41,416 nt of DNA from the IMG/VR virus record IMGVR_UViG_3300032893_000128, positions 1 to 41,416 of that record. One strand, 5' to 3'. Every line of letters starts with the position of its first letter. The stretch's first letter is position 1. The position numbers were made by a program, and so were the translations under genes. The notes under the pieces are model-generated. The model was not told the origin of the DNA and did no database searches. It was given only the letters and a program-made list of their open reading frames with translations. The DNA is from a virus. Of this stretch, positions 1 to 41,416 are shown piece by piece.

Positions 1-73
1 ACGGCCTACGACTCGGCCACCGTCACGGCCTACGGCTCGGCCACCGTCAGGGCCTCCGACTCGGCCACCGTCA
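1..73 (+). repeat. Terminal overlap: identical to 41344-41416
   Basis: The first 73 bases equal the last 73 bases. Merging them keeps the 41086 gene in frame with the 1-762 gene. This fits a circular map, or a circularly permuted genome, of about 41,343 bp. Because both ends lie in a repeat array, the match alone does not prove closure and units may be missing. Confidence 0.7.
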
Positions 74-294
74 GGGCCTACGGCTCGGCCACCGTCAGGG
101 CCTCCGACTCGGCCACCGTCAGGGCCTCCGGCTCGGCCACCGTCACGGCCTACGACTCGGCCACCGTCACGGCCTACGGCTCGGCCACCGTCAGGGCCTC
201 CGACTCGGCCACCGTCAGGGCCTACGGCTCGGCCACCGTCAGGGCCTCCGACTCGGCCACCGTCAGGGCCTACGACTCGGCCACCGTCACGGCC
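1..294 (+). repeat. 24-bp coding tandem repeats, left block (about 12 units)
   Basis: The unit is GCC ACC GTC A[CG]G GCC T[AC]C G[AG]C TCG. Only three bases vary, each between two states, giving Thr/Arg, Tyr/Ser and Asp/Gly. In order the units read TYD, TYG, RSD, RYG, RSD, RSG, TYD, TYG, RSD, RYG, RSD, RYD. The five-unit string TYD-TYG-RSD-RYG-RSD therefore occurs twice, a higher-order repeat that points to expansion by unequal crossing over. The copy number is uncertain because assembly can collapse such arrays. Confidence 0.95.
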
Positions 295-762
295 TCAAAG
301 TACGTGGCGATCCAGATCCTCTCCCGCCGCGTCCGGGCTGAGGGCGGCGCACAGAACAACGTTCCCGCCATCACCACGGCCGAGGAGTTCTGCGACTTCT
401 TCGGCGTCGAGGTCCAGGACGGCATCGCCACGCTCTACAAGGGTGTGGACGCCGAGGGCTTCACTCCCTACTCCAAGGCGGCGCGGATCGCGTATCTGCC
501 CGACCTCATGCCCAAGGCGCCCGAGTTCTCGCCGACTCCGACCTGCGGTCTAGGCCTCCACTTCTGCGGCCGGCCGATGCTGACGCTCCGGTACAACGAA
601 AACGCGGTCCGCTTCATGGCCTGCCCCGTCCGCCTCGACGAGATGGTCGTGATCGAGCCCGGCACCGAAAACATCGACAAGGTCAAGGCACCCCGCGTCT
701 GCGCGCCGATCTACGAGGTGGACATCGACGGGAACCGATTGCCGGTCGCAGGTGCCGCATGA
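1..762 (+). CDS. Octapeptide-repeat beta-helix protein with DUF7666-like C-terminal domain (C-terminal part; 5' end lies at 41086)
   Basis: The frame is open from base 1, so the gene is cut by the window edge. Residues 1 to about 98 are tandem octapeptides of the type A-T-V-[TR]-A-[YS]-[DG]-S, the pattern of a regular beta-helix. A globular domain of about 155 residues follows, with P-A-I-T-T, G-L-H-F, C-P-V-R-L-D-E and K-V-K-A-P-R-V motifs that I recognise from the DUF7666-type domain attached to such repeats in actinobacterial and phage proteins. Joined to 41086-41343 through the 73-bp terminal overlap, the protein would be about 339 residues. A GTG at 304 lies inside the gene and is not a convincing start. 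Function is unknown; it may be a cytoplasmic early protein, since it sits in the early operon and lacks a signal peptide. The stop overlaps the next ATG (759) as ATGA. Confidence 0.85.
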
Positions 763-881
763 CCGCCATCGCCCTCCTGCTGCCCGTGGCTTTCCTGGCC
801 GCCGGGATCGTGGCCCTGCTGCGCGAGATCTCCGGCGAGCCGTCCGGCCCCGTCGTTCTGTCCTGCCGTCACCTGCCGAAC
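754..881 (+). repeat. 128-bp direct repeat, copy A (copy B at 40941-41068)
   Basis: Bases 754-881 and 40941-41068 are identical. After one mismatch a further six bases also match. The repeat covers nearly all of a 47-codon membrane-protein gene and its upstream GCCGC. On the closed map the two copies flank the octapeptide-repeat gene on its 5' and 3' sides. Confidence 0.95.
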
Positions 882-902
882 TGCCTGGGAGATCAGGAAT
901 GA
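759..902 (+). CDS. 47-aa single-span membrane protein, copy A
   Basis: A hydrophobic segment (about residues 3-21, rich in Ala, Leu and Val) is followed by a short polar tail with one Cys in C-R-H-L-P and a second in N-C-L-G. It lacks positively charged residues before the span. The gene is almost identical to the one at 40946 and differs only in the last six residues. Start and stop overlap both neighbours (ATGA at 759 and at 899), so it is translationally coupled. The role is unknown. It is probably a duplicate created together with the repeat-protein cassette. Confidence 0.75.
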   Translation: MTAIALLLPVAFLAAGIVALLREISGEPSGPVVLSCRHLPNCLGDQE

Positions 903-1012
903 GCGAGATCAACTACCCCGAGATCGACTACTCGATGCTGCCGGAGCACCGACGGTGGAGCGGATGGCGGCGGCGCTCCACGCCCTGCGGTCGTGGGAAT
1001 GGCTCCAATTGA
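899..1012 (+). CDS. Short phage protein beginning M-S-E-I-N-Y-P-E-I-D-Y, probably truncated
   Basis: The 37 codons begin with M-S-E-I-N-Y-P-E-I-D-Y-S-M-L-P-E-H. I recognise this N-terminus from longer phage proteins of about 60-80 residues. After residue 17 the sequence becomes Arg/Trp-rich and stops, unlike that family. The overlapping frame from 964 then looks protein-like, so this may be the front of a gene broken by a frameshift. The ATGA coupling with 759-902 is intact. Function unknown. Confidence 0.5.
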   Translation: MSEINYPEIDYSMLPEHRRWSGWRRRSTPCGRGNGSN

Positions 1013-1071
1013 GTGATGAACAGCAAGCGGCGGCGATTATCGCCGCGATTTCTAAGGAGACAAAGGAATGA
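964..1071 (+). CDS. Small helical protein, 35 aa, or 3' part of a frameshifted gene
   Basis: From ATG 964 (or GTG 955) the frame encodes a short amphipathic helical protein with a S-W-E-W-L-Q-L-S-D-E-Q-Q core, an Ala/Ile-rich helix and a charged K-E-T-K-E end. Its stop overlaps the next start (1068) as ATGA, the junction style used throughout this genome, which argues that this frame is translated. It overlaps 899-1012 by 49 bases in another frame. Either it is a separate coupled gene or it is the tail of that gene after a frameshift. Confidence 0.45.
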   Translation: MAAALHALRSWEWLQLSDEQQAAAIIAAISKETKE

Positions 1072-1310
1072 AAAGCCACAGTCACACCCTCCAGTTCGCC
1101 GGGTCCGACAAGACCTACCGCCACGGCACGGTGGACTTCTTCGACGCCACCTGCCCGATCTGCGAGGCAGTGAGTCAGGGCCGCGAGCCAGCAATCGAGT
1201 TCATCCAGCCCGCGCCCGGCGCGCCCCAGTCCTACCTCACGGTAGGTCAGAGAGCCCACCGTTGGATCATGCGCCGCCTGCTCCCGCGCTGGTCCTGGCA
1301 GCCCCGATGA
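1068..1310 (+). CDS. Small protein with CxxC, 80 aa
   Basis: The protein has a C-P-I-C pair near residue 29 and His residues at 4, 6 and 19, compatible with a single zinc site. A basic, Trp-rich C-terminus (R-W-I-M-R-R-L-L-P-R-W) follows. An AAGGAGACAAAGG stretch lies just upstream of the ATG. Both ends overlap neighbours (ATGA at 1068, ATGA at 1307). I do not recognise the family. It is one of about ten small Cys-rich proteins in this early region. Confidence 0.65.
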   Translation: MKSHSHTLQFAGSDKTYRHGTVDFFDATCPICEAVSQGREPAIEFIQPAPGAPQSYLTVGQRAHRWIMRRLLPRWSWQPR

Positions 1311-1435
1311 CCGCCGCGCTCGTCGCCGCCCTGACTTCCGAGGAGACACGCTCGAAGACGACAAAAGAACGGAAGGTCCCCGGTGACCCGATCCCCGGTG
1401 GTTCGCTCACCTGGGATGACGACGTGACGCTATGA
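1307..1435 (+). CDS. Hypothetical 42-aa protein
   Basis: The start at 1307 overlaps the previous stop (ATGA) and the stop overlaps the next start at 1432 (ATGA). The product has an Ala/Leu N-terminus, a Thr/Lys-rich middle (T-R-S-K-T-T-K-E-R-K-V-P-G) and an acidic end (T-W-D-D-D-V-T-L). No family is recognised. Support comes mainly from perfect coupling on both sides. Confidence 0.5.
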   Translation: MTAALVAALTSEETRSKTTKERKVPGDPIPGGSLTWDDDVTL

Positions 1436-1902
1436 GCGACCAGCCTGAGACTGCGGCGGGACCGTGGGTCTGTGCCGAATGCGGCCAGAAGAACGCCGGA
1501 TGGTCCAAGGAATGCGGGCGATGTGAGTCGGCCAAGGCCGTCCTGCACCTAGACACTGAGGCTAGTGAAAGGCTGATCGCCGCCGCCCGCAACTTCGAGG
1601 ACGACGGCTACACCGTTCCAGCGATCGAATTGGAAACGGTCGTGGACCTCCTGCCCGCCATCGAAGCCCAGGCCCGCGATGCGGAAAGGGGGCGGCTGCG
1701 GGCGGCGGTTTGCAACCTTGCCGCCGTTGATCCGGCCGAAACCGACCTGCCCGCCTACGGGCTGGTGATGGTGAAACGCTCGGATCTGCTCGCCCTGCTG
1801 GACCCCCAGCCATGGACGCATCAGCCCGTCTCGCGTGACCGGACCCCGGAAGGCTGGCGCTGCACCCTCTGCGGCCAGATCGTGCCCGAGACCCAGCCAT
1901 GA
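1432..1902 (+). CDS. Double zinc-ribbon protein, 156 aa
   Basis: The N-terminus carries W-V-C-A-E-C-G-Q-K-N-A-G-W...C-G-R-C, a RanBP2/double-zinc-ribbon-like pattern (W-x-C-x2-C-G-x2-N-x-n-C-x2-C). The middle (residues about 40-130) is helical and acidic. The C-terminus has a second, incomplete ribbon, W-R-C-T-L-C-G-Q-I-V. Such small zinc proteins usually bind nucleic acid or a protein partner; which one cannot be told. It is coupled by ATGA overlaps to both neighbours. Confidence 0.7.
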   Translation: MSDQPETAAGPWVCAECGQKNAGWSKECGRCESAKAVLHLDTEASERLIAAARNFEDDGYTVPAIELETVVDLLPAIEAQARDAERGRLRAAVCNLAAVDPAETDLPAYGLVMVKRSDLLALLDPQPWTHQPVSRDRTPEGWRCTLCGQIVPETQP

Positions 1903-2285
1903 GCGCCCACCGGATCTTTGTCTTCATTGACGCAAGGAATGAGCGGGACTGCATTCCCGTCGCCATCGCCGAGGACGGCACGTTCCTCGCCGGTCACTAC
2001 TGCACGCTGGGCTTTCAGCGGCATGACATGGGCTTGGATGGCTCGACCTGGAAGCACGAACTCTATCGAGACCACTACCCGGACGGCTACGAGTTGATCT
2101 GGGTTGACGACCCGGACACCGATCCCGACTGCGCGGCGGCCATCGCCCTCAACCAACCGGAGGACCCCCCGATGACCCGCAAGATGGCGCACCGCCCGGA
2201 GCCCGAGAACCCGCTGCTCCTCCTCCTGGCCGCCGTCGCGATCGTGGGCGCGGCCTGGCTGCTCGCGTTGGCGTGGGGGGCGTGA
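1899..2285 (+). CDS. Phage protein with C-terminal membrane span, possibly a fusion
   Basis: Residues 1-90 form a soluble, acidic domain (start M-S-A-H-R-I-F-V-F-I-D-A-R, later Y-E-L-I-W-V-D-D-P). Residues about 105-127 are a strong Leu/Ala transmembrane helix. An internal ATG at 2172 has GGAGG eight bases upstream and is in frame, so the membrane part (38 residues) could also be made alone. This looks like a soluble protein gene and a small membrane protein gene fused in frame. Function unknown. Confidence 0.65.
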   Translation: MSAHRIFVFIDARNERDCIPVAIAEDGTFLAGHYCTLGFQRHDMGLDGSTWKHELYRDHYPDGYELIWVDDPDTDPDCAAAIALNQPEDPPMTRKMAHRPEPENPLLLLLAAVAIVGAAWLLALAWGA

Positions 2286-2644
2286 TGAGAAACATGTCGT
2301 TTTCGATGACGACGGAGGCGGTGCGCCGTCACGAGAAGACCGTCACCCGCCGCCTCGGTTGGTGGGACCTGAAGCCCGGCACGCTGCTGCAAGCCGTCGA
2401 GAAGGCGCAGGGGCTCAAGAAGGGCGAGCACGTCAAGCCGTTGGCCGTGATCCGGGTGGTGGGCGTGACTCGGGAGCCGCTGTATGCCATGTACGAGCGG
2501 GGCGGCATTGGCGACCGGACCGAGTGCATCCGAGAGGGTTTCCGGCACCTCGACGCCGAAGGCTTTGTAAAGATGTTCTGCAAGGCGAACAAGGTCCGGG
2601 CTGACGTGTGGGTCAACCGTATCGAATTCGAGTACGTCGCATGA
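2285..2644 (+). CDS. ASCH-like phage protein, 119 aa
   Basis: The sequence starts M-R-N-M-S-F-S-M-T-T-E and has K-T-V-T-R-R-L-G-W, L-K-P-G-T-L-L-Q-A-V-E-K, G-L-K-K-G-E and E-G-F-R-H-L-D. I recognise these from a phage family that resembles ASCH domains (a PUA-like RNA-binding fold). The TGATG overlap sets the start at 2285; a GTG twelve bases upstream is less likely. A role in RNA or modified-base recognition is family-level inference only. Confidence 0.7.
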   Translation: MRNMSFSMTTEAVRRHEKTVTRRLGWWDLKPGTLLQAVEKAQGLKKGEHVKPLAVIRVVGVTREPLYAMYERGGIGDRTECIREGFRHLDAEGFVKMFCKANKVRADVWVNRIEFEYVA

Positions 2645-2829
2645 CCGCCAGCCGCCACTACATCGCCCCAGGAGCCGCTCAGACGGCCCCAGAGCCGCGT
2701 TGCACGGCAAAGGTGGGTGGAACGCCATGCGGGCTGGCGCTGCGGCGCTCGCGCTGGCTTCCGGGTTATTTCGAACACATGGAGAGGCCGCGTGTGCGGC
2801 ATTACCCAAGGCCAGTGAAGGCGTACTGA
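2641..2829 (+). CDS. Small basic Cys-containing protein, 62 aa
   Basis: ATG 2641 overlaps the preceding stop (ATGA). The product has R-C-T-A-K-V-G-G-T-P-C-G-L near the middle, a possible half zinc site, then a basic C-terminus with several Arg, His and Tyr residues. The family is not recognised. The stop is followed at once by AAAGGAC, the Shine-Dalgarno of the next gene. Confidence 0.55.
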   Translation: MTASRHYIAPGAAQTAPEPRCTAKVGGTPCGLALRRSRWLPGYFEHMERPRVRHYPRPVKAY

Positions 2830-2844
2830 AAGGACCGTCGCCAA

Positions 2845-3105
2845 GTGCAGATCGGAGACCGGGTCAAGTCCAAGATCAACGGTTTCGCCGGGATCATCAC
2901 CGGCACCACGGAATACCTCAACGGCTGCCGTCAGCACCTCGTCGCGCCGGAGGCGCTCGACAAGGACGGCAAGGTCATGGACGGCATCTGGACGGACGAG
3001 CAGAACCTGGGCGTGGTCGAGGGCCAGGTTTTTCCCAACCCATTCGCCAAGACCGCCAAGGCAACCGCGGGCGGCCCGGACAGCACGAGTCGTCGCGTCC
3101 GCTAG
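2845..3105 (+). CDS. KOW/SH3-like phage protein, 86 aa
   Basis: The GTG start at 2845 is preceded by TGAAAGGACC at proper spacing. The N-terminus (I-G-D-R-V-K-S-K-I-N-G-F-A-G-I-I-T-G) looks like a small beta-barrel that is common in phages: G-D-x-V-K-D-x-V-S-G-F-x-G followed by E-Y-L-N-G-C and a poly-aliphatic strand. The last 20 residues are Ser/Arg-rich and low complexity. It is probably a small nucleic-acid-associated protein; the specific role is unknown. Confidence 0.7.
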   Translation: MQIGDRVKSKINGFAGIITGTTEYLNGCRQHLVAPEALDKDGKVMDGIWTDEQNLGVVEGQVFPNPFAKTAKATAGGPDSTSRRVR

Positions 3106-3207
3106 CTCCCCGACTCAGGCCAGCGCCGTCCTCCACCGGCCCTGGCCCCAGGTGGGGAGCCTGGACATCGAGAGCCCCGCCGGCGGGATGCCGGTCAGTC
3201 CGTCAAG

Positions 3208-3232
3208 GGGGGCCGGCACAGCACCGGCCCCC
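3208..3232 (+). promoter_or_regulatory. 9-bp G+C hairpin touching the ribosome binding site of the exonuclease gene
   Basis: GGGGGCCGG (3208-3216), loop CACAGCA, CCGGCCCCC (3224-3232). The GGAGG ribosome site follows directly at 3233-3237, eight bases before ATG 3246. It has no U-tract, so it is a weak candidate for a classical terminator. It could pause transcription or affect ribosome access. It lies in a 140-bp gap, the first real gap in the early operon. Confidence 0.6.
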
Positions 3233-3245
3233 GGAGGTCCGTCAT

Positions 3246-4214
3246 ATGGCAGGCGTTCGTGCCGCCGGGATCGTTCAGAACACGCCGGAATGGTTGGCCT
3301 TCCGGCAGGGCCACTTCGGCGGCTCGGACGCATCGATCGTCGCCGGCGAGCGGCCGAGCCTAGTGAAGCTCGTCAGCGAGAAGCAGGGCCGCCTGGAAGT
3401 CGAGGAGCCGGACGCCGAGACGCAGCTGCTGTTCAAGCTCGGCCACCTGATCGAAGACGATCTGATGGCGATCTACCCCGACCTCAGCGGCCGCCAGGGA
3501 GTCCGCTCGCGCGGCATCTTCACCTCGCCCGAATGGCCCGTCGCGGCCTACTCGCCGGATGGCGAGACGCGCAAGGGCGCGGAGCGGCGGGGCATCAGCT
3601 TCAAGCTCAGCAAGTCCTCCAAGTGGCCGACGGCCCTGGCTGCGGGCGAGCTGGTGCCGGGCGACGTGCTGGCCCAAGAGCAGCACGGGATGTACGTCAT
3701 GGGCTGGGACGCCGTCGACGTCCTGGTGCTGCTCTACGGCGCGCCGAAGTTGATCGAGCTGCCCCGCGATGACGAGTACATCGGCAACCTGATCGATCTC
3801 GAGCGGGAGGCGTGGGCGCACGTCGAAGACGGCACGCTGCCCGAAGAGATCGATGGTTCGGAAGAGACGCGCCACACGCTGAGCCGGCTGCATCCGACCG
3901 ACTGCGGTCCCGTCCTGCCCCGCACGCTTCATTTCGTCGAGCTGGCCCGCGAGCTGGCCGCCGCCCGCGCCCTGGTCAAGGAAGCCGGGGCCGAAGAGGA
4001 CCGGCTGGCGAACACGCTCGCTTCGATGCTCGGGGACGCGGCGGGCGTCGAGGGCGTGCTGACCTATCACCGGGGCAAGGAGTTCGCCTCGGTCAACCAC
4101 CGGCAGGTCGTTGAGTCGGCGACTGCCGCGGGGTTGGATCTGTCGCCGTACATCGAAGCCGCCACAACCATGCGCAGCACCCGACCGCTGCGCGTCATCC
4201 TCAAGGAGTCCTGA
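3246..4214 (+). CDS. YqaJ-like viral recombinase exonuclease
   Basis: The 322-residue protein opens with Q-N-T-P-E-W-L-A-F-R...G-G-S-D-A-S (residues 11-30). It then has G-H-L-I-E-D-D (66-72), S-P-D-G (103-106) and Q-E-Q-H-G-M-Y-V-M-G-W (144-154). This is the order of motifs in YqaJ/lambda-exonuclease family 5'-3' exonucleases of the PD-(D/E)xK fold. The E-x-K element expected about 13 residues after S-P-D-G reads S-F-K (118-120), so the usual catalytic Glu may be replaced. The C-terminal 120 residues are helical. GGAGG (3233-3237) sets the start. The next gene is a likely annealing partner, as in lambda Exo/Beta-type pairs. Confidence 0.75.
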   Translation: MAGVRAAGIVQNTPEWLAFRQGHFGGSDASIVAGERPSLVKLVSEKQGRLEVEEPDAETQLLFKLGHLIEDDLMAIYPDLSGRQGVRSRGIFTSPEWPVAAYSPDGETRKGAERRGISFKLSKSSKWPTALAAGELVPGDVLAQEQHGMYVMGWDAVDVLVLLYGAPKLIELPRDDEYIGNLIDLEREAWAHVEDGTLPEEIDGSEETRHTLSRLHPTDCGPVLPRTLHFVELARELAAARALVKEAGAEEDRLANTLASMLGDAAGVEGVLTYHRGKEFASVNHRQVVESATAAGLDLSPYIEAATTMRSTRPLRVILKES

Positions 4215-4215
4215 C

Positions 4216-5370
4216 GTGTCCGATTTGGTGCCCATGCCGGAGCCGGAAGAGCGCGGCCTGGCGAGGTTCAGCGGGGCGTTCTCGCTGGCCGAGATGTCAG
4301 ACGAGCAGTTCAACCGCAACGTGGACCTGCTGCGAAAGGCGCAGGATCGGCTGCTCAAGATCATGCACGACGTGATGCGCGAGGGCGTCGACTACGGCAA
4401 CGTGCCGGGCGTCGACAAGCCGGTCCTGGCCCAGCCTGGCGCCGAGACGCTGTGCAACCTGTTCAACCTCAAGGCCGAGCTGCTGCCGGTCTTCCTGCCG
4501 GGCGACGGCGAGACAGCCCCCGCCGTCCGCTGGGACGTGGCCTGCAACATCCACGCCGGCAGCCTCGAAGGTCCCATCGTCGGGACCGGCCATGGGACCT
4601 GCAACTCCTGGGAGGCCAAGTACCGCTACCGCAACGCCGAGCGGATCTGCCCCAAGTGCGGCAAGCCCGCGATCATCAAGGGCAAGGCCGAGTATGGCGG
4701 CGGCTGGCTGTGCTTCGCCAAGAAGGGCGGCTGCGGGGCGAAGTTCGCCGACGGCGACCAGGCGATCGAGGGTCAGCACCTCGGCCAGACCGAGAACCCC
4801 GACCCGCACGACCTCTCCAACACGATCCTCAAGATGGCCGAGAAGCGCGCCCACGTCGACGCGACCAAGCGCACGACCGGCGCGTCGGCCGTGTTCACCC
4901 AGGATCTCGAAGAGCAGGGCGATCTGTCGGACGCTCCCGCGCCCAAGCCCAAGCCATCCGCCCGCGAGCGGGTGGCCCAGCGTGCGGCTGCGGCCCGGAA
5001 CGCCCCTACGCCCGAGCCGCCGGACGACTTCGGAGGCTGGGTCGAAGGGGAAGTGATCGGCGAGCCTGCCCCGGTCGCAAAGCCGCAGCTAGAGCGTCTC
5101 CGCTCGCTGCTCGTCGACGCCGTAGACGCGGCCGGACCGGAAGGCCAGCACGGCGCGAGCGCCGAGCAGCTCGCCGCCATTCGCGCCCTGGCCCTGCCCG
5201 GTGGCGGCCGTCCGATGGGGCTGCTGTTCAACCTGGCCCGGGACGCTAACGGTCGCTGGCAGCTGACGTCCGCGCACGCCGACGCGCTGCTGGCCGCACA
5301 TCGTTCGATGGGTCCGGACTTCGGACCCGCCTGGTCTGCGTTGGCCGACGAGCTCGGCCAGGAAGGATAG
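4216..5370 (+). CDS. Putative recombination/annealing partner with internal zinc ribbon
   Basis: GTG 4216 follows AAGGAG by seven bases. The 384-residue product begins with a helical region (D-E-Q-F-N-R-N-V-D-L-L-R-K) and then G-V-D-Y-G-N-V-P-G-V-D-K-P and Q-P-G-A-E-T-L-C. A zinc ribbon follows (C-P-K-C-G ... C ... G-G-C-G), then S-N-T-I-L-K-M-A-E-K-R-A-H-V-D-A-T and T-G-A-S-A-V-F-T-Q-D. I recognise this as a conserved phage family usually next to YqaJ-type exonucleases. Its position suggests a single-strand annealing or ssDNA-binding role, but that is inference. The Pro/Ala-rich linker (about 240-290) separates a C-terminal domain of about 90 residues. Confidence 0.6.
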   Translation: MSDLVPMPEPEERGLARFSGAFSLAEMSDEQFNRNVDLLRKAQDRLLKIMHDVMREGVDYGNVPGVDKPVLAQPGAETLCNLFNLKAELLPVFLPGDGETAPAVRWDVACNIHAGSLEGPIVGTGHGTCNSWEAKYRYRNAERICPKCGKPAIIKGKAEYGGGWLCFAKKGGCGAKFADGDQAIEGQHLGQTENPDPHDLSNTILKMAEKRAHVDATKRTTGASAVFTQDLEEQGDLSDAPAPKPKPSARERVAQRAAAARNAPTPEPPDDFGGWVEGEVIGEPAPVAKPQLERLRSLLVDAVDAAGPEGQHGASAEQLAAIRALALPGGGRPMGLLFNLARDANGRWQLTSAHADALLAAHRSMGPDFGPAWSALADELGQEG

Positions 5371-5378
5371 GCCCACAC

Positions 5379-5924
5379 ATGGCCATGCCGCGCCGAATCC
5401 GCAAGGAGAAGGAGCCGGCCGTTCCGGTCGTCTACGAAGTCTCGGGCGAGATCGAGACGGTCATGCACCGGCTCATCCGCCTCAATCCGGTCCAGTTCGG
5501 CTGGGTCAACAATTTCAAGCTCGGCTGCGTCATCGTGCGCGGCGCCAAGCCCAAGGAGCAGGGTGGCTGCGTGATCCTGGCCCGGTTCGTGAAGGTGCCG
5601 CCGCTCTGGCACGGCCTCACTGGCTACGATGCGATCATCCGGGTCGAAGACTGGGCCTGGTCACGCCTCAACGCCAGCCAGCAGGAGGCCCTGATCGCCC
5701 ATGAGCTGTGCCACGGCTCCATGAGCGAGAAGGGCGCGCTCCGGGTCATGAAGCACGACCTCGAAGAGTTCGGCTTCGTCGTCCGCAAGTACGGCCCCTG
5801 GCAGGAGAACATCGCCCTCTTCGACAAGCAGCTGAGCATGTTCGAGCCCGGCTTCGGCACGACCGAAGGCGAGCAGGTCGTGGTCCCGTTCGAGCGCAAG
5901 AGCCACGAGCCGGATCCGGAATGA
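5379..5924 (+). CDS. Putative phage metallopeptidase (zincin)
   Basis: The 181-residue protein has the zinc-binding motif H-E-L-C-H at 108-112, followed by H-D-L-E-E-F and a K-Y-G-P-W motif. This is the arrangement of the 'putative phage metallopeptidase' family found in many siphovirus early regions. The N-terminal half has a G-C-V-I-V-R-G strand and E-D-W-A-W-S-R-L. The substrate is unknown. AGGAAGG lies before the ATG, and the stop overlaps the clamp gene start (ATGA). Confidence 0.75.
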   Translation: MAMPRRIRKEKEPAVPVVYEVSGEIETVMHRLIRLNPVQFGWVNNFKLGCVIVRGAKPKEQGGCVILARFVKVPPLWHGLTGYDAIIRVEDWAWSRLNASQQEALIAHELCHGSMSEKGALRVMKHDLEEFGFVVRKYGPWQENIALFDKQLSMFEPGFGTTEGEQVVVPFERKSHEPDPE

Positions 5925-6604
5925 GCGAGATCGAGCTCAAGGCGGCCGACCTTGTCGGAGGCATCGACCGCGTCAAGCACGCCATGGCGTCCGACGAAGC
6001 CCGACCGATCCTCGCGGGCATGCACTTCGAGGTGGGCGAGCATCGGCTCCAGCTGGCCGCAGCGGACGGCTACCGAATCGCCTGGGCGGACCTCAAGCCC
6101 GAGCCTGTCGCGGATCGGGACGTCTCGTTCACGCTGTCCCGCGCCGACGTTCTATTCCTGCTCCGCTGGCTCAAGACGTACAAGGCTTGGGAGGACAAGC
6201 GTTATCCGACGCCCGTCACGCTGACCGTCAGCGAGGAGCGCGTCGAGTTCGTGATCGGCCGTCCTGGGACGGTCCTACGGCGGGTCGCGCCGGTCCTGTC
6301 GTTCTGGCAGGTCCAGGGCACGTTCCCCGACTACGCGAAGCTGATTCCCGAGAAGGCCGACAAGCCGACCATCGCGCTCAACGTCCGGTACCTCGAAGAC
6401 GTCGGCAAAGCGATGCGGGAAGCGTCACCGGCGGGCATCGTGAAGATCTACGTCACCGATCCTCTGGCCCCGGCCCTGATCGAAGCCTACGGCTCAGCAG
6501 GCGGCGAACTCATCGTGCCGGTGAAGACGGCCGAGTTCGCCAGCGTCCACAACGACTGGCCGGCCATCCCCGAGCCGGCCGAGTCCGAGGCCGTGGCGTC
6601 ATGA
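5921..6604 (+). CDS. dnaN-like: Compact DNA sliding clamp (DnaN-like)
   Basis: The 227-residue protein has D-E-A-R-P-I-L-A-G-M-H-F-E and L-A-A-A-D-G-Y-R-I-A-W, close matches to the bacterial beta-clamp domain signature (R-P-I-L-x-G, A-T-D-x-Y-R-L). It also has G-T-F-P-D-Y-A-K-L-I-P, T-I-A-L-N-V-R-Y-L-E-D-V and G-G-E-L-I-V-P-V-K, equivalent to clamp linker and C-domain motifs. Bacterial clamps have three domains and about 370 residues. This length fits two, like T4 gp45, which would mean a trimeric ring if it closes. It would tether a polymerase; no polymerase gene was found here, so it may recruit the host enzyme or compete for it. Confidence 0.75.
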   Translation: MSEIELKAADLVGGIDRVKHAMASDEARPILAGMHFEVGEHRLQLAAADGYRIAWADLKPEPVADRDVSFTLSRADVLFLLRWLKTYKAWEDKRYPTPVTLTVSEERVEFVIGRPGTVLRRVAPVLSFWQVQGTFPDYAKLIPEKADKPTIALNVRYLEDVGKAMREASPAGIVKIYVTDPLAPALIEAYGSAGGELIVPVKTAEFASVHNDWPAIPEPAESEAVAS

Positions 6605-6939
6605 CCACCGTCCGACGCTCCAGCTTCCACCCACGTCGCATCATCCCGGCGGCAGGCGTAGCTTCCCCCTCGGCTGCGCCTGCCCCGCTCCCCGAAGTGC
6701 TGAGCCACTGGATCACCGTCCGCGACCTGGTCGACGTGGCCTATCGCATCGGCGGGGAGGAGGCACTCGACGTGCCGATCACCGTGACCGCGGCCATCCC
6801 CGGAGACGGGACGCACCACTGGCACGGATCGACCCTGCATCCGATCGCGGTCAGTATCGGCTGCAACGGGCCGGAGATCACGCTGTCGCTCACGCCCGGA
6901 CAGGCGGCGCGGCTGGCGGTCGAGGCGGAACGGCCATGA
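6601..6939 (+). CDS. Hypothetical protein, 112 aa
   Basis: A basic, Pro/Ala-rich N-terminus (residues 1-35) leads into a small alpha/beta domain with V-R-D-L-V-D-V-A-Y-R-I-G-G-E-E and P-I-T-V-T-A-A-I-P-G-D-G. The C-terminus has L-S-L-T-P-G-Q-A-A-R-L-A-V-E. No family is recognised. ATGA overlaps tie it to the clamp gene upstream and the methyltransferase downstream. Confidence 0.65.
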   Translation: MTTVRRSSFHPRRIIPAAGVASPSAAPAPLPEVLSHWITVRDLVDVAYRIGGEEALDVPITVTAAIPGDGTHHWHGSTLHPIAVSIGCNGPEITLSLTPGQAARLAVEAERP

Positions 6940-7844
6940 TGCCGCCCGTTCTGGAGACGCCGCGAACCGAGCGCATCTGGACGCCCGATGAGGATTGGCA
7001 GCGGACGCCGCTCGGCCTATACGTTCCACCCCGTCCGAGCAAGCGGGACCTGTACTCCGAGCCGGTCGCTGTGGACCTGTTCTGCGGCGCCGGTGGCATG
7101 GGTCTCGGCTTCCATCAGGCGGGTTTCCACGTCGCGGCCGCGATGGACCACGACGCGGACTGCGCGATCACCTACATGCACAACCTGGCCCGCCCAGGCG
7201 TCCGGATTCACTGCGACACCCCGGAGAGCGAGGCCCGGTTGGAGAAGGCGATTGCCTCCAACTGGAAGCTCAACGCAAAGTCGAAGGCTCGGCTTGCCGA
7301 CGGGAGCGTTGTGCCCTACCCGCACATGACCGTAGCGGGCTCCGGCTGGATCAAGAACCAGCCCGCGAGCCATCGGGGCTGCGAGCACTTCTTCTTCGGC
7401 GACATCCGCAACTTCAAGGGCGAGCAGATCCTCGACGCCCTCGGCCTGGAGAAAGGCGAGATAGACGTCGTCACGGGCGGTCCGCCCTGCCAGGGGTTCA
7501 GCACCGCCGGCCGCCGCAACGTCCTGGACCCGCGCAACTCGCTGGTGTTTGAGTTCGCCCGCCTAGTGGTCGAGCTCGCGCCGGCAGCGTTCGTGTTCGA
7601 AAACGTGCCTGGGATCATCTCCATGGTCACGCCCGAAGGCACGCCCGTCATCGACGAATTCGCCGCCTACGTCGCCTCAGGCGGCTACGGCTCCGTGAAG
7701 TCGATCAAGTCCGCTCTGGTCGGCAACGATCAGGCCCGCATCGTGCGGCGCGAACGGCCGATCAAGAAGGCCGATGACGAACCCGATGATGACGAGGGCG
7801 AGGACGAGGAGGCGCAGTTCGAGCAGACTGCGATGGCCCTATGA
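6936..7844 (+). CDS. C5-cytosine DNA methyltransferase lacking a recognisable C-terminal part
   Basis: Motif I is D-L-F-C-G-A-G-G-M-G-L-G-F (47-59). The catalytic motif IV is G-G-P-P-C-Q-G-F-S with Cys 185. Motif VI is F-E-N-V-P-G (221-226). A roughly 60-residue insert lies between motifs I and IV. After residue 265 there is no clear motif VIII, IX or X and no usual target-recognition domain; instead the protein ends in a very acidic tail (D-D-E-P-D-D-D-E-G-E-D-E-E). It is 302 residues long, against roughly 350-420 for complete enzymes. It may be inactive, or may need a partner such as the second methyltransferase at 11291. It likely modifies phage DNA against restriction. ATG 6936 or 6939. 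Confidence 0.85.
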   Translation: MMPPVLETPRTERIWTPDEDWQRTPLGLYVPPRPSKRDLYSEPVAVDLFCGAGGMGLGFHQAGFHVAAAMDHDADCAITYMHNLARPGVRIHCDTPESEARLEKAIASNWKLNAKSKARLADGSVVPYPHMTVAGSGWIKNQPASHRGCEHFFFGDIRNFKGEQILDALGLEKGEIDVVTGGPPCQGFSTAGRRNVLDPRNSLVFEFARLVVELAPAAFVFENVPGIISMVTPEGTPVIDEFAAYVASGGYGSVKSIKSALVGNDQARIVRRERPIKKADDEPDDDEGEDEEAQFEQTAMAL

Positions 7845-8068
7845 GCGGCGCCACGACCCCCATGGTGCGCGTCACCCTGGCCGACGGCTCGATCTGGAAC
7901 GTCCCGCAGGGCTGGGCGCCGTCCGAGCGTCCCGGCTTCTGCCGCTCCTGCCACGCCCGCATCCTGTGGGCGACCACGCCGGCGGCTAAGGCCGCGCCGC
8001 TCGACCAGGACGGACACTCGCACTTCGCGAGCTGCAACGACCCTGACCGGTGGAGGAGGCCCCGATGA
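7841..8068 (+). CDS. Small zinc-finger-like protein, 75 aa
   Basis: The product has G-F-C-R-S-C-H-A-R-I-L-W and, after about 25 residues, H-S-H-F-A-S-C. Together these give a C-x2-C ... H-x-C arrangement typical of a small phage zinc protein family. The N-terminus is a short beta region (V-R-V-T-L-A-D-G-S-I-W-N-V-P). It is coupled by ATGA to both the methyltransferase and the endonuclease gene. The function is probably nucleic-acid or protein binding, unproven. Confidence 0.7.
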   Translation: MSGATTPMVRVTLADGSIWNVPQGWAPSERPGFCRSCHARILWATTPAAKAAPLDQDGHSHFASCNDPDRWRRPR

Positions 8069-8502
8069 GGAGCGTCCAAGAGCTGGCATGGGCAGCTGGG
8101 ATCTTCGAAGGCGAGGGCACGATTAGGATCAACCGGCCGAACAAGCACGACCTCGGCCATTTGGCTGTCTCCATCGTCTCAACTGACCCGCAAGTGGTCG
8201 AGTTCTTCATGGCCCGATGGCCGGGTTATCACAAGCGCGCCACTGGCCTAGGACCGCGACAGAAGCCGGCCTGGGTATGGGCCGTCGCATCCAGAAAGGC
8301 CGCTGCTTTTCTCCGCGAGGTGCTGCCCTACTTCCGCCGGAATCTTGTGCGGGAGAGAGCCTGGACGGCGCTCGTGTTCCAGGAAAGCAAGGCGATGGGG
8401 TCAGCGAATCGGAGCCTCGCATACCGCGAGGAGCAGTTCAACGCCTACCACTGGATGCGCGAGCTGAACGTCCGCGGCGTTGATCCGGAGCCCCCGCGAT
8501 GA
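8065..8502 (+). CDS. LAGLIDADG-type endonuclease, single motif
   Basis: Residues 7-20 (L-A-W-A-A-G-I-F-E-G-E-G-T-I) are a LAGLIDADG motif of the W-x-A-G-x-x-E-G-E-G kind. At 145 residues with one motif it would act as a homodimer, cutting a long near-palindromic site. The rest has the alternating strands of the family (L-A-V-S-I-V-S-T-D-P-Q-V-V-E-F-F; W-V-W-A-V-A-S-R-K). It is free-standing: no intron or intein was recognised around it, so it resembles a freestanding homing gene. ATG 8065 makes an ATGA overlap; an in-frame start 15 bases earlier is less likely. Confidence 0.75.
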   Translation: MRSVQELAWAAGIFEGEGTIRINRPNKHDLGHLAVSIVSTDPQVVEFFMARWPGYHKRATGLGPRQKPAWVWAVASRKAAAFLREVLPYFRRNLVRERAWTALVFQESKAMGSANRSLAYREEQFNAYHWMRELNVRGVDPEPPR

Positions 8503-9374
8503 CCAAGGCCGCCCCGCTCACCTCCTGGCACGCCCAGCGCCACGCCAACGACGGGACGCGGGTGTTCAACCGCGAGTGGCGAGCGCATGGGACGCGCGAC
8601 GGCAGCGGCGCTCCTGACTCGAACTACGGCAACGAGCCGCTGCTGACGCCCGAGTTGGTGGCCGACGTTCAGGCTCGCCACGCGGCCGGCCAGAGCGTTC
8701 GGAAGATCGCAGGCACCTATGGCGTGTCGTTCAAGACGATCGCCCGCTACCTGACCGGCGAGGTCAAGGCACGCGAGCCGCGAGCGCCAGCCGCTGTGCC
8801 CGTCGAGCCGTTCGTTCCGCTCTGCATGGAGCCCGACGAGCTGGCCGACTGGAACGATCACAACCGGGCCGCCGCCCGACACGGCAAGGCACCCAACCCC
8901 TGCCACGACTGCATGCCCGACTTCGCCCTGGAGATGCGGGCCGAGGGCCGCTGCAACGGCCACCCGCGCGGGGTCGAACCCGGTGAAGACGAGCCGGAAG
9001 AGCCGGCCAGAAAGGACCGTCACATGCAAACCGTTCTAGTCCGCCACGCCTGCGACATGTGCGTGCACAGCCGCGTCTGTGGCCGCCGCGCCTCGATCGC
9101 CAACCTGACGCGGGGTGTAGAGATCGAGACCGACCCGCTCCCGGCAGGACTGACGATCGCGCTCGAAGCCCGAGTGGACTGCGACGCCTACCTGCCGATG
9201 CACAAGAGCCGCGCCAAGGGCTCCGAGCCAGTCCCACAGGGCCAGGGCGAGGCGGAACGGCCTAGGCGCCAATACAGCGCCGAAGCCCTCCAGCACATCC
9301 GCGAGAACGGAGCGAAGGCCCGAGCGGCCGCCCAGGCGCGTCGTCAAGCCCAGGAGGCCGCTGCGGCCGAGTAG
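8499..9374 (+). CDS. HTH plus Cys-motif protein, apparently a fusion of two small genes
   Basis: Residues about 50-88 form a resolvase-type helix-turn-helix (T-P-E-L-V-A-D-V-Q-A-R-H, then V-R-K-I-A-G-T-Y-G-V-S-F-K-T-I-A-R-Y-L). A Cys pair follows (N-P-C-H-D-C-M) with a later C-N-G-H. From residue 176 a new unit begins at an in-frame ATG (9024) preceded by AAAGGACC, the same ribosome site used by other genes here. That unit has C-D-M-C-V-H-S-R-V-C-G-R-R and D-P-L-P-A-G-L-T-I-A-L, which I recognise from separate phage proteins of about 100 residues. So the product may be made both full length (291 aa) and as a 116-aa C-terminal form. Likely DNA binding. Confidence 0.65.
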   Translation: MTKAAPLTSWHAQRHANDGTRVFNREWRAHGTRDGSGAPDSNYGNEPLLTPELVADVQARHAAGQSVRKIAGTYGVSFKTIARYLTGEVKAREPRAPAAVPVEPFVPLCMEPDELADWNDHNRAAARHGKAPNPCHDCMPDFALEMRAEGRCNGHPRGVEPGEDEPEEPARKDRHMQTVLVRHACDMCVHSRVCGRRASIANLTRGVEIETDPLPAGLTIALEARVDCDAYLPMHKSRAKGSEPVPQGQGEAERPRRQYSAEALQHIRENGAKARAAAQARRQAQEAAAAE

Positions 9375-9406
9375 CCACGCACCATCAGTCCGAAAGAGGG
9401 CCGTCA

Positions 9407-9592
9407 ATGCATCAGGGGCGCCCGTGGTGGGACGTCGAGCCGGATCCCGAGCCGCCGCGCTGTGAGCTGTGCGGGGCGACGGGCGTGCCGCTGTTCGCCG
9501 GCCATGACCAGCGGGGCAAGCCCGTCGATCGGTGCGAAGACATGGCGGCATGTCGCCAGAGACGCGAGAAGAGGGAGAAGGTGACGGCGTGA
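9407..9592 (+). CDS. Small zinc-binding protein, 61 aa
   Basis: Motifs are C-E-L-C-G-A-T-G and, after about 20 residues, C-E-D-M-A-A-C, a C-x2-C ... C-x5-C pattern. A charged helix (R-Q-R-R-E-K-R-E-K) ends the protein. GAAAGAGGG precedes the ATG. The stop overlaps the GTG of the helicase gene (GTGA at 9589), so the two are coupled and may work together; its role is unknown. Confidence 0.65.
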   Translation: MHQGRPWWDVEPDPEPPRCELCGATGVPLFAGHDQRGKPVDRCEDMAACRQRREKREKVTA

Positions 9593-10908
9593 TCGATCGT
9601 TTGCCGCCGCAATCCCTCGACTCCGAACAGGCCGTGCTCGGCAGCATCCTGATCGACCGCGACGCCATCGTCGAGGTGGCGGACTTCCTCAGACCCGCCG
9701 ACTTTTACCGCGCCGCCAACGGCACGATCTACGCCGCCATGCTCGACCTGTACGGGCGACGCGAGCCGATCGACGTGGTAACGGTGGCGGAGGCGCTGGA
9801 GCGATCGGGCGAGCTCGCCAACGTCGGCGGCCCGAGCTACCTGTCCCAGCTCGGCAATAACACGCCGACCGCGGTCCACGTCGAGCAGTACGGGCGGATC
9901 GTAGAACGCAAGGCGCTCGGCCGCAGCCTCATTCAGGCGGCGGGCAGGATCGCCGCGATCGGCTATGAGGACAGCCCCGACACCTCCGACGCGCTGGATC
10001 GGGCGCAGCAGGAGCTCCTGGCCATCACCGAGCGCCAGTCGAGCTCGTGGGCACAGTTGCGCTCGCTGCTGCCCGACGCCTACGACTACTTGGGGCGCCT
10101 GGCCGAAGGAGCGCTCATCCAGGGGATCGCGTCGGGCATCGCCAGCCTCGATCGACTGACCGGCGGCTTCATGCCTGGCGACTTGGTGGTCCTGGCAGCC
10201 CGGCCATCGGTGGGCAAGACGGCGTGCGCGATCCAGGTCGCCCAGGGCGCGGCCCGCGACGGCATCGGGGTCGGCCTGTTCAGCCTCGAGATGTCCAAGG
10301 AGCAGATCGCACGCCGCATCCTGGCCGGCGCCGCCGGTATCGACACCCACATGCACGTCAGCCCGGATTCGCTTACCGAGGCGGCCCACGTCGCGCAGTC
10401 GAAGTCGGACCTGCCGCTGTGGATCGACGACAGCCCGACGGCAACGCCGCTCGAGCTGCGGACGCGAGCCCGACGGCTGGCAGCGTCGCAGCGTTGCCTC
10501 GGTCTCCTGATCGTGGACTACCTCCAGCTGGCCCATTGCCCGAAGAGCGAGAGCCGCGAGCGTGAGGTGGCCGACATCAGCCGCCAGCTCAAGGCACTGG
10601 CGCGCGAGCTCCGGCTGCCGATCCTGGTCCTTTCGCAGCTGAACCGTGACCAGGAGCGCCGTGGTGGCGCGCCGCGGCTGTCGGACCTGCGCGAGTCGGG
10701 GGCGATCGAGCAGGACGCCGATGTCGTGCTGTTTCTGTGGCGATCCAAGGAGGCCGAGTCGACCGAGATCACCCTGACCATCGCCAAGCAGCGCAACGGT
10801 CCCGCCGGCGTGGACCTGTCGCTCCATTTCGATCCGGTGCGACAACGGTTCGAGCCGGTCATGCGCGGCCGCGACGACGAGCCTGCCCCTTACTGGAGTG
10901 ACCGATGA
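9589..10908 (+). CDS. dnaB: Replicative DNA helicase, DnaB family
   Basis: The 439-residue protein has the DnaB N-terminal domain (P-Q-S-L-D-S-E-Q-A-V-L-G-S-I, residues 7-20), the linker, and a RecA-fold motor. The motor has Walker A A-R-P-S-V-G-K-T-A (204-212), F-S-L-E-M-S (231-236), Walker B L-L-I-V-D-Y-L-Q-L (306-314), L-S-Q-L-N-R and D-L-R-E-S-G-A-I-E-Q-D-A-D. Length and motif order are complete. The start is GTG 9589. It unwinds the fork as a hexamer; the initiator-like gene at 12385 is its probable loader or recruiter. It ends two bases before the stop of the opposing gene at 10911. Confidence 0.95.
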   Translation: MIDRLPPQSLDSEQAVLGSILIDRDAIVEVADFLRPADFYRAANGTIYAAMLDLYGRREPIDVVTVAEALERSGELANVGGPSYLSQLGNNTPTAVHVEQYGRIVERKALGRSLIQAAGRIAAIGYEDSPDTSDALDRAQQELLAITERQSSSWAQLRSLLPDAYDYLGRLAEGALIQGIASGIASLDRLTGGFMPGDLVVLAARPSVGKTACAIQVAQGAARDGIGVGLFSLEMSKEQIARRILAGAAGIDTHMHVSPDSLTEAAHVAQSKSDLPLWIDDSPTATPLELRTRARRLAASQRCLGLLIVDYLQLAHCPKSESREREVADISRQLKALARELRLPILVLSQLNRDQERRGGAPRLSDLRESGAIEQDADVVLFLWRSKEAESTEITLTIAKQRNGPAGVDLSLHFDPVRQRFEPVMRGRDDEPAPYWSDR

Positions 10909-10910
10909 GC

Positions 10911-11084
10911 CTACTTCTTGCGCCCCGGTTTCCCGAGCGACTGCGCGCGGTAACGCTCGACCTGAGCGGGCGTGACGGTCCACAGCGGGCCGACGCGCAC
11001 GGCCTTGAGGCTGCCCCGCGCGATGGCGCGGCGCAGCACGGACGGATCGAGCCCGAGCGATGCGGCGGCTTCGATGAGCGTCAT
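10911..11084 (-). CDS. Excisionase/MerR-type HTH protein, 57 aa
   Basis: Read on the minus strand, the protein begins M-T-L-I-E-A-A-A-S-L-G-L-D-P-S-V-L-R-R-A-I-A-R-G-S-L. It continues with V-R-V-G-P-L-W-T-V-T-P-A-Q-V-E-R-Y, the classic winged HTH of excisionases and AlpA-like regulators, and a basic G-K-P-G-R-K-K end. Its ATG lies three bases after the stop of 11088-11267, so the two form an operon from the promoter at 11294-11322. It converges on dnaB, whose stop is two bases away. With no integrase in the genome it is more likely a transcription regulator than a true excisionase. The plus-strand frame here (10905-11294) is a shadow. Confidence 0.75.
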   Translation of the reverse strand: MTLIEAAASLGLDPSVLRRAIARGSLKAVRVGPLWTVTPAQVERYRAQSLGKPGRKK

Positions 11085-11087
11085 GGC

Positions 11088-11267
11088 TCAGCGTTCCAGC
11101 AACTTCGCGAGTCCCGCCCGCATCCTCGGGGAGTCGACGCCGAGTGCGGCGTTGAGCCTGATCTTCGCGGCGATGGTCGAAGCCTCGCGGTCCCGCTCGA
11201 TCTGTTCGGGCGTCCGGGTCTCTTCCACGACCTGCCACTTGCCGTTGACCTGTATCCAGCGGTCCAT
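11088..11267 (-). CDS. Small protein, 59 aa, co-transcribed with the HTH gene
   Basis: On the minus strand AAAGGAG lies seven bases before the ATG, one of the best ribosome sites in the window. The product starts M-D-R-W-I-Q-V-N-G-K-W-Q-V-V-E-E-T-R-T and then is a charged helix (E-Q-I-E-R-D-R-E-A) with an R-L-N-A-A-L-G-V-D-S-P-R-M-R-A-G-L-A-K-L end. The family is not recognised. It is first in a two-gene leftward operon, so it may be a small regulator or partner of the HTH protein. Confidence 0.65.
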   Translation of the reverse strand: MDRWIQVNGKWQVVEETRTPEQIERDREASTIAAKIRLNAALGVDSPRMRAGLAKLLER

Positions 11268-11290
11268 CTTGCGTCTCCTTTGGTGGTGCG

Positions 11291-12388
11291 ATGAATGTAC
11301 ACGCGGGCGCGCACAATGTCAAGACCTTCGGCAGCCTCTTCGCAGGCATCGGCGGGATCGACCTCGGACTCGAACGAGCGGGCTGGACGTGCCGCTTCCA
11401 GGTCGAGTGGGACGCCTTCTGTCAGCGAGTGCTCGCCGCTCACTGGCCCGACGTGCCCCGCTACGGAGACATCACGACCGTCGATTGGAGCGGAGTCGAG
11501 CGAGTCGACCTGTTGGCCGGCGGCTTCCCCTGCCAGCCCGTCAGCGGGGCCGGAAAGAAGCAAGCCCAAGCGGACGCGCGGTGGCTCTGGCCAGAGTTCG
11601 CCCGTGCCATTCGCGCACTACGACCCCGCCTCGTGCTCGTGGAGAACGTCCCAAACCTCCTTGCTGTCAACGGAGGCTCAGCCTTCGGAGACGTACTCGG
11701 CGACATGGCCGCGTGCGGGTATGACGCGGAGTGGGACTGCATACCAGCGGCGGCCGTTGGTGCCCTACATGACCGAGACAGGGTCTTCATCGTGGCCTAC
11801 CCCATCAGCGAGCGAGTTCGAGCCTGGGGACATCGCCAAGACGGTGGCCCGCAGGGAGCGGCAGAAGGCGCTCCATCGGAACGGCAATGGCTTCGGCCTA
11901 ACCCTGGCGATGGCCGTGCGCTGGCCGAGGCCGACAGCGACGGACAGCCACGGGCACGGCTACACCAGAGATCAGGGCGACCCGGAGAAACCCCGCCTGA
12001 CCCTCACAGGAATGGCTCGCCGATGGCCGACGCCGACGGTGGACGGCGCGAACCAGGGCGCGAATGCCCGAGCATCGGGGGACTTCCAGAGTTTGAGCCG
12101 AGCCGTGGTCCACGGGATGAGGGGACGCCTCCAGACGCCGAGCGTGGCGGACGCAATGGGCGGACACCGGACGCGGAGTGGGGACCGCTCGGACGAGCCG
12201 TTGCTTTCCAAGCAGGCGCAACTCTTGGACGGAGTGACTACTGGCTCACTGAACCCGAGGTGGGTCGAGTGGCTAATGGGGTTCCCGCTCGGATGGACCG
12301 ACTTAGGTCCCTCGGAAACGCGGTCGTCCCGCAGGTCATCGAAGTGATCGGCCGCCAGCTCCTCGCGGCGCTGGAGAGTGCGGCATGA
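11291..12388 (+). CDS. dcm-like: C5-cytosine DNA methyltransferase (frame A of a dual-coding locus)
   Basis: The 365-residue protein has motif I S-L-F-A-G-I-G-G-I-D-L-G-L (15-27), motif IV G-G-F-P-C-Q-P-V-S with catalytic Cys 81, motif VI V-E-N-V (117-120), motif VIII D-R-D-R-V-F-I-V-A (161-169) and motif X G-N-A-V-V-P-Q-V (342-349). All core motifs are present, unlike the gene at 6936. Residues about 175-320 are Gly/Arg/Asp/Pro-rich but contain the M-A-D-A-D-G-G-R-R-E and A-D-S-D-G-Q-P-R-A-R segments common in phage enzymes of this type. The same DNA in the +1 frame encodes another protein-like sequence (11295-12347). Likely anti-restriction modification. The start codon lies inside the leftward promoter. 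Confidence 0.9.
   Translation: MNVHAGAHNVKTFGSLFAGIGGIDLGLERAGWTCRFQVEWDAFCQRVLAAHWPDVPRYGDITTVDWSGVERVDLLAGGFPCQPVSGAGKKQAQADARWLWPEFARAIRALRPRLVLVENVPNLLAVNGGSAFGDVLGDMAACGYDAEWDCIPAAAVGALHDRDRVFIVAYPISERVRAWGHRQDGGPQGAAEGAPSERQWLRPNPGDGRALAEADSDGQPRARLHQRSGRPGETPPDPHRNGSPMADADGGRREPGRECPSIGGLPEFEPSRGPRDEGTPPDAERGGRNGRTPDAEWGPLGRAVAFQAGATLGRSDYWLTEPEVGRVANGVPARMDRLRSLGNAVVPQVIEVIGRQLLAALESAA
11294..11322 (-). promoter_or_regulatory. Sigma70-like promoter for the leftward HTH operon
   Basis: On the minus strand TTGACA (11322-11317, perfect -35), 17-bp spacer, TACATT (11299-11294, 4/6 -10). The predicted start is about 20 bases upstream of the 11267 ATG, with AAAGGAG between. It overlaps the start codon of the methyltransferase gene on the plus strand, so the two transcription units may interfere. 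Confidence 0.75.
11295..12347 (+). CDS. Overlapping second-frame protein within the methyltransferase gene (frame B)
   Basis: The +1 frame stays open for 350 codons. Its first 105 residues are Ser/Arg-rich, as expected of a shadow. From about residue 107 it has features I recognise from separately annotated phage proteins: Y-D-P-A-S-C-S-W-R-T-S-Q, T-W-P-R-A-G-M-T-R-S-G-T-A-Y, several W-P-T-P motifs (S-S-S-W-P-T-P-S-A-S and R-R-W-P-T-P-T-V-D-G-A-N), and L-N-P-R-W-V-E-W-L-M-G-F-P-L-G-W-T-D-L near the end. Both frames carrying conserved motifs suggests genuine dual coding. How it is initiated is unclear: ATG 11295, an internal start, or a frameshift are possible. Function unknown. Confidence 0.55.
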   Translation: MYTRARTMSRPSAASSQASAGSTSDSNERAGRAASRSSGTPSVSECSPLTGPTCPATETSRPSIGAESSESTCWPAASPASPSAGPERSKPKRTRGGSGQSSPVPFAHYDPASCSWRTSQTSLLSTEAQPSETYSATWPRAGMTRSGTAYQRRPLVPYMTETGSSSWPTPSASEFEPGDIAKTVARRERQKALHRNGNGFGLTLAMAVRWPRPTATDSHGHGYTRDQGDPEKPRLTLTGMARRWPTPTVDGANQGANARASGDFQSLSRAVVHGMRGRLQTPSVADAMGGHRTRSGDRSDEPLLSKQAQLLDGVTTGSLNPRWVEWLMGFPLGWTDLGPSETRSSRRSSK

Positions 12389-13281
12389 CCAGACGAGCGG
12401 GTCAGCCATCCGAGCGTGAACTGCCGAAGGCGTACCTGCGGCTCGATCCGGACATCGACCAGAAGCATCCCGACCATGGCTGGGACTTTATGCGCCTGCT
12501 GTGCTCGGCGAACCGGCAGCGTCCACGGGGCAGGTTTGCGAGCCGGCTGGCGCTGGAGTCGCTGTTCGGCAGGAAGCTCGTGGCCTGGTTCTACGACCGC
12601 GGCGACATCTGCGACCTGGACGATGGCCGGGTGCTCGTGGTCGGCTGGGACAACTGGCAAGAGGGCGATCTGACCGTCGCAGAACGGGTCAGGCGAACCC
12701 GTGGTGGAGGCGATCCTGCGTTACTTAGTAACGCGGACCCGCGTTACATTGTAACGCCCGAGAGCGTTACCGAGAAACGTTCCTCTGCGTTACATGATGC
12801 CCAAAAAGGGGCCGAAAACGGGGCTTCCTCACACGAAGACCACGTCTTAAGTGAATCTCTATCTCTACCGTACGGTGGTAGAAACAAGACATTAGGGCGT
12901 GAGACGCGGTTTGCGCGCGCCCAGCACGACGATGCCGATCCGGCCTTCGCCTGCCGGCAATGGCTGGCCGCCCACGGTGCGCACGTGACCGAAGGCGACG
13001 GCTATCACCGCAAGCTCGCGCAGCTCGTGGCGACGGACACGGGCAAGACGACGGGGGACGTACTGGCTGCCTTCGAAACGCTGCGGGCTCGTGGATGCAA
13101 GACGGCGAAGCAGTACGTGATGGGCGCGGAGGATCTGCTCTTCCCTGTGCCACGGTCGAGCGAGCGTGACGCGGCAGCAGCACGCGCCGAGGAAGAGGCG
13201 AAGCGTAGGGCGGCGAAGGCGCGCGCCTACCTCGTGGACGATGGCTCGGAGTTCGCGAGCAGCGAGGGGCCGGGTCAATGA
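12385..13281 (+). CDS. Replication initiator/helicase-loader-like protein with internal origin
   Basis: Residues 17-104 carry Y-L-R-L-D-P-D-I-D-Q-K-H-P-D, L-L-C-S-A-N-R-Q-R-P-R-G-R-F, R-G-D-I-C-D-L-D-D-G-R-V-L-V-V-G-W-D-N-W-Q-E-G-D and T-V-A-E-R-V-R-R. This is a phage replication protein N-terminal domain resembling winged-helix primosomal (DnaD/Rep-like) domains. Residues about 110-175 are a low-complexity linker coded by the iteron array and a more A+T-rich stretch. Residues 180-255 form a second helical domain (W-L-A-A-H-G-A-H-V-T, K-L-A-Q-L-V-A-T-D-T-G-K-T). By analogy with lambda O, the first domain would bind the iterons and the second would recruit DnaB. That is inference. Confidence 0.65.
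   Translation: MTRRAGQPSERELPKAYLRLDPDIDQKHPDHGWDFMRLLCSANRQRPRGRFASRLALESLFGRKLVAWFYDRGDICDLDDGRVLVVGWDNWQEGDLTVAERVRRTRGGGDPALLSNADPRYIVTPESVTEKRSSALHDAQKGAENGASSHEDHVLSESLSLPYGGRNKTLGRETRFARAQHDDADPAFACRQWLAAHGAHVTEGDGYHRKLAQLVATDTGKTTGDVLAAFETLRARGCKTAKQYVMGAEDLLFPVPRSSERDAAAARAEEEAKRRAAKARAYLVDDGSEFASSEGPGQ
12718..12793 (+). other. Candidate replication origin: 23-bp iterons GCGTTAC inside the initiator gene
   Basis: GCGTTAC occurs at 12718, 12741, 12764 and 12787, each exactly 23 bp apart. Reverse copies GTAACGC at 12728 and 12751 make two perfect dyads (GCGTTAC-N3-GTAACGC). A 5/7 match, GAAACGT, stands at the expected third place (12774). The 23-bp period is not a multiple of three, so the repeat serves DNA and not protein. 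It lies between the two domains of an initiator-like gene, as the lambda origin lies within gene O. Confidence 0.75.
12848..12897 (+). other. Candidate unwinding region with palindrome next to the iterons
   Basis: About 50 bp downstream of the iterons the sequence is unusually A+T-rich for this genome (TTAAGTGAATCTCTATCTCT, later AAACAAGACATTA). It contains the dyad TCTACC-N7-GGTAGA (12864-12882) with the perfect palindrome ACCGTACGGT (12867-12876) at its centre. Its place beside an iteron array fits a duplex-unwinding element. A leftover of relaxed coding constraint in the protein linker is the alternative. Confidence 0.5.
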
Positions 13282-13361
13282 ATGCCTTTTCGCGTCCAGC
13301 CCTGACCGTGACGCCCGGTTTTCTTTGCCCTGTACGGGTTCCCAGAACCAAGGAGGTCTGA
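13278..13361 (+). CDS. Possible 27-aa microprotein
   Basis: ATG 13278 overlaps the initiator stop (ATGA) and the frame ends at 13361, two bases before the next start at 13364. The product (M-N-A-F-S-R-P-A-L-T-V-T-P-G-F-L-C-P) matches nothing I know. Its only support is coupling on both sides. It may instead be an ordinary 82-bp leader of the next gene. Confidence 0.3.
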   Translation: MNAFSRPALTVTPGFLCPVRVPRTKEV

Positions 13362-13363
13362 CC

Positions 13364-13624
13364 ATGCCCACCACTCGCCGCACTGGTCGCCACTTCCGCC
13401 TGGAGCGCGGCCTCCAGGACATGCTCGAAGTGGCGATGGAGTCCAAGCTCACCGCCCGCGTCGATCTCTGGAAGGACCAGATCTCGAAGGGCGAGATCGA
13501 CGAGGAGTTGCGCGAGATCCTGGCTGCCCTGGGCTGGATCAGCTCGCGGGATGACCCGCGGCTTGTGGCCGGTTCAGCCAATCCAGTCAAGGTCTTCATG
13601 CCGGCCCCGGTGCGCGAGTCATGA
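13364..13624 (+). CDS. Small helical protein, 86 aa
   Basis: AAGGAGG lies eight bases before ATG 13364, a near-perfect ribosome site. The protein has a basic N-terminus (T-T-R-R-T-G-R-H-F-R-L-E-R) and a charged helical middle (M-L-E-V-A-M-E-S-K-L-T-A-R-V-D-L-W-K-D-Q). A helix, E-E-L-R-E-I-L-A-A-L-G-W-I, comes next. No family is recognised. It overlaps the next gene by ATGA. Confidence 0.65.
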   Translation: MPTTRRTGRHFRLERGLQDMLEVAMESKLTARVDLWKDQISKGEIDEELREILAALGWISSRDDPRLVAGSANPVKVFMPAPVRES

Positions 13625-13905
13625 CTACGGTCCGAGCCAGCGTCGAGAGCGCATCGCAAGAAGGGCTCCGGGGTCCTGACGAGCGGGCCAAGCTCGGGGG
13701 CTCGGACCAGGCTGGGTCGTTCGTCCCCCGGCGGGCGGCCCAGCCGACTACGGAGCCGTACCGCTGCCCCTGCCTGGAGTTCCAGAGTTCGCCAAAGTCC
13801 CGGTACGTCTGCACCTGCGGCCACGTCTCGGATGAGCACGTCCAGAAGGGCATGTCCCGGTACGCCATCTTCGGGGCCTGCGAGTCCCGGCGGCTCCGGC
13901 CGTGA
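13621..13905 (+). CDS. Small zinc-binding protein, 94 aa
   Basis: The N-terminal half is polar and probably disordered. The C-terminal half has Y-R-C-P-C-L-E-F, then Y-V-C-T-C-G-H-V-S-D-E-H and a final C-E-S. This Cys/His set resembles small phage zinc proteins with a C-x-C-G-H-x-x-x-E-H motif. It overlaps the RuvC-like gene by GTGA, suggesting coupled synthesis with a DNA-processing enzyme. Confidence 0.65.
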   Translation: MTTVRASVESASQEGLRGPDERAKLGGSDQAGSFVPRRAAQPTTEPYRCPCLEFQSSPKSRYVCTCGHVSDEHVQKGMSRYAIFGACESRRLRP

Positions 13906-14420
13906 ACATCCTCGCCATCGACCCCGGCTCGGAGAAGTCGGGCTTCGTCCTGTTCGTCCCGGATCCGCGCACCGAAGACGGCGACGTGGTCGAGTCGGGC
14001 AAGCTGCCCAACGAGCAGCTGCGCTGCCGGATCATCGAGCACGGCTTCGGCCCCGTCGACGTCGCGGTCATCGAGTTCACCCGGCCGCGCGGCGAGCGCC
14101 CCTATCTCCAGCTCTTCGAAGCCCTGTGGTGGGCGGGCCGCCTCGCCGAGTGCCTGGAGCGATCGGCCGTCGTCGAGCGCGTCGAGCGCCTGGATCGGAT
14201 CACGGTCAAGAAGCACCTGACCGGCAAGACGGGCGGCAAGGACGGCAACGACTCGGCTGTCATCCACGCCCTGGTCGATCGCTTCGGCGGCATCGGTGGC
14301 CGGCGCGCCGCCGTCGGGCTCAAAGCCTGCCCTGGCCCGCTCTGGGGTGTCACCGGCGATGCCTGGCAGGCTCTCGCCCTGGCCGTGACGTGGGCAGACC
14401 AGCAGGGCAGCCTGGAATGA
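13902..14420 (+). CDS. RuvC-like Holliday-junction nuclease (RNase H fold)
   Basis: The GTG-start protein of 172 residues begins I-L-A-I-D-P-G-S-E-K-S-G, the first strand of RuvC-type nucleases with catalytic Asp 7. Glu 58 (V-A-V-I-E-F) and Asp 153 and Asp 166 (G-D-A-W-Q-A-L-A-L-A-V-T-W-A-D) stand where the other metal ligands are expected. Phage enzymes of this kind resolve recombination or replication junctions before packaging. The exonuclease/annealing pair upstream would create such junctions. Confidence 0.75.
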   Translation: MNILAIDPGSEKSGFVLFVPDPRTEDGDVVESGKLPNEQLRCRIIEHGFGPVDVAVIEFTRPRGERPYLQLFEALWWAGRLAECLERSAVVERVERLDRITVKKHLTGKTGGKDGNDSAVIHALVDRFGGIGGRRAAVGLKACPGPLWGVTGDAWQALALAVTWADQQGSLE

Positions 14421-14641
14421 CCGAGCCGGCGTACGCCAGTCCTGCCGACGTCGCGACCCGCTGGTCGACGTCGCCCGACTTCGTGCGCCGGGAGATTCGC
14501 TCGGGCCGCCTGGCCGCCGTCCGTTTCGGCCGCATCTTCCGAGTGCCCTGGGAGGCTGTCCGTGGCTATGAGGCTCGCTTTACAATCGCTCACCGAGCGC
14601 AAACCGGTGCCGCTGGACGTGCTGGAGAGGCACTGGCGTGA
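14417..14641 (+). CDS. Excisionase-type HTH protein, 74 aa
   Basis: The sequence Y-A-S-P-A-D-V-A-T-R-W-S-T-S-P-D-F-V-R-R-E-I-R-S-G-R-L followed by F-G-R-I-F-R-V-P-W-E-A-V-R is the standard excisionase/MerR-like HTH with its wing. The last 20 residues are Ala/Gly-rich. It is coupled to the RuvC-like gene (ATGA) and to 14641 (TGATG). Without an integrase it is more likely a DNA-architectural or regulatory protein. Confidence 0.75.
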   Translation: MTEPAYASPADVATRWSTSPDFVRREIRSGRLAAVRFGRIFRVPWEAVRGYEARFTIAHRAQTGAAGRAGEALA

Positions 14642-14676
14642 TGGAGATTGCGGGTAAATCTGCGGGGGTCGGCTGA
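14641..14676 (+). CDS. Possible 11-codon coupling ORF
   Basis: ATG 14641 overlaps the stop of the HTH gene (TGATG) and its own stop overlaps ATG 14676 (TGATG). Eleven codons (M-E-I-A-G-K-S-A-G-V-G) link two genes with no other ribosome site between them. It may act only as a ribosome bridge. Chance is quite possible. Confidence 0.25.
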   Translation: MEIAGKSAGVG

Positions 14677-14891
14677 TGGGCAGCAAGTGGAACCGGCCGA
14701 TGACGAAGCCCCGGTTCGATCCGCCCACCTGCCCAGACTGCGGCAAACCACTCCAGCTGAGCCAGGCGACCGAGTTCCGAGATGGTGCCTACCGGCACGC
14801 CACCAACTGCATCGCGCCGCCATCGCAGGAAGCCTACCGGGCAAGGGTGGCGGCGAAGCGCGCCGCTCGGCTCGCAGCCAAGAAGCCCTGA
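14676..14891 (+). CDS. Small zinc-binding protein, 71 aa
   Basis: The product has P-T-C-P-D-C-G-K-P-L and a later H-A-T-N-C, a C-x2-C ... H-x3-C set for one zinc. It ends with a basic Ala/Lys/Arg helix (R-V-A-A-K-R-A-A-R-L-A-A-K-K). An internal ATG at 14700 is an alternative start. Likely a nucleic-acid-binding accessory protein; the family is not named with certainty. Confidence 0.65.
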   Translation: MGSKWNRPMTKPRFDPPTCPDCGKPLQLSQATEFRDGAYRHATNCIAPPSQEAYRARVAAKRAARLAAKKP

Positions 14892-14893
14892 CG

Positions 14894-15151
14894 ATGGCCC
14901 CGGCCGTGCCTCCCTGTATGACCGCCTCCGAATTCGTTTTCTGGGCTGGCGGCCCGTTCACGACCGACTCGCCGTGCCGCGACTGCCCGGCGAAGTGGCG
15001 ACGCGAGCAGGCCAGGGCGGGCCGGTGCCACCCGACCGTTCGGGCGGATGTCCGCCACTGGCGCCGGACCCCATCACCGGACCCGAAGGTCGAGCGTCGC
15101 CGGGCATGGGCGCGGGAGCGCTACTGGCGCCAAAGTAGGAATTTGCCCTAG
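14894..15151 (+). CDS. Small Cys-rich basic protein, 85 aa; last gene of the early operon
   Basis: Motifs S-P-C-R-D-C-P-A-K-W and, 12 residues on, G-R-C-H match a phage family with one predicted zinc site. The second half is strongly basic (R-H-W-R-R-T, R-R-R-A-W-A-R-E-R-Y-W-R). Either the ATG at 14894 or the in-frame ATG eight codons later (G-C-C-T-C-C-C-T-G-T just before it) may be used. The stop codon lies in the palindrome at 15150. Confidence 0.65.
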   Translation: MAPAVPPCMTASEFVFWAGGPFTTDSPCRDCPAKWRREQARAGRCHPTVRADVRHWRRTPSPDPKVERRRAWARERYWRQSRNLP

Positions 15152-15179
15152 ACGTGGTAGCTGCGCGCAGCTAACGTCT
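15150..15179 (+). terminator. Long palindromic hairpin at the end of the early operon
   Basis: AGACGT (15150-15155), GG bulge, TAGCTGCG (15158-15165), CGCAGCTA (15166-15173), ACGTCT (15174-15179). This makes a 14-bp stem with a two-base bulge and almost no loop, overlapping the stop codon of the previous gene. It is followed by TTGG, not a long U-tract. It separates the early block from the lysis/structural block. Being a perfect 16-bp palindrome it could also be a protein-binding or attachment site. The remaining gap to 15291 holds no gene that I can see. Confidence 0.55.
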
Positions 15180-15291
15180 TGGCCCGTGAAGACCTCTTCG
15201 TCACGAGGGCTTTCGGGGCCCACACCAGCGATCAAGGGGGTCGCGATGTGACCGCCTGTCTGACGGCGCGGGGCACAGGGCTCTCCGTCCG

Positions 15292-15489
15292 ATGAACGAG
15301 GCGATCATCCTGGTCGGCCTCCTCGCCCTGGCGGCGTGGGGCATCCTCGAGACCATCTGCCTCGCCTTCTCCAAGCCCACCATCAGCAGCCGCGTCCAGC
15401 GGTTCGTGAAGGCCAATCCCCAGATCGCCGTCCTGGCCGGCGTCATCGTGGGCTGGCTGATCGCCCACCTCACGGGAGCGCCCGGTTGA
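15292..15489 (+). CDS. Small two-span membrane protein, 65 aa
   Basis: Hydrophobic segments at about residues 4-24 and 44-61 flank a basic loop (K-P-T-I-S-S-R-V-Q-R-F-V-K). It is the first of three small membrane proteins in a row before the tail spike. The arrangement resembles holin-like or virion-associated membrane proteins. No family is recognised. The ribosome site is weak. Confidence 0.6.
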   Translation: MNEAIILVGLLALAAWGILETICLAFSKPTISSRVQRFVKANPQIAVLAGVIVGWLIAHLTGAPG

Positions 15490-15782
15490 CCGCCGCGGCC
15501 CGCTGCCATCCCTGGCGCGCCGCCAGTCTCGGCGCCCTCCTGGGCGTGGTCGTGGTCGGCCTCGCCTGGGCCTGCTACTCCGGAGCTCTCCGGCCGGAGC
15601 ATCTGGGCATCACCTTCCCGACGCTCGCCGCCGGAGTCGCCCTCGGCCTGATCCTCGACCAGGTCGGGGTTCGCGTCATGTGGTTCATCCAGGACCGTCC
15701 CCGCTTGCGCAACCCGATCGATCGGGTCATCAACGCGGTGCTCGCCCTGGTGAACCGCGTCAGGGGGGCACATGGCAAATGA
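15486..15782 (+). CDS. Two-span membrane protein, 98 aa, TTG start
   Basis: The frame opens at TTG 15486, giving a TTGA overlap with the previous stop; no better start exists that keeps the first span. Spans are at about residues 13-31 and 39-56, followed by a basic cytoplasmic tail (F-I-Q-D-R-P-R-L-R-N-P-I-D-R-V). It may form a complex with its two neighbours. Function unknown. Confidence 0.55.
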   Translation: MTAAARCHPWRAASLGALLGVVVVGLAWACYSGALRPEHLGITFPTLAAGVALGLILDQVGVRVMWFIQDRPRLRNPIDRVINAVLALVNRVRGAHGK

Positions 15783-15975
15783 CAAGCCGCCACGCGCTAC
15801 CGACATTCCCCGCTTTCGAATCGTCGCCGCAGCCTGGTGCTTCTTCGTCGCCAGCGTGGCCGCGTTCGCCCCGACCCTCACGTCGTTCGAGCGACCGCAG
15901 CTCGTCGCCCTCTTTCTCGTCGCCGGCTGCACCCTCCTCGGCGTCGTCGTGCTCGGCCGGCTCCTGGGAGGCTGA
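15772..15975 (+). CDS. Two-span membrane protein, 67 aa
   Basis: Two hydrophobic segments (about 16-35 and 43-65) are separated by a short polar loop (T-S-F-E-R-P-Q). The basic N-terminus predicts both ends inside. It overlaps the previous gene by 11 bases. This small hairpin membrane protein could be a holin or antiholin, but the better holin candidate is at 18274. Confidence 0.6.
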   Translation: MANDKPPRATDIPRFRIVAAAWCFFVASVAAFAPTLTSFERPQLVALFLVAGCTLLGVVVLGRLLGG

Positions 15976-17175
15976 ATGACCGCCACCGATCTCTCCGGCC
16001 AGGGCACCGCGCCGCACATCCACAACGTCGACCTCAAGACGGCCAGGACCGGCTCGACGGTCCTTACCTTCAACCCGCACTCGCACACCCTGACGGAAGT
16101 GGACAAGGCCCTCGCGGCGCTCACAGCCCGTGTCGCCGCGCTGGAGGCCCTCGTCAAGCCCACGCCGACGCCCGTCCCTGCGAGCCGCCCATGGGCCGCG
16201 CCGACCGTGGCCCAGACTGTGGCAGTCCCCGCAAGCATCGACGGTACCGGGGCGACCGATGTCGCCGCCCAGCTCGACGCGCTGATTGCCGCTGCGCCGA
16301 ATGGCTCGCTGATCCAGTTCCCGGCGGGCAAGACGTACAAGCTCAGTCGCGGCCTGCGCGGGCTGGCAGGCAAATCGAACCTCATCATCGACCTTGGCGG
16401 CTCGACACTGAACAACGTCGCCAACGCGAACGCCTCGACCGGCGACGAATGGTGGCCCTATGAGGCCTCGACGTTCTTCGTCAAGTTCAGCGACGCCGCG
16501 CCGTCCCACATTACCATCCGCAACGGCGACATCGAGGCCGCCTCGCCCGCGCCCGGCACCTACCAGTTCGGCGAGTATGCCGCCGCCTTCCACTTCCAGG
16601 GCGGGACGTACATCGAGATCATGGATATCTCGGCAATGGGTCTGTTCGGCGACTTCCTGACGCTGAACGAGAATGCCCAGTATGTCTGGGAGCACGGCAA
16701 CACGATCCGCGACTGCGGGCGCAACTCCGTCTCCGTCGTGTGCGCCTCGCACGTCCTGGTCGAAAACGACAACATCGGGACCTGCGGTTACTGCGTATTC
16801 GACGTCGAGCCCGAGACCGGCTCGGTGGCGGGTTCATCGGATCTGACCTTCCGCTACTGCCTCATCGACAGATACATCAAGGATGTGTTCTTCGCCCTTG
16901 ACGGCTCCAACAGCGGAAAGCCCGTCTCCAATGTCACGGTGAGCGGCAACAGCATCGGCAGCAACGCGCTCGTCAGCATCATCGGCTACAGCGGCGCCGC
17001 TAAGGCCCGGCCGTCCCAAATCAGATTCTCCGGCAACACGAGCCTCGAAGCTGCCGCCGGCCCCGTCGTGCGCTGCAACCACGTCGACGGCGTGACCGTC
17101 ACCGGCAACACCCAGCCGCTATTGAGCGGTCAGTTCGCCGCGTTCACCCCGGACTGCACGGGGGTCAGCCAATGA
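15976..17175 (+). CDS. Right-handed beta-helix tail spike/fibre, possible depolymerase
   Basis: Residues 1-70 form an N-terminal attachment region with a short coiled coil (D-K-A-L-A-A-L-T-A-R-V-A-A-L-E-A-L). After a Pro/Thr linker, D-G-T-G-A-T-D-V-A-A-Q-L-D-A-L-I and F-P-A-G-K-T-Y-K-L mark the start of a pectate-lyase-like fold. Many short strands follow (I-T-I-R-N-G-D-I, V-T-V-S-G-N-S-I, I-R-F-S-G-N-T). At 399 residues it could bind or cut a surface polysaccharide. No catalytic residues can be assigned. It sits before the lysis genes. Confidence 0.75.
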   Translation: MTATDLSGQGTAPHIHNVDLKTARTGSTVLTFNPHSHTLTEVDKALAALTARVAALEALVKPTPTPVPASRPWAAPTVAQTVAVPASIDGTGATDVAAQLDALIAAAPNGSLIQFPAGKTYKLSRGLRGLAGKSNLIIDLGGSTLNNVANANASTGDEWWPYEASTFFVKFSDAAPSHITIRNGDIEAASPAPGTYQFGEYAAAFHFQGGTYIEIMDISAMGLFGDFLTLNENAQYVWEHGNTIRDCGRNSVSVVCASHVLVENDNIGTCGYCVFDVEPETGSVAGSSDLTFRYCLIDRYIKDVFFALDGSNSGKPVSNVTVSGNSIGSNALVSIIGYSGAAKARPSQIRFSGNTSLEAAAGPVVRCNHVDGVTVTGNTQPLLSGQFAAFTPDCTGVSQ

Positions 17176-17375
17176 ACGACTCCGACGTCGGCCTGCTCGC
17201 CCTGCTGGCTCTCGCGGCCGTCTGCGCCCTGGTCTTCCTCCTCGACTGGCGCGGCTACCGCCGCTGCCGGGACGTGGAGCACCAGGGGCCGAAGCCCGCC
17301 GACACGGACTGGGCCGCCGACTTCCTAGCTTCCGAGCAGGGGGAAACCGTCAATCGCTGGAGTGAGTTGCCATGA
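17172..17375 (+). CDS. Single-span membrane protein, 67 aa
   Basis: An N-terminal helix (about residues 7-25, Leu/Ala/Val) is followed by D-W-R-G-Y-R-R-C-R, so the tail is inside. An acidic soluble tail follows. It is coupled by ATGA to the spike gene and to the next gene. It lies in the region of lysis genes; its role is unknown. Confidence 0.6.
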   Translation: MNDSDVGLLALLALAAVCALVFLLDWRGYRRCRDVEHQGPKPADTDWAADFLASEQGETVNRWSELP

Positions 17376-17563
17376 CCCGTTGGCACAAAGTCTGGGACGA
17401 AGTCACGCAGGAATGGAAGTACCTCCTGATCGAGAACCTACAGGCCGACCTCATGGGGACGGCGCAACTGATCCAGAGCATTGACGAGAGACCGAGCCTC
17501 CTAGGCCCAAACGGCAAGCCGATCGAGAGACCTCATCGGCGGATTGGATTTGGCAAGCCATGA
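17372..17563 (+). CDS. Hypothetical protein, 63 aa
   Basis: A Trp-rich N-terminus (T-R-W-H-K-V-W-D-E-V-T-Q-E-W-K-Y) leads to a short helix with a Q-L-I-Q-S-I-D-E motif and a basic end. No membrane segment and no known family. It overlaps the peptidase gene start by ATGA, so it may be co-regulated with it. Confidence 0.6.
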   Translation: MTRWHKVWDEVTQEWKYLLIENLQADLMGTAQLIQSIDERPSLLGPNGKPIERPHRRIGFGKP

Positions 17564-18261
17564 CGATCTACACCGGTCCCGAGCGTCGAGTTCAGCGGTA
17601 CGGCCTCGGTCACATCTTCGGGCCGATGCCCGAGCAGGAGTACGCCGTCTCGCCCGAGCAGGCTGCCGTCCTGCCCGTCCGCTTCGAGATGTCCCCGCTC
17701 ATCCCGATCCTGAACCAGGGCTCCACGCCGTGGTGCGAGGACTACACCGCCATCGAGGGCGCGGAGATCGTGCACCGCCTGCTCACGGGCAAACTGCTCG
17801 GGTTCAACGTCGCCGACATGGCGCATCTGACCCACACCGGCGCGAATGGCACCACCACGGCCGCGGCAGAGGCGGCACTCGCCAACCCCGGCGCGCTCGC
17901 CTCGGACGGCCACCGCTACCCGATTGCCTGCCGCGCTACGCCGTCTCTCGCGGCGCTCAAGCAAGCCGTCATGGTCGAGGGCTTCGCCGGACTCGCCATG
18001 AGCTGGTACCGCTCCTGGTTCACCCCCAAGGGGACCAAGCACGACGTCCTGCCGCGTCCTTCGGGCGGCATCGCCGGCGGCCATATGTTCCGCATCAACG
18101 GCTGGGACGACACGATCGCCGTCTGGTCCTGGCACGGCGCGCTGCGGATGGCGAATTCCTGGGGTACGGGCTGGGGCTCTTCGGGCTATGCCTGGCTGCC
18201 CTACGCCTTCCTCCCAGCAGTTCTCGAAGCCTATACCCAGCTGGCGAAGCCGCTGGGCTGA
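17560..18261 (+). CDS. Papain-fold (C1-like) cysteine peptidase, candidate lysin
   Basis: The 233-residue protein has the oxyanion Gln and catalytic Cys in L-N-Q-G-S-T-P-W-C (Gln 53, Cys 59). The catalytic His is in G-G-H-M-F-R-I-N-G-W (His 175), and the Asn is in A-N-S-W-G-T-G-W-G (Asn 199). All four papain-family active-site elements are in order. There is no signal peptide or cell-wall-binding domain. A holin-like gene follows after an AAAGGAG site, and no other endolysin was found. It is therefore the best candidate for the murein-degrading enzyme, though a role in virion entry is possible. Confidence 0.75.
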   Translation: MTIYTGPERRVQRYGLGHIFGPMPEQEYAVSPEQAAVLPVRFEMSPLIPILNQGSTPWCEDYTAIEGAEIVHRLLTGKLLGFNVADMAHLTHTGANGTTTAAAEAALANPGALASDGHRYPIACRATPSLAALKQAVMVEGFAGLAMSWYRSWFTPKGTKHDVLPRPSGGIAGGHMFRINGWDDTIAVWSWHGALRMANSWGTGWGSSGYAWLPYAFLPAVLEAYTQLAKPLG

Positions 18262-18273
18262 AAGGAGCACCCG

Positions 18274-18636
18274 TTGTTCACCGATCCGCTCACCAATCCC
18301 GCCTACGTCATCTTCGCCGCGCTCATCCCGATCTTGGTGGCCCTGTTCAAGCAGCAGGGGCTGAGCCCGACCTACAACTCGCTGATCGCCGTGATCATCT
18401 ACATCGTCGTCGGCGTCATCGGCGCCCTGGTCTCCGGCTACGCCTTCACCCTGGAGAACGTGGTCGCGATGATCATGGTCGGGGCCGCCGTCGGCAATGC
18501 CGCCTACACGCTGTTCTGGTCGCAGATCGCCGGCAACATGGAGCTGCGGGTCATGATGGCGACCTCCCTGATCAAGCCGAAACCGGACGCGTTCTACACG
18601 GACGCGATCTCCCGGTCCCGGTCTCGGGTCAAGTAG
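18274..18636 (+). CDS. Holin-like membrane protein, 120 aa, TTG start
   Basis: AAAGGAG is seven bases before TTG 18274, and no ATG or GTG fits. Hydrophobic spans lie at about residues 8-24, 36-57 and 62-83. A charged C-terminus follows (I-K-P-K-P-D, R-S-R-S-R-V-K). This topology, with the position right after the peptidase, fits a class I holin. A rare start codon would keep the level low, which is sensible for a lysis timer. Confidence 0.7.
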   Translation: MFTDPLTNPAYVIFAALIPILVALFKQQGLSPTYNSLIAVIIYIVVGVIGALVSGYAFTLENVVAMIMVGAAVGNAAYTLFWSQIAGNMELRVMMATSLIKPKPDAFYTDAISRSRSRVK

Positions 18637-18642
18637 GGACCA

Positions 18643-18765
18643 ATGAAGCTGACCGCGCCCACTCCTGTGGAAACTCCCTCGGGCCACCTCGCATCCGTGC
18701 GAGTAGCGTCCGATCGTTCCTGCGCGGTCCCCGCGCCCGTCCGGGCAATGGCGGGCAACTTCTGA
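18643..18765 (+). CDS. Hypothetical 40-aa protein
   Basis: The ATG at 18643 is six bases after the holin stop with TAGGGA before it. The stop overlaps the next start (TGATG at 18765). The product is Pro/Ala/Val-rich with one Cys and no clear fold. Support is limited to its tight placement. Confidence 0.4.
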   Translation: MKLTAPTPVETPSGHLASVRVASDRSCAVPAPVRAMAGNF

Positions 18766-18965
18766 TGAGCGCCAAGCACCACGCCACCCAGCCACGGCGC
18801 CAGCGTTCCACGAGCGATCTGGAACGGCGGGTGCGCCACCTCGAGCGGCACTTCAAGCGGGACGCAGCCTCTATCGCCACCAGCGTGGCTCGCGTCGAAG
18901 TCGGGGATGCGCTGCGAGCGCATGTCGAAGAGAAGCACGGGCCATTCTGGAAAAGAAGTGACTAA
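18765..18965 (+). CDS. Coiled-coil protein, 66 aa
   Basis: A basic N-terminus with His and Arg is followed by a charged helix (S-D-L-E-R-R-V-R-H-L-E-R-H-F-K-R-D) and V-E-V-G-D-A-L-R-A-H-V-E-E-K-H. A heptad-like pattern suggests a coiled coil. It lies between the holin gene and the fibre genes; its role is unknown. Confidence 0.6.
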   Translation: MSAKHHATQPRRQRSTSDLERRVRHLERHFKRDAASIATSVARVEVGDALRAHVEEKHGPFWKRSD

Positions 18966-18976
18966 GGAGTAGACCG

Positions 18977-19768
18977 ATGGCGATCACTCTTACCAAGGCG
19001 ATCGGGCCGAGCACGAGCCCGCTCCCGGTGTCGGCAGATTTGCCGTCACCGTGGAAAGTCCAGACCGGCGCAACCCTGCCGGTCGTTCAGATCGACAACG
19101 AGTACATCGCGGTCATGGCCGCCGGCCCGACCACATGGCTCGTCCAGCGCGGCGTGATGGGCTCGTCCGCCTCATCGCACGCATCAGGGGCGGCGGTTAC
19201 TCCGGTCTGGGTGTCCGGGTCCGCCTCGCAGCCCTTCCAGGCTCCGTTCTGGGGCCTGTCGGGCTTCTTCGCGGAGACGCTCGACCGCAACCTCTGCCCG
19301 GAGGTCAACGCGACCGTCTTCACCACGGGCCAGATCTTCAATGAGCTGATCTGGATCCCGGCGGGCAAGACGGTCAGCAACATCACCTTCTGGTCGGCCA
19401 CCACGGCAGCCAGCGTCCCCACGCACTACGCCTTCGGGCTCTACACCTACGACCCGACGGCTCCCGCCCAGCTCTGCTCGAGCGCGGATAACCTCACCGG
19501 TGCCTGGGCCGCCAACACGAAGATGACCCTCGCCATGTCGACCCCGTACACGGTCACGACCAGCGGCCTGTACTACGTGGCAATCGGCATGACGGCGACC
19601 ACGATCCCGACTCTCAAGGGCGGGACCGCCAAGACGGATGGTTCCCTGGCCGGCGGCGCCCCGATCATCGCGGGCGTGAACGCCACCTCATACGCCACGG
19701 GCGCGCTGCCCGCTGCTCTCGGAGTGACCACAGCCGGCACCGTGACGGTGTGGGCTGGCCTGAGCTAG
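18977..19768 (+). CDS. Fibre-like structural protein, paralogue 1
   Basis: The 263-residue protein starts M-A-I-T-L-T-K-A-I-G. Its N-domain (I-D-N-E-Y-I-A-V, W-L-V-Q-R-G-V-M-G-S-S-A-S-S-H) is of a type seen at the start of phage fibre proteins. The C-terminal 175 residues (G-F-F-A-E-T-L-D-R-N-L-C-P-E, H-Y-A-F-G-L-Y-T-Y, P-Y-T-V-T-T-S-G-L-Y-Y-V-A) match the neighbour at 19781 closely. AAGGAG precedes the ATG. Probably a receptor-binding or virion surface protein. Confidence 0.65.
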   Translation: MAITLTKAIGPSTSPLPVSADLPSPWKVQTGATLPVVQIDNEYIAVMAAGPTTWLVQRGVMGSSASSHASGAAVTPVWVSGSASQPFQAPFWGLSGFFAETLDRNLCPEVNATVFTTGQIFNELIWIPAGKTVSNITFWSATTAASVPTHYAFGLYTYDPTAPAQLCSSADNLTGAWAANTKMTLAMSTPYTVTTSGLYYVAIGMTATTIPTLKGGTAKTDGSLAGGAPIIAGVNATSYATGALPAALGVTTAGTVTVWAGLS

Positions 19769-19780
19769 GAGCGATCTTCC

Positions 19781-20809
19781 ATGGCCATCACCCTGACTCA
19801 GGCGTGCGGTACGAACGACAGCACGCTGTACGTCAACGGCAACCCGAGTTCGGACATCGTCAACATCGACAGCGAGCGGATCCGGATCTGGGCGCACGGC
19901 ACGACCGTGCTCCAGGTCATCCGCGGCTACGACGGCTCGGTCGCGGCCTCGCACGCCCTGGGCGCGACCGTGGCTCCGGTCGCCGAGATCGTCGGCACTC
20001 AGGGCACGGACCAGCCCGTCGTCGGCGGGACTTCGGTCACCTCGACGCCCACCGAGATCAACCGGCTGGCGGGCGTAACCCCCGGCACGGCTGCGGCTTC
20101 GAGTGTCGCGGTGCTCGGCACCTCCAAGAACCTCGACATCCTGGGGCTGCCGGTAGGCGGCCTCAAGATCGGCGCGTCTGGCGCTGAAGTTGCGATCACG
20201 GATACGGGGGCCGAGCTGAACACTCTGCACAGCTCCGGCATCACCAACCAGGATCTCATCAACCTTCACGCCGCTATCCCGCAGATGCTTTACGGTCCGA
20301 CCGGCTTCCTGGCCGAGACCGTGTCTCGCGCCCTCTGCCCCGAGGCCAACCTGACGGTTGCCACGACCGGCCAGGTGTTCAACCAGCTCATCTTCATCCC
20401 CGGCGGCACGGTCGTGACGAACATCTCGTTCTGCTCGGCCACCTCCGCGGCGAACGTCCCCACGCACTACGCCTTCGGGCTCTACACATACAGCGCCTCG
20501 GCGCCGTCGCTGCTCGCATCCACTGCCGACCAGACGACCACGGCGTGGGGCGCCAACACGGTCAAGACGCTGGCTCTGACCGCGCCGTACACGGTCACGA
20601 CCAGCGGCCTGTACTACGTCGCCTTCTCGATGGTCGCGACCGGTGTCCCGACCCTGAAGGGCATGACGGCGCGTACGGACGGCACCCTCGCGGGTACCGC
20701 CCCGATCCTCGCCGGCATCAACGCCACGTCCTACTCGACGGGCACCCTGCCCGCCGCCCTGACCACGACCACGGCGGGGGTCAACTCCGTCTGGTGCGGG
20801 CTGAGCTAG
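19781..20809 (+). CDS. Fibre-like structural protein, paralogue 2
   Basis: The 342-residue protein shares both end domains with the gene at 18977. It has an extra segment of about 80 residues in the middle (T-S-T-P-T-E-I-N-R-L-A-G-V-T-P-G-T-A, then T-D-T-G-A-E-L-N-T-L-H), of the kind found in tail-fibre stems. Some shared stretches are identical at the DNA level, for example CCGTACACGGTCACGACCAG. The pair arose by tandem duplication and can recombine. Probably a receptor-binding protein. Confidence 0.65.
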   Translation: MAITLTQACGTNDSTLYVNGNPSSDIVNIDSERIRIWAHGTTVLQVIRGYDGSVAASHALGATVAPVAEIVGTQGTDQPVVGGTSVTSTPTEINRLAGVTPGTAAASSVAVLGTSKNLDILGLPVGGLKIGASGAEVAITDTGAELNTLHSSGITNQDLINLHAAIPQMLYGPTGFLAETVSRALCPEANLTVATTGQVFNQLIFIPGGTVVTNISFCSATSAANVPTHYAFGLYTYSASAPSLLASTADQTTTAWGANTVKTLALTAPYTVTTSGLYYVAFSMVATGVPTLKGMTARTDGTLAGTAPILAGINATSYSTGTLPAALTTTTAGVNSVWCGLS

Positions 20810-20818
20810 GAGGAGCAG

Positions 20819-21094
20819 ATGGACTACAAGTGCCCCGGCTGCGGGATGTTCGTAGCCGACCCCTCGTCCCATGTCGGACACGGCATGGTCGTGGCGGCCG
20901 CGCCGACGTTCGGCGGCCAGACGGTCGAACAGATCGCCGCCAAGCCGACCTTCGATGTGGACCTCTCCAAGGGCGATCTCGACGATCTCAAGATGCCCGA
21001 GCTCAAGGCGATCGCCGAGCCGCTCGGCATCGAGATCAAGCCCGGCATGAGCAAGGCTCAGGTCCGAGACCTGATTCGGGCCGCTCGGGCGTGA
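20819..21094 (+). CDS. Zinc/SAP-like protein, 91 aa
   Basis: GGAGGAG lies upstream of the ATG. The N-terminus has Y-K-C-P-G-C-G-M-F-V with two later His residues (S-H-V-G-H), a likely zinc site. The C-terminus (L-K-M-P-E-L-K-A-I-A-E-P-L-G-I-E-I-K, M-S-K-A-Q-V-R-D-L-I-R-A) resembles SAP/Rho-N-like helix-extended-loop-helix domains that bind nucleic acid. Its place before the terminase genes suggests a part in packaging or virion assembly. Confidence 0.6.
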   Translation: MDYKCPGCGMFVADPSSHVGHGMVVAAAPTFGGQTVEQIAAKPTFDVDLSKGDLDDLKMPELKAIAEPLGIEIKPGMSKAQVRDLIRAARA

Positions 21095-21324
21095 GTCGTG
21101 TCTTCCTCGGCGGCCGCAAGACCGCCGACCCGGCCAAGACGGAGCGCGCTGTCGCCGAGTCTGTCGCCGAGTGGCGAACTCTGGAACTTCGGAACGCCCT
21201 GGGCATGAAGTTCCGGGCATCGATGCAGGTCCAGGTCCGGCGTCCCCGGTGGATGCCGGACCCCCTGTACCGCTGGTTCATGAGGACCATCGTGGTCCCC
21301 TCAAAGCTGGAGCGCCTTCGGTGA
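21091..21324 (+). CDS. Hypothetical protein, 77 aa
   Basis: GTG 21091 overlaps the previous stop (GTGA). The protein is basic, with a helical middle (T-E-R-A-V-A-E-S-V-A-E-W-R-T-L-E-L-R-N-A-L-G) and an R-R-P-R-W-M-P-D-P-L-Y-R-W-F end. I do not recognise the family. Confidence 0.55.
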   Translation: MSRVFLGGRKTADPAKTERAVAESVAEWRTLELRNALGMKFRASMQVQVRRPRWMPDPLYRWFMRTIVVPSKLERLR

Positions 21325-21410
21325 ACATGCGTCTCTGCCGGCCCACGAGTGCGAGTGGGTGGTCCGGTCAGACGGGTACTCGCCCCGCAGGCAAGGGAGC
21401 GTGGGAATGA
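21321..21410 (+). CDS. Possible 29-aa small ORF before the HNH gene
   Basis: GTG 21321 overlaps the previous stop (GTGA) and its own stop overlaps ATG 21407 (ATGA), which supports this frame. The competing frame, in line with the HNH gene, also looks protein-like here (H-E-C-E-W-V-V-R-S-D-G-Y). So the HNH gene may instead start upstream at GTG 21356 or 21359. The choice is open. Confidence 0.3.
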   Translation: MNMRLCRPTSASGWSGQTGTRPAGKGAWE

Positions 21411-21745
21411 TCGGCCTGCGCCCCTGCCTGGAGCCGGGCTGCCCGCGTCTGTCGCGGCGCTCGCGCTGTGACTTCCATCGCCGGGAGCACGACGCCGCCC
21501 GCAATCATCACGGCGTGAGTGCCGCTGAGCGCGGCTACGACGCCGATCATCGGGCTGAGCGCGCCAGCTGGGCGCCCGACGTGGCGACGGGCACCGTCCA
21601 CTGCGCCCGCTGCGGCGGGCTCATCGCTCCCACCCAATCGTGGGATCTCGGCCACACCGATGACCGATCGGGCTGGACTGGCCCCGAGCACCGTCGCTGC
21701 AACCGTGCCGCGGCGCTGGCGCGAGCGAATGGGAGGGCTGCCTGA
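21407..21745 (+). CDS. HNH endonuclease, 112 aa
   Basis: The N-terminus has a zinc-like C-L-E-P-G-C ... C-D-F-H. The nuclease core has C-A-R-C-G-G-L-I, then W-D-L-G-H-T-D-D-R and P-E-H-R-R-C-N-R-A-A, which is the HNH metal finger (D-x-G-H ... H-x-x-C-N). HNH proteins directly before the terminase genes are common in cos-type phages and help cut DNA during packaging. The TGATG overlap with the small terminase gene supports that. Confidence 0.85.
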   Translation: MIGLRPCLEPGCPRLSRRSRCDFHRREHDAARNHHGVSAAERGYDADHRAERASWAPDVATGTVHCARCGGLIAPTQSWDLGHTDDRSGWTGPEHRRCNRAAALARANGRAA

Positions 21746-22176
21746 TGCCCGGTCCCGCTCCCAAGCCCGCATCCCAGCGCCAGCGGCGTAACCGCGTCAG
21801 CTCGGCCGCCGTTCTGCCGCCGGCTGCGCCCTTCGAGATCCCGGCGCTGCCCGAGGGCTACGACAAGCGTGTCGTCCGCTGGTGGGAGACCGTGAAGCGG
21901 TCGCCGATGCGCGAGGAGTACACCGAGACCGACTGGGAGGCACTGCTGGCCGTAGCCGCCCTGTACAACCTGTGGTGGCTGAGCGGCGATCCAAAGGTCC
22001 ATGCGGAGTTCCGGACGGCCGCCAAGGACTTCGGCCTCAACCCGCTCTCGCGCCGCTCGCTCCAGTGGGAGATCAAGCGCGTCGAGGGCGCCGCCCCGGC
22101 CGTGCCCGCCACCCCGCGCCGCGCCTCGAAGTCGACGCTCGCCGTCCTGGCCGGCGGGAAGGCGGCGCGAGCATGA
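21745..22176 (+). CDS. terS: Terminase small subunit
   Basis: The 143-residue protein starts P-G-P-A-P-K-P-A-S-Q-R-Q-R-R-N-R-V, the typical start of P27-like small terminases. A helical region follows (W-W-E-T-V-K-R-S-P-M, Y-T-E-T-D-W-E-A-L-L-A-V-A-A-L-Y), then L-S-R-R-S-L-Q-W-E-I. It recognises phage DNA and feeds it to the large subunit encoded next, with which it overlaps (ATGA at 22173). Confidence 0.85.
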   Translation: MPGPAPKPASQRQRRNRVSSAAVLPPAAPFEIPALPEGYDKRVVRWWETVKRSPMREEYTETDWEALLAVAALYNLWWLSGDPKVHAEFRTAAKDFGLNPLSRRSLQWEIKRVEGAAPAVPATPRRASKSTLAVLAGGKAARA

Positions 22177-24032
22177 GCGAGCTGATCGTGCCGCCGCTGC
22201 CTGAGAAGATCGCCTGGCCGTCGCTGGGTCCGGACGTCTGCGACTGGCAGGAAGCAAACCTGGCTTTCGGGCCCGGCGACCTGCTCGGCAAGCCGTACCA
22301 CGTCGACGACGAGGGCCGGGCGCTCCTCGAACGTGCCTACCAGGTCTACCCGCCCGACCACACCGGCAACTGCCACTTCGAGTCCGGCCGCTGCCGGACC
22401 GTCCAGAACGCCCGCTGTGGCCGCCGGCGCTTCGACACGGTCGTGATCGTCACCCGCAAGGGCACCATGAAGTCCGAGCGCCTGGCCTCGGTCGCCGCGG
22501 CCGAGCTCGCCGACGACGCGCCGATTCGCTGCGACGGCTTCCGTCGTGCCGGCAAAGTGTGGGTGCCGGTCGGCCGGCCCGTAGTTTCGCCGTTCGTCTT
22601 CCTCTTCGCCTTCGCCAAGGAGCAGGCCGAAGACACGAGCTGGGACGCCCTGCGCCAGATGATCCTGCTGGGCGCCGGACACGACAAGTTCGACGTTTGG
22701 GAAGAGCGCATCGTCCGCCGTGGCGGCGACGGGGAGGCGAAGGCCCTCGCCTCGGCTCCGGACTCCCGAGACGGCGGCCGCACTACGTTCCAGGGCAAGG
22801 AAGAGACGCACCGCTGGACACTGCCGCGCCACAAGGAAGCCCACCAGACCACCCGCGGCAACCTGTCCAAGCGCCCGATCGCCGAGCCCTGGGAGATGCA
22901 CGCCACGACCGCCTACGCGCCCGGTGAGGGTTCCGTGCTCGAGGAGCTCCACGACGCCGCCCGCAAGCTGACCGGCGATGCCGCCCAGAAGAGCCGGATG
23001 TTCTTCTTCTACCGCTGGGCCGACACGCGCATCGAGATCCGCAACGAGGACGGCTCGTTCAACATGCCGCACCTCAAGCAGGCGATCGTCGACGCCTCCG
23101 GCCCCGTCACTGCAGCCTGGTCTGACCCGGAGGGCATCGCCTCGCTCCAGTTCACCGCGCCCGGTGCGGATCCCGACTACGCCGAGCGCGTCTGGCTCAA
23201 CCGCCTCATCCCCCGGACGCAGGTCGCGTTCGACGCCGAGGCGTGGAAGGCGTCGGGGGCCAAGTGGGCGAAGGATCACCCCGGCTATCGCATCCTGCCC
23301 GGCACCGCCATCGTGGTCTCCTTCGACGGCTCCCGCGGTTCGGACGATCCCTCCTACCCGCCCGACCACACCGGCCTCATCATCACCGAGATCGCGACGG
23401 GCTACCAGGACGTGGCCGGCCACTGGGATCCGGCTGACTATCCCGGTCGGCGCATCCCGCGCGACCTGGTCAACATCGCCGTCGACGACGTCTACACGAC
23501 CTACAACGTCCTGCGCGGTTACTTCGACCCGCCTGATTGGGATCAGGACATCGCCGAGTGGCAGGCCCGCTACGGCGAGGACCTCGTAACGCCCTGGTTC
23601 ACCTGGCGCGAGCGCCCGATGGCCTTCGCCTGCCGCAACTACGCCCTGGCGATCGCCGCCGGCGAGGTGCCGCACTCCGAGCACGAAGAGTTCGCCGCCC
23701 ACATCGGCCATGCCCACAAGCGTCTGGTCAACGTCCGAGACGACAAGGGCGAGCGTCTCTGGACGATCCAGAAGGAGCGCCCTCACAGCCAGCTCAAGAT
23801 CGACCTGGGCATGTGCGGGGTCCTGGGCTGGGAGGCGCGCTCGGATGCCCTGGCCGCCGGCGCACTCATCGTCCCCGAGGAGCCCGGCATCCTGAGCCTG
23901 GTGCGCGACATGGCCGCGCGCCGCGACGGTCGGCCTGTCCCGGTCGACGGCGGCGATGCACCTCCCATTGCCGCCGTCGCCTCGCAGCGCGGTCTCCTCC
24001 ACTCCCACGAGTATTACGAGGGGCGCACATGA
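22173..24032 (+). CDS. terL: Terminase large subunit
   Basis: The 619-residue protein begins after the small-subunit stop overlap. An ATPase region has a divergent Walker A (V-I-V-T-R-K-G-T-M-K-S-E) and an L-L-G-A-G-H-D-K stretch. The C-terminal nuclease domain shows I-V-V-S-F-D-G-S-R-G-S-D-D with a catalytic Asp, and I-A-V-D-D-V-Y. Length and order fit large terminases of siphoviruses. It drives DNA into the capsid through the portal. The long open frame on the opposite strand is a codon-bias shadow. Confidence 0.85.
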   Translation: MSELIVPPLPEKIAWPSLGPDVCDWQEANLAFGPGDLLGKPYHVDDEGRALLERAYQVYPPDHTGNCHFESGRCRTVQNARCGRRRFDTVVIVTRKGTMKSERLASVAAAELADDAPIRCDGFRRAGKVWVPVGRPVVSPFVFLFAFAKEQAEDTSWDALRQMILLGAGHDKFDVWEERIVRRGGDGEAKALASAPDSRDGGRTTFQGKEETHRWTLPRHKEAHQTTRGNLSKRPIAEPWEMHATTAYAPGEGSVLEELHDAARKLTGDAAQKSRMFFFYRWADTRIEIRNEDGSFNMPHLKQAIVDASGPVTAAWSDPEGIASLQFTAPGADPDYAERVWLNRLIPRTQVAFDAEAWKASGAKWAKDHPGYRILPGTAIVVSFDGSRGSDDPSYPPDHTGLIITEIATGYQDVAGHWDPADYPGRRIPRDLVNIAVDDVYTTYNVLRGYFDPPDWDQDIAEWQARYGEDLVTPWFTWRERPMAFACRNYALAIAAGEVPHSEHEEFAAHIGHAHKRLVNVRDDKGERLWTIQKERPHSQLKIDLGMCGVLGWEARSDALAAGALIVPEEPGILSLVRDMAARRDGRPVPVDGGDAPPIAAVASQRGLLHSHEYYEGRT

Positions 24033-24034
24033 GG

Positions 24035-24313
24035 CTACTCAGCCTGCAGCACAAGGTCTCCGTCGAGCACTGTGTGAGTCACGGTGAGCGAGCGAGGCAC
24101 CTCGATCCTTTCCTTCTGTGTGATCCTCACCTTTCCGCCGCGCTGGCGCACGAGCAGAACGATGGTCTGCAACGCCTTGTCGTATTGATCCGCCGTGTCG
24201 TTAGTGCCCACTGGAAAGAACTCGCCCACGAGTCGTTCGCCAGCCACAACGGCAACGGGCTCCACGAGCTTGGCGTAAATCCTGCGGAACTCCGTGCTTG
24301 GAATCGTGCGCAT
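24035..24313 (-). CDS. Phd-like antitoxin-type protein, minus-strand moron, 92 aa
   Basis: On the minus strand GGAGG is eight bases before the ATG. The N-terminus (M-R-T-I-P-S-T-E-F-R-R-I-Y-A-K-L-V-E-P-V-A-V-V) resembles Phd/YefM-type antitoxins: a short strand, a helix, then E-P-V-x-V and a glycine-linked strand. The second half (K-V-R-I-T-Q-K-E-R-I-E-V-P) is a different beta-rich region. No toxin gene lies beside it. It sits backwards between terminase and portal, as 'moron' genes do, two bases from the terminase stop. The dyad at 24349 may be its own operator. Could be an orphan antitoxin or a regulator. The plus-strand frame from 24029 is its shadow. Confidence 0.65.
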   Translation of the reverse strand: MRTIPSTEFRRIYAKLVEPVAVVAGERLVGEFFPVGTNDTADQYDKALQTIVLLVRQRGGKVRITQKERIEVPRSLTVTHTVLDGDLVLQAE

Positions 24314-24348
24314 CTAGCCGACCTCCAATCTGCTCTTCATGCCTCGAA

Positions 24349-24366
24349 TTGTACACCGCTGTACAA
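24349..24366. promoter_or_regulatory. Inverted repeat TTGTACA-N4-TGTACAA, candidate operator
   Basis: Perfect 7-bp arms with a CCGC spacer lie between the minus-strand Phd-like gene (start 24313) and the portal gene (start 24379). On the minus strand it contains TACAAT, a 5/6 match to the -10 element, with no good -35. A repressor bound here would block that gene's promoter, which fits antitoxin-style autoregulation. It could also affect portal transcription. Confidence 0.55.
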
Positions 24367-24378
24367 CGGGAGAGCGGC

Positions 24379-26550
24379 ATGACCCGACGCGCTCGCCGAC
24401 ACCCGCTCGTCAAGGCGCAGCTCCCGGCCGGGGCCGTCGCCAGTTCCGACATGTCCGGCCTCGCCAACGCTTTGGGCGGTGGCCTCAACGTCACGAGTTC
24501 GCTCGGGCCTGGTATCCCGATCGGCCCCGGCCACCCCGAAGAGCGTAACCCGCGCTGGTTTGATTACCTGCCCGGTGTCAACGTCACGATCAGCCCGCGC
24601 CAGGGCGAGGCGTACAGCTTCGAGACCCTCTACGGCATCGCCAACTCCTGGGACGTGGCCGGCATCGCGATCGAGAAGCGGAAGGAAGAGTTCGTTCGCA
24701 ACGAGCCGACCGTCATCCCCAAGGCGATCCCGGGTCTGACCCAGAAGCAGGCCCAGTTCCGGGCCGACTCGCTGCGCGACGAGATCGCCGACGCGATGGG
24801 CGCGCTCTACCAGCCCGACGGCCAGATGGAATACACGGGCTGGATGACCAAGTACCTCGACGACCTGTTCAAGGGCGACGCCGGCGCGATCTACCTGCGC
24901 GGCAACTACGGCGGTGGCCTGGCCGACGTCGAAGTGATCGACGGCCAGCAGATCAAGCCGGTGCTCGATCTGTGGGGCCGCATCGCCCAGGTTCCGCCCG
25001 GCACGCCGCGCCACGTTCACGAGTGGACGCCCGACAAGATCAGCATCCCGTCCGCGGGCTCCGGCGTCGGAATGGCCTGCGGCGTCTGTGGCGCGGCTCC
25101 GGCCTACACCCAGGTCATCAAGGGCATGATCTGGGGCTGGTATGGGTCCGACGAGATCATCTACCAGCCCCGCTGGCCGCGGACCCGCGGCCCGTACGGC
25201 CATCCCCCGATCGAGGCCATCCTCCTCTCGGCCAATCGCGCCCTGCGGCGCCAGACGCTCGACCTGTCCTGGTACACCGAAGGCTCGATCCCGGCCGCCT
25301 ACCTCAAGGTGCCGGAGGGCTGGAACGCCAAGCAGGCCAACGAGTTCGTGGGGGCGATCTCGGAGCTGCTGTCCGGTAACGACGCCCAGCGCGTCAATCT
25401 GGTCCCGATCCCGGGCGGCGCCAACTCGGGCATCGAGCGGATGCTGCCCGAGCCCAAGAACGACGTCGAGGAGTACCTGCTCCACGTCGGTCTCGCGGCG
25501 TTCGCGGTCTCCCCGATGGAGATCGGCTTCATTCGCTCGTCGGGCGGCGCCGGTCTCGGCGGCAAGGGCGTCGCCGAAGAGCAGACCGACGCCGGCCGCC
25601 AGCGCCAGATCAGCCTGTCGCGCCACATCACCCGGATCTGGAACCGCATCCTCGCGGTCGGCTGGTCGAGCGATCTCGTCCTGTCCTATCCCTCGCTCGT
25701 CGAGCCGAAGGACCGACTCCTCGAGGCCCAGACGCTCCACGAATACTGGGCCATGGGCGCGGTCGCCTCGGACTGGATCGCGGTCAACGTGCTCGGTCTC
25801 GACCCGCCCGGACTCGGCAACACCGTCGTCACGCAGTCGGGGACCGTCGTGCCGGTCCACCAGATCGCCACGGCGACGCCACCCGAGCCGCCGAGCTCCG
25901 CGCCGACCCCCTCGGCCCAACCGGGGGTCAACACCGAGTCGGGCGTCGCCAAGGCCCTGGGCGGCGGCAAGCTCGAGTTCCACGGCGACCTCGCGAAGGT
26001 CGTGCACCGCTACCTGCTGCGCTCCTATCCCGCGAAGGACATCGAGTGGGTGCAGGACCCGGACATCGAATGGGAGTACGAGCCCGACGTCAAGCTTGAA
26101 GACATCAACTACGCCCGCCGGCCGGGCGGCCGCAATGAGGACAAGGTCGACTCGCTGACCGAGTCGCTCAAGGCCGGCGCCTCGATGGACCCGATCGTAC
26201 TGGCCGACTTCGGCGAGCCCAAGTACCGGGTCGCCGACGGCTTCCACCGGACCGAGTCCGCCGAAGACGCGGGCAAGGACGCGGTGCCGGCGTTCATCGC
26301 CCACAAGGTGCCGGGCAAATATCGGAGCCTGGTCATGGGGCCGATGCAGGAAGACTCCACCTCGGTCGCCAAGGCGGACCTGCGGCGCTGGCGCCAGAAG
26401 GCCATCAACGCCTTGAAGCGCGGCGAATCGGCCGCGGTGACGTTCCAGTCCGAGGCGATCGACCCGCTCACGGTCTCGATCGTGTCCAAGGCCCTGGTTT
26501 CCGCGCGGAGCGTCGACGACGTCTGGGCGCTCTTCGGAGGTGGGCGATGA
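24379..26550 (+). CDS. Portal protein with C-terminal ParB-like domain
   Basis: From ATG 24379 the protein has 723 residues. The portal part (about 1-510) has the helical wing, Y-G-S-D-E-I-I-Y-Q-P-R-W-P-R-T-R-G-P-Y-G, P-I-E-A-I-L-L-S-A-N-R-A-L-R-R, and F-A-V-S-P-M-E-I-G-F. A Pro/Ser linker follows (about 515-540). Residues about 555-650 have V-D-S-L-T-E-S-L-K, P-I-V-L-A-D-F-G and Y-R-V-A-D-G-F-H-R-T-E-S-A-E-D-A-G, a ParB/sulfiredoxin-like fold with its D-G-x-H-R motif. The last 60 residues (W-R-Q-K-A-I-N-A-L-K-R-G) resemble portal C-terminal extensions. Twelve portals form the DNA channel. The fused domain may act on nucleotides or DNA, unproven. Confidence 0.8.
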   Translation: MTRRARRHPLVKAQLPAGAVASSDMSGLANALGGGLNVTSSLGPGIPIGPGHPEERNPRWFDYLPGVNVTISPRQGEAYSFETLYGIANSWDVAGIAIEKRKEEFVRNEPTVIPKAIPGLTQKQAQFRADSLRDEIADAMGALYQPDGQMEYTGWMTKYLDDLFKGDAGAIYLRGNYGGGLADVEVIDGQQIKPVLDLWGRIAQVPPGTPRHVHEWTPDKISIPSAGSGVGMACGVCGAAPAYTQVIKGMIWGWYGSDEIIYQPRWPRTRGPYGHPPIEAILLSANRALRRQTLDLSWYTEGSIPAAYLKVPEGWNAKQANEFVGAISELLSGNDAQRVNLVPIPGGANSGIERMLPEPKNDVEEYLLHVGLAAFAVSPMEIGFIRSSGGAGLGGKGVAEEQTDAGRQRQISLSRHITRIWNRILAVGWSSDLVLSYPSLVEPKDRLLEAQTLHEYWAMGAVASDWIAVNVLGLDPPGLGNTVVTQSGTVVPVHQIATATPPEPPSSAPTPSAQPGVNTESGVAKALGGGKLEFHGDLAKVVHRYLLRSYPAKDIEWVQDPDIEWEYEPDVKLEDINYARRPGGRNEDKVDSLTESLKAGASMDPIVLADFGEPKYRVADGFHRTESAEDAGKDAVPAFIAHKVPGKYRSLVMGPMQEDSTSVAKADLRRWRQKAINALKRGESAAVTFQSEAIDPLTVSIVSKALVSARSVDDVWALFGGGR

Positions 26551-26945
26551 ACGAGCGCCGCTACGTCCTGGGCATCGCCTACCAGGCCGGTCCGCTGGAG
26601 CGGATCCAAGCCGGCGCCGACGGTGGCCGCGACTGGTTTAGCCCCGACGAGCTCGAGCTGGCCGCGTGGCGCTTTCTTCTCAGCGAGCCCAAGGTCGGCG
26701 TCTGTCACATGGACGGCACGACCGGGGCTGCGCAGGTCGTCGAGTCCTACATCTACCGCGGCCCGGACTGGCATACCGGCATCTTCGACGGTACCGCCAG
26801 CGAGGTGGTCGTCCATGCGGGCGACTGGTTGGTCGGGGCAATCCTCACTCCACTGTCCTGGGAGTTCTACAAGGCGGGCAAGCTCAACGGCTGGTCGATC
26901 CAGGGTGAGGCCGGCCGCCTCGTGGGAGACATGACCAATGGCTAA
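26547..26945 (+). CDS. XkdF-like putative phage protease
   Basis: The 132-residue protein has R-Y-V-L-G-I-A-Y-Q-A-G, D-W-F-S-P-D-E-L-E-L-A-A-W-R-F, V-G-V-C-H-M-D-G, V-V-E-S-Y-I-Y-R-G-P-D-W and a terminal L-N-G-W-S-I-Q-G-E-A-G-R. These are the features of the XkdF-type family, called a putative serine protease and placed between portal and capsid genes. The conserved His and Ser (H-M-D-G, G-W-S) could be catalytic. It would trim scaffold or capsid during head maturation. It is coupled to both neighbours. Confidence 0.75.
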   Translation: MNERRYVLGIAYQAGPLERIQAGADGGRDWFSPDELELAAWRFLLSEPKVGVCHMDGTTGAAQVVESYIYRGPDWHTGIFDGTASEVVVHAGDWLVGAILTPLSWEFYKAGKLNGWSIQGEAGRLVGDMTNG

Positions 26946-28203
26946 GAAGAACGCTGACGTTCCGCTCACCGAGCTGGTGGACGCCGACATCGATCGCATC
27001 GACCTCGTGCCCGAGGGCGCGAACGGCACGCCGTTCCTGATCGCCAAGAGTGCCGCCGGAGCGCCCGGAATGGTCCCGGCCGAGGTAGTGCGCCAGCTCA
27101 TCGCTCCGGACGTCTACACGGACGACCAGGGCGCCATCGTCGAAGCTCAGCCCACCAGCGAAGTGCGAAAGGAGACCCAGGTGACAACCCCAGCCGCTAC
27201 GGCGGACACGACCCCGGCCGCAGTGGTCGGGGCGGACATCAAGAAGGCCAAGGCCGACGCGAAGGCCGCGCGGGCCATCCTGAAGCAGGCGGCCAAGGAC
27301 CGGAAGACGGCCAGGATCGCCAAGAAGGCCGCGAAGATCGAGCGCAAGGCCGTGCTCGCTCAGGTCAACAAGCTCGGCATCGTCAAGGGCACGCTCGACT
27401 CGCTCGGCGACGCCCACAAGGCGCTGCTCGACGCCCTCAAGAACGAGGCGGGCAAGCAGGAAGAGGGCGCGGGCCCCTCCGAGACCATGACGGCCCTCCA
27501 GGCGCTGTCCACGAAGGTCGCCACGCTCATGGGCAACCACGCCGCGTCCGGCGGCAATGACGAGGCGCCCGAAGAGCCGGACGGCGACGAGCCTGCGGCC
27601 GACACGGAGCCGGTCGCGAAGGGCTCGCTCCGCAAGGCGCGGAAGGCCCGCAAGTGCGCGAAGTGCAACAAGCAGATCGCCAAGTCCAAGCTCGCGACGG
27701 CGAAGGCGATGGCCCGAATTGCCAAGATCGGGGCCCGCAACTCGAAGGGCGACCAGTCGCTCCTCGATGCCGCCGACGAGAGCCTGGGCAAGCTCGGCGC
27801 CACCTTCCACGCTACCAAGACGAAGACGGCGGGCACGCCGGTCGCCGCGGTCGTGAAGGCTGCCGAACCCACCACCGAATCCGAGCTGACGCTCATCCAG
27901 CAGATCACAGGGCCACTCGCGGCCGAGGTGAAGAAGGCCATCGGAGACGACCTGTCTGCGCTCAGGCAGCAGGTCGAGAAGATGGCGAAGACACCTCTGC
28001 CGGGCGGGCCGCGATTTGTCACGGATCGCGACGGCACAGTCATCGTCGCAGGCGAGGATCAGCAGGGGCTGACCTTCGAGCAGGCGGCGATCCTCAAGGC
28101 CGCTGAGAAGTTCCCGAAGGGATCGGTTCAGCGGGAAGCTCTCGAAAAGGCGGGGGCCCAGATCGCCATCAAGGAGTTGATGGTCGCTCAGGCCCAAGGC
28201 TAA
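26938..28203 (+). CDS. Scaffold-like head protein with Cys pair, 421 aa
   Basis: The N-terminus (D-A-D-I-D-R-I-D-L-V-P-E-G-A-N-G-T-P-F) is typical of phage head-assembly proteins next to XkdF-like proteases. The bulk is charged helix rich in Lys and Ala, with a long coiled-coil stretch (K-K-A-K-A-D-A-K-A-A-R-A-I-L-K-Q-A). There is one C-A-K-C-N-K-Q zinc-type pair near residue 240. An acidic segment lies between about 200 and 225. It probably guides capsid assembly and is cleaved by the protease before it. Confidence 0.65.
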   Translation: MAKKNADVPLTELVDADIDRIDLVPEGANGTPFLIAKSAAGAPGMVPAEVVRQLIAPDVYTDDQGAIVEAQPTSEVRKETQVTTPAATADTTPAAVVGADIKKAKADAKAARAILKQAAKDRKTARIAKKAAKIERKAVLAQVNKLGIVKGTLDSLGDAHKALLDALKNEAGKQEEGAGPSETMTALQALSTKVATLMGNHAASGGNDEAPEEPDGDEPAADTEPVAKGSLRKARKARKCAKCNKQIAKSKLATAKAMARIAKIGARNSKGDQSLLDAADESLGKLGATFHATKTKTAGTPVAAVVKAAEPTTESELTLIQQITGPLAAEVKKAIGDDLSALRQQVEKMAKTPLPGGPRFVTDRDGTVIVAGEDQQGLTFEQAAILKAAEKFPKGSVQREALEKAGAQIAIKELMVAQAQG

Positions 28204-28214
28204 CGACTACATCC

Positions 28215-28244
28215 GCCGGCGCTGAAGTGCGAGTGGGCGCCGGC
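28215..28244 (+). terminator. Hairpin between scaffold and capsid genes
   Basis: GCCGGCGC (28215-28222) pairs with GCGCCGGC (28237-28244) across a 14-base loop. It has no U-tract. It lies in the 73-bp gap before the capsid gene and may be a partial terminator or an RNA-stabilising 5' structure for the capsid message. Confidence 0.5.
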
Positions 28245-28276
28245 CGGATCCCCTGACTCGCAAGGGAGAACGCGAA

Positions 28277-29887
28277 ATGGCACGACCCTACGGCGGCATG
28301 GCCGACGTGAGCGCCGAGTCCATCGCCGCGGTCAGGACGGCCCTGACCAACCCCAAGCTCGTTCCTGCCGACCCGGCGGTCCTGGCGAAGGCCACGACCC
28401 AAGGTTGGTCGGTCGGCACCGGGGCGGTCGGCCTCCTGCTCGAGCCGCGGCTCATCAACCTGTTCCCTGTCCTCTCGCCTCTGCGCAACCGCTTCGCCCG
28501 GCACCAGGCCCCGAACGGCGCAACGGCGGTCCAGTGGCGCGCCATCACCAGCATCAACGCCGGCGGCCTCAAGCCGGGCGTGGGTGACGGTCTGCGCAAC
28601 AACTTCGTCTCGACGGCCGAGCGCGACCGGAGCCAGACGTTCAAGTCCTACGGCTTCGATGACTTCGTGACCGACGACGCGATCGACAGCGCGGCGAACA
28701 TCTACGACCTTCGGGCCGAGTCGTCCGCCAACCTGCTCGCCGCCGTCATGGCCACGGGCGAAGAGCCGCTCACCCTGGGCGGCAACGTGACCGCTCTGGG
28801 CCGCCCGACTCTCGTCAACGGCAACCTCGTCGATGCCGCGGCCGCGGTCGCCGGCCCCTTCACGGCCACCAACGTCTACGACATCGGCGTTTCGGCCCTG
28901 ACCCACTTCGGCTATGCCAACGGCGCGACCGGGCACAGCACCGTCGACGCCCTCGACGAGACGCAGATCCAGGCCGTCGTCGCCACCCACACCATGGGCG
29001 GCGGCATCACGGCCCTGACCTGCACCGTCCCGGCTGTCCGCGGCGCGGTTGCCTACAACTGGTACATCGCCAACGGCCACCTGGCCCAGATGTACTACGC
29101 GGGCACCTCCACGGCCACGAAGATCACCATCGTGACGGCCGCCGGCGCTGCGACCATCGCAGCCGCCCCGCTGACCTATCCGGCCTCCACCGTCGGCACC
29201 CCGCTCGTCGTGGCGACCCTGCCGACAGTCGGAGCAAACATCCCGAACACCGCGGACCAGACGGCCGATGCGCTCGCGTTCGACGGCCTGATCCCCCAGA
29301 TCGAGCTCCCCGGCGGCGCCGGTTCGAGCCCGTACTGGGACGCCACGGTCCAGTACAACGGCGGCGGCTACATGGTCGACATGGTCGGCGGCCAGTACAC
29401 CTCCGACGGTGGCAACGGAATCGTCCAGCTCGACACGATGCTCAAGAGCCTGTGGGACAACTCCCGCATCGGCCCCACGGCGCTCTTCGTCAACTCGCAG
29501 GAAGCCCAGGACTTCGGCCGCCTGATCGTTCAGGCGGGCGCGGGCGTGGGCTCCTACCGCATCACCCAGGCGGTGGGTGCGGACGGGACCATCCAGGGCG
29601 GTCTGGTTGCGACCGGTTACCGCAACAAGTTCACCAGCCCCCAGATGATCCCGATCGAGATCCACCCGTACCTCGCCCCCGGCACCATCATCGCGATCAG
29701 CGAGCGGCTGCCGTTCCCGCGAGCGAACGTCGGCAACCCCTTCGAGTTCGAAGTGCTGCGTGAGTACACCCAGTACGACTGGGCCCGCGCCCAGCGGCGC
29801 TACGAGTACGGCATCTACGCCCGCCAGTGCCTGAAGGTTTACTTCCCGGCCGGCTGCGGCGTGATCGTCGGCAACTCCCACCTCTAG
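28277..29887 (+). CDS. Major capsid protein, HK97-type fold
   Basis: The 536-residue protein follows AAGGGAGAA and ATG 28277. It has R-N-R-F-A-R-H-Q-A-P-N-G, W-R-A-I-T-S-I-N-A and T-F-K-S-Y-G-F-D-D-F-V-T near the front, and a C-terminal axial part with A-P-G-T-I-I-A-I-S-E-R-L-P-F-P and R-R-Y-E-Y-G-I-Y-A-R-Q-C-L-K-V-Y. A Thr/Ala-rich insert (about residues 190-340) looks like an added surface domain. Position after protease and scaffold, and the two flanking hairpins, fit the most abundant virion protein. Confidence 0.8.
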   Translation: MARPYGGMADVSAESIAAVRTALTNPKLVPADPAVLAKATTQGWSVGTGAVGLLLEPRLINLFPVLSPLRNRFARHQAPNGATAVQWRAITSINAGGLKPGVGDGLRNNFVSTAERDRSQTFKSYGFDDFVTDDAIDSAANIYDLRAESSANLLAAVMATGEEPLTLGGNVTALGRPTLVNGNLVDAAAAVAGPFTATNVYDIGVSALTHFGYANGATGHSTVDALDETQIQAVVATHTMGGGITALTCTVPAVRGAVAYNWYIANGHLAQMYYAGTSTATKITIVTAAGAATIAAAPLTYPASTVGTPLVVATLPTVGANIPNTADQTADALAFDGLIPQIELPGGAGSSPYWDATVQYNGGGYMVDMVGGQYTSDGGNGIVQLDTMLKSLWDNSRIGPTALFVNSQEAQDFGRLIVQAGAGVGSYRITQAVGADGTIQGGLVATGYRNKFTSPQMIPIEIHPYLAPGTIIAISERLPFPRANVGNPFEFEVLREYTQYDWARAQRRYEYGIYARQCLKVYFPAGCGVIVGNSHL

Positions 29888-29894
29888 AGCCCTA

Positions 29895-29929
29895 GCCCGG
29901 GGGCCGGAGACTTCCTCTGGCTCCCGGGC
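29895..29929 (+). terminator. 15-bp stem after the capsid gene
   Basis: GCCCGGG-g-GCC-g-GAG (29895-29909), loop ACTTC, CTC-t-GGC-t-CCCGGGC (29915-29929). All 15 positions pair if two G-U pairs are counted. It starts eight bases after the capsid stop and lacks a long U-tract. This is a plausible partial terminator or 3' stabiliser that raises capsid mRNA over the genes behind it. Confidence 0.6.
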
Positions 29930-29952
29930 CCTACCGAAAGGCAAGGCCAGAA

Positions 29953-30870
29953 ATGCCCGGATCCCCCGGCTCCGCGTCCTCGATCTCGGGCGCGGGCTAC
30001 ACGGTTCCGCTCGGCACTGTGTATCCGGGCGGCACCTTCCAGATCGTCTCCGGCACCCAGGCGAGCCCGACCGAGCTCACGACTCTCGCGCCGCATGGGC
30101 TGACGACGGGCGATACGATCTTCTTTACCAGCTCGACCACCGCCAACGCGGCCCTGACAGCTGTCCCGCAGCAGGTCGTCACGGTCACGAGCACCACGAA
30201 GTTCACCGTGCCGGTGAACTGCTCCGTGGCGGGCGCGACCGCCGGCGCCTACGACATCGCCGTCCTGTCCATCCCCGTGACGGGCGTGGGTGTCGCGGCC
30301 ACGGTCAACACCGGATCCGCGCACGGCCTCCGGGTGGGCGACACCGTGACGCTCGTCGCCACAGGCGCCGTTTCTACCGTCGGCACGATCGACGGCCTCA
30401 ACACCGTGACGGCCGTACCGACCTCGACCTCGTTCGTAATCGGCGCCTGCACCAACGTCACCACTCCGGCGTCCGCGACCGCCGGCCACTACACGAAGAC
30501 CACCTTCAACTCGGACGTCTGGGACTCCAAGGGCATGGCCTATCAGGTCGGCATCGTCCTGACGTCGGTCATCGGCACCGCGCCCGTGACGACCAAGGTG
30601 GACATCCAGGGTTCGCTCGACTACGACCCGATCAAGCAGGCCGCGGGCACCGTGAACGGCACCTGGTTCAACGTCCCGTACGCGATCATCACCGCTCCCC
30701 AGACCCTGGCGGTTGCGCAGCTGACCGTGACCACGGCCACGAGCACCAACTACAAGATGGCCGCCCCGGGCGAGCCCAATTACTTCCCCTACCGCTATCT
30801 GCGGCTCCAGTTCAGCTCGTCGACCAACATCGTGATGTCGGCCAACCTGCTGGCGCTGCCGAAGGGCTAG
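29953..30870 (+). CDS. Head decoration or structural protein, 305 aa
   Basis: Ser/Thr/Gly/Val-rich beta protein with two similar stretches, L-T-T-L-A-P-H-G-L-T-T-G-D-T-I-F-F and V-N-T-G-S-A-H-G-L-R-V-G-D-T-V-T-L. These 'A-H-G-L-x-x-G-D' elements are common in virion surface domains. The C-terminus has a K-V-D-I-Q-G-S-L-D-Y-D-P segment. GAAAGGCAAGG precedes the ATG. Probably a capsid surface or head-tail protein. Confidence 0.6.
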   Translation: MPGSPGSASSISGAGYTVPLGTVYPGGTFQIVSGTQASPTELTTLAPHGLTTGDTIFFTSSTTANAALTAVPQQVVTVTSTTKFTVPVNCSVAGATAGAYDIAVLSIPVTGVGVAATVNTGSAHGLRVGDTVTLVATGAVSTVGTIDGLNTVTAVPTSTSFVIGACTNVTTPASATAGHYTKTTFNSDVWDSKGMAYQVGIVLTSVIGTAPVTTKVDIQGSLDYDPIKQAAGTVNGTWFNVPYAIITAPQTLAVAQLTVTTATSTNYKMAAPGEPNYFPYRYLRLQFSSSTNIVMSANLLALPKG

Positions 30871-30874
30871 GACC

Positions 30875-31798
30875 GTGACTCAGTTCTGCACAGTCGGAGA
30901 GGTCAAGCAGCGTTGGTCGGGCGACCAGCCGACGCTCTCGAATGCGCGCGACCAGGACATCCTCGACGAGATCGTGGACATCACGGACTCGATCGAGCAG
31001 GAGATCCGGGCCTCACGCGGCGAGGGCGAGGGCTGGTCCTTCCTGGCCGCATCCGACTACGGCACCCAGGTCGTGAGCGTGGCCGGTTCCAGCGTCACCG
31101 GCACGTTCACCCTGACCTTCAACGCGACCACGAGCGCCGCGATCTCCGTCTCGGCGAACGCGGCTACGGTCCAGACGCAGACCGACGCGATCTGCGGCGG
31201 CGGCAACACTGTCGTCACCGGGCCCCCCGGCGGCCCCTGGACGATCGTCTATGCCGGCACTCTCACCGGAGCGCAGCCCGCGTTTACGGCAGCCTGGTCG
31301 CTCGTGCCATCCACGGCCCAGATCCTCGTCGAGCAGACCATCACCGGCTCCGCTTCCAGCGTCACTCGGCGCTACACCGGCAAGAGCTGTCGGCTGCTGC
31401 TGATCGACGACGCGATCTCGGTCTCGGCGGTCTCGCTCATCCAGTCCAACGGCACCCTGATCCGGACCCTGGTGGCCGGCACGGACTACCTCGTCGCGCC
31501 GCTCAACTCGCTGCCCATCACCGGCCTCACCGCGGTGGGCATGGACTGGCCGCGGACGCCCGGCGGTGTCCTGGTCACGATGCGCCCGGGCTACGCGCTG
31601 GCGGTGCCGGGCAAGCTCCACGAGTGCTCGATCCAGGAAGTGATCCGGGGCATCCGCGGCGGCCAGGCCGGCGTCGACGATCGGCTCGGTACGCAGCCCT
31701 ACGCCTCGCAGACCGTGACCCGGGCGTGGCTCGCTTCGACGTACCGCGTCATCAACCAGTACCGCTTCGGCGCGGGCATGCTGAGGGACTCGTTCTGA
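30875..31798 (+). CDS. Head-tail connector protein with inserted beta domain
   Basis: GTG 30875 opens a 307-residue protein. The N-terminal helices (V-G-E-V-K-Q-R-W-S-G, I-L-D-E-I-V-D-I-T-D-S-I-E-Q-E-I) and the C-terminal part (V-R-P-like M-R-P-G-Y-A, I-Q-E-V-I-R-G-I-R-G-G-Q-A-G) fit gp6-like connectors. Between about residues 65 and 160 lies an insert rich in Thr and Ala (G-T-F-T-L-T-F-N-A-T-T-S-A). I recognise that insert as a beta domain that recurs in virion proteins. It would join portal to tail. Confidence 0.65.
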   Translation: MTQFCTVGEVKQRWSGDQPTLSNARDQDILDEIVDITDSIEQEIRASRGEGEGWSFLAASDYGTQVVSVAGSSVTGTFTLTFNATTSAAISVSANAATVQTQTDAICGGGNTVVTGPPGGPWTIVYAGTLTGAQPAFTAAWSLVPSTAQILVEQTITGSASSVTRRYTGKSCRLLLIDDAISVSAVSLIQSNGTLIRTLVAGTDYLVAPLNSLPITGLTAVGMDWPRTPGGVLVTMRPGYALAVPGKLHECSIQEVIRGIRGGQAGVDDRLGTQPYASQTVTRAWLASTYRVINQYRFGAGMLRDSF

Positions 31799-32352
31799 TG
31801 GCCCTGCCGTTCGTTCGCTCCGGGACAGGCGTCAAGGTCGACGTCCAGGGCATGGACAAGCTCATCGACGCCCTCAACGACGCGAGCTCCGATGTCCGAG
31901 TCCGGCGCTTCGCCCTCAAGGCGATCGCGCCCGGGGCGAAGGTCATGCGCGACGCGATCCGAGCCGAGGCGCCGGTCGCCCGTAAGGACACGACCGGCCG
32001 CTACGCCCACAAGAAGGGGGCGCTCAAGCGGGGCGTCCGGTTCAAGGCGTCGCGCCAGCGGATTCAGTACGGCGGCAAGACGTACGTCGGCAAGGTCGTC
32101 GCCTACATCGTCGGCCCCTTCGGCAAGGGCACCTCGCAGCGACACCTAGTGGTCGGGGGCCACGAGATCAAGGGGCACCGCACGGTCGCCGGCACGTTGC
32201 TGGGCATCAACACCCACAAGAAGGTGGGGGGCTTGATGCGAACCCGGCCCAATCCGTTCGTCCAGCGTGGCGAGGCACGAGCTCGAACAGCGACGAGCGG
32301 CGCGATCGAATCGGCCGCCCGGTCCGCGTTCGAGGAGCTGACCCATGGCTAG
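31798..32352 (+). CDS. Tail completion protein, HK97 gp10-like
   Basis: ATG 31798 overlaps the previous stop (TGATG). The 184-residue protein has V-K-V-D-V-Q-G-M-D-K-L-I-D-A-L-N, V-M-R-D-A-I-R-A-E-A-P-V-A and a basic middle. The end, N-P-F-V-Q-R-G-E-A-R-A, matches the 'F-x-P-P-F-x-x-x-A' region of the gp10 family. Proteins of this family join head and tail in siphoviruses. Confidence 0.75.
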   Translation: MALPFVRSGTGVKVDVQGMDKLIDALNDASSDVRVRRFALKAIAPGAKVMRDAIRAEAPVARKDTTGRYAHKKGALKRGVRFKASRQRIQYGGKTYVGKVVAYIVGPFGKGTSQRHLVVGGHEIKGHRTVAGTLLGINTHKKVGGLMRTRPNPFVQRGEARARTATSGAIESAARSAFEELTHG

Positions 32353-32857
32353 CCGCATCGCCCAGATCGTCGACTACACCGCCCTCGTGGCGGCGCGCAT
32401 CAAGCCCCAGCGCATCCCCTCCGGGTATGTCGAAATGCGGGCCGTCTTCGGAACCGGCCAGGTCGACCCCGACACGGGCGAACCGCTCTACCAGGACCCG
32501 CTCCACCCGGGCCAACCATTGCAGCCCGCGCCCGAGAACCCGCTCGAACCCTATACGCACTTCTCGGACCTGCCGGACGCGCCGGGCATCGAATGGCTCG
32601 ACCAGGAGGGCGACGTCGCTCTGACCTGGGACATCCCGATGCGCTTCTGGTTCCCACGCAGCGACCTCGCGATGGCCCGTCAGACGGCGATGCCCTTCTA
32701 CGCCGCGTACCTCTCGGAGTTCCACAAGGACTACACCCTGGGCGGCCTCTGCAAGCTCGCGAGGGTCTCCCGTTACGCGATCGGCGGCGACGAGTTCGAC
32801 TCGTGGCTCGACGTGAACCTTTCCGTGCTCGAGGAGGTGGCCCTCTATGACGAGTGA
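32345..32857 (+). CDS. Tail terminator-like protein, 170 aa
   Basis: The protein lies just after the gp10-like gene, where tail terminators are expected. It has a helix near the start (I-A-Q-I-V-D-Y-T-A-L-V), F-W-F-P-R-S-D-L-A-M-A-R and a C-terminal strand W-L-D-V-N-L-S-V-L-E-E. Assignment rests on gene order and size. It overlaps the previous gene by eight bases. Confidence 0.55.
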   Translation: MASRIAQIVDYTALVAARIKPQRIPSGYVEMRAVFGTGQVDPDTGEPLYQDPLHPGQPLQPAPENPLEPYTHFSDLPDAPGIEWLDQEGDVALTWDIPMRFWFPRSDLAMARQTAMPFYAAYLSEFHKDYTLGGLCKLARVSRYAIGGDEFDSWLDVNLSVLEEVALYDE

Positions 32858-32870
32858 CAGGAGACGACGT

Positions 32871-33179
32871 ATGACCGAAGTCGAAGAAGTGCCCATCGAA
32901 GAGCCGATCGAGGCCCCAGCGGTCCCTGCGAAAGCCACGGAGGCCGTTGAGCCCGTGTCGCTCGAGGGCGTCGTCCTGGAGGGCGCGGTCTCGGCCCCCG
33001 CGTTCGTCGATCCCTTCTTCGGCTACCTCGCCGACAACGCCGAGATCCACACCGGCACTTGGGCCGGCCTGCAAAACTACGAATGCTCCATGTGCGGCTT
33101 CGCCAGCCTCGACCGGGCCGCGGCCGACGCCCACGTCTCCATTCACGGCCAGACATTCACGCAAGGAGCCCGCCCATGA
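32871..33179 (+). CDS. Acidic protein with one C2H2-type zinc finger, 102 aa
   Basis: AGGAGACGACGT precedes ATG 32871, which I prefer over the upstream ATG at 32847. The first 40 residues are Glu/Pro-rich. The C-terminal third reads Y-E-C-S-M-C-G-F-A-S-L-D-R-A-A-A-D-A-H-V-S-I-H-G, a C-x2-C-x12-H-x3-H finger of textbook spacing. A zinc finger among tail genes is unusual. It may be a tail assembly factor or may bind a partner protein. Role unknown. Confidence 0.65.
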   Translation: MTEVEEVPIEEPIEAPAVPAKATEAVEPVSLEGVVLEGAVSAPAFVDPFFGYLADNAEIHTGTWAGLQNYECSMCGFASLDRAAADAHVSIHGQTFTQGARP

Positions 33180-33967
33180 CGGCAACAGTCATTCCTGTCA
33201 TCTCGCCGGTCCGGGCCGGCACCTTCACGGGGCAGCCGACGGCGACGAGCCTCGACTACGTCGAGACCGCGTCCGGGGCCGCGTCGGGCGACACGATCGC
33301 CCTCAACGGCCTCGTGCTGGCCTGCCTCAACAACACGGACGCCGGCGGCCAGACGATCACCTATTCCTCGGTCGCCGACACCCCGTACAACCGCACCCTG
33401 GACATCACCACGTACGCCCAGGCGACCACGATCCGCTCGGCGGTCCTCTTCCGACCCGACGGCTGGCGCAACGCCGACGGCACGCTCCACGCCACCGCGT
33501 CGAGCGCCAACCAGAAATACAGCTGCTTCTCGATCCCCGGCACGGGCGCGCCCTGGTCGGGCACTTCCACCAGCCAGGCCGGCCGAACGGCCATCCAGCC
33601 CATCACCCCGTACGGGCCGTATCCGGGCGTCCAGCCCGCCGGCTCCAACTGGCCGTCTGCGGCGCAGCCGAACGCTCTGTCGCTCAACTACACCATGGCG
33701 GCCATGGATAACGCCAACGGCAACTGCATCATCATGAACGGCCCGCTGCTCCTGCTGTTCACGGACGGCGGCGCCAACACCATGACGATCTCGTCGGTCG
33801 CCGACTACCTCGGCCGGACGACCGACATCACGACGTACGCCGTCGGCTCGGGCCTCTACTCGGCCATCTACCTCCGGCCGGACGGCTGGCGGCAGACCAA
33901 CGGCTACCTCTACCTCACAGCCAGCGCGGCCGCTGTCAAGGTCGCTGCATTCGCCTGCCCAGGCTGA
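33176..33967 (+). CDS. Structural protein with internal duplication, 263 aa
   Basis: ATG 33176 overlaps the previous stop. Two halves repeat a motif: I-T-Y-S-S-V-A-D ... T-L-D-I-T-T-Y-A ... A-V-L-F-R-P-D-G-W-R, then M-T-I-S-S-V-A-D ... T-D-I-T-T-Y-A-V ... A-I-Y-L-R-P-D-G-W-R. Both copies end in a short I-P-G or C-P-G segment. This suggests two beta domains side by side. It lies just before the tail tube gene and may be a decoration or tail-surface protein. Confidence 0.6.
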   Translation: MTATVIPVISPVRAGTFTGQPTATSLDYVETASGAASGDTIALNGLVLACLNNTDAGGQTITYSSVADTPYNRTLDITTYAQATTIRSAVLFRPDGWRNADGTLHATASSANQKYSCFSIPGTGAPWSGTSTSQAGRTAIQPITPYGPYPGVQPAGSNWPSAAQPNALSLNYTMAAMDNANGNCIIMNGPLLLLFTDGGANTMTISSVADYLGRTTDITTYAVGSGLYSAIYLRPDGWRQTNGYLYLTASAAAVKVAAFACPG

Positions 33968-33982
33968 AAGGACTAACGACCG

Positions 33983-34420
33983 ATGCCTCTTCCTCCCTCC
34001 CAGGTTTCGACCACCGGCCCGCAGTTCCTGCTGAAGTTCAGCGACTCGACCGGGGCCAACTTCACCACGCTCGCCAAGAGCAAGGACATCAAGGGCCCGT
34101 CCTCTTCGATGGGCAAGGTCGACGTGACCACCCAGGACGCCGCCAACAAGACGCGCCTGTACGACCCCGAGCTCGTCGATCCGGGCGTGCTCTCCACGGA
34201 CATCCTGTACTCCGCGACCGACTCCACCCATCAGGCGCTGATCGCGGCCTACCAGGCGGGCTCTTTCCTCAACTTCCAGCTCTACAACAACCCGCCCACC
34301 AACTCCAAGTACATCTCCGGTTCCGGCTTCTTCACGAAGTTCGAGCCCACGCACCCGGTGGCGGGCTCGCTGACTGCCTCGATCGAGTTCCAGATCAGCG
34401 ACAAGTGGACCCAGAATTGA
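33983..34420 (+). CDS. Major tail (tube) protein
   Basis: TGAAAGGACT lies before ATG 33983. The 145-residue beta-rich protein has S-K-D-I-K-G-P-S-S-S-M-G-K-V-D-V-T-T-Q-D and F-E-P-T-H-P-V-A-G-S-L-T-A-S-I-E-F-Q-I-S, the S-x-S-V-x-F pattern typical of tube proteins. It stands directly before the tail chaperones and tape measure, the usual order. Confidence 0.75.
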   Translation: MPLPPSQVSTTGPQFLLKFSDSTGANFTTLAKSKDIKGPSSSMGKVDVTTQDAANKTRLYDPELVDPGVLSTDILYSATDSTHQALIAAYQAGSFLNFQLYNNPPTNSKYISGSGFFTKFEPTHPVAGSLTASIEFQISDKWTQN

Positions 34421-34421
34421 C

Positions 34422-34877
34422 ATGGCGACCCTGACGGCGGCCGACTTCATGTCCGGCCGTGGACTGAAGCACGAGACCGTTCCGGTCCCGAGCCTGGGCG
34501 GCGAGGCGCAGGTTTACGAGCTTGCGCCTCGCCAGCGGATCGAATTCGTCCGCTGGATCTCCGATCTCGTGAGCGGCACCAAGGACTTCACCCTCGAAAC
34601 CCTGGGCGCCCTCGAAGGCTCGGACACCAACAAGATCGACGTCGGCGAGATCAGCGAGTATGCCGACCGGCTGCTCGCCATGACTCTCCGCGACGACGAC
34701 GGCAAGCTCATCTTCCCCGACCCCCACATCCAGGTCACGCACCTCTCGGACTTCATGTCCGACGACGAAATCAAGCTGCTGCAAGGGGTGGCCGAGAGGC
34801 TGTCCCTGCTCGGCGACGCGGCCGTCGAAGAGAAGGCCAGAGAACTCCCAAACTCCCCGGACGCCTCGGCCTCCTGA
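34422..34877 (+). CDS. Tail assembly chaperone G
   Basis: The 151-residue acidic helical protein follows the tube gene and ends just before a short ORF and the tape measure, the place of lambda G. Its last codons contain a perfect C-CCA-AAC slippery heptamer in frame. Ordinary termination gives G; slippage gives a G-T fusion of about 260 residues. G keeps the tape measure soluble while the tube forms on it. Confidence 0.8.
   Translation: MATLTAADFMSGRGLKHETVPVPSLGGEAQVYELAPRQRIEFVRWISDLVSGTKDFTLETLGALEGSDTNKIDVGEISEYADRLLAMTLRDDDGKLIFPDPHIQVTHLSDFMSDDEIKLLQGVAERLSLLGDAAVEEKARELPNSPDASAS
34847..34853 (+). other. Programmed -1 frameshift site CCCAAAC
   Basis: In the G frame the codons are CCA (34848-34850) and AAC (34851-34853), giving the canonical X-XXY-YYZ site C CCA AAC. 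A -1 slip enters the frame of the 34880-35203 ORF with no stop between: G residues to P-N, then L-P-G-R-L-G-L-L-R-V-A-L-A-F. It lies 22 bases before the G stop, as in lambda-like G/GT systems. Confidence 0.85.
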
Positions 34878-34879
34878 GG

Positions 34880-35203
34880 GTGGCCCTGGCGTTCGGCCGC
34901 TGGGACGTAGATGACTTCGCAGAAGAGATCGGATCGGCGCAGCTCGGCGAGTGGCTGGCCCTCGAAAAGGTGGACGGGCCGCTCGGCGGGAGGCGTCAGG
35001 ACACGTACCACGCTCGCGAGATGTTCTACTTGGCCGCGCTCGCCGGGGTCAGGGAAGGAAGCCCGGAGGACTACGTCGTCCAATGGCTGCCCGAACCCGA
35101 CTGGCGGGATGCGATCGACGAAGGCTACTTCGAGCGGACGCTGGCGCAGTACGCAGCAGCCAACCCGTCCATAGCTAACCCGGTACCGGAGCGACCGACG
35201 TGA
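34880..35203 (+). CDS. Tail assembly chaperone T domain (expressed as G-T fusion)
   Basis: The frame is open from 34880 (GTG) to 35203 and is continuous upstream into the G gene in the -1 frame. No ribosome site is spaced correctly for the GTG, which supports expression by frameshift rather than on its own. The T part (E-E-I-G-S-A-Q-L-G-E-W-L-A-L-E, Y-H-A-R-E-M-F-Y-L-A-A-L-A-G-V) resembles other T domains with E-W-x-A-Y-x-x-L patterns. It overlaps the tape-measure start (GTGA). Confidence 0.75.
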   Translation: MALAFGRWDVDDFAEEIGSAQLGEWLALEKVDGPLGGRRQDTYHAREMFYLAALAGVREGSPEDYVVQWLPEPDWRDAIDEGYFERTLAQYAAANPSIANPVPERPT

Positions 35204-37311
35204 CGATAGGCGAACTCCTGGTCAAGCTCGGTGTCGACGCCAAAGAGCTCGGCACCGGGTTCAAGGGTGCCGTGCACGAGGCTGAGTCGTTCAGCTCGGG
35301 CGTCAAGCATCACGCCGGCGTCGCGGGCAAGGCCATCTCCGGCCTCGAGGCCCCGATCCACGGCGTGGGCAAGGTGCTCGGCAGCCTGTCGGGCGTCGCA
35401 TCCACGGCGATGGGCTTCCTGGCCGCCCAGGGCGTCGACTCCATGGTCCAGACGGCGCAGCACGCCGCCCAGCTGGTCAAGCAGGAAGACGCGATCCGGA
35501 CGCAGACGGCGGCGGTCCTGGCCTCTACCAAGGGGGCCGCCAACATGACCGCCGACAGCGTGGACGCCCTGGCCGCCTCGCTGGGCAAGCAGGACGCTGT
35601 CGCCAAGGATGCCGTGGAGTCCAACGAGAACCTGCTGCTCACCTTCACCAACGTGAAAAACCAGGTGGGCGCCGGTAACGACATCTTCAACCAGGCGACT
35701 CAGGCCACGCTCAACATGAGCCGGGCTCTCGGCGAGGATGGCGCCTCGGCCTCGATCCAGCTGGGCAAGGCGCTCAACGATCCCATCAAGGGCCTCACGG
35801 CACTCCAGCGCGTCGGCGTGATGTTCACCGAGCAGCAGAAGGAGCAGATCAAGACCCTGGTGGCTCACGGCCAGACCCTGGCCGCGCAGAAGATGATCCT
35901 GGGCGAGCTGAACACGGAGTTCGGCGGATCCGCGAAAGCCTACGGCGACTCCGCGGCCGGATCGATGGACAAGATCGGCCAGTCGGTCGACGAGGCCGAG
36001 AAGAGCCTGGCGCGGGGACTGCTGCCCGCCTTCGAGTCCGCGATCCAGCTCCTGCCGCCGCTGATCGACGATGCCACGCAGTTCGCGGCCACGATCGAGG
36101 GCATGGTGGGCTCGTTCGCCAAGCTGCCCGGCGTGTCGGCCATTCTGGGCAACATCGGCAACCTGTTCGGCGCTCTCACCGGCAAGGGCGATCTCAAGAG
36201 CGCCGGCACCAACCTCGCCTCGAGCCTCGCCGCGGGCATCAAGTCCGCCTTCCCCGTGGTGACTCAGGCGCTTCTGGACGGGGCGCAGACGCTCTTCGAC
36301 TGGCTCGTCAACGAAGGCGTGCCGATGATGGCGACTAACGCCGGCAAGATGTTCGACACGCTCTCGCAGGTGCTCCCGCCCGCCTTCCTCAAGGTGCTCC
36401 AGTGGATCGGCAAGAACGCGCCAGTCCTGCTCGGCAAGCTCGGCGAATGGGGCAAGGCGTTCGTGGGTTGGGTCGGCCAGCGGCTCCCGTCCCTCCTGGC
36501 CGCCCTGGGCGACCTGCTCGGCAAAGTCGGGGCCTGGATCATCAACACCGGCCTGCCGACGCTTGCGCGCCAGCTCCTGGAGTGGGGCCAGCAGCTCGTC
36601 GCCTGGATCGGTCCCCAGATCCCCGTCGCCATCAAGGATCTCGGCGACATGCTCGACAAGCTCGTCGGCTGGCTGACCGGACCCGCCATCCCACAACTCG
36701 CGGGCGGCATGGGCGATCTCGGGCGGGCGGGCATCGCGGCGATCATGGACTTCTTCGTCGGCTCCCACGGGCAGCCGGGGCTCCTCCAGAAGCTGACCTC
36801 CTGGTTCGTCAACACGTTCATTCCGGCCCTGCCCGGCATCGTCGGGAGCATCTACAGCGGCCTGGTGAACTTCGCCACCGACATCGGCAAGGCGATCATC
36901 AAGGGCGTGGGCGACACCCTGGCCGGCTTGGGCCAGGCGGTCCTTGACGCCCTCACCGCGGCACTCCGGTGGGCGCTCTCGATTGGCATCCAAGTCGGGC
37001 CGGTCAAGCTCGGCCTGGGCTACGCCACCATCTCGACCCCGGTCGGCAACTTCACCCTGCCGGGCCTTGCAACGGGCGTCCGCAACTTCGTCGGCGGCAT
37101 GGCTCTGGTCGGCGAGGCCGGACCAGAGCTGGCCTACCTGCCCCGTGGCTCCAACGTCCTGCCCGCGGGCGACACGAAGGCCCTGATGGGCAACCGCGGC
37201 TCGACCACGGTCATCATCAACAACCCCAAGCCCGAGCGGTCGTCCGATTCGATCCGCCACCAGATGCGCCGCCTCGCCGTGCTGGGCTACGTCGCACCGA
37301 TGGGGAGCTAG
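35200..37311 (+). CDS. Tape measure protein
   Basis: GTG 35200 opens a 703-residue protein. The N-terminus (I-G-E-L-L-V-K-L-G-V-D-A-K-E-L-G-T-G-F) is typical of tape measures. Long Ala/Gly/Lys helices, hydrophobic central segments and a Gly-rich C-terminus follow. Its length sets the tail: at about 0.15 nm per residue, roughly 105 nm, which points to a long non-contractile tail. No muralytic domain is obvious. A long minus-strand open frame is its shadow. Confidence 0.9.
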   Translation: MTIGELLVKLGVDAKELGTGFKGAVHEAESFSSGVKHHAGVAGKAISGLEAPIHGVGKVLGSLSGVASTAMGFLAAQGVDSMVQTAQHAAQLVKQEDAIRTQTAAVLASTKGAANMTADSVDALAASLGKQDAVAKDAVESNENLLLTFTNVKNQVGAGNDIFNQATQATLNMSRALGEDGASASIQLGKALNDPIKGLTALQRVGVMFTEQQKEQIKTLVAHGQTLAAQKMILGELNTEFGGSAKAYGDSAAGSMDKIGQSVDEAEKSLARGLLPAFESAIQLLPPLIDDATQFAATIEGMVGSFAKLPGVSAILGNIGNLFGALTGKGDLKSAGTNLASSLAAGIKSAFPVVTQALLDGAQTLFDWLVNEGVPMMATNAGKMFDTLSQVLPPAFLKVLQWIGKNAPVLLGKLGEWGKAFVGWVGQRLPSLLAALGDLLGKVGAWIINTGLPTLARQLLEWGQQLVAWIGPQIPVAIKDLGDMLDKLVGWLTGPAIPQLAGGMGDLGRAGIAAIMDFFVGSHGQPGLLQKLTSWFVNTFIPALPGIVGSIYSGLVNFATDIGKAIIKGVGDTLAGLGQAVLDALTAALRWALSIGIQVGPVKLGLGYATISTPVGNFTLPGLATGVRNFVGGMALVGEAGPELAYLPRGSNVLPAGDTKALMGNRGSTTVIINNPKPERSSDSIRHQMRRLAVLGYVAPMGS

Positions 37312-37314
37312 CCG

Positions 37315-38751
37315 ATGGCTCGTGTCAATCAATGGGCGTTCCGGGGCCAGCTCATCAATTCGCCCTACGTCCGGGTGCGCGACATCACCGGTCAGTGGGG
37401 GCTGCCGCCGCTCCGGGGCGAGAACTTCCTGACCTACAACGCGACCGGCCGCCTGTTCGTGCCCAAGATCCACGACGAGAAGCACATCACCCTCGAGTTA
37501 CTCGTCCGCGACACCCCGTCGGGCATGGCCGCCTACGTCTTCGACCAGCTCGACAAGCTGTTCGCCAACCGTTCGCAGGGCGCCCTCGCCAACATTCTCG
37601 ACTCCGGCACCCGCACCGGCCAGGCCGAATGCGTCGCCTGGGACAAGCAGGACCTGACCGTGTCGGGCGCCGTCTATTCCGGCGTCGTGGACTTCCTGCT
37701 CGCGGACCCGTACCTGTACGGCTCGACGGTCACGGGGACCGTGGTCCCCGCCGCCGGCCTGTCCTTCGGGACGCCGGTCATCAACCAGGCGTTCTCGCCG
37801 TCACGGGCCAACTTCACCTTGAGCATGACGGGCGTGGTCTCGGGCCAGCCTATCCTGGTGGCCTATCACGCCAGCATCTATCCGGCCGTCACGACCAACA
37901 TCTCGACCATCACCGACACCTTCGGCACGCCCTACACCTGGACGAAAGTCGACGGCTACCTGGACGCCTCCGTGGACAACGACGCCGAGATCTGGATCGG
38001 CACGGGTGGCGTGGGGACGTCGGGCGTCATCACCGTAACCCCGGCCCACACCGCCGCCTGCGGCGGCGCGGCGGTCCCCATGATCGGCGCCTCGACCGCG
38101 GCCGGTCTGCTTGCGATCGACGTCCACAACTGCACGAACTACTCGACCTCGGGCATCAGCCCCTCGCCCCCGGCGATCTCCGTCACCCCGACGGCCTCGG
38201 GCGAGGGTGCGTTGCTGGCGGCCAACTCCTTCGGAACCCCCGCCACACCGCCGACGGGCGAGACGACGCACTTTACCCTGGTGTCGGGAGGGACCAACGT
38301 CACCATCGGTTCCGAGTTCCTGTACCCGACATCGGGTGTGGCCCTATCGCCGACCTACGGGAACTACTCGAACTGGATCAACGTCGCGGCCGTCGTCAAG
38401 GGCTCCGGGGCCGCGCCCGCGTCCGTCAACATCACCAACCCCGGCACCGTTCGCGCCGAGAAGATCACGCTCGACATCCTCGGCCCGGCCACCAACCCCA
38501 CGATCTCCAACACGACCAACGGCTACTCGCTGACCATCAACACGGCCGTCGCCGGCGGCCAGCATCTCATCATCGATACCGGCGCCTACACGGCCGTCAA
38601 CAACGGCGTGAGCGTGATCGGTTCGCTCGTCCATACCGGCGGGACGGCGTTCATGGCCCTGGAAACCGGCGTCAACACCCTGACTGCGATCGGCTCCGGC
38701 TGTACCGGGGCGTCCCTGCTGACCGTGTCGTTCGCTACGCCGTATGTCTAG
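37315..38751 (+). CDS. Distal tail protein (Dit-like) with large insert
   Basis: The first 150 residues have F-R-G-Q-L-I-N-S-P-Y-V-R-V, G-L-P-P-L-R-G-E-N, T-L-E-L-L-V-R-D and F-L-L-A-D-P-Y-L-Y-G, the Dit core. Residues about 150-370 are a Thr/Ser/Gly-rich insert with C-type carbohydrate-binding-like character. The final 110 residues (S-V-N-I-T-N-P-G-T-V-R-A-E-K-I-T-L-D-I-L-G, H-L-I-I-D-T-G-A-Y) return to the Dit second domain. Such inserts often bind the host surface. Order after the tape measure supports it. Confidence 0.7.
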   Translation: MARVNQWAFRGQLINSPYVRVRDITGQWGLPPLRGENFLTYNATGRLFVPKIHDEKHITLELLVRDTPSGMAAYVFDQLDKLFANRSQGALANILDSGTRTGQAECVAWDKQDLTVSGAVYSGVVDFLLADPYLYGSTVTGTVVPAAGLSFGTPVINQAFSPSRANFTLSMTGVVSGQPILVAYHASIYPAVTTNISTITDTFGTPYTWTKVDGYLDASVDNDAEIWIGTGGVGTSGVITVTPAHTAACGGAAVPMIGASTAAGLLAIDVHNCTNYSTSGISPSPPAISVTPTASGEGALLAANSFGTPATPPTGETTHFTLVSGGTNVTIGSEFLYPTSGVALSPTYGNYSNWINVAAVVKGSGAAPASVNITNPGTVRAEKITLDILGPATNPTISNTTNGYSLTINTAVAGGQHLIIDTGAYTAVNNGVSVIGSLVHTGGTAFMALETGVNTLTAIGSGCTGASLLTVSFATPYV

Positions 38752-40294
38752 CGGGATCGAGGTCCAGCTCTACTCGGCGGCCAGCCTGTCGACCCGCCTG
38801 GACATCCTCAACTCGGCGTCCTCTGTGACCTGGCAGGACGTGCTGGGCGACGTCGGCTCGGGCTCGCTGGTGATCTCCATCTACGACCCCAAGGCGACCG
38901 TCGCCAACCTCGCGAAGTTCAACCTGGTGAAGGTCGCCCTCAACGGGTCGCCCGTCTTCGGCTGGTTCGTCACGGCGCCGCTGCTGACGATGGCCGAAGG
39001 CGAGCAGAGCACCTGGACGCTGGCCGGGGTGGGCGTCTTGAGCTACCTGGCCCGCGCCGCGGTCTACCCCGCGAGCTGGGGATCGGCGGGCACCTATCCC
39101 TCGAAGCGGTCATTCACCGCCACAGCCGGCTCGATCCTCAACACGCTCCTCACCGAGGCGCAGGCGCGGGGCACGATCCCGTCCATGACCTGGGACTTCA
39201 CCGCCTCGGCCGATAGCACCGGCACCGCCTGGGCCAACACCGTCACGCTCGACATTCAGGTCGGGGCGAGCATGGTCGACGTCGCGAAGAAGTTGTACGC
39301 GCTCGGCATCGGGATCCGCATGGACCCGAACCTCGTGCTCCACGCCTACAACCCCGGTGCCTTCGGCTCGAATCTCACATCGACCGTCGTCTGGCAGATG
39401 GGCCACCACATCACCGGCAACGTGACCGGCGGCGGGGCCGAGGGGCAGCGCGTCGCGACGAGCGTCTACAACTCGGGAGCGTTCAACGACGTTGCCCTGG
39501 TCTCGGGCTCGGGCGGCTACTTCACCGAGGCATCGGACGCCACCATGACCGGCGACGCGAGCATCGGCCGCTGGGAGCTCGGGGTCAACTTCGGCAGCTC
39601 CAACGACCCCACGACGCTCGCCGCGGTCGGGACGTCGCAGATCGCGCTGGCCGAGAAGGAGGCTCTCGCCATCTCCGTGCCTATCAACCACGGCACAACC
39701 AACGGCCTGTACGAGCCCTACCTGAATTACAACCCCGGCGACACGATCGCCCTCAATGTGCCCGGCCAGTACACGAACCAGACGTTCACGATCGCCGCGC
39801 TCACCATCCAGCAGACCGAGGGAGCGGACTACCTCATCACCGCCGACCTGGGCGCGCTCTGGCTCGATCAGGCCGACCGGCTCGCGCAGCTCCAGTCGTC
39901 CACGTCCGGCACGACGAGCCAGGTCTCGGGCGGCGTCTCGGGGAACCTGAACCTCGCCAGCCCGACGTCGATCGTGACGTGGGTGGCCGTCCAGGGCGGC
40001 ATCGGCTTCCAGAATTCCTGGGTGCTGTGGGACGCCGTTCTCAGCCCGGTGCAGTACGCCAAGGGCACGGACGGCTGGGTGCGGCTGCGCGGCATGATGA
40101 AGTCGGGCGTCGTCGGCTCGTCGGCCCTTACCCTGCCGGCGGGGCTCCGGCCCTACGACATCCAGCGCATCACCGTCGTATCCAACAACGCATTCGGCCG
40201 GATCGACATCAAGCCTACCGGGGAGGTCATCCCGCAGAGCCCGTCGAGCAATGTCTACGTCTCCCTCGACGGGGTGTCGTTCTACGTCGGCTGA
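38744..40294 (+). CDS. Tail-tip/baseplate protein (Tal-like), 516 aa
   Basis: The N-terminal half has L-D-I-L-N-S-A-S-S-V-T-W-Q-D-V-L, G-S-L-V-I-S-I-Y-D-P and a ring domain (S-Y-L-A-R-A-A-V-Y-P). A middle part with I-Q-V-G-A-S-M-V-D-V-A-K-K-L resembles phage tail-hub proteins. The C-terminal 130 residues (W-V-R-L-R-G-M-M-K-S-G, V-S-L-D-G-V-S-F) form a separate beta domain likely to contact the host. It is the last virion gene and overlaps the Dit-like gene by eight bases. Confidence 0.7.
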   Translation: MSSGIEVQLYSAASLSTRLDILNSASSVTWQDVLGDVGSGSLVISIYDPKATVANLAKFNLVKVALNGSPVFGWFVTAPLLTMAEGEQSTWTLAGVGVLSYLARAAVYPASWGSAGTYPSKRSFTATAGSILNTLLTEAQARGTIPSMTWDFTASADSTGTAWANTVTLDIQVGASMVDVAKKLYALGIGIRMDPNLVLHAYNPGAFGSNLTSTVVWQMGHHITGNVTGGGAEGQRVATSVYNSGAFNDVALVSGSGGYFTEASDATMTGDASIGRWELGVNFGSSNDPTTLAAVGTSQIALAEKEALAISVPINHGTTNGLYEPYLNYNPGDTIALNVPGQYTNQTFTIAALTIQQTEGADYLITADLGALWLDQADRLAQLQSSTSGTTSQVSGGVSGNLNLASPTSIVTWVAVQGGIGFQNSWVLWDAVLSPVQYAKGTDGWVRLRGMMKSGVVGSSALTLPAGLRPYDIQRITVVSNNAFGRIDIKPTGEVIPQSPSSNVYVSLDGVSFYVG

Positions 40295-40319
40295 CTCATC
40301 CTCGCGGCTCGCTTGTAAT

Positions 40320-40348
40320 CGTTCTGCGCCTGTTCCACGGGCAGAACG
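40320..40348 (+). terminator. Hairpin terminator after the tail operon
   Basis: CGTTCTGC (40320-40327) pairs with GCAGAACG (40341-40348), a perfect 8-bp stem with a 13-base loop, 26 bases after the tail-tip stop. No U-tract follows, so strength is uncertain. It separates the late operon from the early promoter at 40422. The remainder of this 163-bp gap holds that promoter and no gene. Confidence 0.6.
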
Positions 40349-40421
40349 GTAAGAACCGGGCGGATCGGCATCCAGAGACTGATCGGCGAGAAGGTTGCCG
40401 CCATGTCCTCAACATTCAGTA

Positions 40422-40450
40422 TTGACTGATTGATGCTCTTTTGCTATCTT
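40422..40450 (+). promoter_or_regulatory. Sigma70-like early promoter with overlapping operator-like dyad
   Basis: TTGACT (40422-40427, 5/6), 17-bp spacer, TATCTT (40445-40450, 4/6) in an A+T-rich patch that stands out in this genome. TCAGT-ATTG-ACTGA (40416-40429) is a perfect dyad overlapping the -35. Transcription would start near 40457, at or just before ATG 40458, giving a leaderless message. It faces the early operon. Confidence 0.75.
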
Positions 40451-40457
40451 GCCACGC

Positions 40458-40679
40458 ATGCAGACCAAACGGCACACCGAAACCGAGCCAATGAGGCGGA
40501 TCCAGTCCCGCCTCGGTCGTCCGCTCGAGGGCTACCTCCGGCAGCGATACATCGAAGAGGGCTGGACAACTACGCAGATCGCTGCCGAGCTCGGTCTCCA
40601 CGCCGTGACCGTCACGCGTTGGCTTCGCCGATTCGGGATCGAGCTTCGCTTCCCCGGACAACGCGGCAAGCCTTCCTGA
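40458..40679 (+). CDS. HTH transcription regulator, likely leaderless
   Basis: The 73-residue protein has a helix-turn-helix at about residues 37-60 (W-T-T-T-Q-I-A-A-E-L-G-L-H-A-V-T-V-T-R-W-L), of the resolvase/sigma-region-4 type, and basic ends. No ribosome site precedes ATG 40458 and the -10 element ends eight bases before it. A start at ATG 40491 is possible but also lacks a ribosome site. As first gene of the early operon it may regulate its own promoter through the dyad at 40416. Confidence 0.7.
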   Translation: MQTKRHTETEPMRRIQSRLGRPLEGYLRQRYIEEGWTTTQIAAELGLHAVTVTRWLRRFGIELRFPGQRGKPS

Positions 40680-40691
40680 AAGGACCGGACC

Positions 40692-40949
40692 ATGGGCACC
40701 GTCACGCCCATCAATCGCCATCGGGAATTGGTCACCGTCACGAGCCAGGGCCTCGCGGAGAGCGGGATCGAAGTGACCACGCTGGCGATCCGGCTCGCGA
40801 GCCTGATGGGCGAGCTCGCCGCCGCCAACGCCTCACGCCCGCGGCTCGTGCGGGTTCTGCGCTCCGGACAGCGTGACGCCGGCCTCCTGGTCCTCGAGGG
40901 CCGCCGTCTGTGCGCGCTCGCCGATCCGCACGAAGGGCGCGCCGCATGA
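40692..40949 (+). CDS. Hypothetical early protein, 85 aa
   Basis: TGAAAGGACC lies before ATG 40692. The product has a V-T-V-T-S-Q-G-L-A-E-S-G-I-E strand-helix, a hydrophobic helix (L-A-I-R-L-A-S-L-M-G-E-L-A-A-A-N) and a short beta hairpin (L-V-R-V-L-R-S-G, G-L-L-V-L-E-G-R-R-L). The family is not recognised. It overlaps the next gene by ATGA. Confidence 0.6.
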   Translation: MGTVTPINRHRELVTVTSQGLAESGIEVTTLAIRLASLMGELAAANASRPRLVRVLRSGQRDAGLLVLEGRRLCALADPHEGRAA

Positions 40950-41068
40950 CCGCCATCGCCCTCCTGCTGCCCGTGGCTTTCCTGGCCGCCGGGATCGTGG
41001 CCCTGCTGCGCGAGATCTCCGGCGAGCCGTCCGGCCCCGTCGTTCTGTCCTGCCGTCACCTGCCGAAC
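40941..41068 (+). repeat. 128-bp direct repeat, copy B (copy A at 754-881)
   Basis: Identical to 754-881. It lies upstream of the octapeptide-repeat gene while copy A lies downstream of it on the closed map. Recombination between copies would delete or multiply that gene together with one membrane-protein copy. Confidence 0.95.
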
Positions 41069-41089
41069 AGCCTGGAGGGTGTGAAGTGA
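40946..41089 (+). CDS. 47-aa single-span membrane protein, copy B
   Basis: Same N-terminal span as the gene at 759; only the end differs (N-S-L-E-G-V-K instead of N-C-L-G-D-Q-E). The changed end creates GGAGGGTGTGAAGTG, which supplies the ribosome site and GTG of the next gene. That makes this copy the likely original in front of the repeat-protein gene. It is coupled by ATGA and GTGA overlaps. Confidence 0.75.
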   Translation: MTAIALLLPVAFLAAGIVALLREISGEPSGPVVLSCRHLPNSLEGVK

Positions 41090-41416
41090 TCTACTCCGTT
41101 TCGACTCAGGCCGAACTCGATGCCGCGCTGGCGAACGCGGTCCGCAACGATCTGATCGAGATCAAGGGCTCGGGCTACTTGGACCTGCGAGGGAGTGCCG
41201 GTTGCTCCGGCTCGGCCACCGTCAGGGCCTACGACTCGGCCACCGTCACGGCCTCCGGCTCGGCCACCGTCAGGGCCTCCGGCTCGGCCACCGTCACGGC
41301 CTACGACTCGGCCACCGTCAGGGCCTCCGGCTCGGCCACCGTCACGGCCTACGACTCGGCCACCGTCACGGCCTACGGCTCGGCCACCGTCAGGGCCTCC
41401 GACTCGGCCACCGTCA
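41086..41416 (+). CDS. Octapeptide-repeat beta-helix protein, N-terminal part (runs off the window; continues at 1)
   Basis: GTG 41086 overlaps the previous stop (GTGA) and GGAGG stands just upstream. Residues 1-40 (I-Y-S-V-S-T-Q-A-E-L-D-A-A-L-A-N-A-V-R-N-D) form a cap, ending in L-I-E-I-K-G-S-G-Y-L-D-L-R-G-S, a first beta-helix coil. The octapeptides follow to the window end. Joining base 41343 to base 1 (using the 73-bp overlap) keeps the frame and completes the protein at 762. Confidence 0.8.
   Translation, partial: MIYSVSTQAELDAALANAVRNDLIEIKGSGYLDLRGSAGCSGSATVRAYDSATVTASGSATVRASGSATVTAYDSATVRASGSATVTAYDSATVTAYGSATVRASDSATV
41206..41416 (+). repeat. 24-bp coding tandem repeats, right block (about 8.5 units)
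   Basis: Same unit as at 1-294. The variable triplets read RYD, TSG, RSG, TYD, RSG, TYD, TYG, RSD. The last three units equal the first three of the left block, which makes the 73-bp overlap. Confidence 0.95.
41344..41416 (+). repeat. Terminal overlap: identical to 1-73
   Basis: The window ends with the same 73 bases it starts with, in the same reading frame of the repeat gene. This is the signature of a circular assembly, with the caution that both ends lie in a tandem array. Confidence 0.7.

Follow-up and report, generated by a model that had tools for sequence, protein, structure and literature searches.

A gene of the phage analysed here carries, in the middle of its coding sequence, a set of short DNA repeats, and the question that this locus raises is whether the gene harbours the site from which the phage replicates its own genome. 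By the window we mean the whole stretch of viral DNA that was analysed, 41,416 nucleotides in length. Our reading of the sequence is that the site is very probably the main theta-type origin of the phage and that it is built like the origins within gene O of lambda and gene 38 of SPP1 (oriL). An earlier sequence-only reading had already proposed an origin candidate inside an initiator gene, and whatever could be tested supported it, including the out-of-frame array of repeats, the unstable tract, the two-domain protein split at the repeats, the DnaB gene, the C-terminal domain shared with a recognised initiator and the arrays found in other phages.

Iteron array within a putative initiator gene

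The gene and the repeated units (coordinates refer to the window) are the following:

12385-13281, + strand: putative replication initiator gene, encoding 298 aa (N-terminal domain, linker and C-terminal domain)
12718-12734, no strand: iteron 1, GCGTTAC-TTA-GTAACGC, perfect 7-3-7 dyad
12741-12757, no strand: iteron 2, GCGTTAC-ATT-GTAACGC, perfect 7-3-7 dyad
12764-12780, no strand: iteron 3, GCGTTAC-CGA-GAAACGT, degenerate dyad (arms 5/7)
12787-12793, + strand: iteron 4, GCGTTAC half-site, whose right arm matches at 2/7 positions

The motif GCGTTAC stands on the + strand at 12718, 12741, 12764 and 12787, with an exact step of 23 bp, and exact copies on the - strand are found at 12728 and 12751. 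Each 23-bp unit thus consists of a dyad of 17 bp (7-3-7) and a further 6 bp, the arms matching in 7/7, 7/7, 5/7 and 2/7 positions from unit 1 to unit 4, and the array as a whole (12718-12793) occupies nucleotides 334-409 of the gene. The description from which we started, namely four copies in register, two reverse copies forming perfect dyads with 3-bp spacers and a degenerate reverse copy at 12774, was exact in all these points. The motif is also concentrated at this site, as a count over the 41.4-kb window showed: six of the eight copies lie within the array, which leaves two isolated half-sites, at 10950 and 23586 on the - strand. Dinucleotide shuffles of the window yielded a mean of 2.19 copies and a largest value of 6.

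Repeats and coding constraints

Because the array is translated, we considered whether the DNA repeats could be the by-product of a repetitive peptide linker, repetitive peptides being common in such linkers. The four + strand copies fall in codon phases 0, 2, 1 and 0 and the peptide that they encode, PALLSNADPRYIVTPESVTEKRSSALHD, is non-repetitive. Controls in which the protein was held fixed (3000 with its synonymous codons permuted, 3000 with codons redrawn according to the usage of the phage) never reproduced the array: the maximum number of copies of one 7-mer per 100 bp was 6 in the phage and at most 4 in the 6000 randomisations. Codon phase and randomisation had together already refuted this explanation, whose probability we regard as practically nil, and the earlier claim that coding cannot account for the 23-bp period was borne out. 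Among the 34 genes of the window tested, the initiator gene alone gave a repeat signal (P ≤ 0.02). The same test gave no signal for the rep gene of TP901-1, so that a missing signal does not mean a missing origin.

Codon adaptation and GC3 values fall sharply over the linker and recover on both sides of it. Codon adaptation ranges between about -0.25 and -0.8 in the domains and between -1.2 and -1.5 in codons 101-180, which encode the linker, while GC3 takes values of 0.7-0.95 and 0.45-0.6 in these regions, respectively. Such a drop is expected when it is the DNA sequence, rather than the protein, that is under selection.

An unstable tract adjoining the array

The array is directly adjoined on its 3' side by an A+T-rich tract with the following features:

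12796-12895, no strand: candidate DNA unwinding element, the least stable 100 bp of the window, with its core at 12836-12895
12864-12882, + strand: weak hairpin TCTACC-GTACGGT-GGTAGA, containing ACCGTACGGT

According to nearest-neighbour energies, positions 12836-12895 form the least stable 60-bp duplex in the 41.4-kb window (z 5.0), and the 10-bp palindrome ACCGTACGGT lies inside the tract; the A+T-rich tract with a palindrome that the sequence-only reading had noticed is thus real. The hairpin was considered as a third module of the origin and rejected, given that its folding is not above that of shuffled sequences (z -0.58), and its function is doubtful. A further unstable tract lies at 40.4 kb. 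The cumulative GC skew, which had been proposed as a check, showed no clear switch at the array, being flat to about 14.7 kb and falling afterwards, and was uninformative.

The product of the initiator gene

The 298-aa product consists of an N-terminal domain (about residues 30-105) of winged-helix-like topology predicted at low confidence, a linker (about residues 106-180) and a C-terminal helical domain (residues 185-284). It had no match in PHROG, Pfam or NCBIfam, no close relative among the phage, plasmid and viral-contig collections, and no significant similarity to lambda O (BLASTP E 2.2); a scan for the exact 30-bp dyad pattern found none. AlphaFold2 models of the full protein and of the N-terminal domain separately were of low confidence. 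In them the N-terminus runs helix-helix-strand-helix-helix-strand-strand, as a winged helix would, and the helical C-terminus is better defined. A Foldseek fold search with the model returned insignificant matches to winged-helix repressors only, and comparison of the N-terminal domain with a winged-helix initiator family was not significant either (hhalign probability 0.2%).

The C-terminal part was more informative, since a related phage, G004, has an initiator that residues 184-280 match (E 6e-6, and 1e-6 in a second comparison), and this initiator in turn matches phrog_1408 'replication initiation protein' (E 3e-16). The terminase of G004 is 65% identical to that of the window, and the open reading frame after its initiator contains, as read from the sequence, a DnaC/loader-type Walker A motif. 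It is therefore this match of the C-terminal part, together with the surrounding genes and the array in the DNA, and not the N-terminal fold, on which the assignment of the gene as an initiator rests.

Gene neighbourhood and related phages

Genes of replication and recombination are found on both sides of the initiator gene:

9532-10908, + strand: DnaB-like replicative helicase (phrog_19, E 3e-110; Pfam DnaB and DnaB_C), 1.5 kb upstream of the initiator gene
13902-14420, + strand: Holliday-junction-resolvase-like gene of the replication/recombination cluster (phrog_1770, E 8e-7), downstream of the initiator gene

The helicase thus stands where the earlier reading had placed a DnaB. Genes directly after the initiator (13364-13905) had no PHROG match, and no helicase-loader gene was recognised among the window genes scanned, although such a search can overlook loaders that are small or divergent. 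The DnaB gene is flanked by two C5-cytosine methyltransferase-like genes, one of them possibly fragmentary (6936-7844 and 11291-12388); the latter sits between the DnaB and initiator genes and shares 4 bp with the beginning of the initiator gene.

Relatives of the phage were reached through its terminase, which is 45-79% identical to those of other phages. Among these terminase-related phages none had a match to the DnaB of the window, and a related initiator C-terminus was present in G004 only. The terminase had no match in bacterial genomes, and the bacterial matches to the DnaB, at 46% identity or less, came from mixed phyla; no host is called. The portal protein of the window (24298-26550) has a C-terminal ParB-like domain (phrog_2662 and phrog_1033). 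At the ends of the window (1-290 and 41205-41416) we observed tandem repeats of 24/48 bp with an exact terminal overlap of 73 bp, which are either a circular assembly broken within a repeat array or an assembly artefact.

Similar arrays in the initiators of other phages

When 2.9 million viral contigs were scanned for three copies of GCGTTAC at 23-bp steps, four loci emerged (L113, L114, L115 and L116), two of them being initiator regions. In L113 the array lies in the linker of a 291-aa protein matching phrog_9474 'replication initiation protein' (E 7e-34), and in L116, whose protein matches phrog_2447 (E 1e-45), it lies at and just past the end of that protein. The other two loci, near-identical to each other, were set aside because their arrays are intergenic and of different context; they consist of GCGTTAC-TCTTAACTTCGTTAAT in tandem, with a unit of 23 bp, near an FtsK/SpoIIIE-like gene (L114, 3664-3716; L115, 1629-1681), and may represent an unrelated iteron origin in another element.

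We also examined 29 further initiators, picked without regard to the motif. Their linkers contain 40 copies of the core CGT[T/G]AC against 7.2 expected from the flanking sequence (5.6-fold), a count that is not one of independent events because several of the 29 loci are mutually related, and 11 of the 29 linkers hold at least two copies. The arrays of L113 and L116 and the enrichment of the core mean that linkers with repeats in codon phase only, an outcome that the earlier reading had named as refuting it, are not what is seen in other phages.

Examination of phage initiators also identified in their linkers, directly 3' of the iterons, tandem repeats of 5 bp that are out of codon phase (called at P ≤ 0.015 against synonymous shuffles) and that are present in 19/33 phage initiators as opposed to 0/23 neighbouring genes:

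L025, L028 (15487-15530), L113, L116 (about 8615-8640), L119 and L121: loci with 5-bp repeats
L124, L125, L127, L128, L130, L132, L134-L136 and L138-L141: further loci with 5-bp repeats

On the coding strand, most of the repeats are rich in C (CCGAC, GTCCC, CCTTA, CCAAC; GGAGA in L028), and L126 and L133 have 6-bp versions. In the window initiator they were sought and rejected (lag-5 P 0.84-0.87). They may serve in single-strand loading, as DnaA-trios do. This 5-nt C-rich module behind the iterons may be less well described; no phage paper with the repeat strings turned up in a search of the open literature, which proves little. In L113, L122, L124 and L129 the 5-bp repeats are closely followed by perfect hairpins 8-11 bp long, whose loops read TAAC, TTAC or TAC (for example, GAATCACC-TAAC-GGTGATTC). 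In L121, an HNH-endonuclease-like insertion read from the sequence (3001-4323) lies in the initiator linker just upstream of the 5-bp repeats, and is possibly a homing element inside an origin-bearing gene.

Put together, these observations suggest, as a view that we hold tentatively but take seriously, a design widespread among tailed phages, in which lineage-specific dyads with a CGT[T/G]AC core in common lie out of phase in the linkers of winged-helix initiators and are usually followed by a strand-asymmetric C-rich module of 5 nt (6 nt in some), maybe a single-strand loading element. The window could then be one branch of this design, in which the dyads were kept and the module was replaced by an A+T-rich tract.

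Alternative explanations

Whether the dyads serve replication at all has to be weighed against other roles that such elements can play. They could be operators through which the gene product, or another repressor of the phage, controls the transcription of its own operon, with no origin involved. Short perfect dyads are indeed also typical of operators, and genes of the HTH type are present in the early region (8499-9374), but the dyads are internal to a coding region rather than placed at a promoter, a run of four equally spaced units next to the least stable tract is the anatomy of an origin, the copies of GCGTTAC elsewhere in the window are single half-sites and recognised replication-initiator genes of other phages carry the same array, all of which makes this role very unlikely. 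That the dyads form RNA hairpins in the initiator mRNA, or mark a site of recombination or packaging, we judge highly improbable. The single strand folds at the dyads far above shuffled sequences (z -5.35), but any perfect dyad gives such folding, neither the equal 23-bp spacing nor the adjacent unstable tract would be explained, and the resolvase-like and terminase genes are located elsewhere.

A different objection accepts that the site is an origin and holds that it is a second or vestigial one, the main origin lying elsewhere in the genome. SPP1, with its oriL and oriR, offers a precedent (PMC6316719), of the four units in the array one (the third) is degenerate and another (the fourth) a mere half-site, and the tract at 40.4 kb is unstable too. 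Against this, there is no other cluster of GCGTTAC in the window and no other gene with comparable repeats among the 34 tested, and we consider this explanation very unlikely.

Proposed mechanism and significance

If the site is the main origin, the N-terminal domain of the initiator would bind each dyad as a dimer, at four sites of which two would be strong, and the bound array would bend or wrap the DNA and melt the A+T-rich tract at 12796-12895. The C-terminal domain would recruit the phage DnaB onto the melted strand, either directly or via a host loader or an unrecognised one, and host primase and polymerase would then start the forks. An origin inside the gene of its own initiator means that protein and target travel together in recombination, and the protein tolerates the DNA signal because this falls in a flexible linker.

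These results place a candidate origin in a phage that is uncultivated and has an initiator that goes unrecognised in the databases. They also point to a simple rule, in that out-of-frame repeats in a linker together with a local minimum of stability find origins and initiators without the need for homology. Because GCGTTAC at a 23-bp step recurs in the initiators of distant phages, co-variation between recognition domain and iteron becomes directly testable.

Comparison with known origins

Origins inside initiator genes are already known from lambda and SPP1, and what the window adds is an orphan initiator and a new iteron sequence. The resemblance to lambda is close in layout. The annotated iterons of lambda occupy nucleotides 349-433 of gene O, which encodes 299 aa, with steps of 20, 24 and 23 bp; its four inverted repeats bind O dimers, and a 40-bp A+T-rich region opens on O binding (PMC5043065). 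Both systems thus have iterons at steps of 20-24 bp in the linker-coding middle of the gene for a two-domain initiator of some 298-299 aa, with an A+T-rich tract (about 40 bp in lambda) directly beside them. The inverted repeats of lambda are of 18-19 bp and take one dimer each; the window has two perfect and one degenerate 17-bp dyads and one half-site. The iterons of the window are of the GCGTTAC rather than the CCCTC type, its protein has no similarity to O (no match to Pfam PF04492 or to an O-like PHROG), and, whereas lambda has the P loader beside O for the helicase of the host, this phage brings its own DnaB. The earlier suggestion that the case is independent, with iterons and a type of initiator other than those of lambda, therefore stands at the sequence level. 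It is no solitary counterpart of lambda, however, since the layout is common to lambda, SPP1 and many other phages, and the window is another instance of a widespread arrangement.

In the case of the Bacillus phage SPP1, oriL lies in gene 38, where direct repeats are combined with an A+T-rich unwinding element; the phage encodes its own DnaB-family helicase, gp40 (PMC6316719). The window shares with it the repeats and A+T-rich candidate unwinding element within the initiator gene and the phage-encoded helicase in the module. SPP1 also has a loader, gp39, and a second origin, oriR; neither was recognised in the window, for the loader among the genes scanned. The window combines the anatomy of lambda with the own-helicase arrangement of SPP1.

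The initiators of actinophages and Firmicutes phages (phrog_2447, phrog_9474 and phrog_1408) likewise have an N-terminal DNA-binding domain and out-of-frame dyads in the linker, with the CGT[T/G]AC core in 11/29 and GCGTTAC arrays at 23-bp steps in two further ones, and the C-terminal domain of the window protein is common to a recognised member of the phrog_1408 family (G004). The window protein nevertheless matches none of the three families, neither over its full length nor in its N-terminal part, and lacks the 5-bp C-rich repeats that most of them have behind the iterons. Finally, the iteron origins of plasmids such as P1, F, R6K and RK2 also present regular initiator sites next to an A+T-rich tract; theirs are mostly direct repeats that bind monomers (PMC5043065), whereas those of the window are dyads inside the initiator gene.
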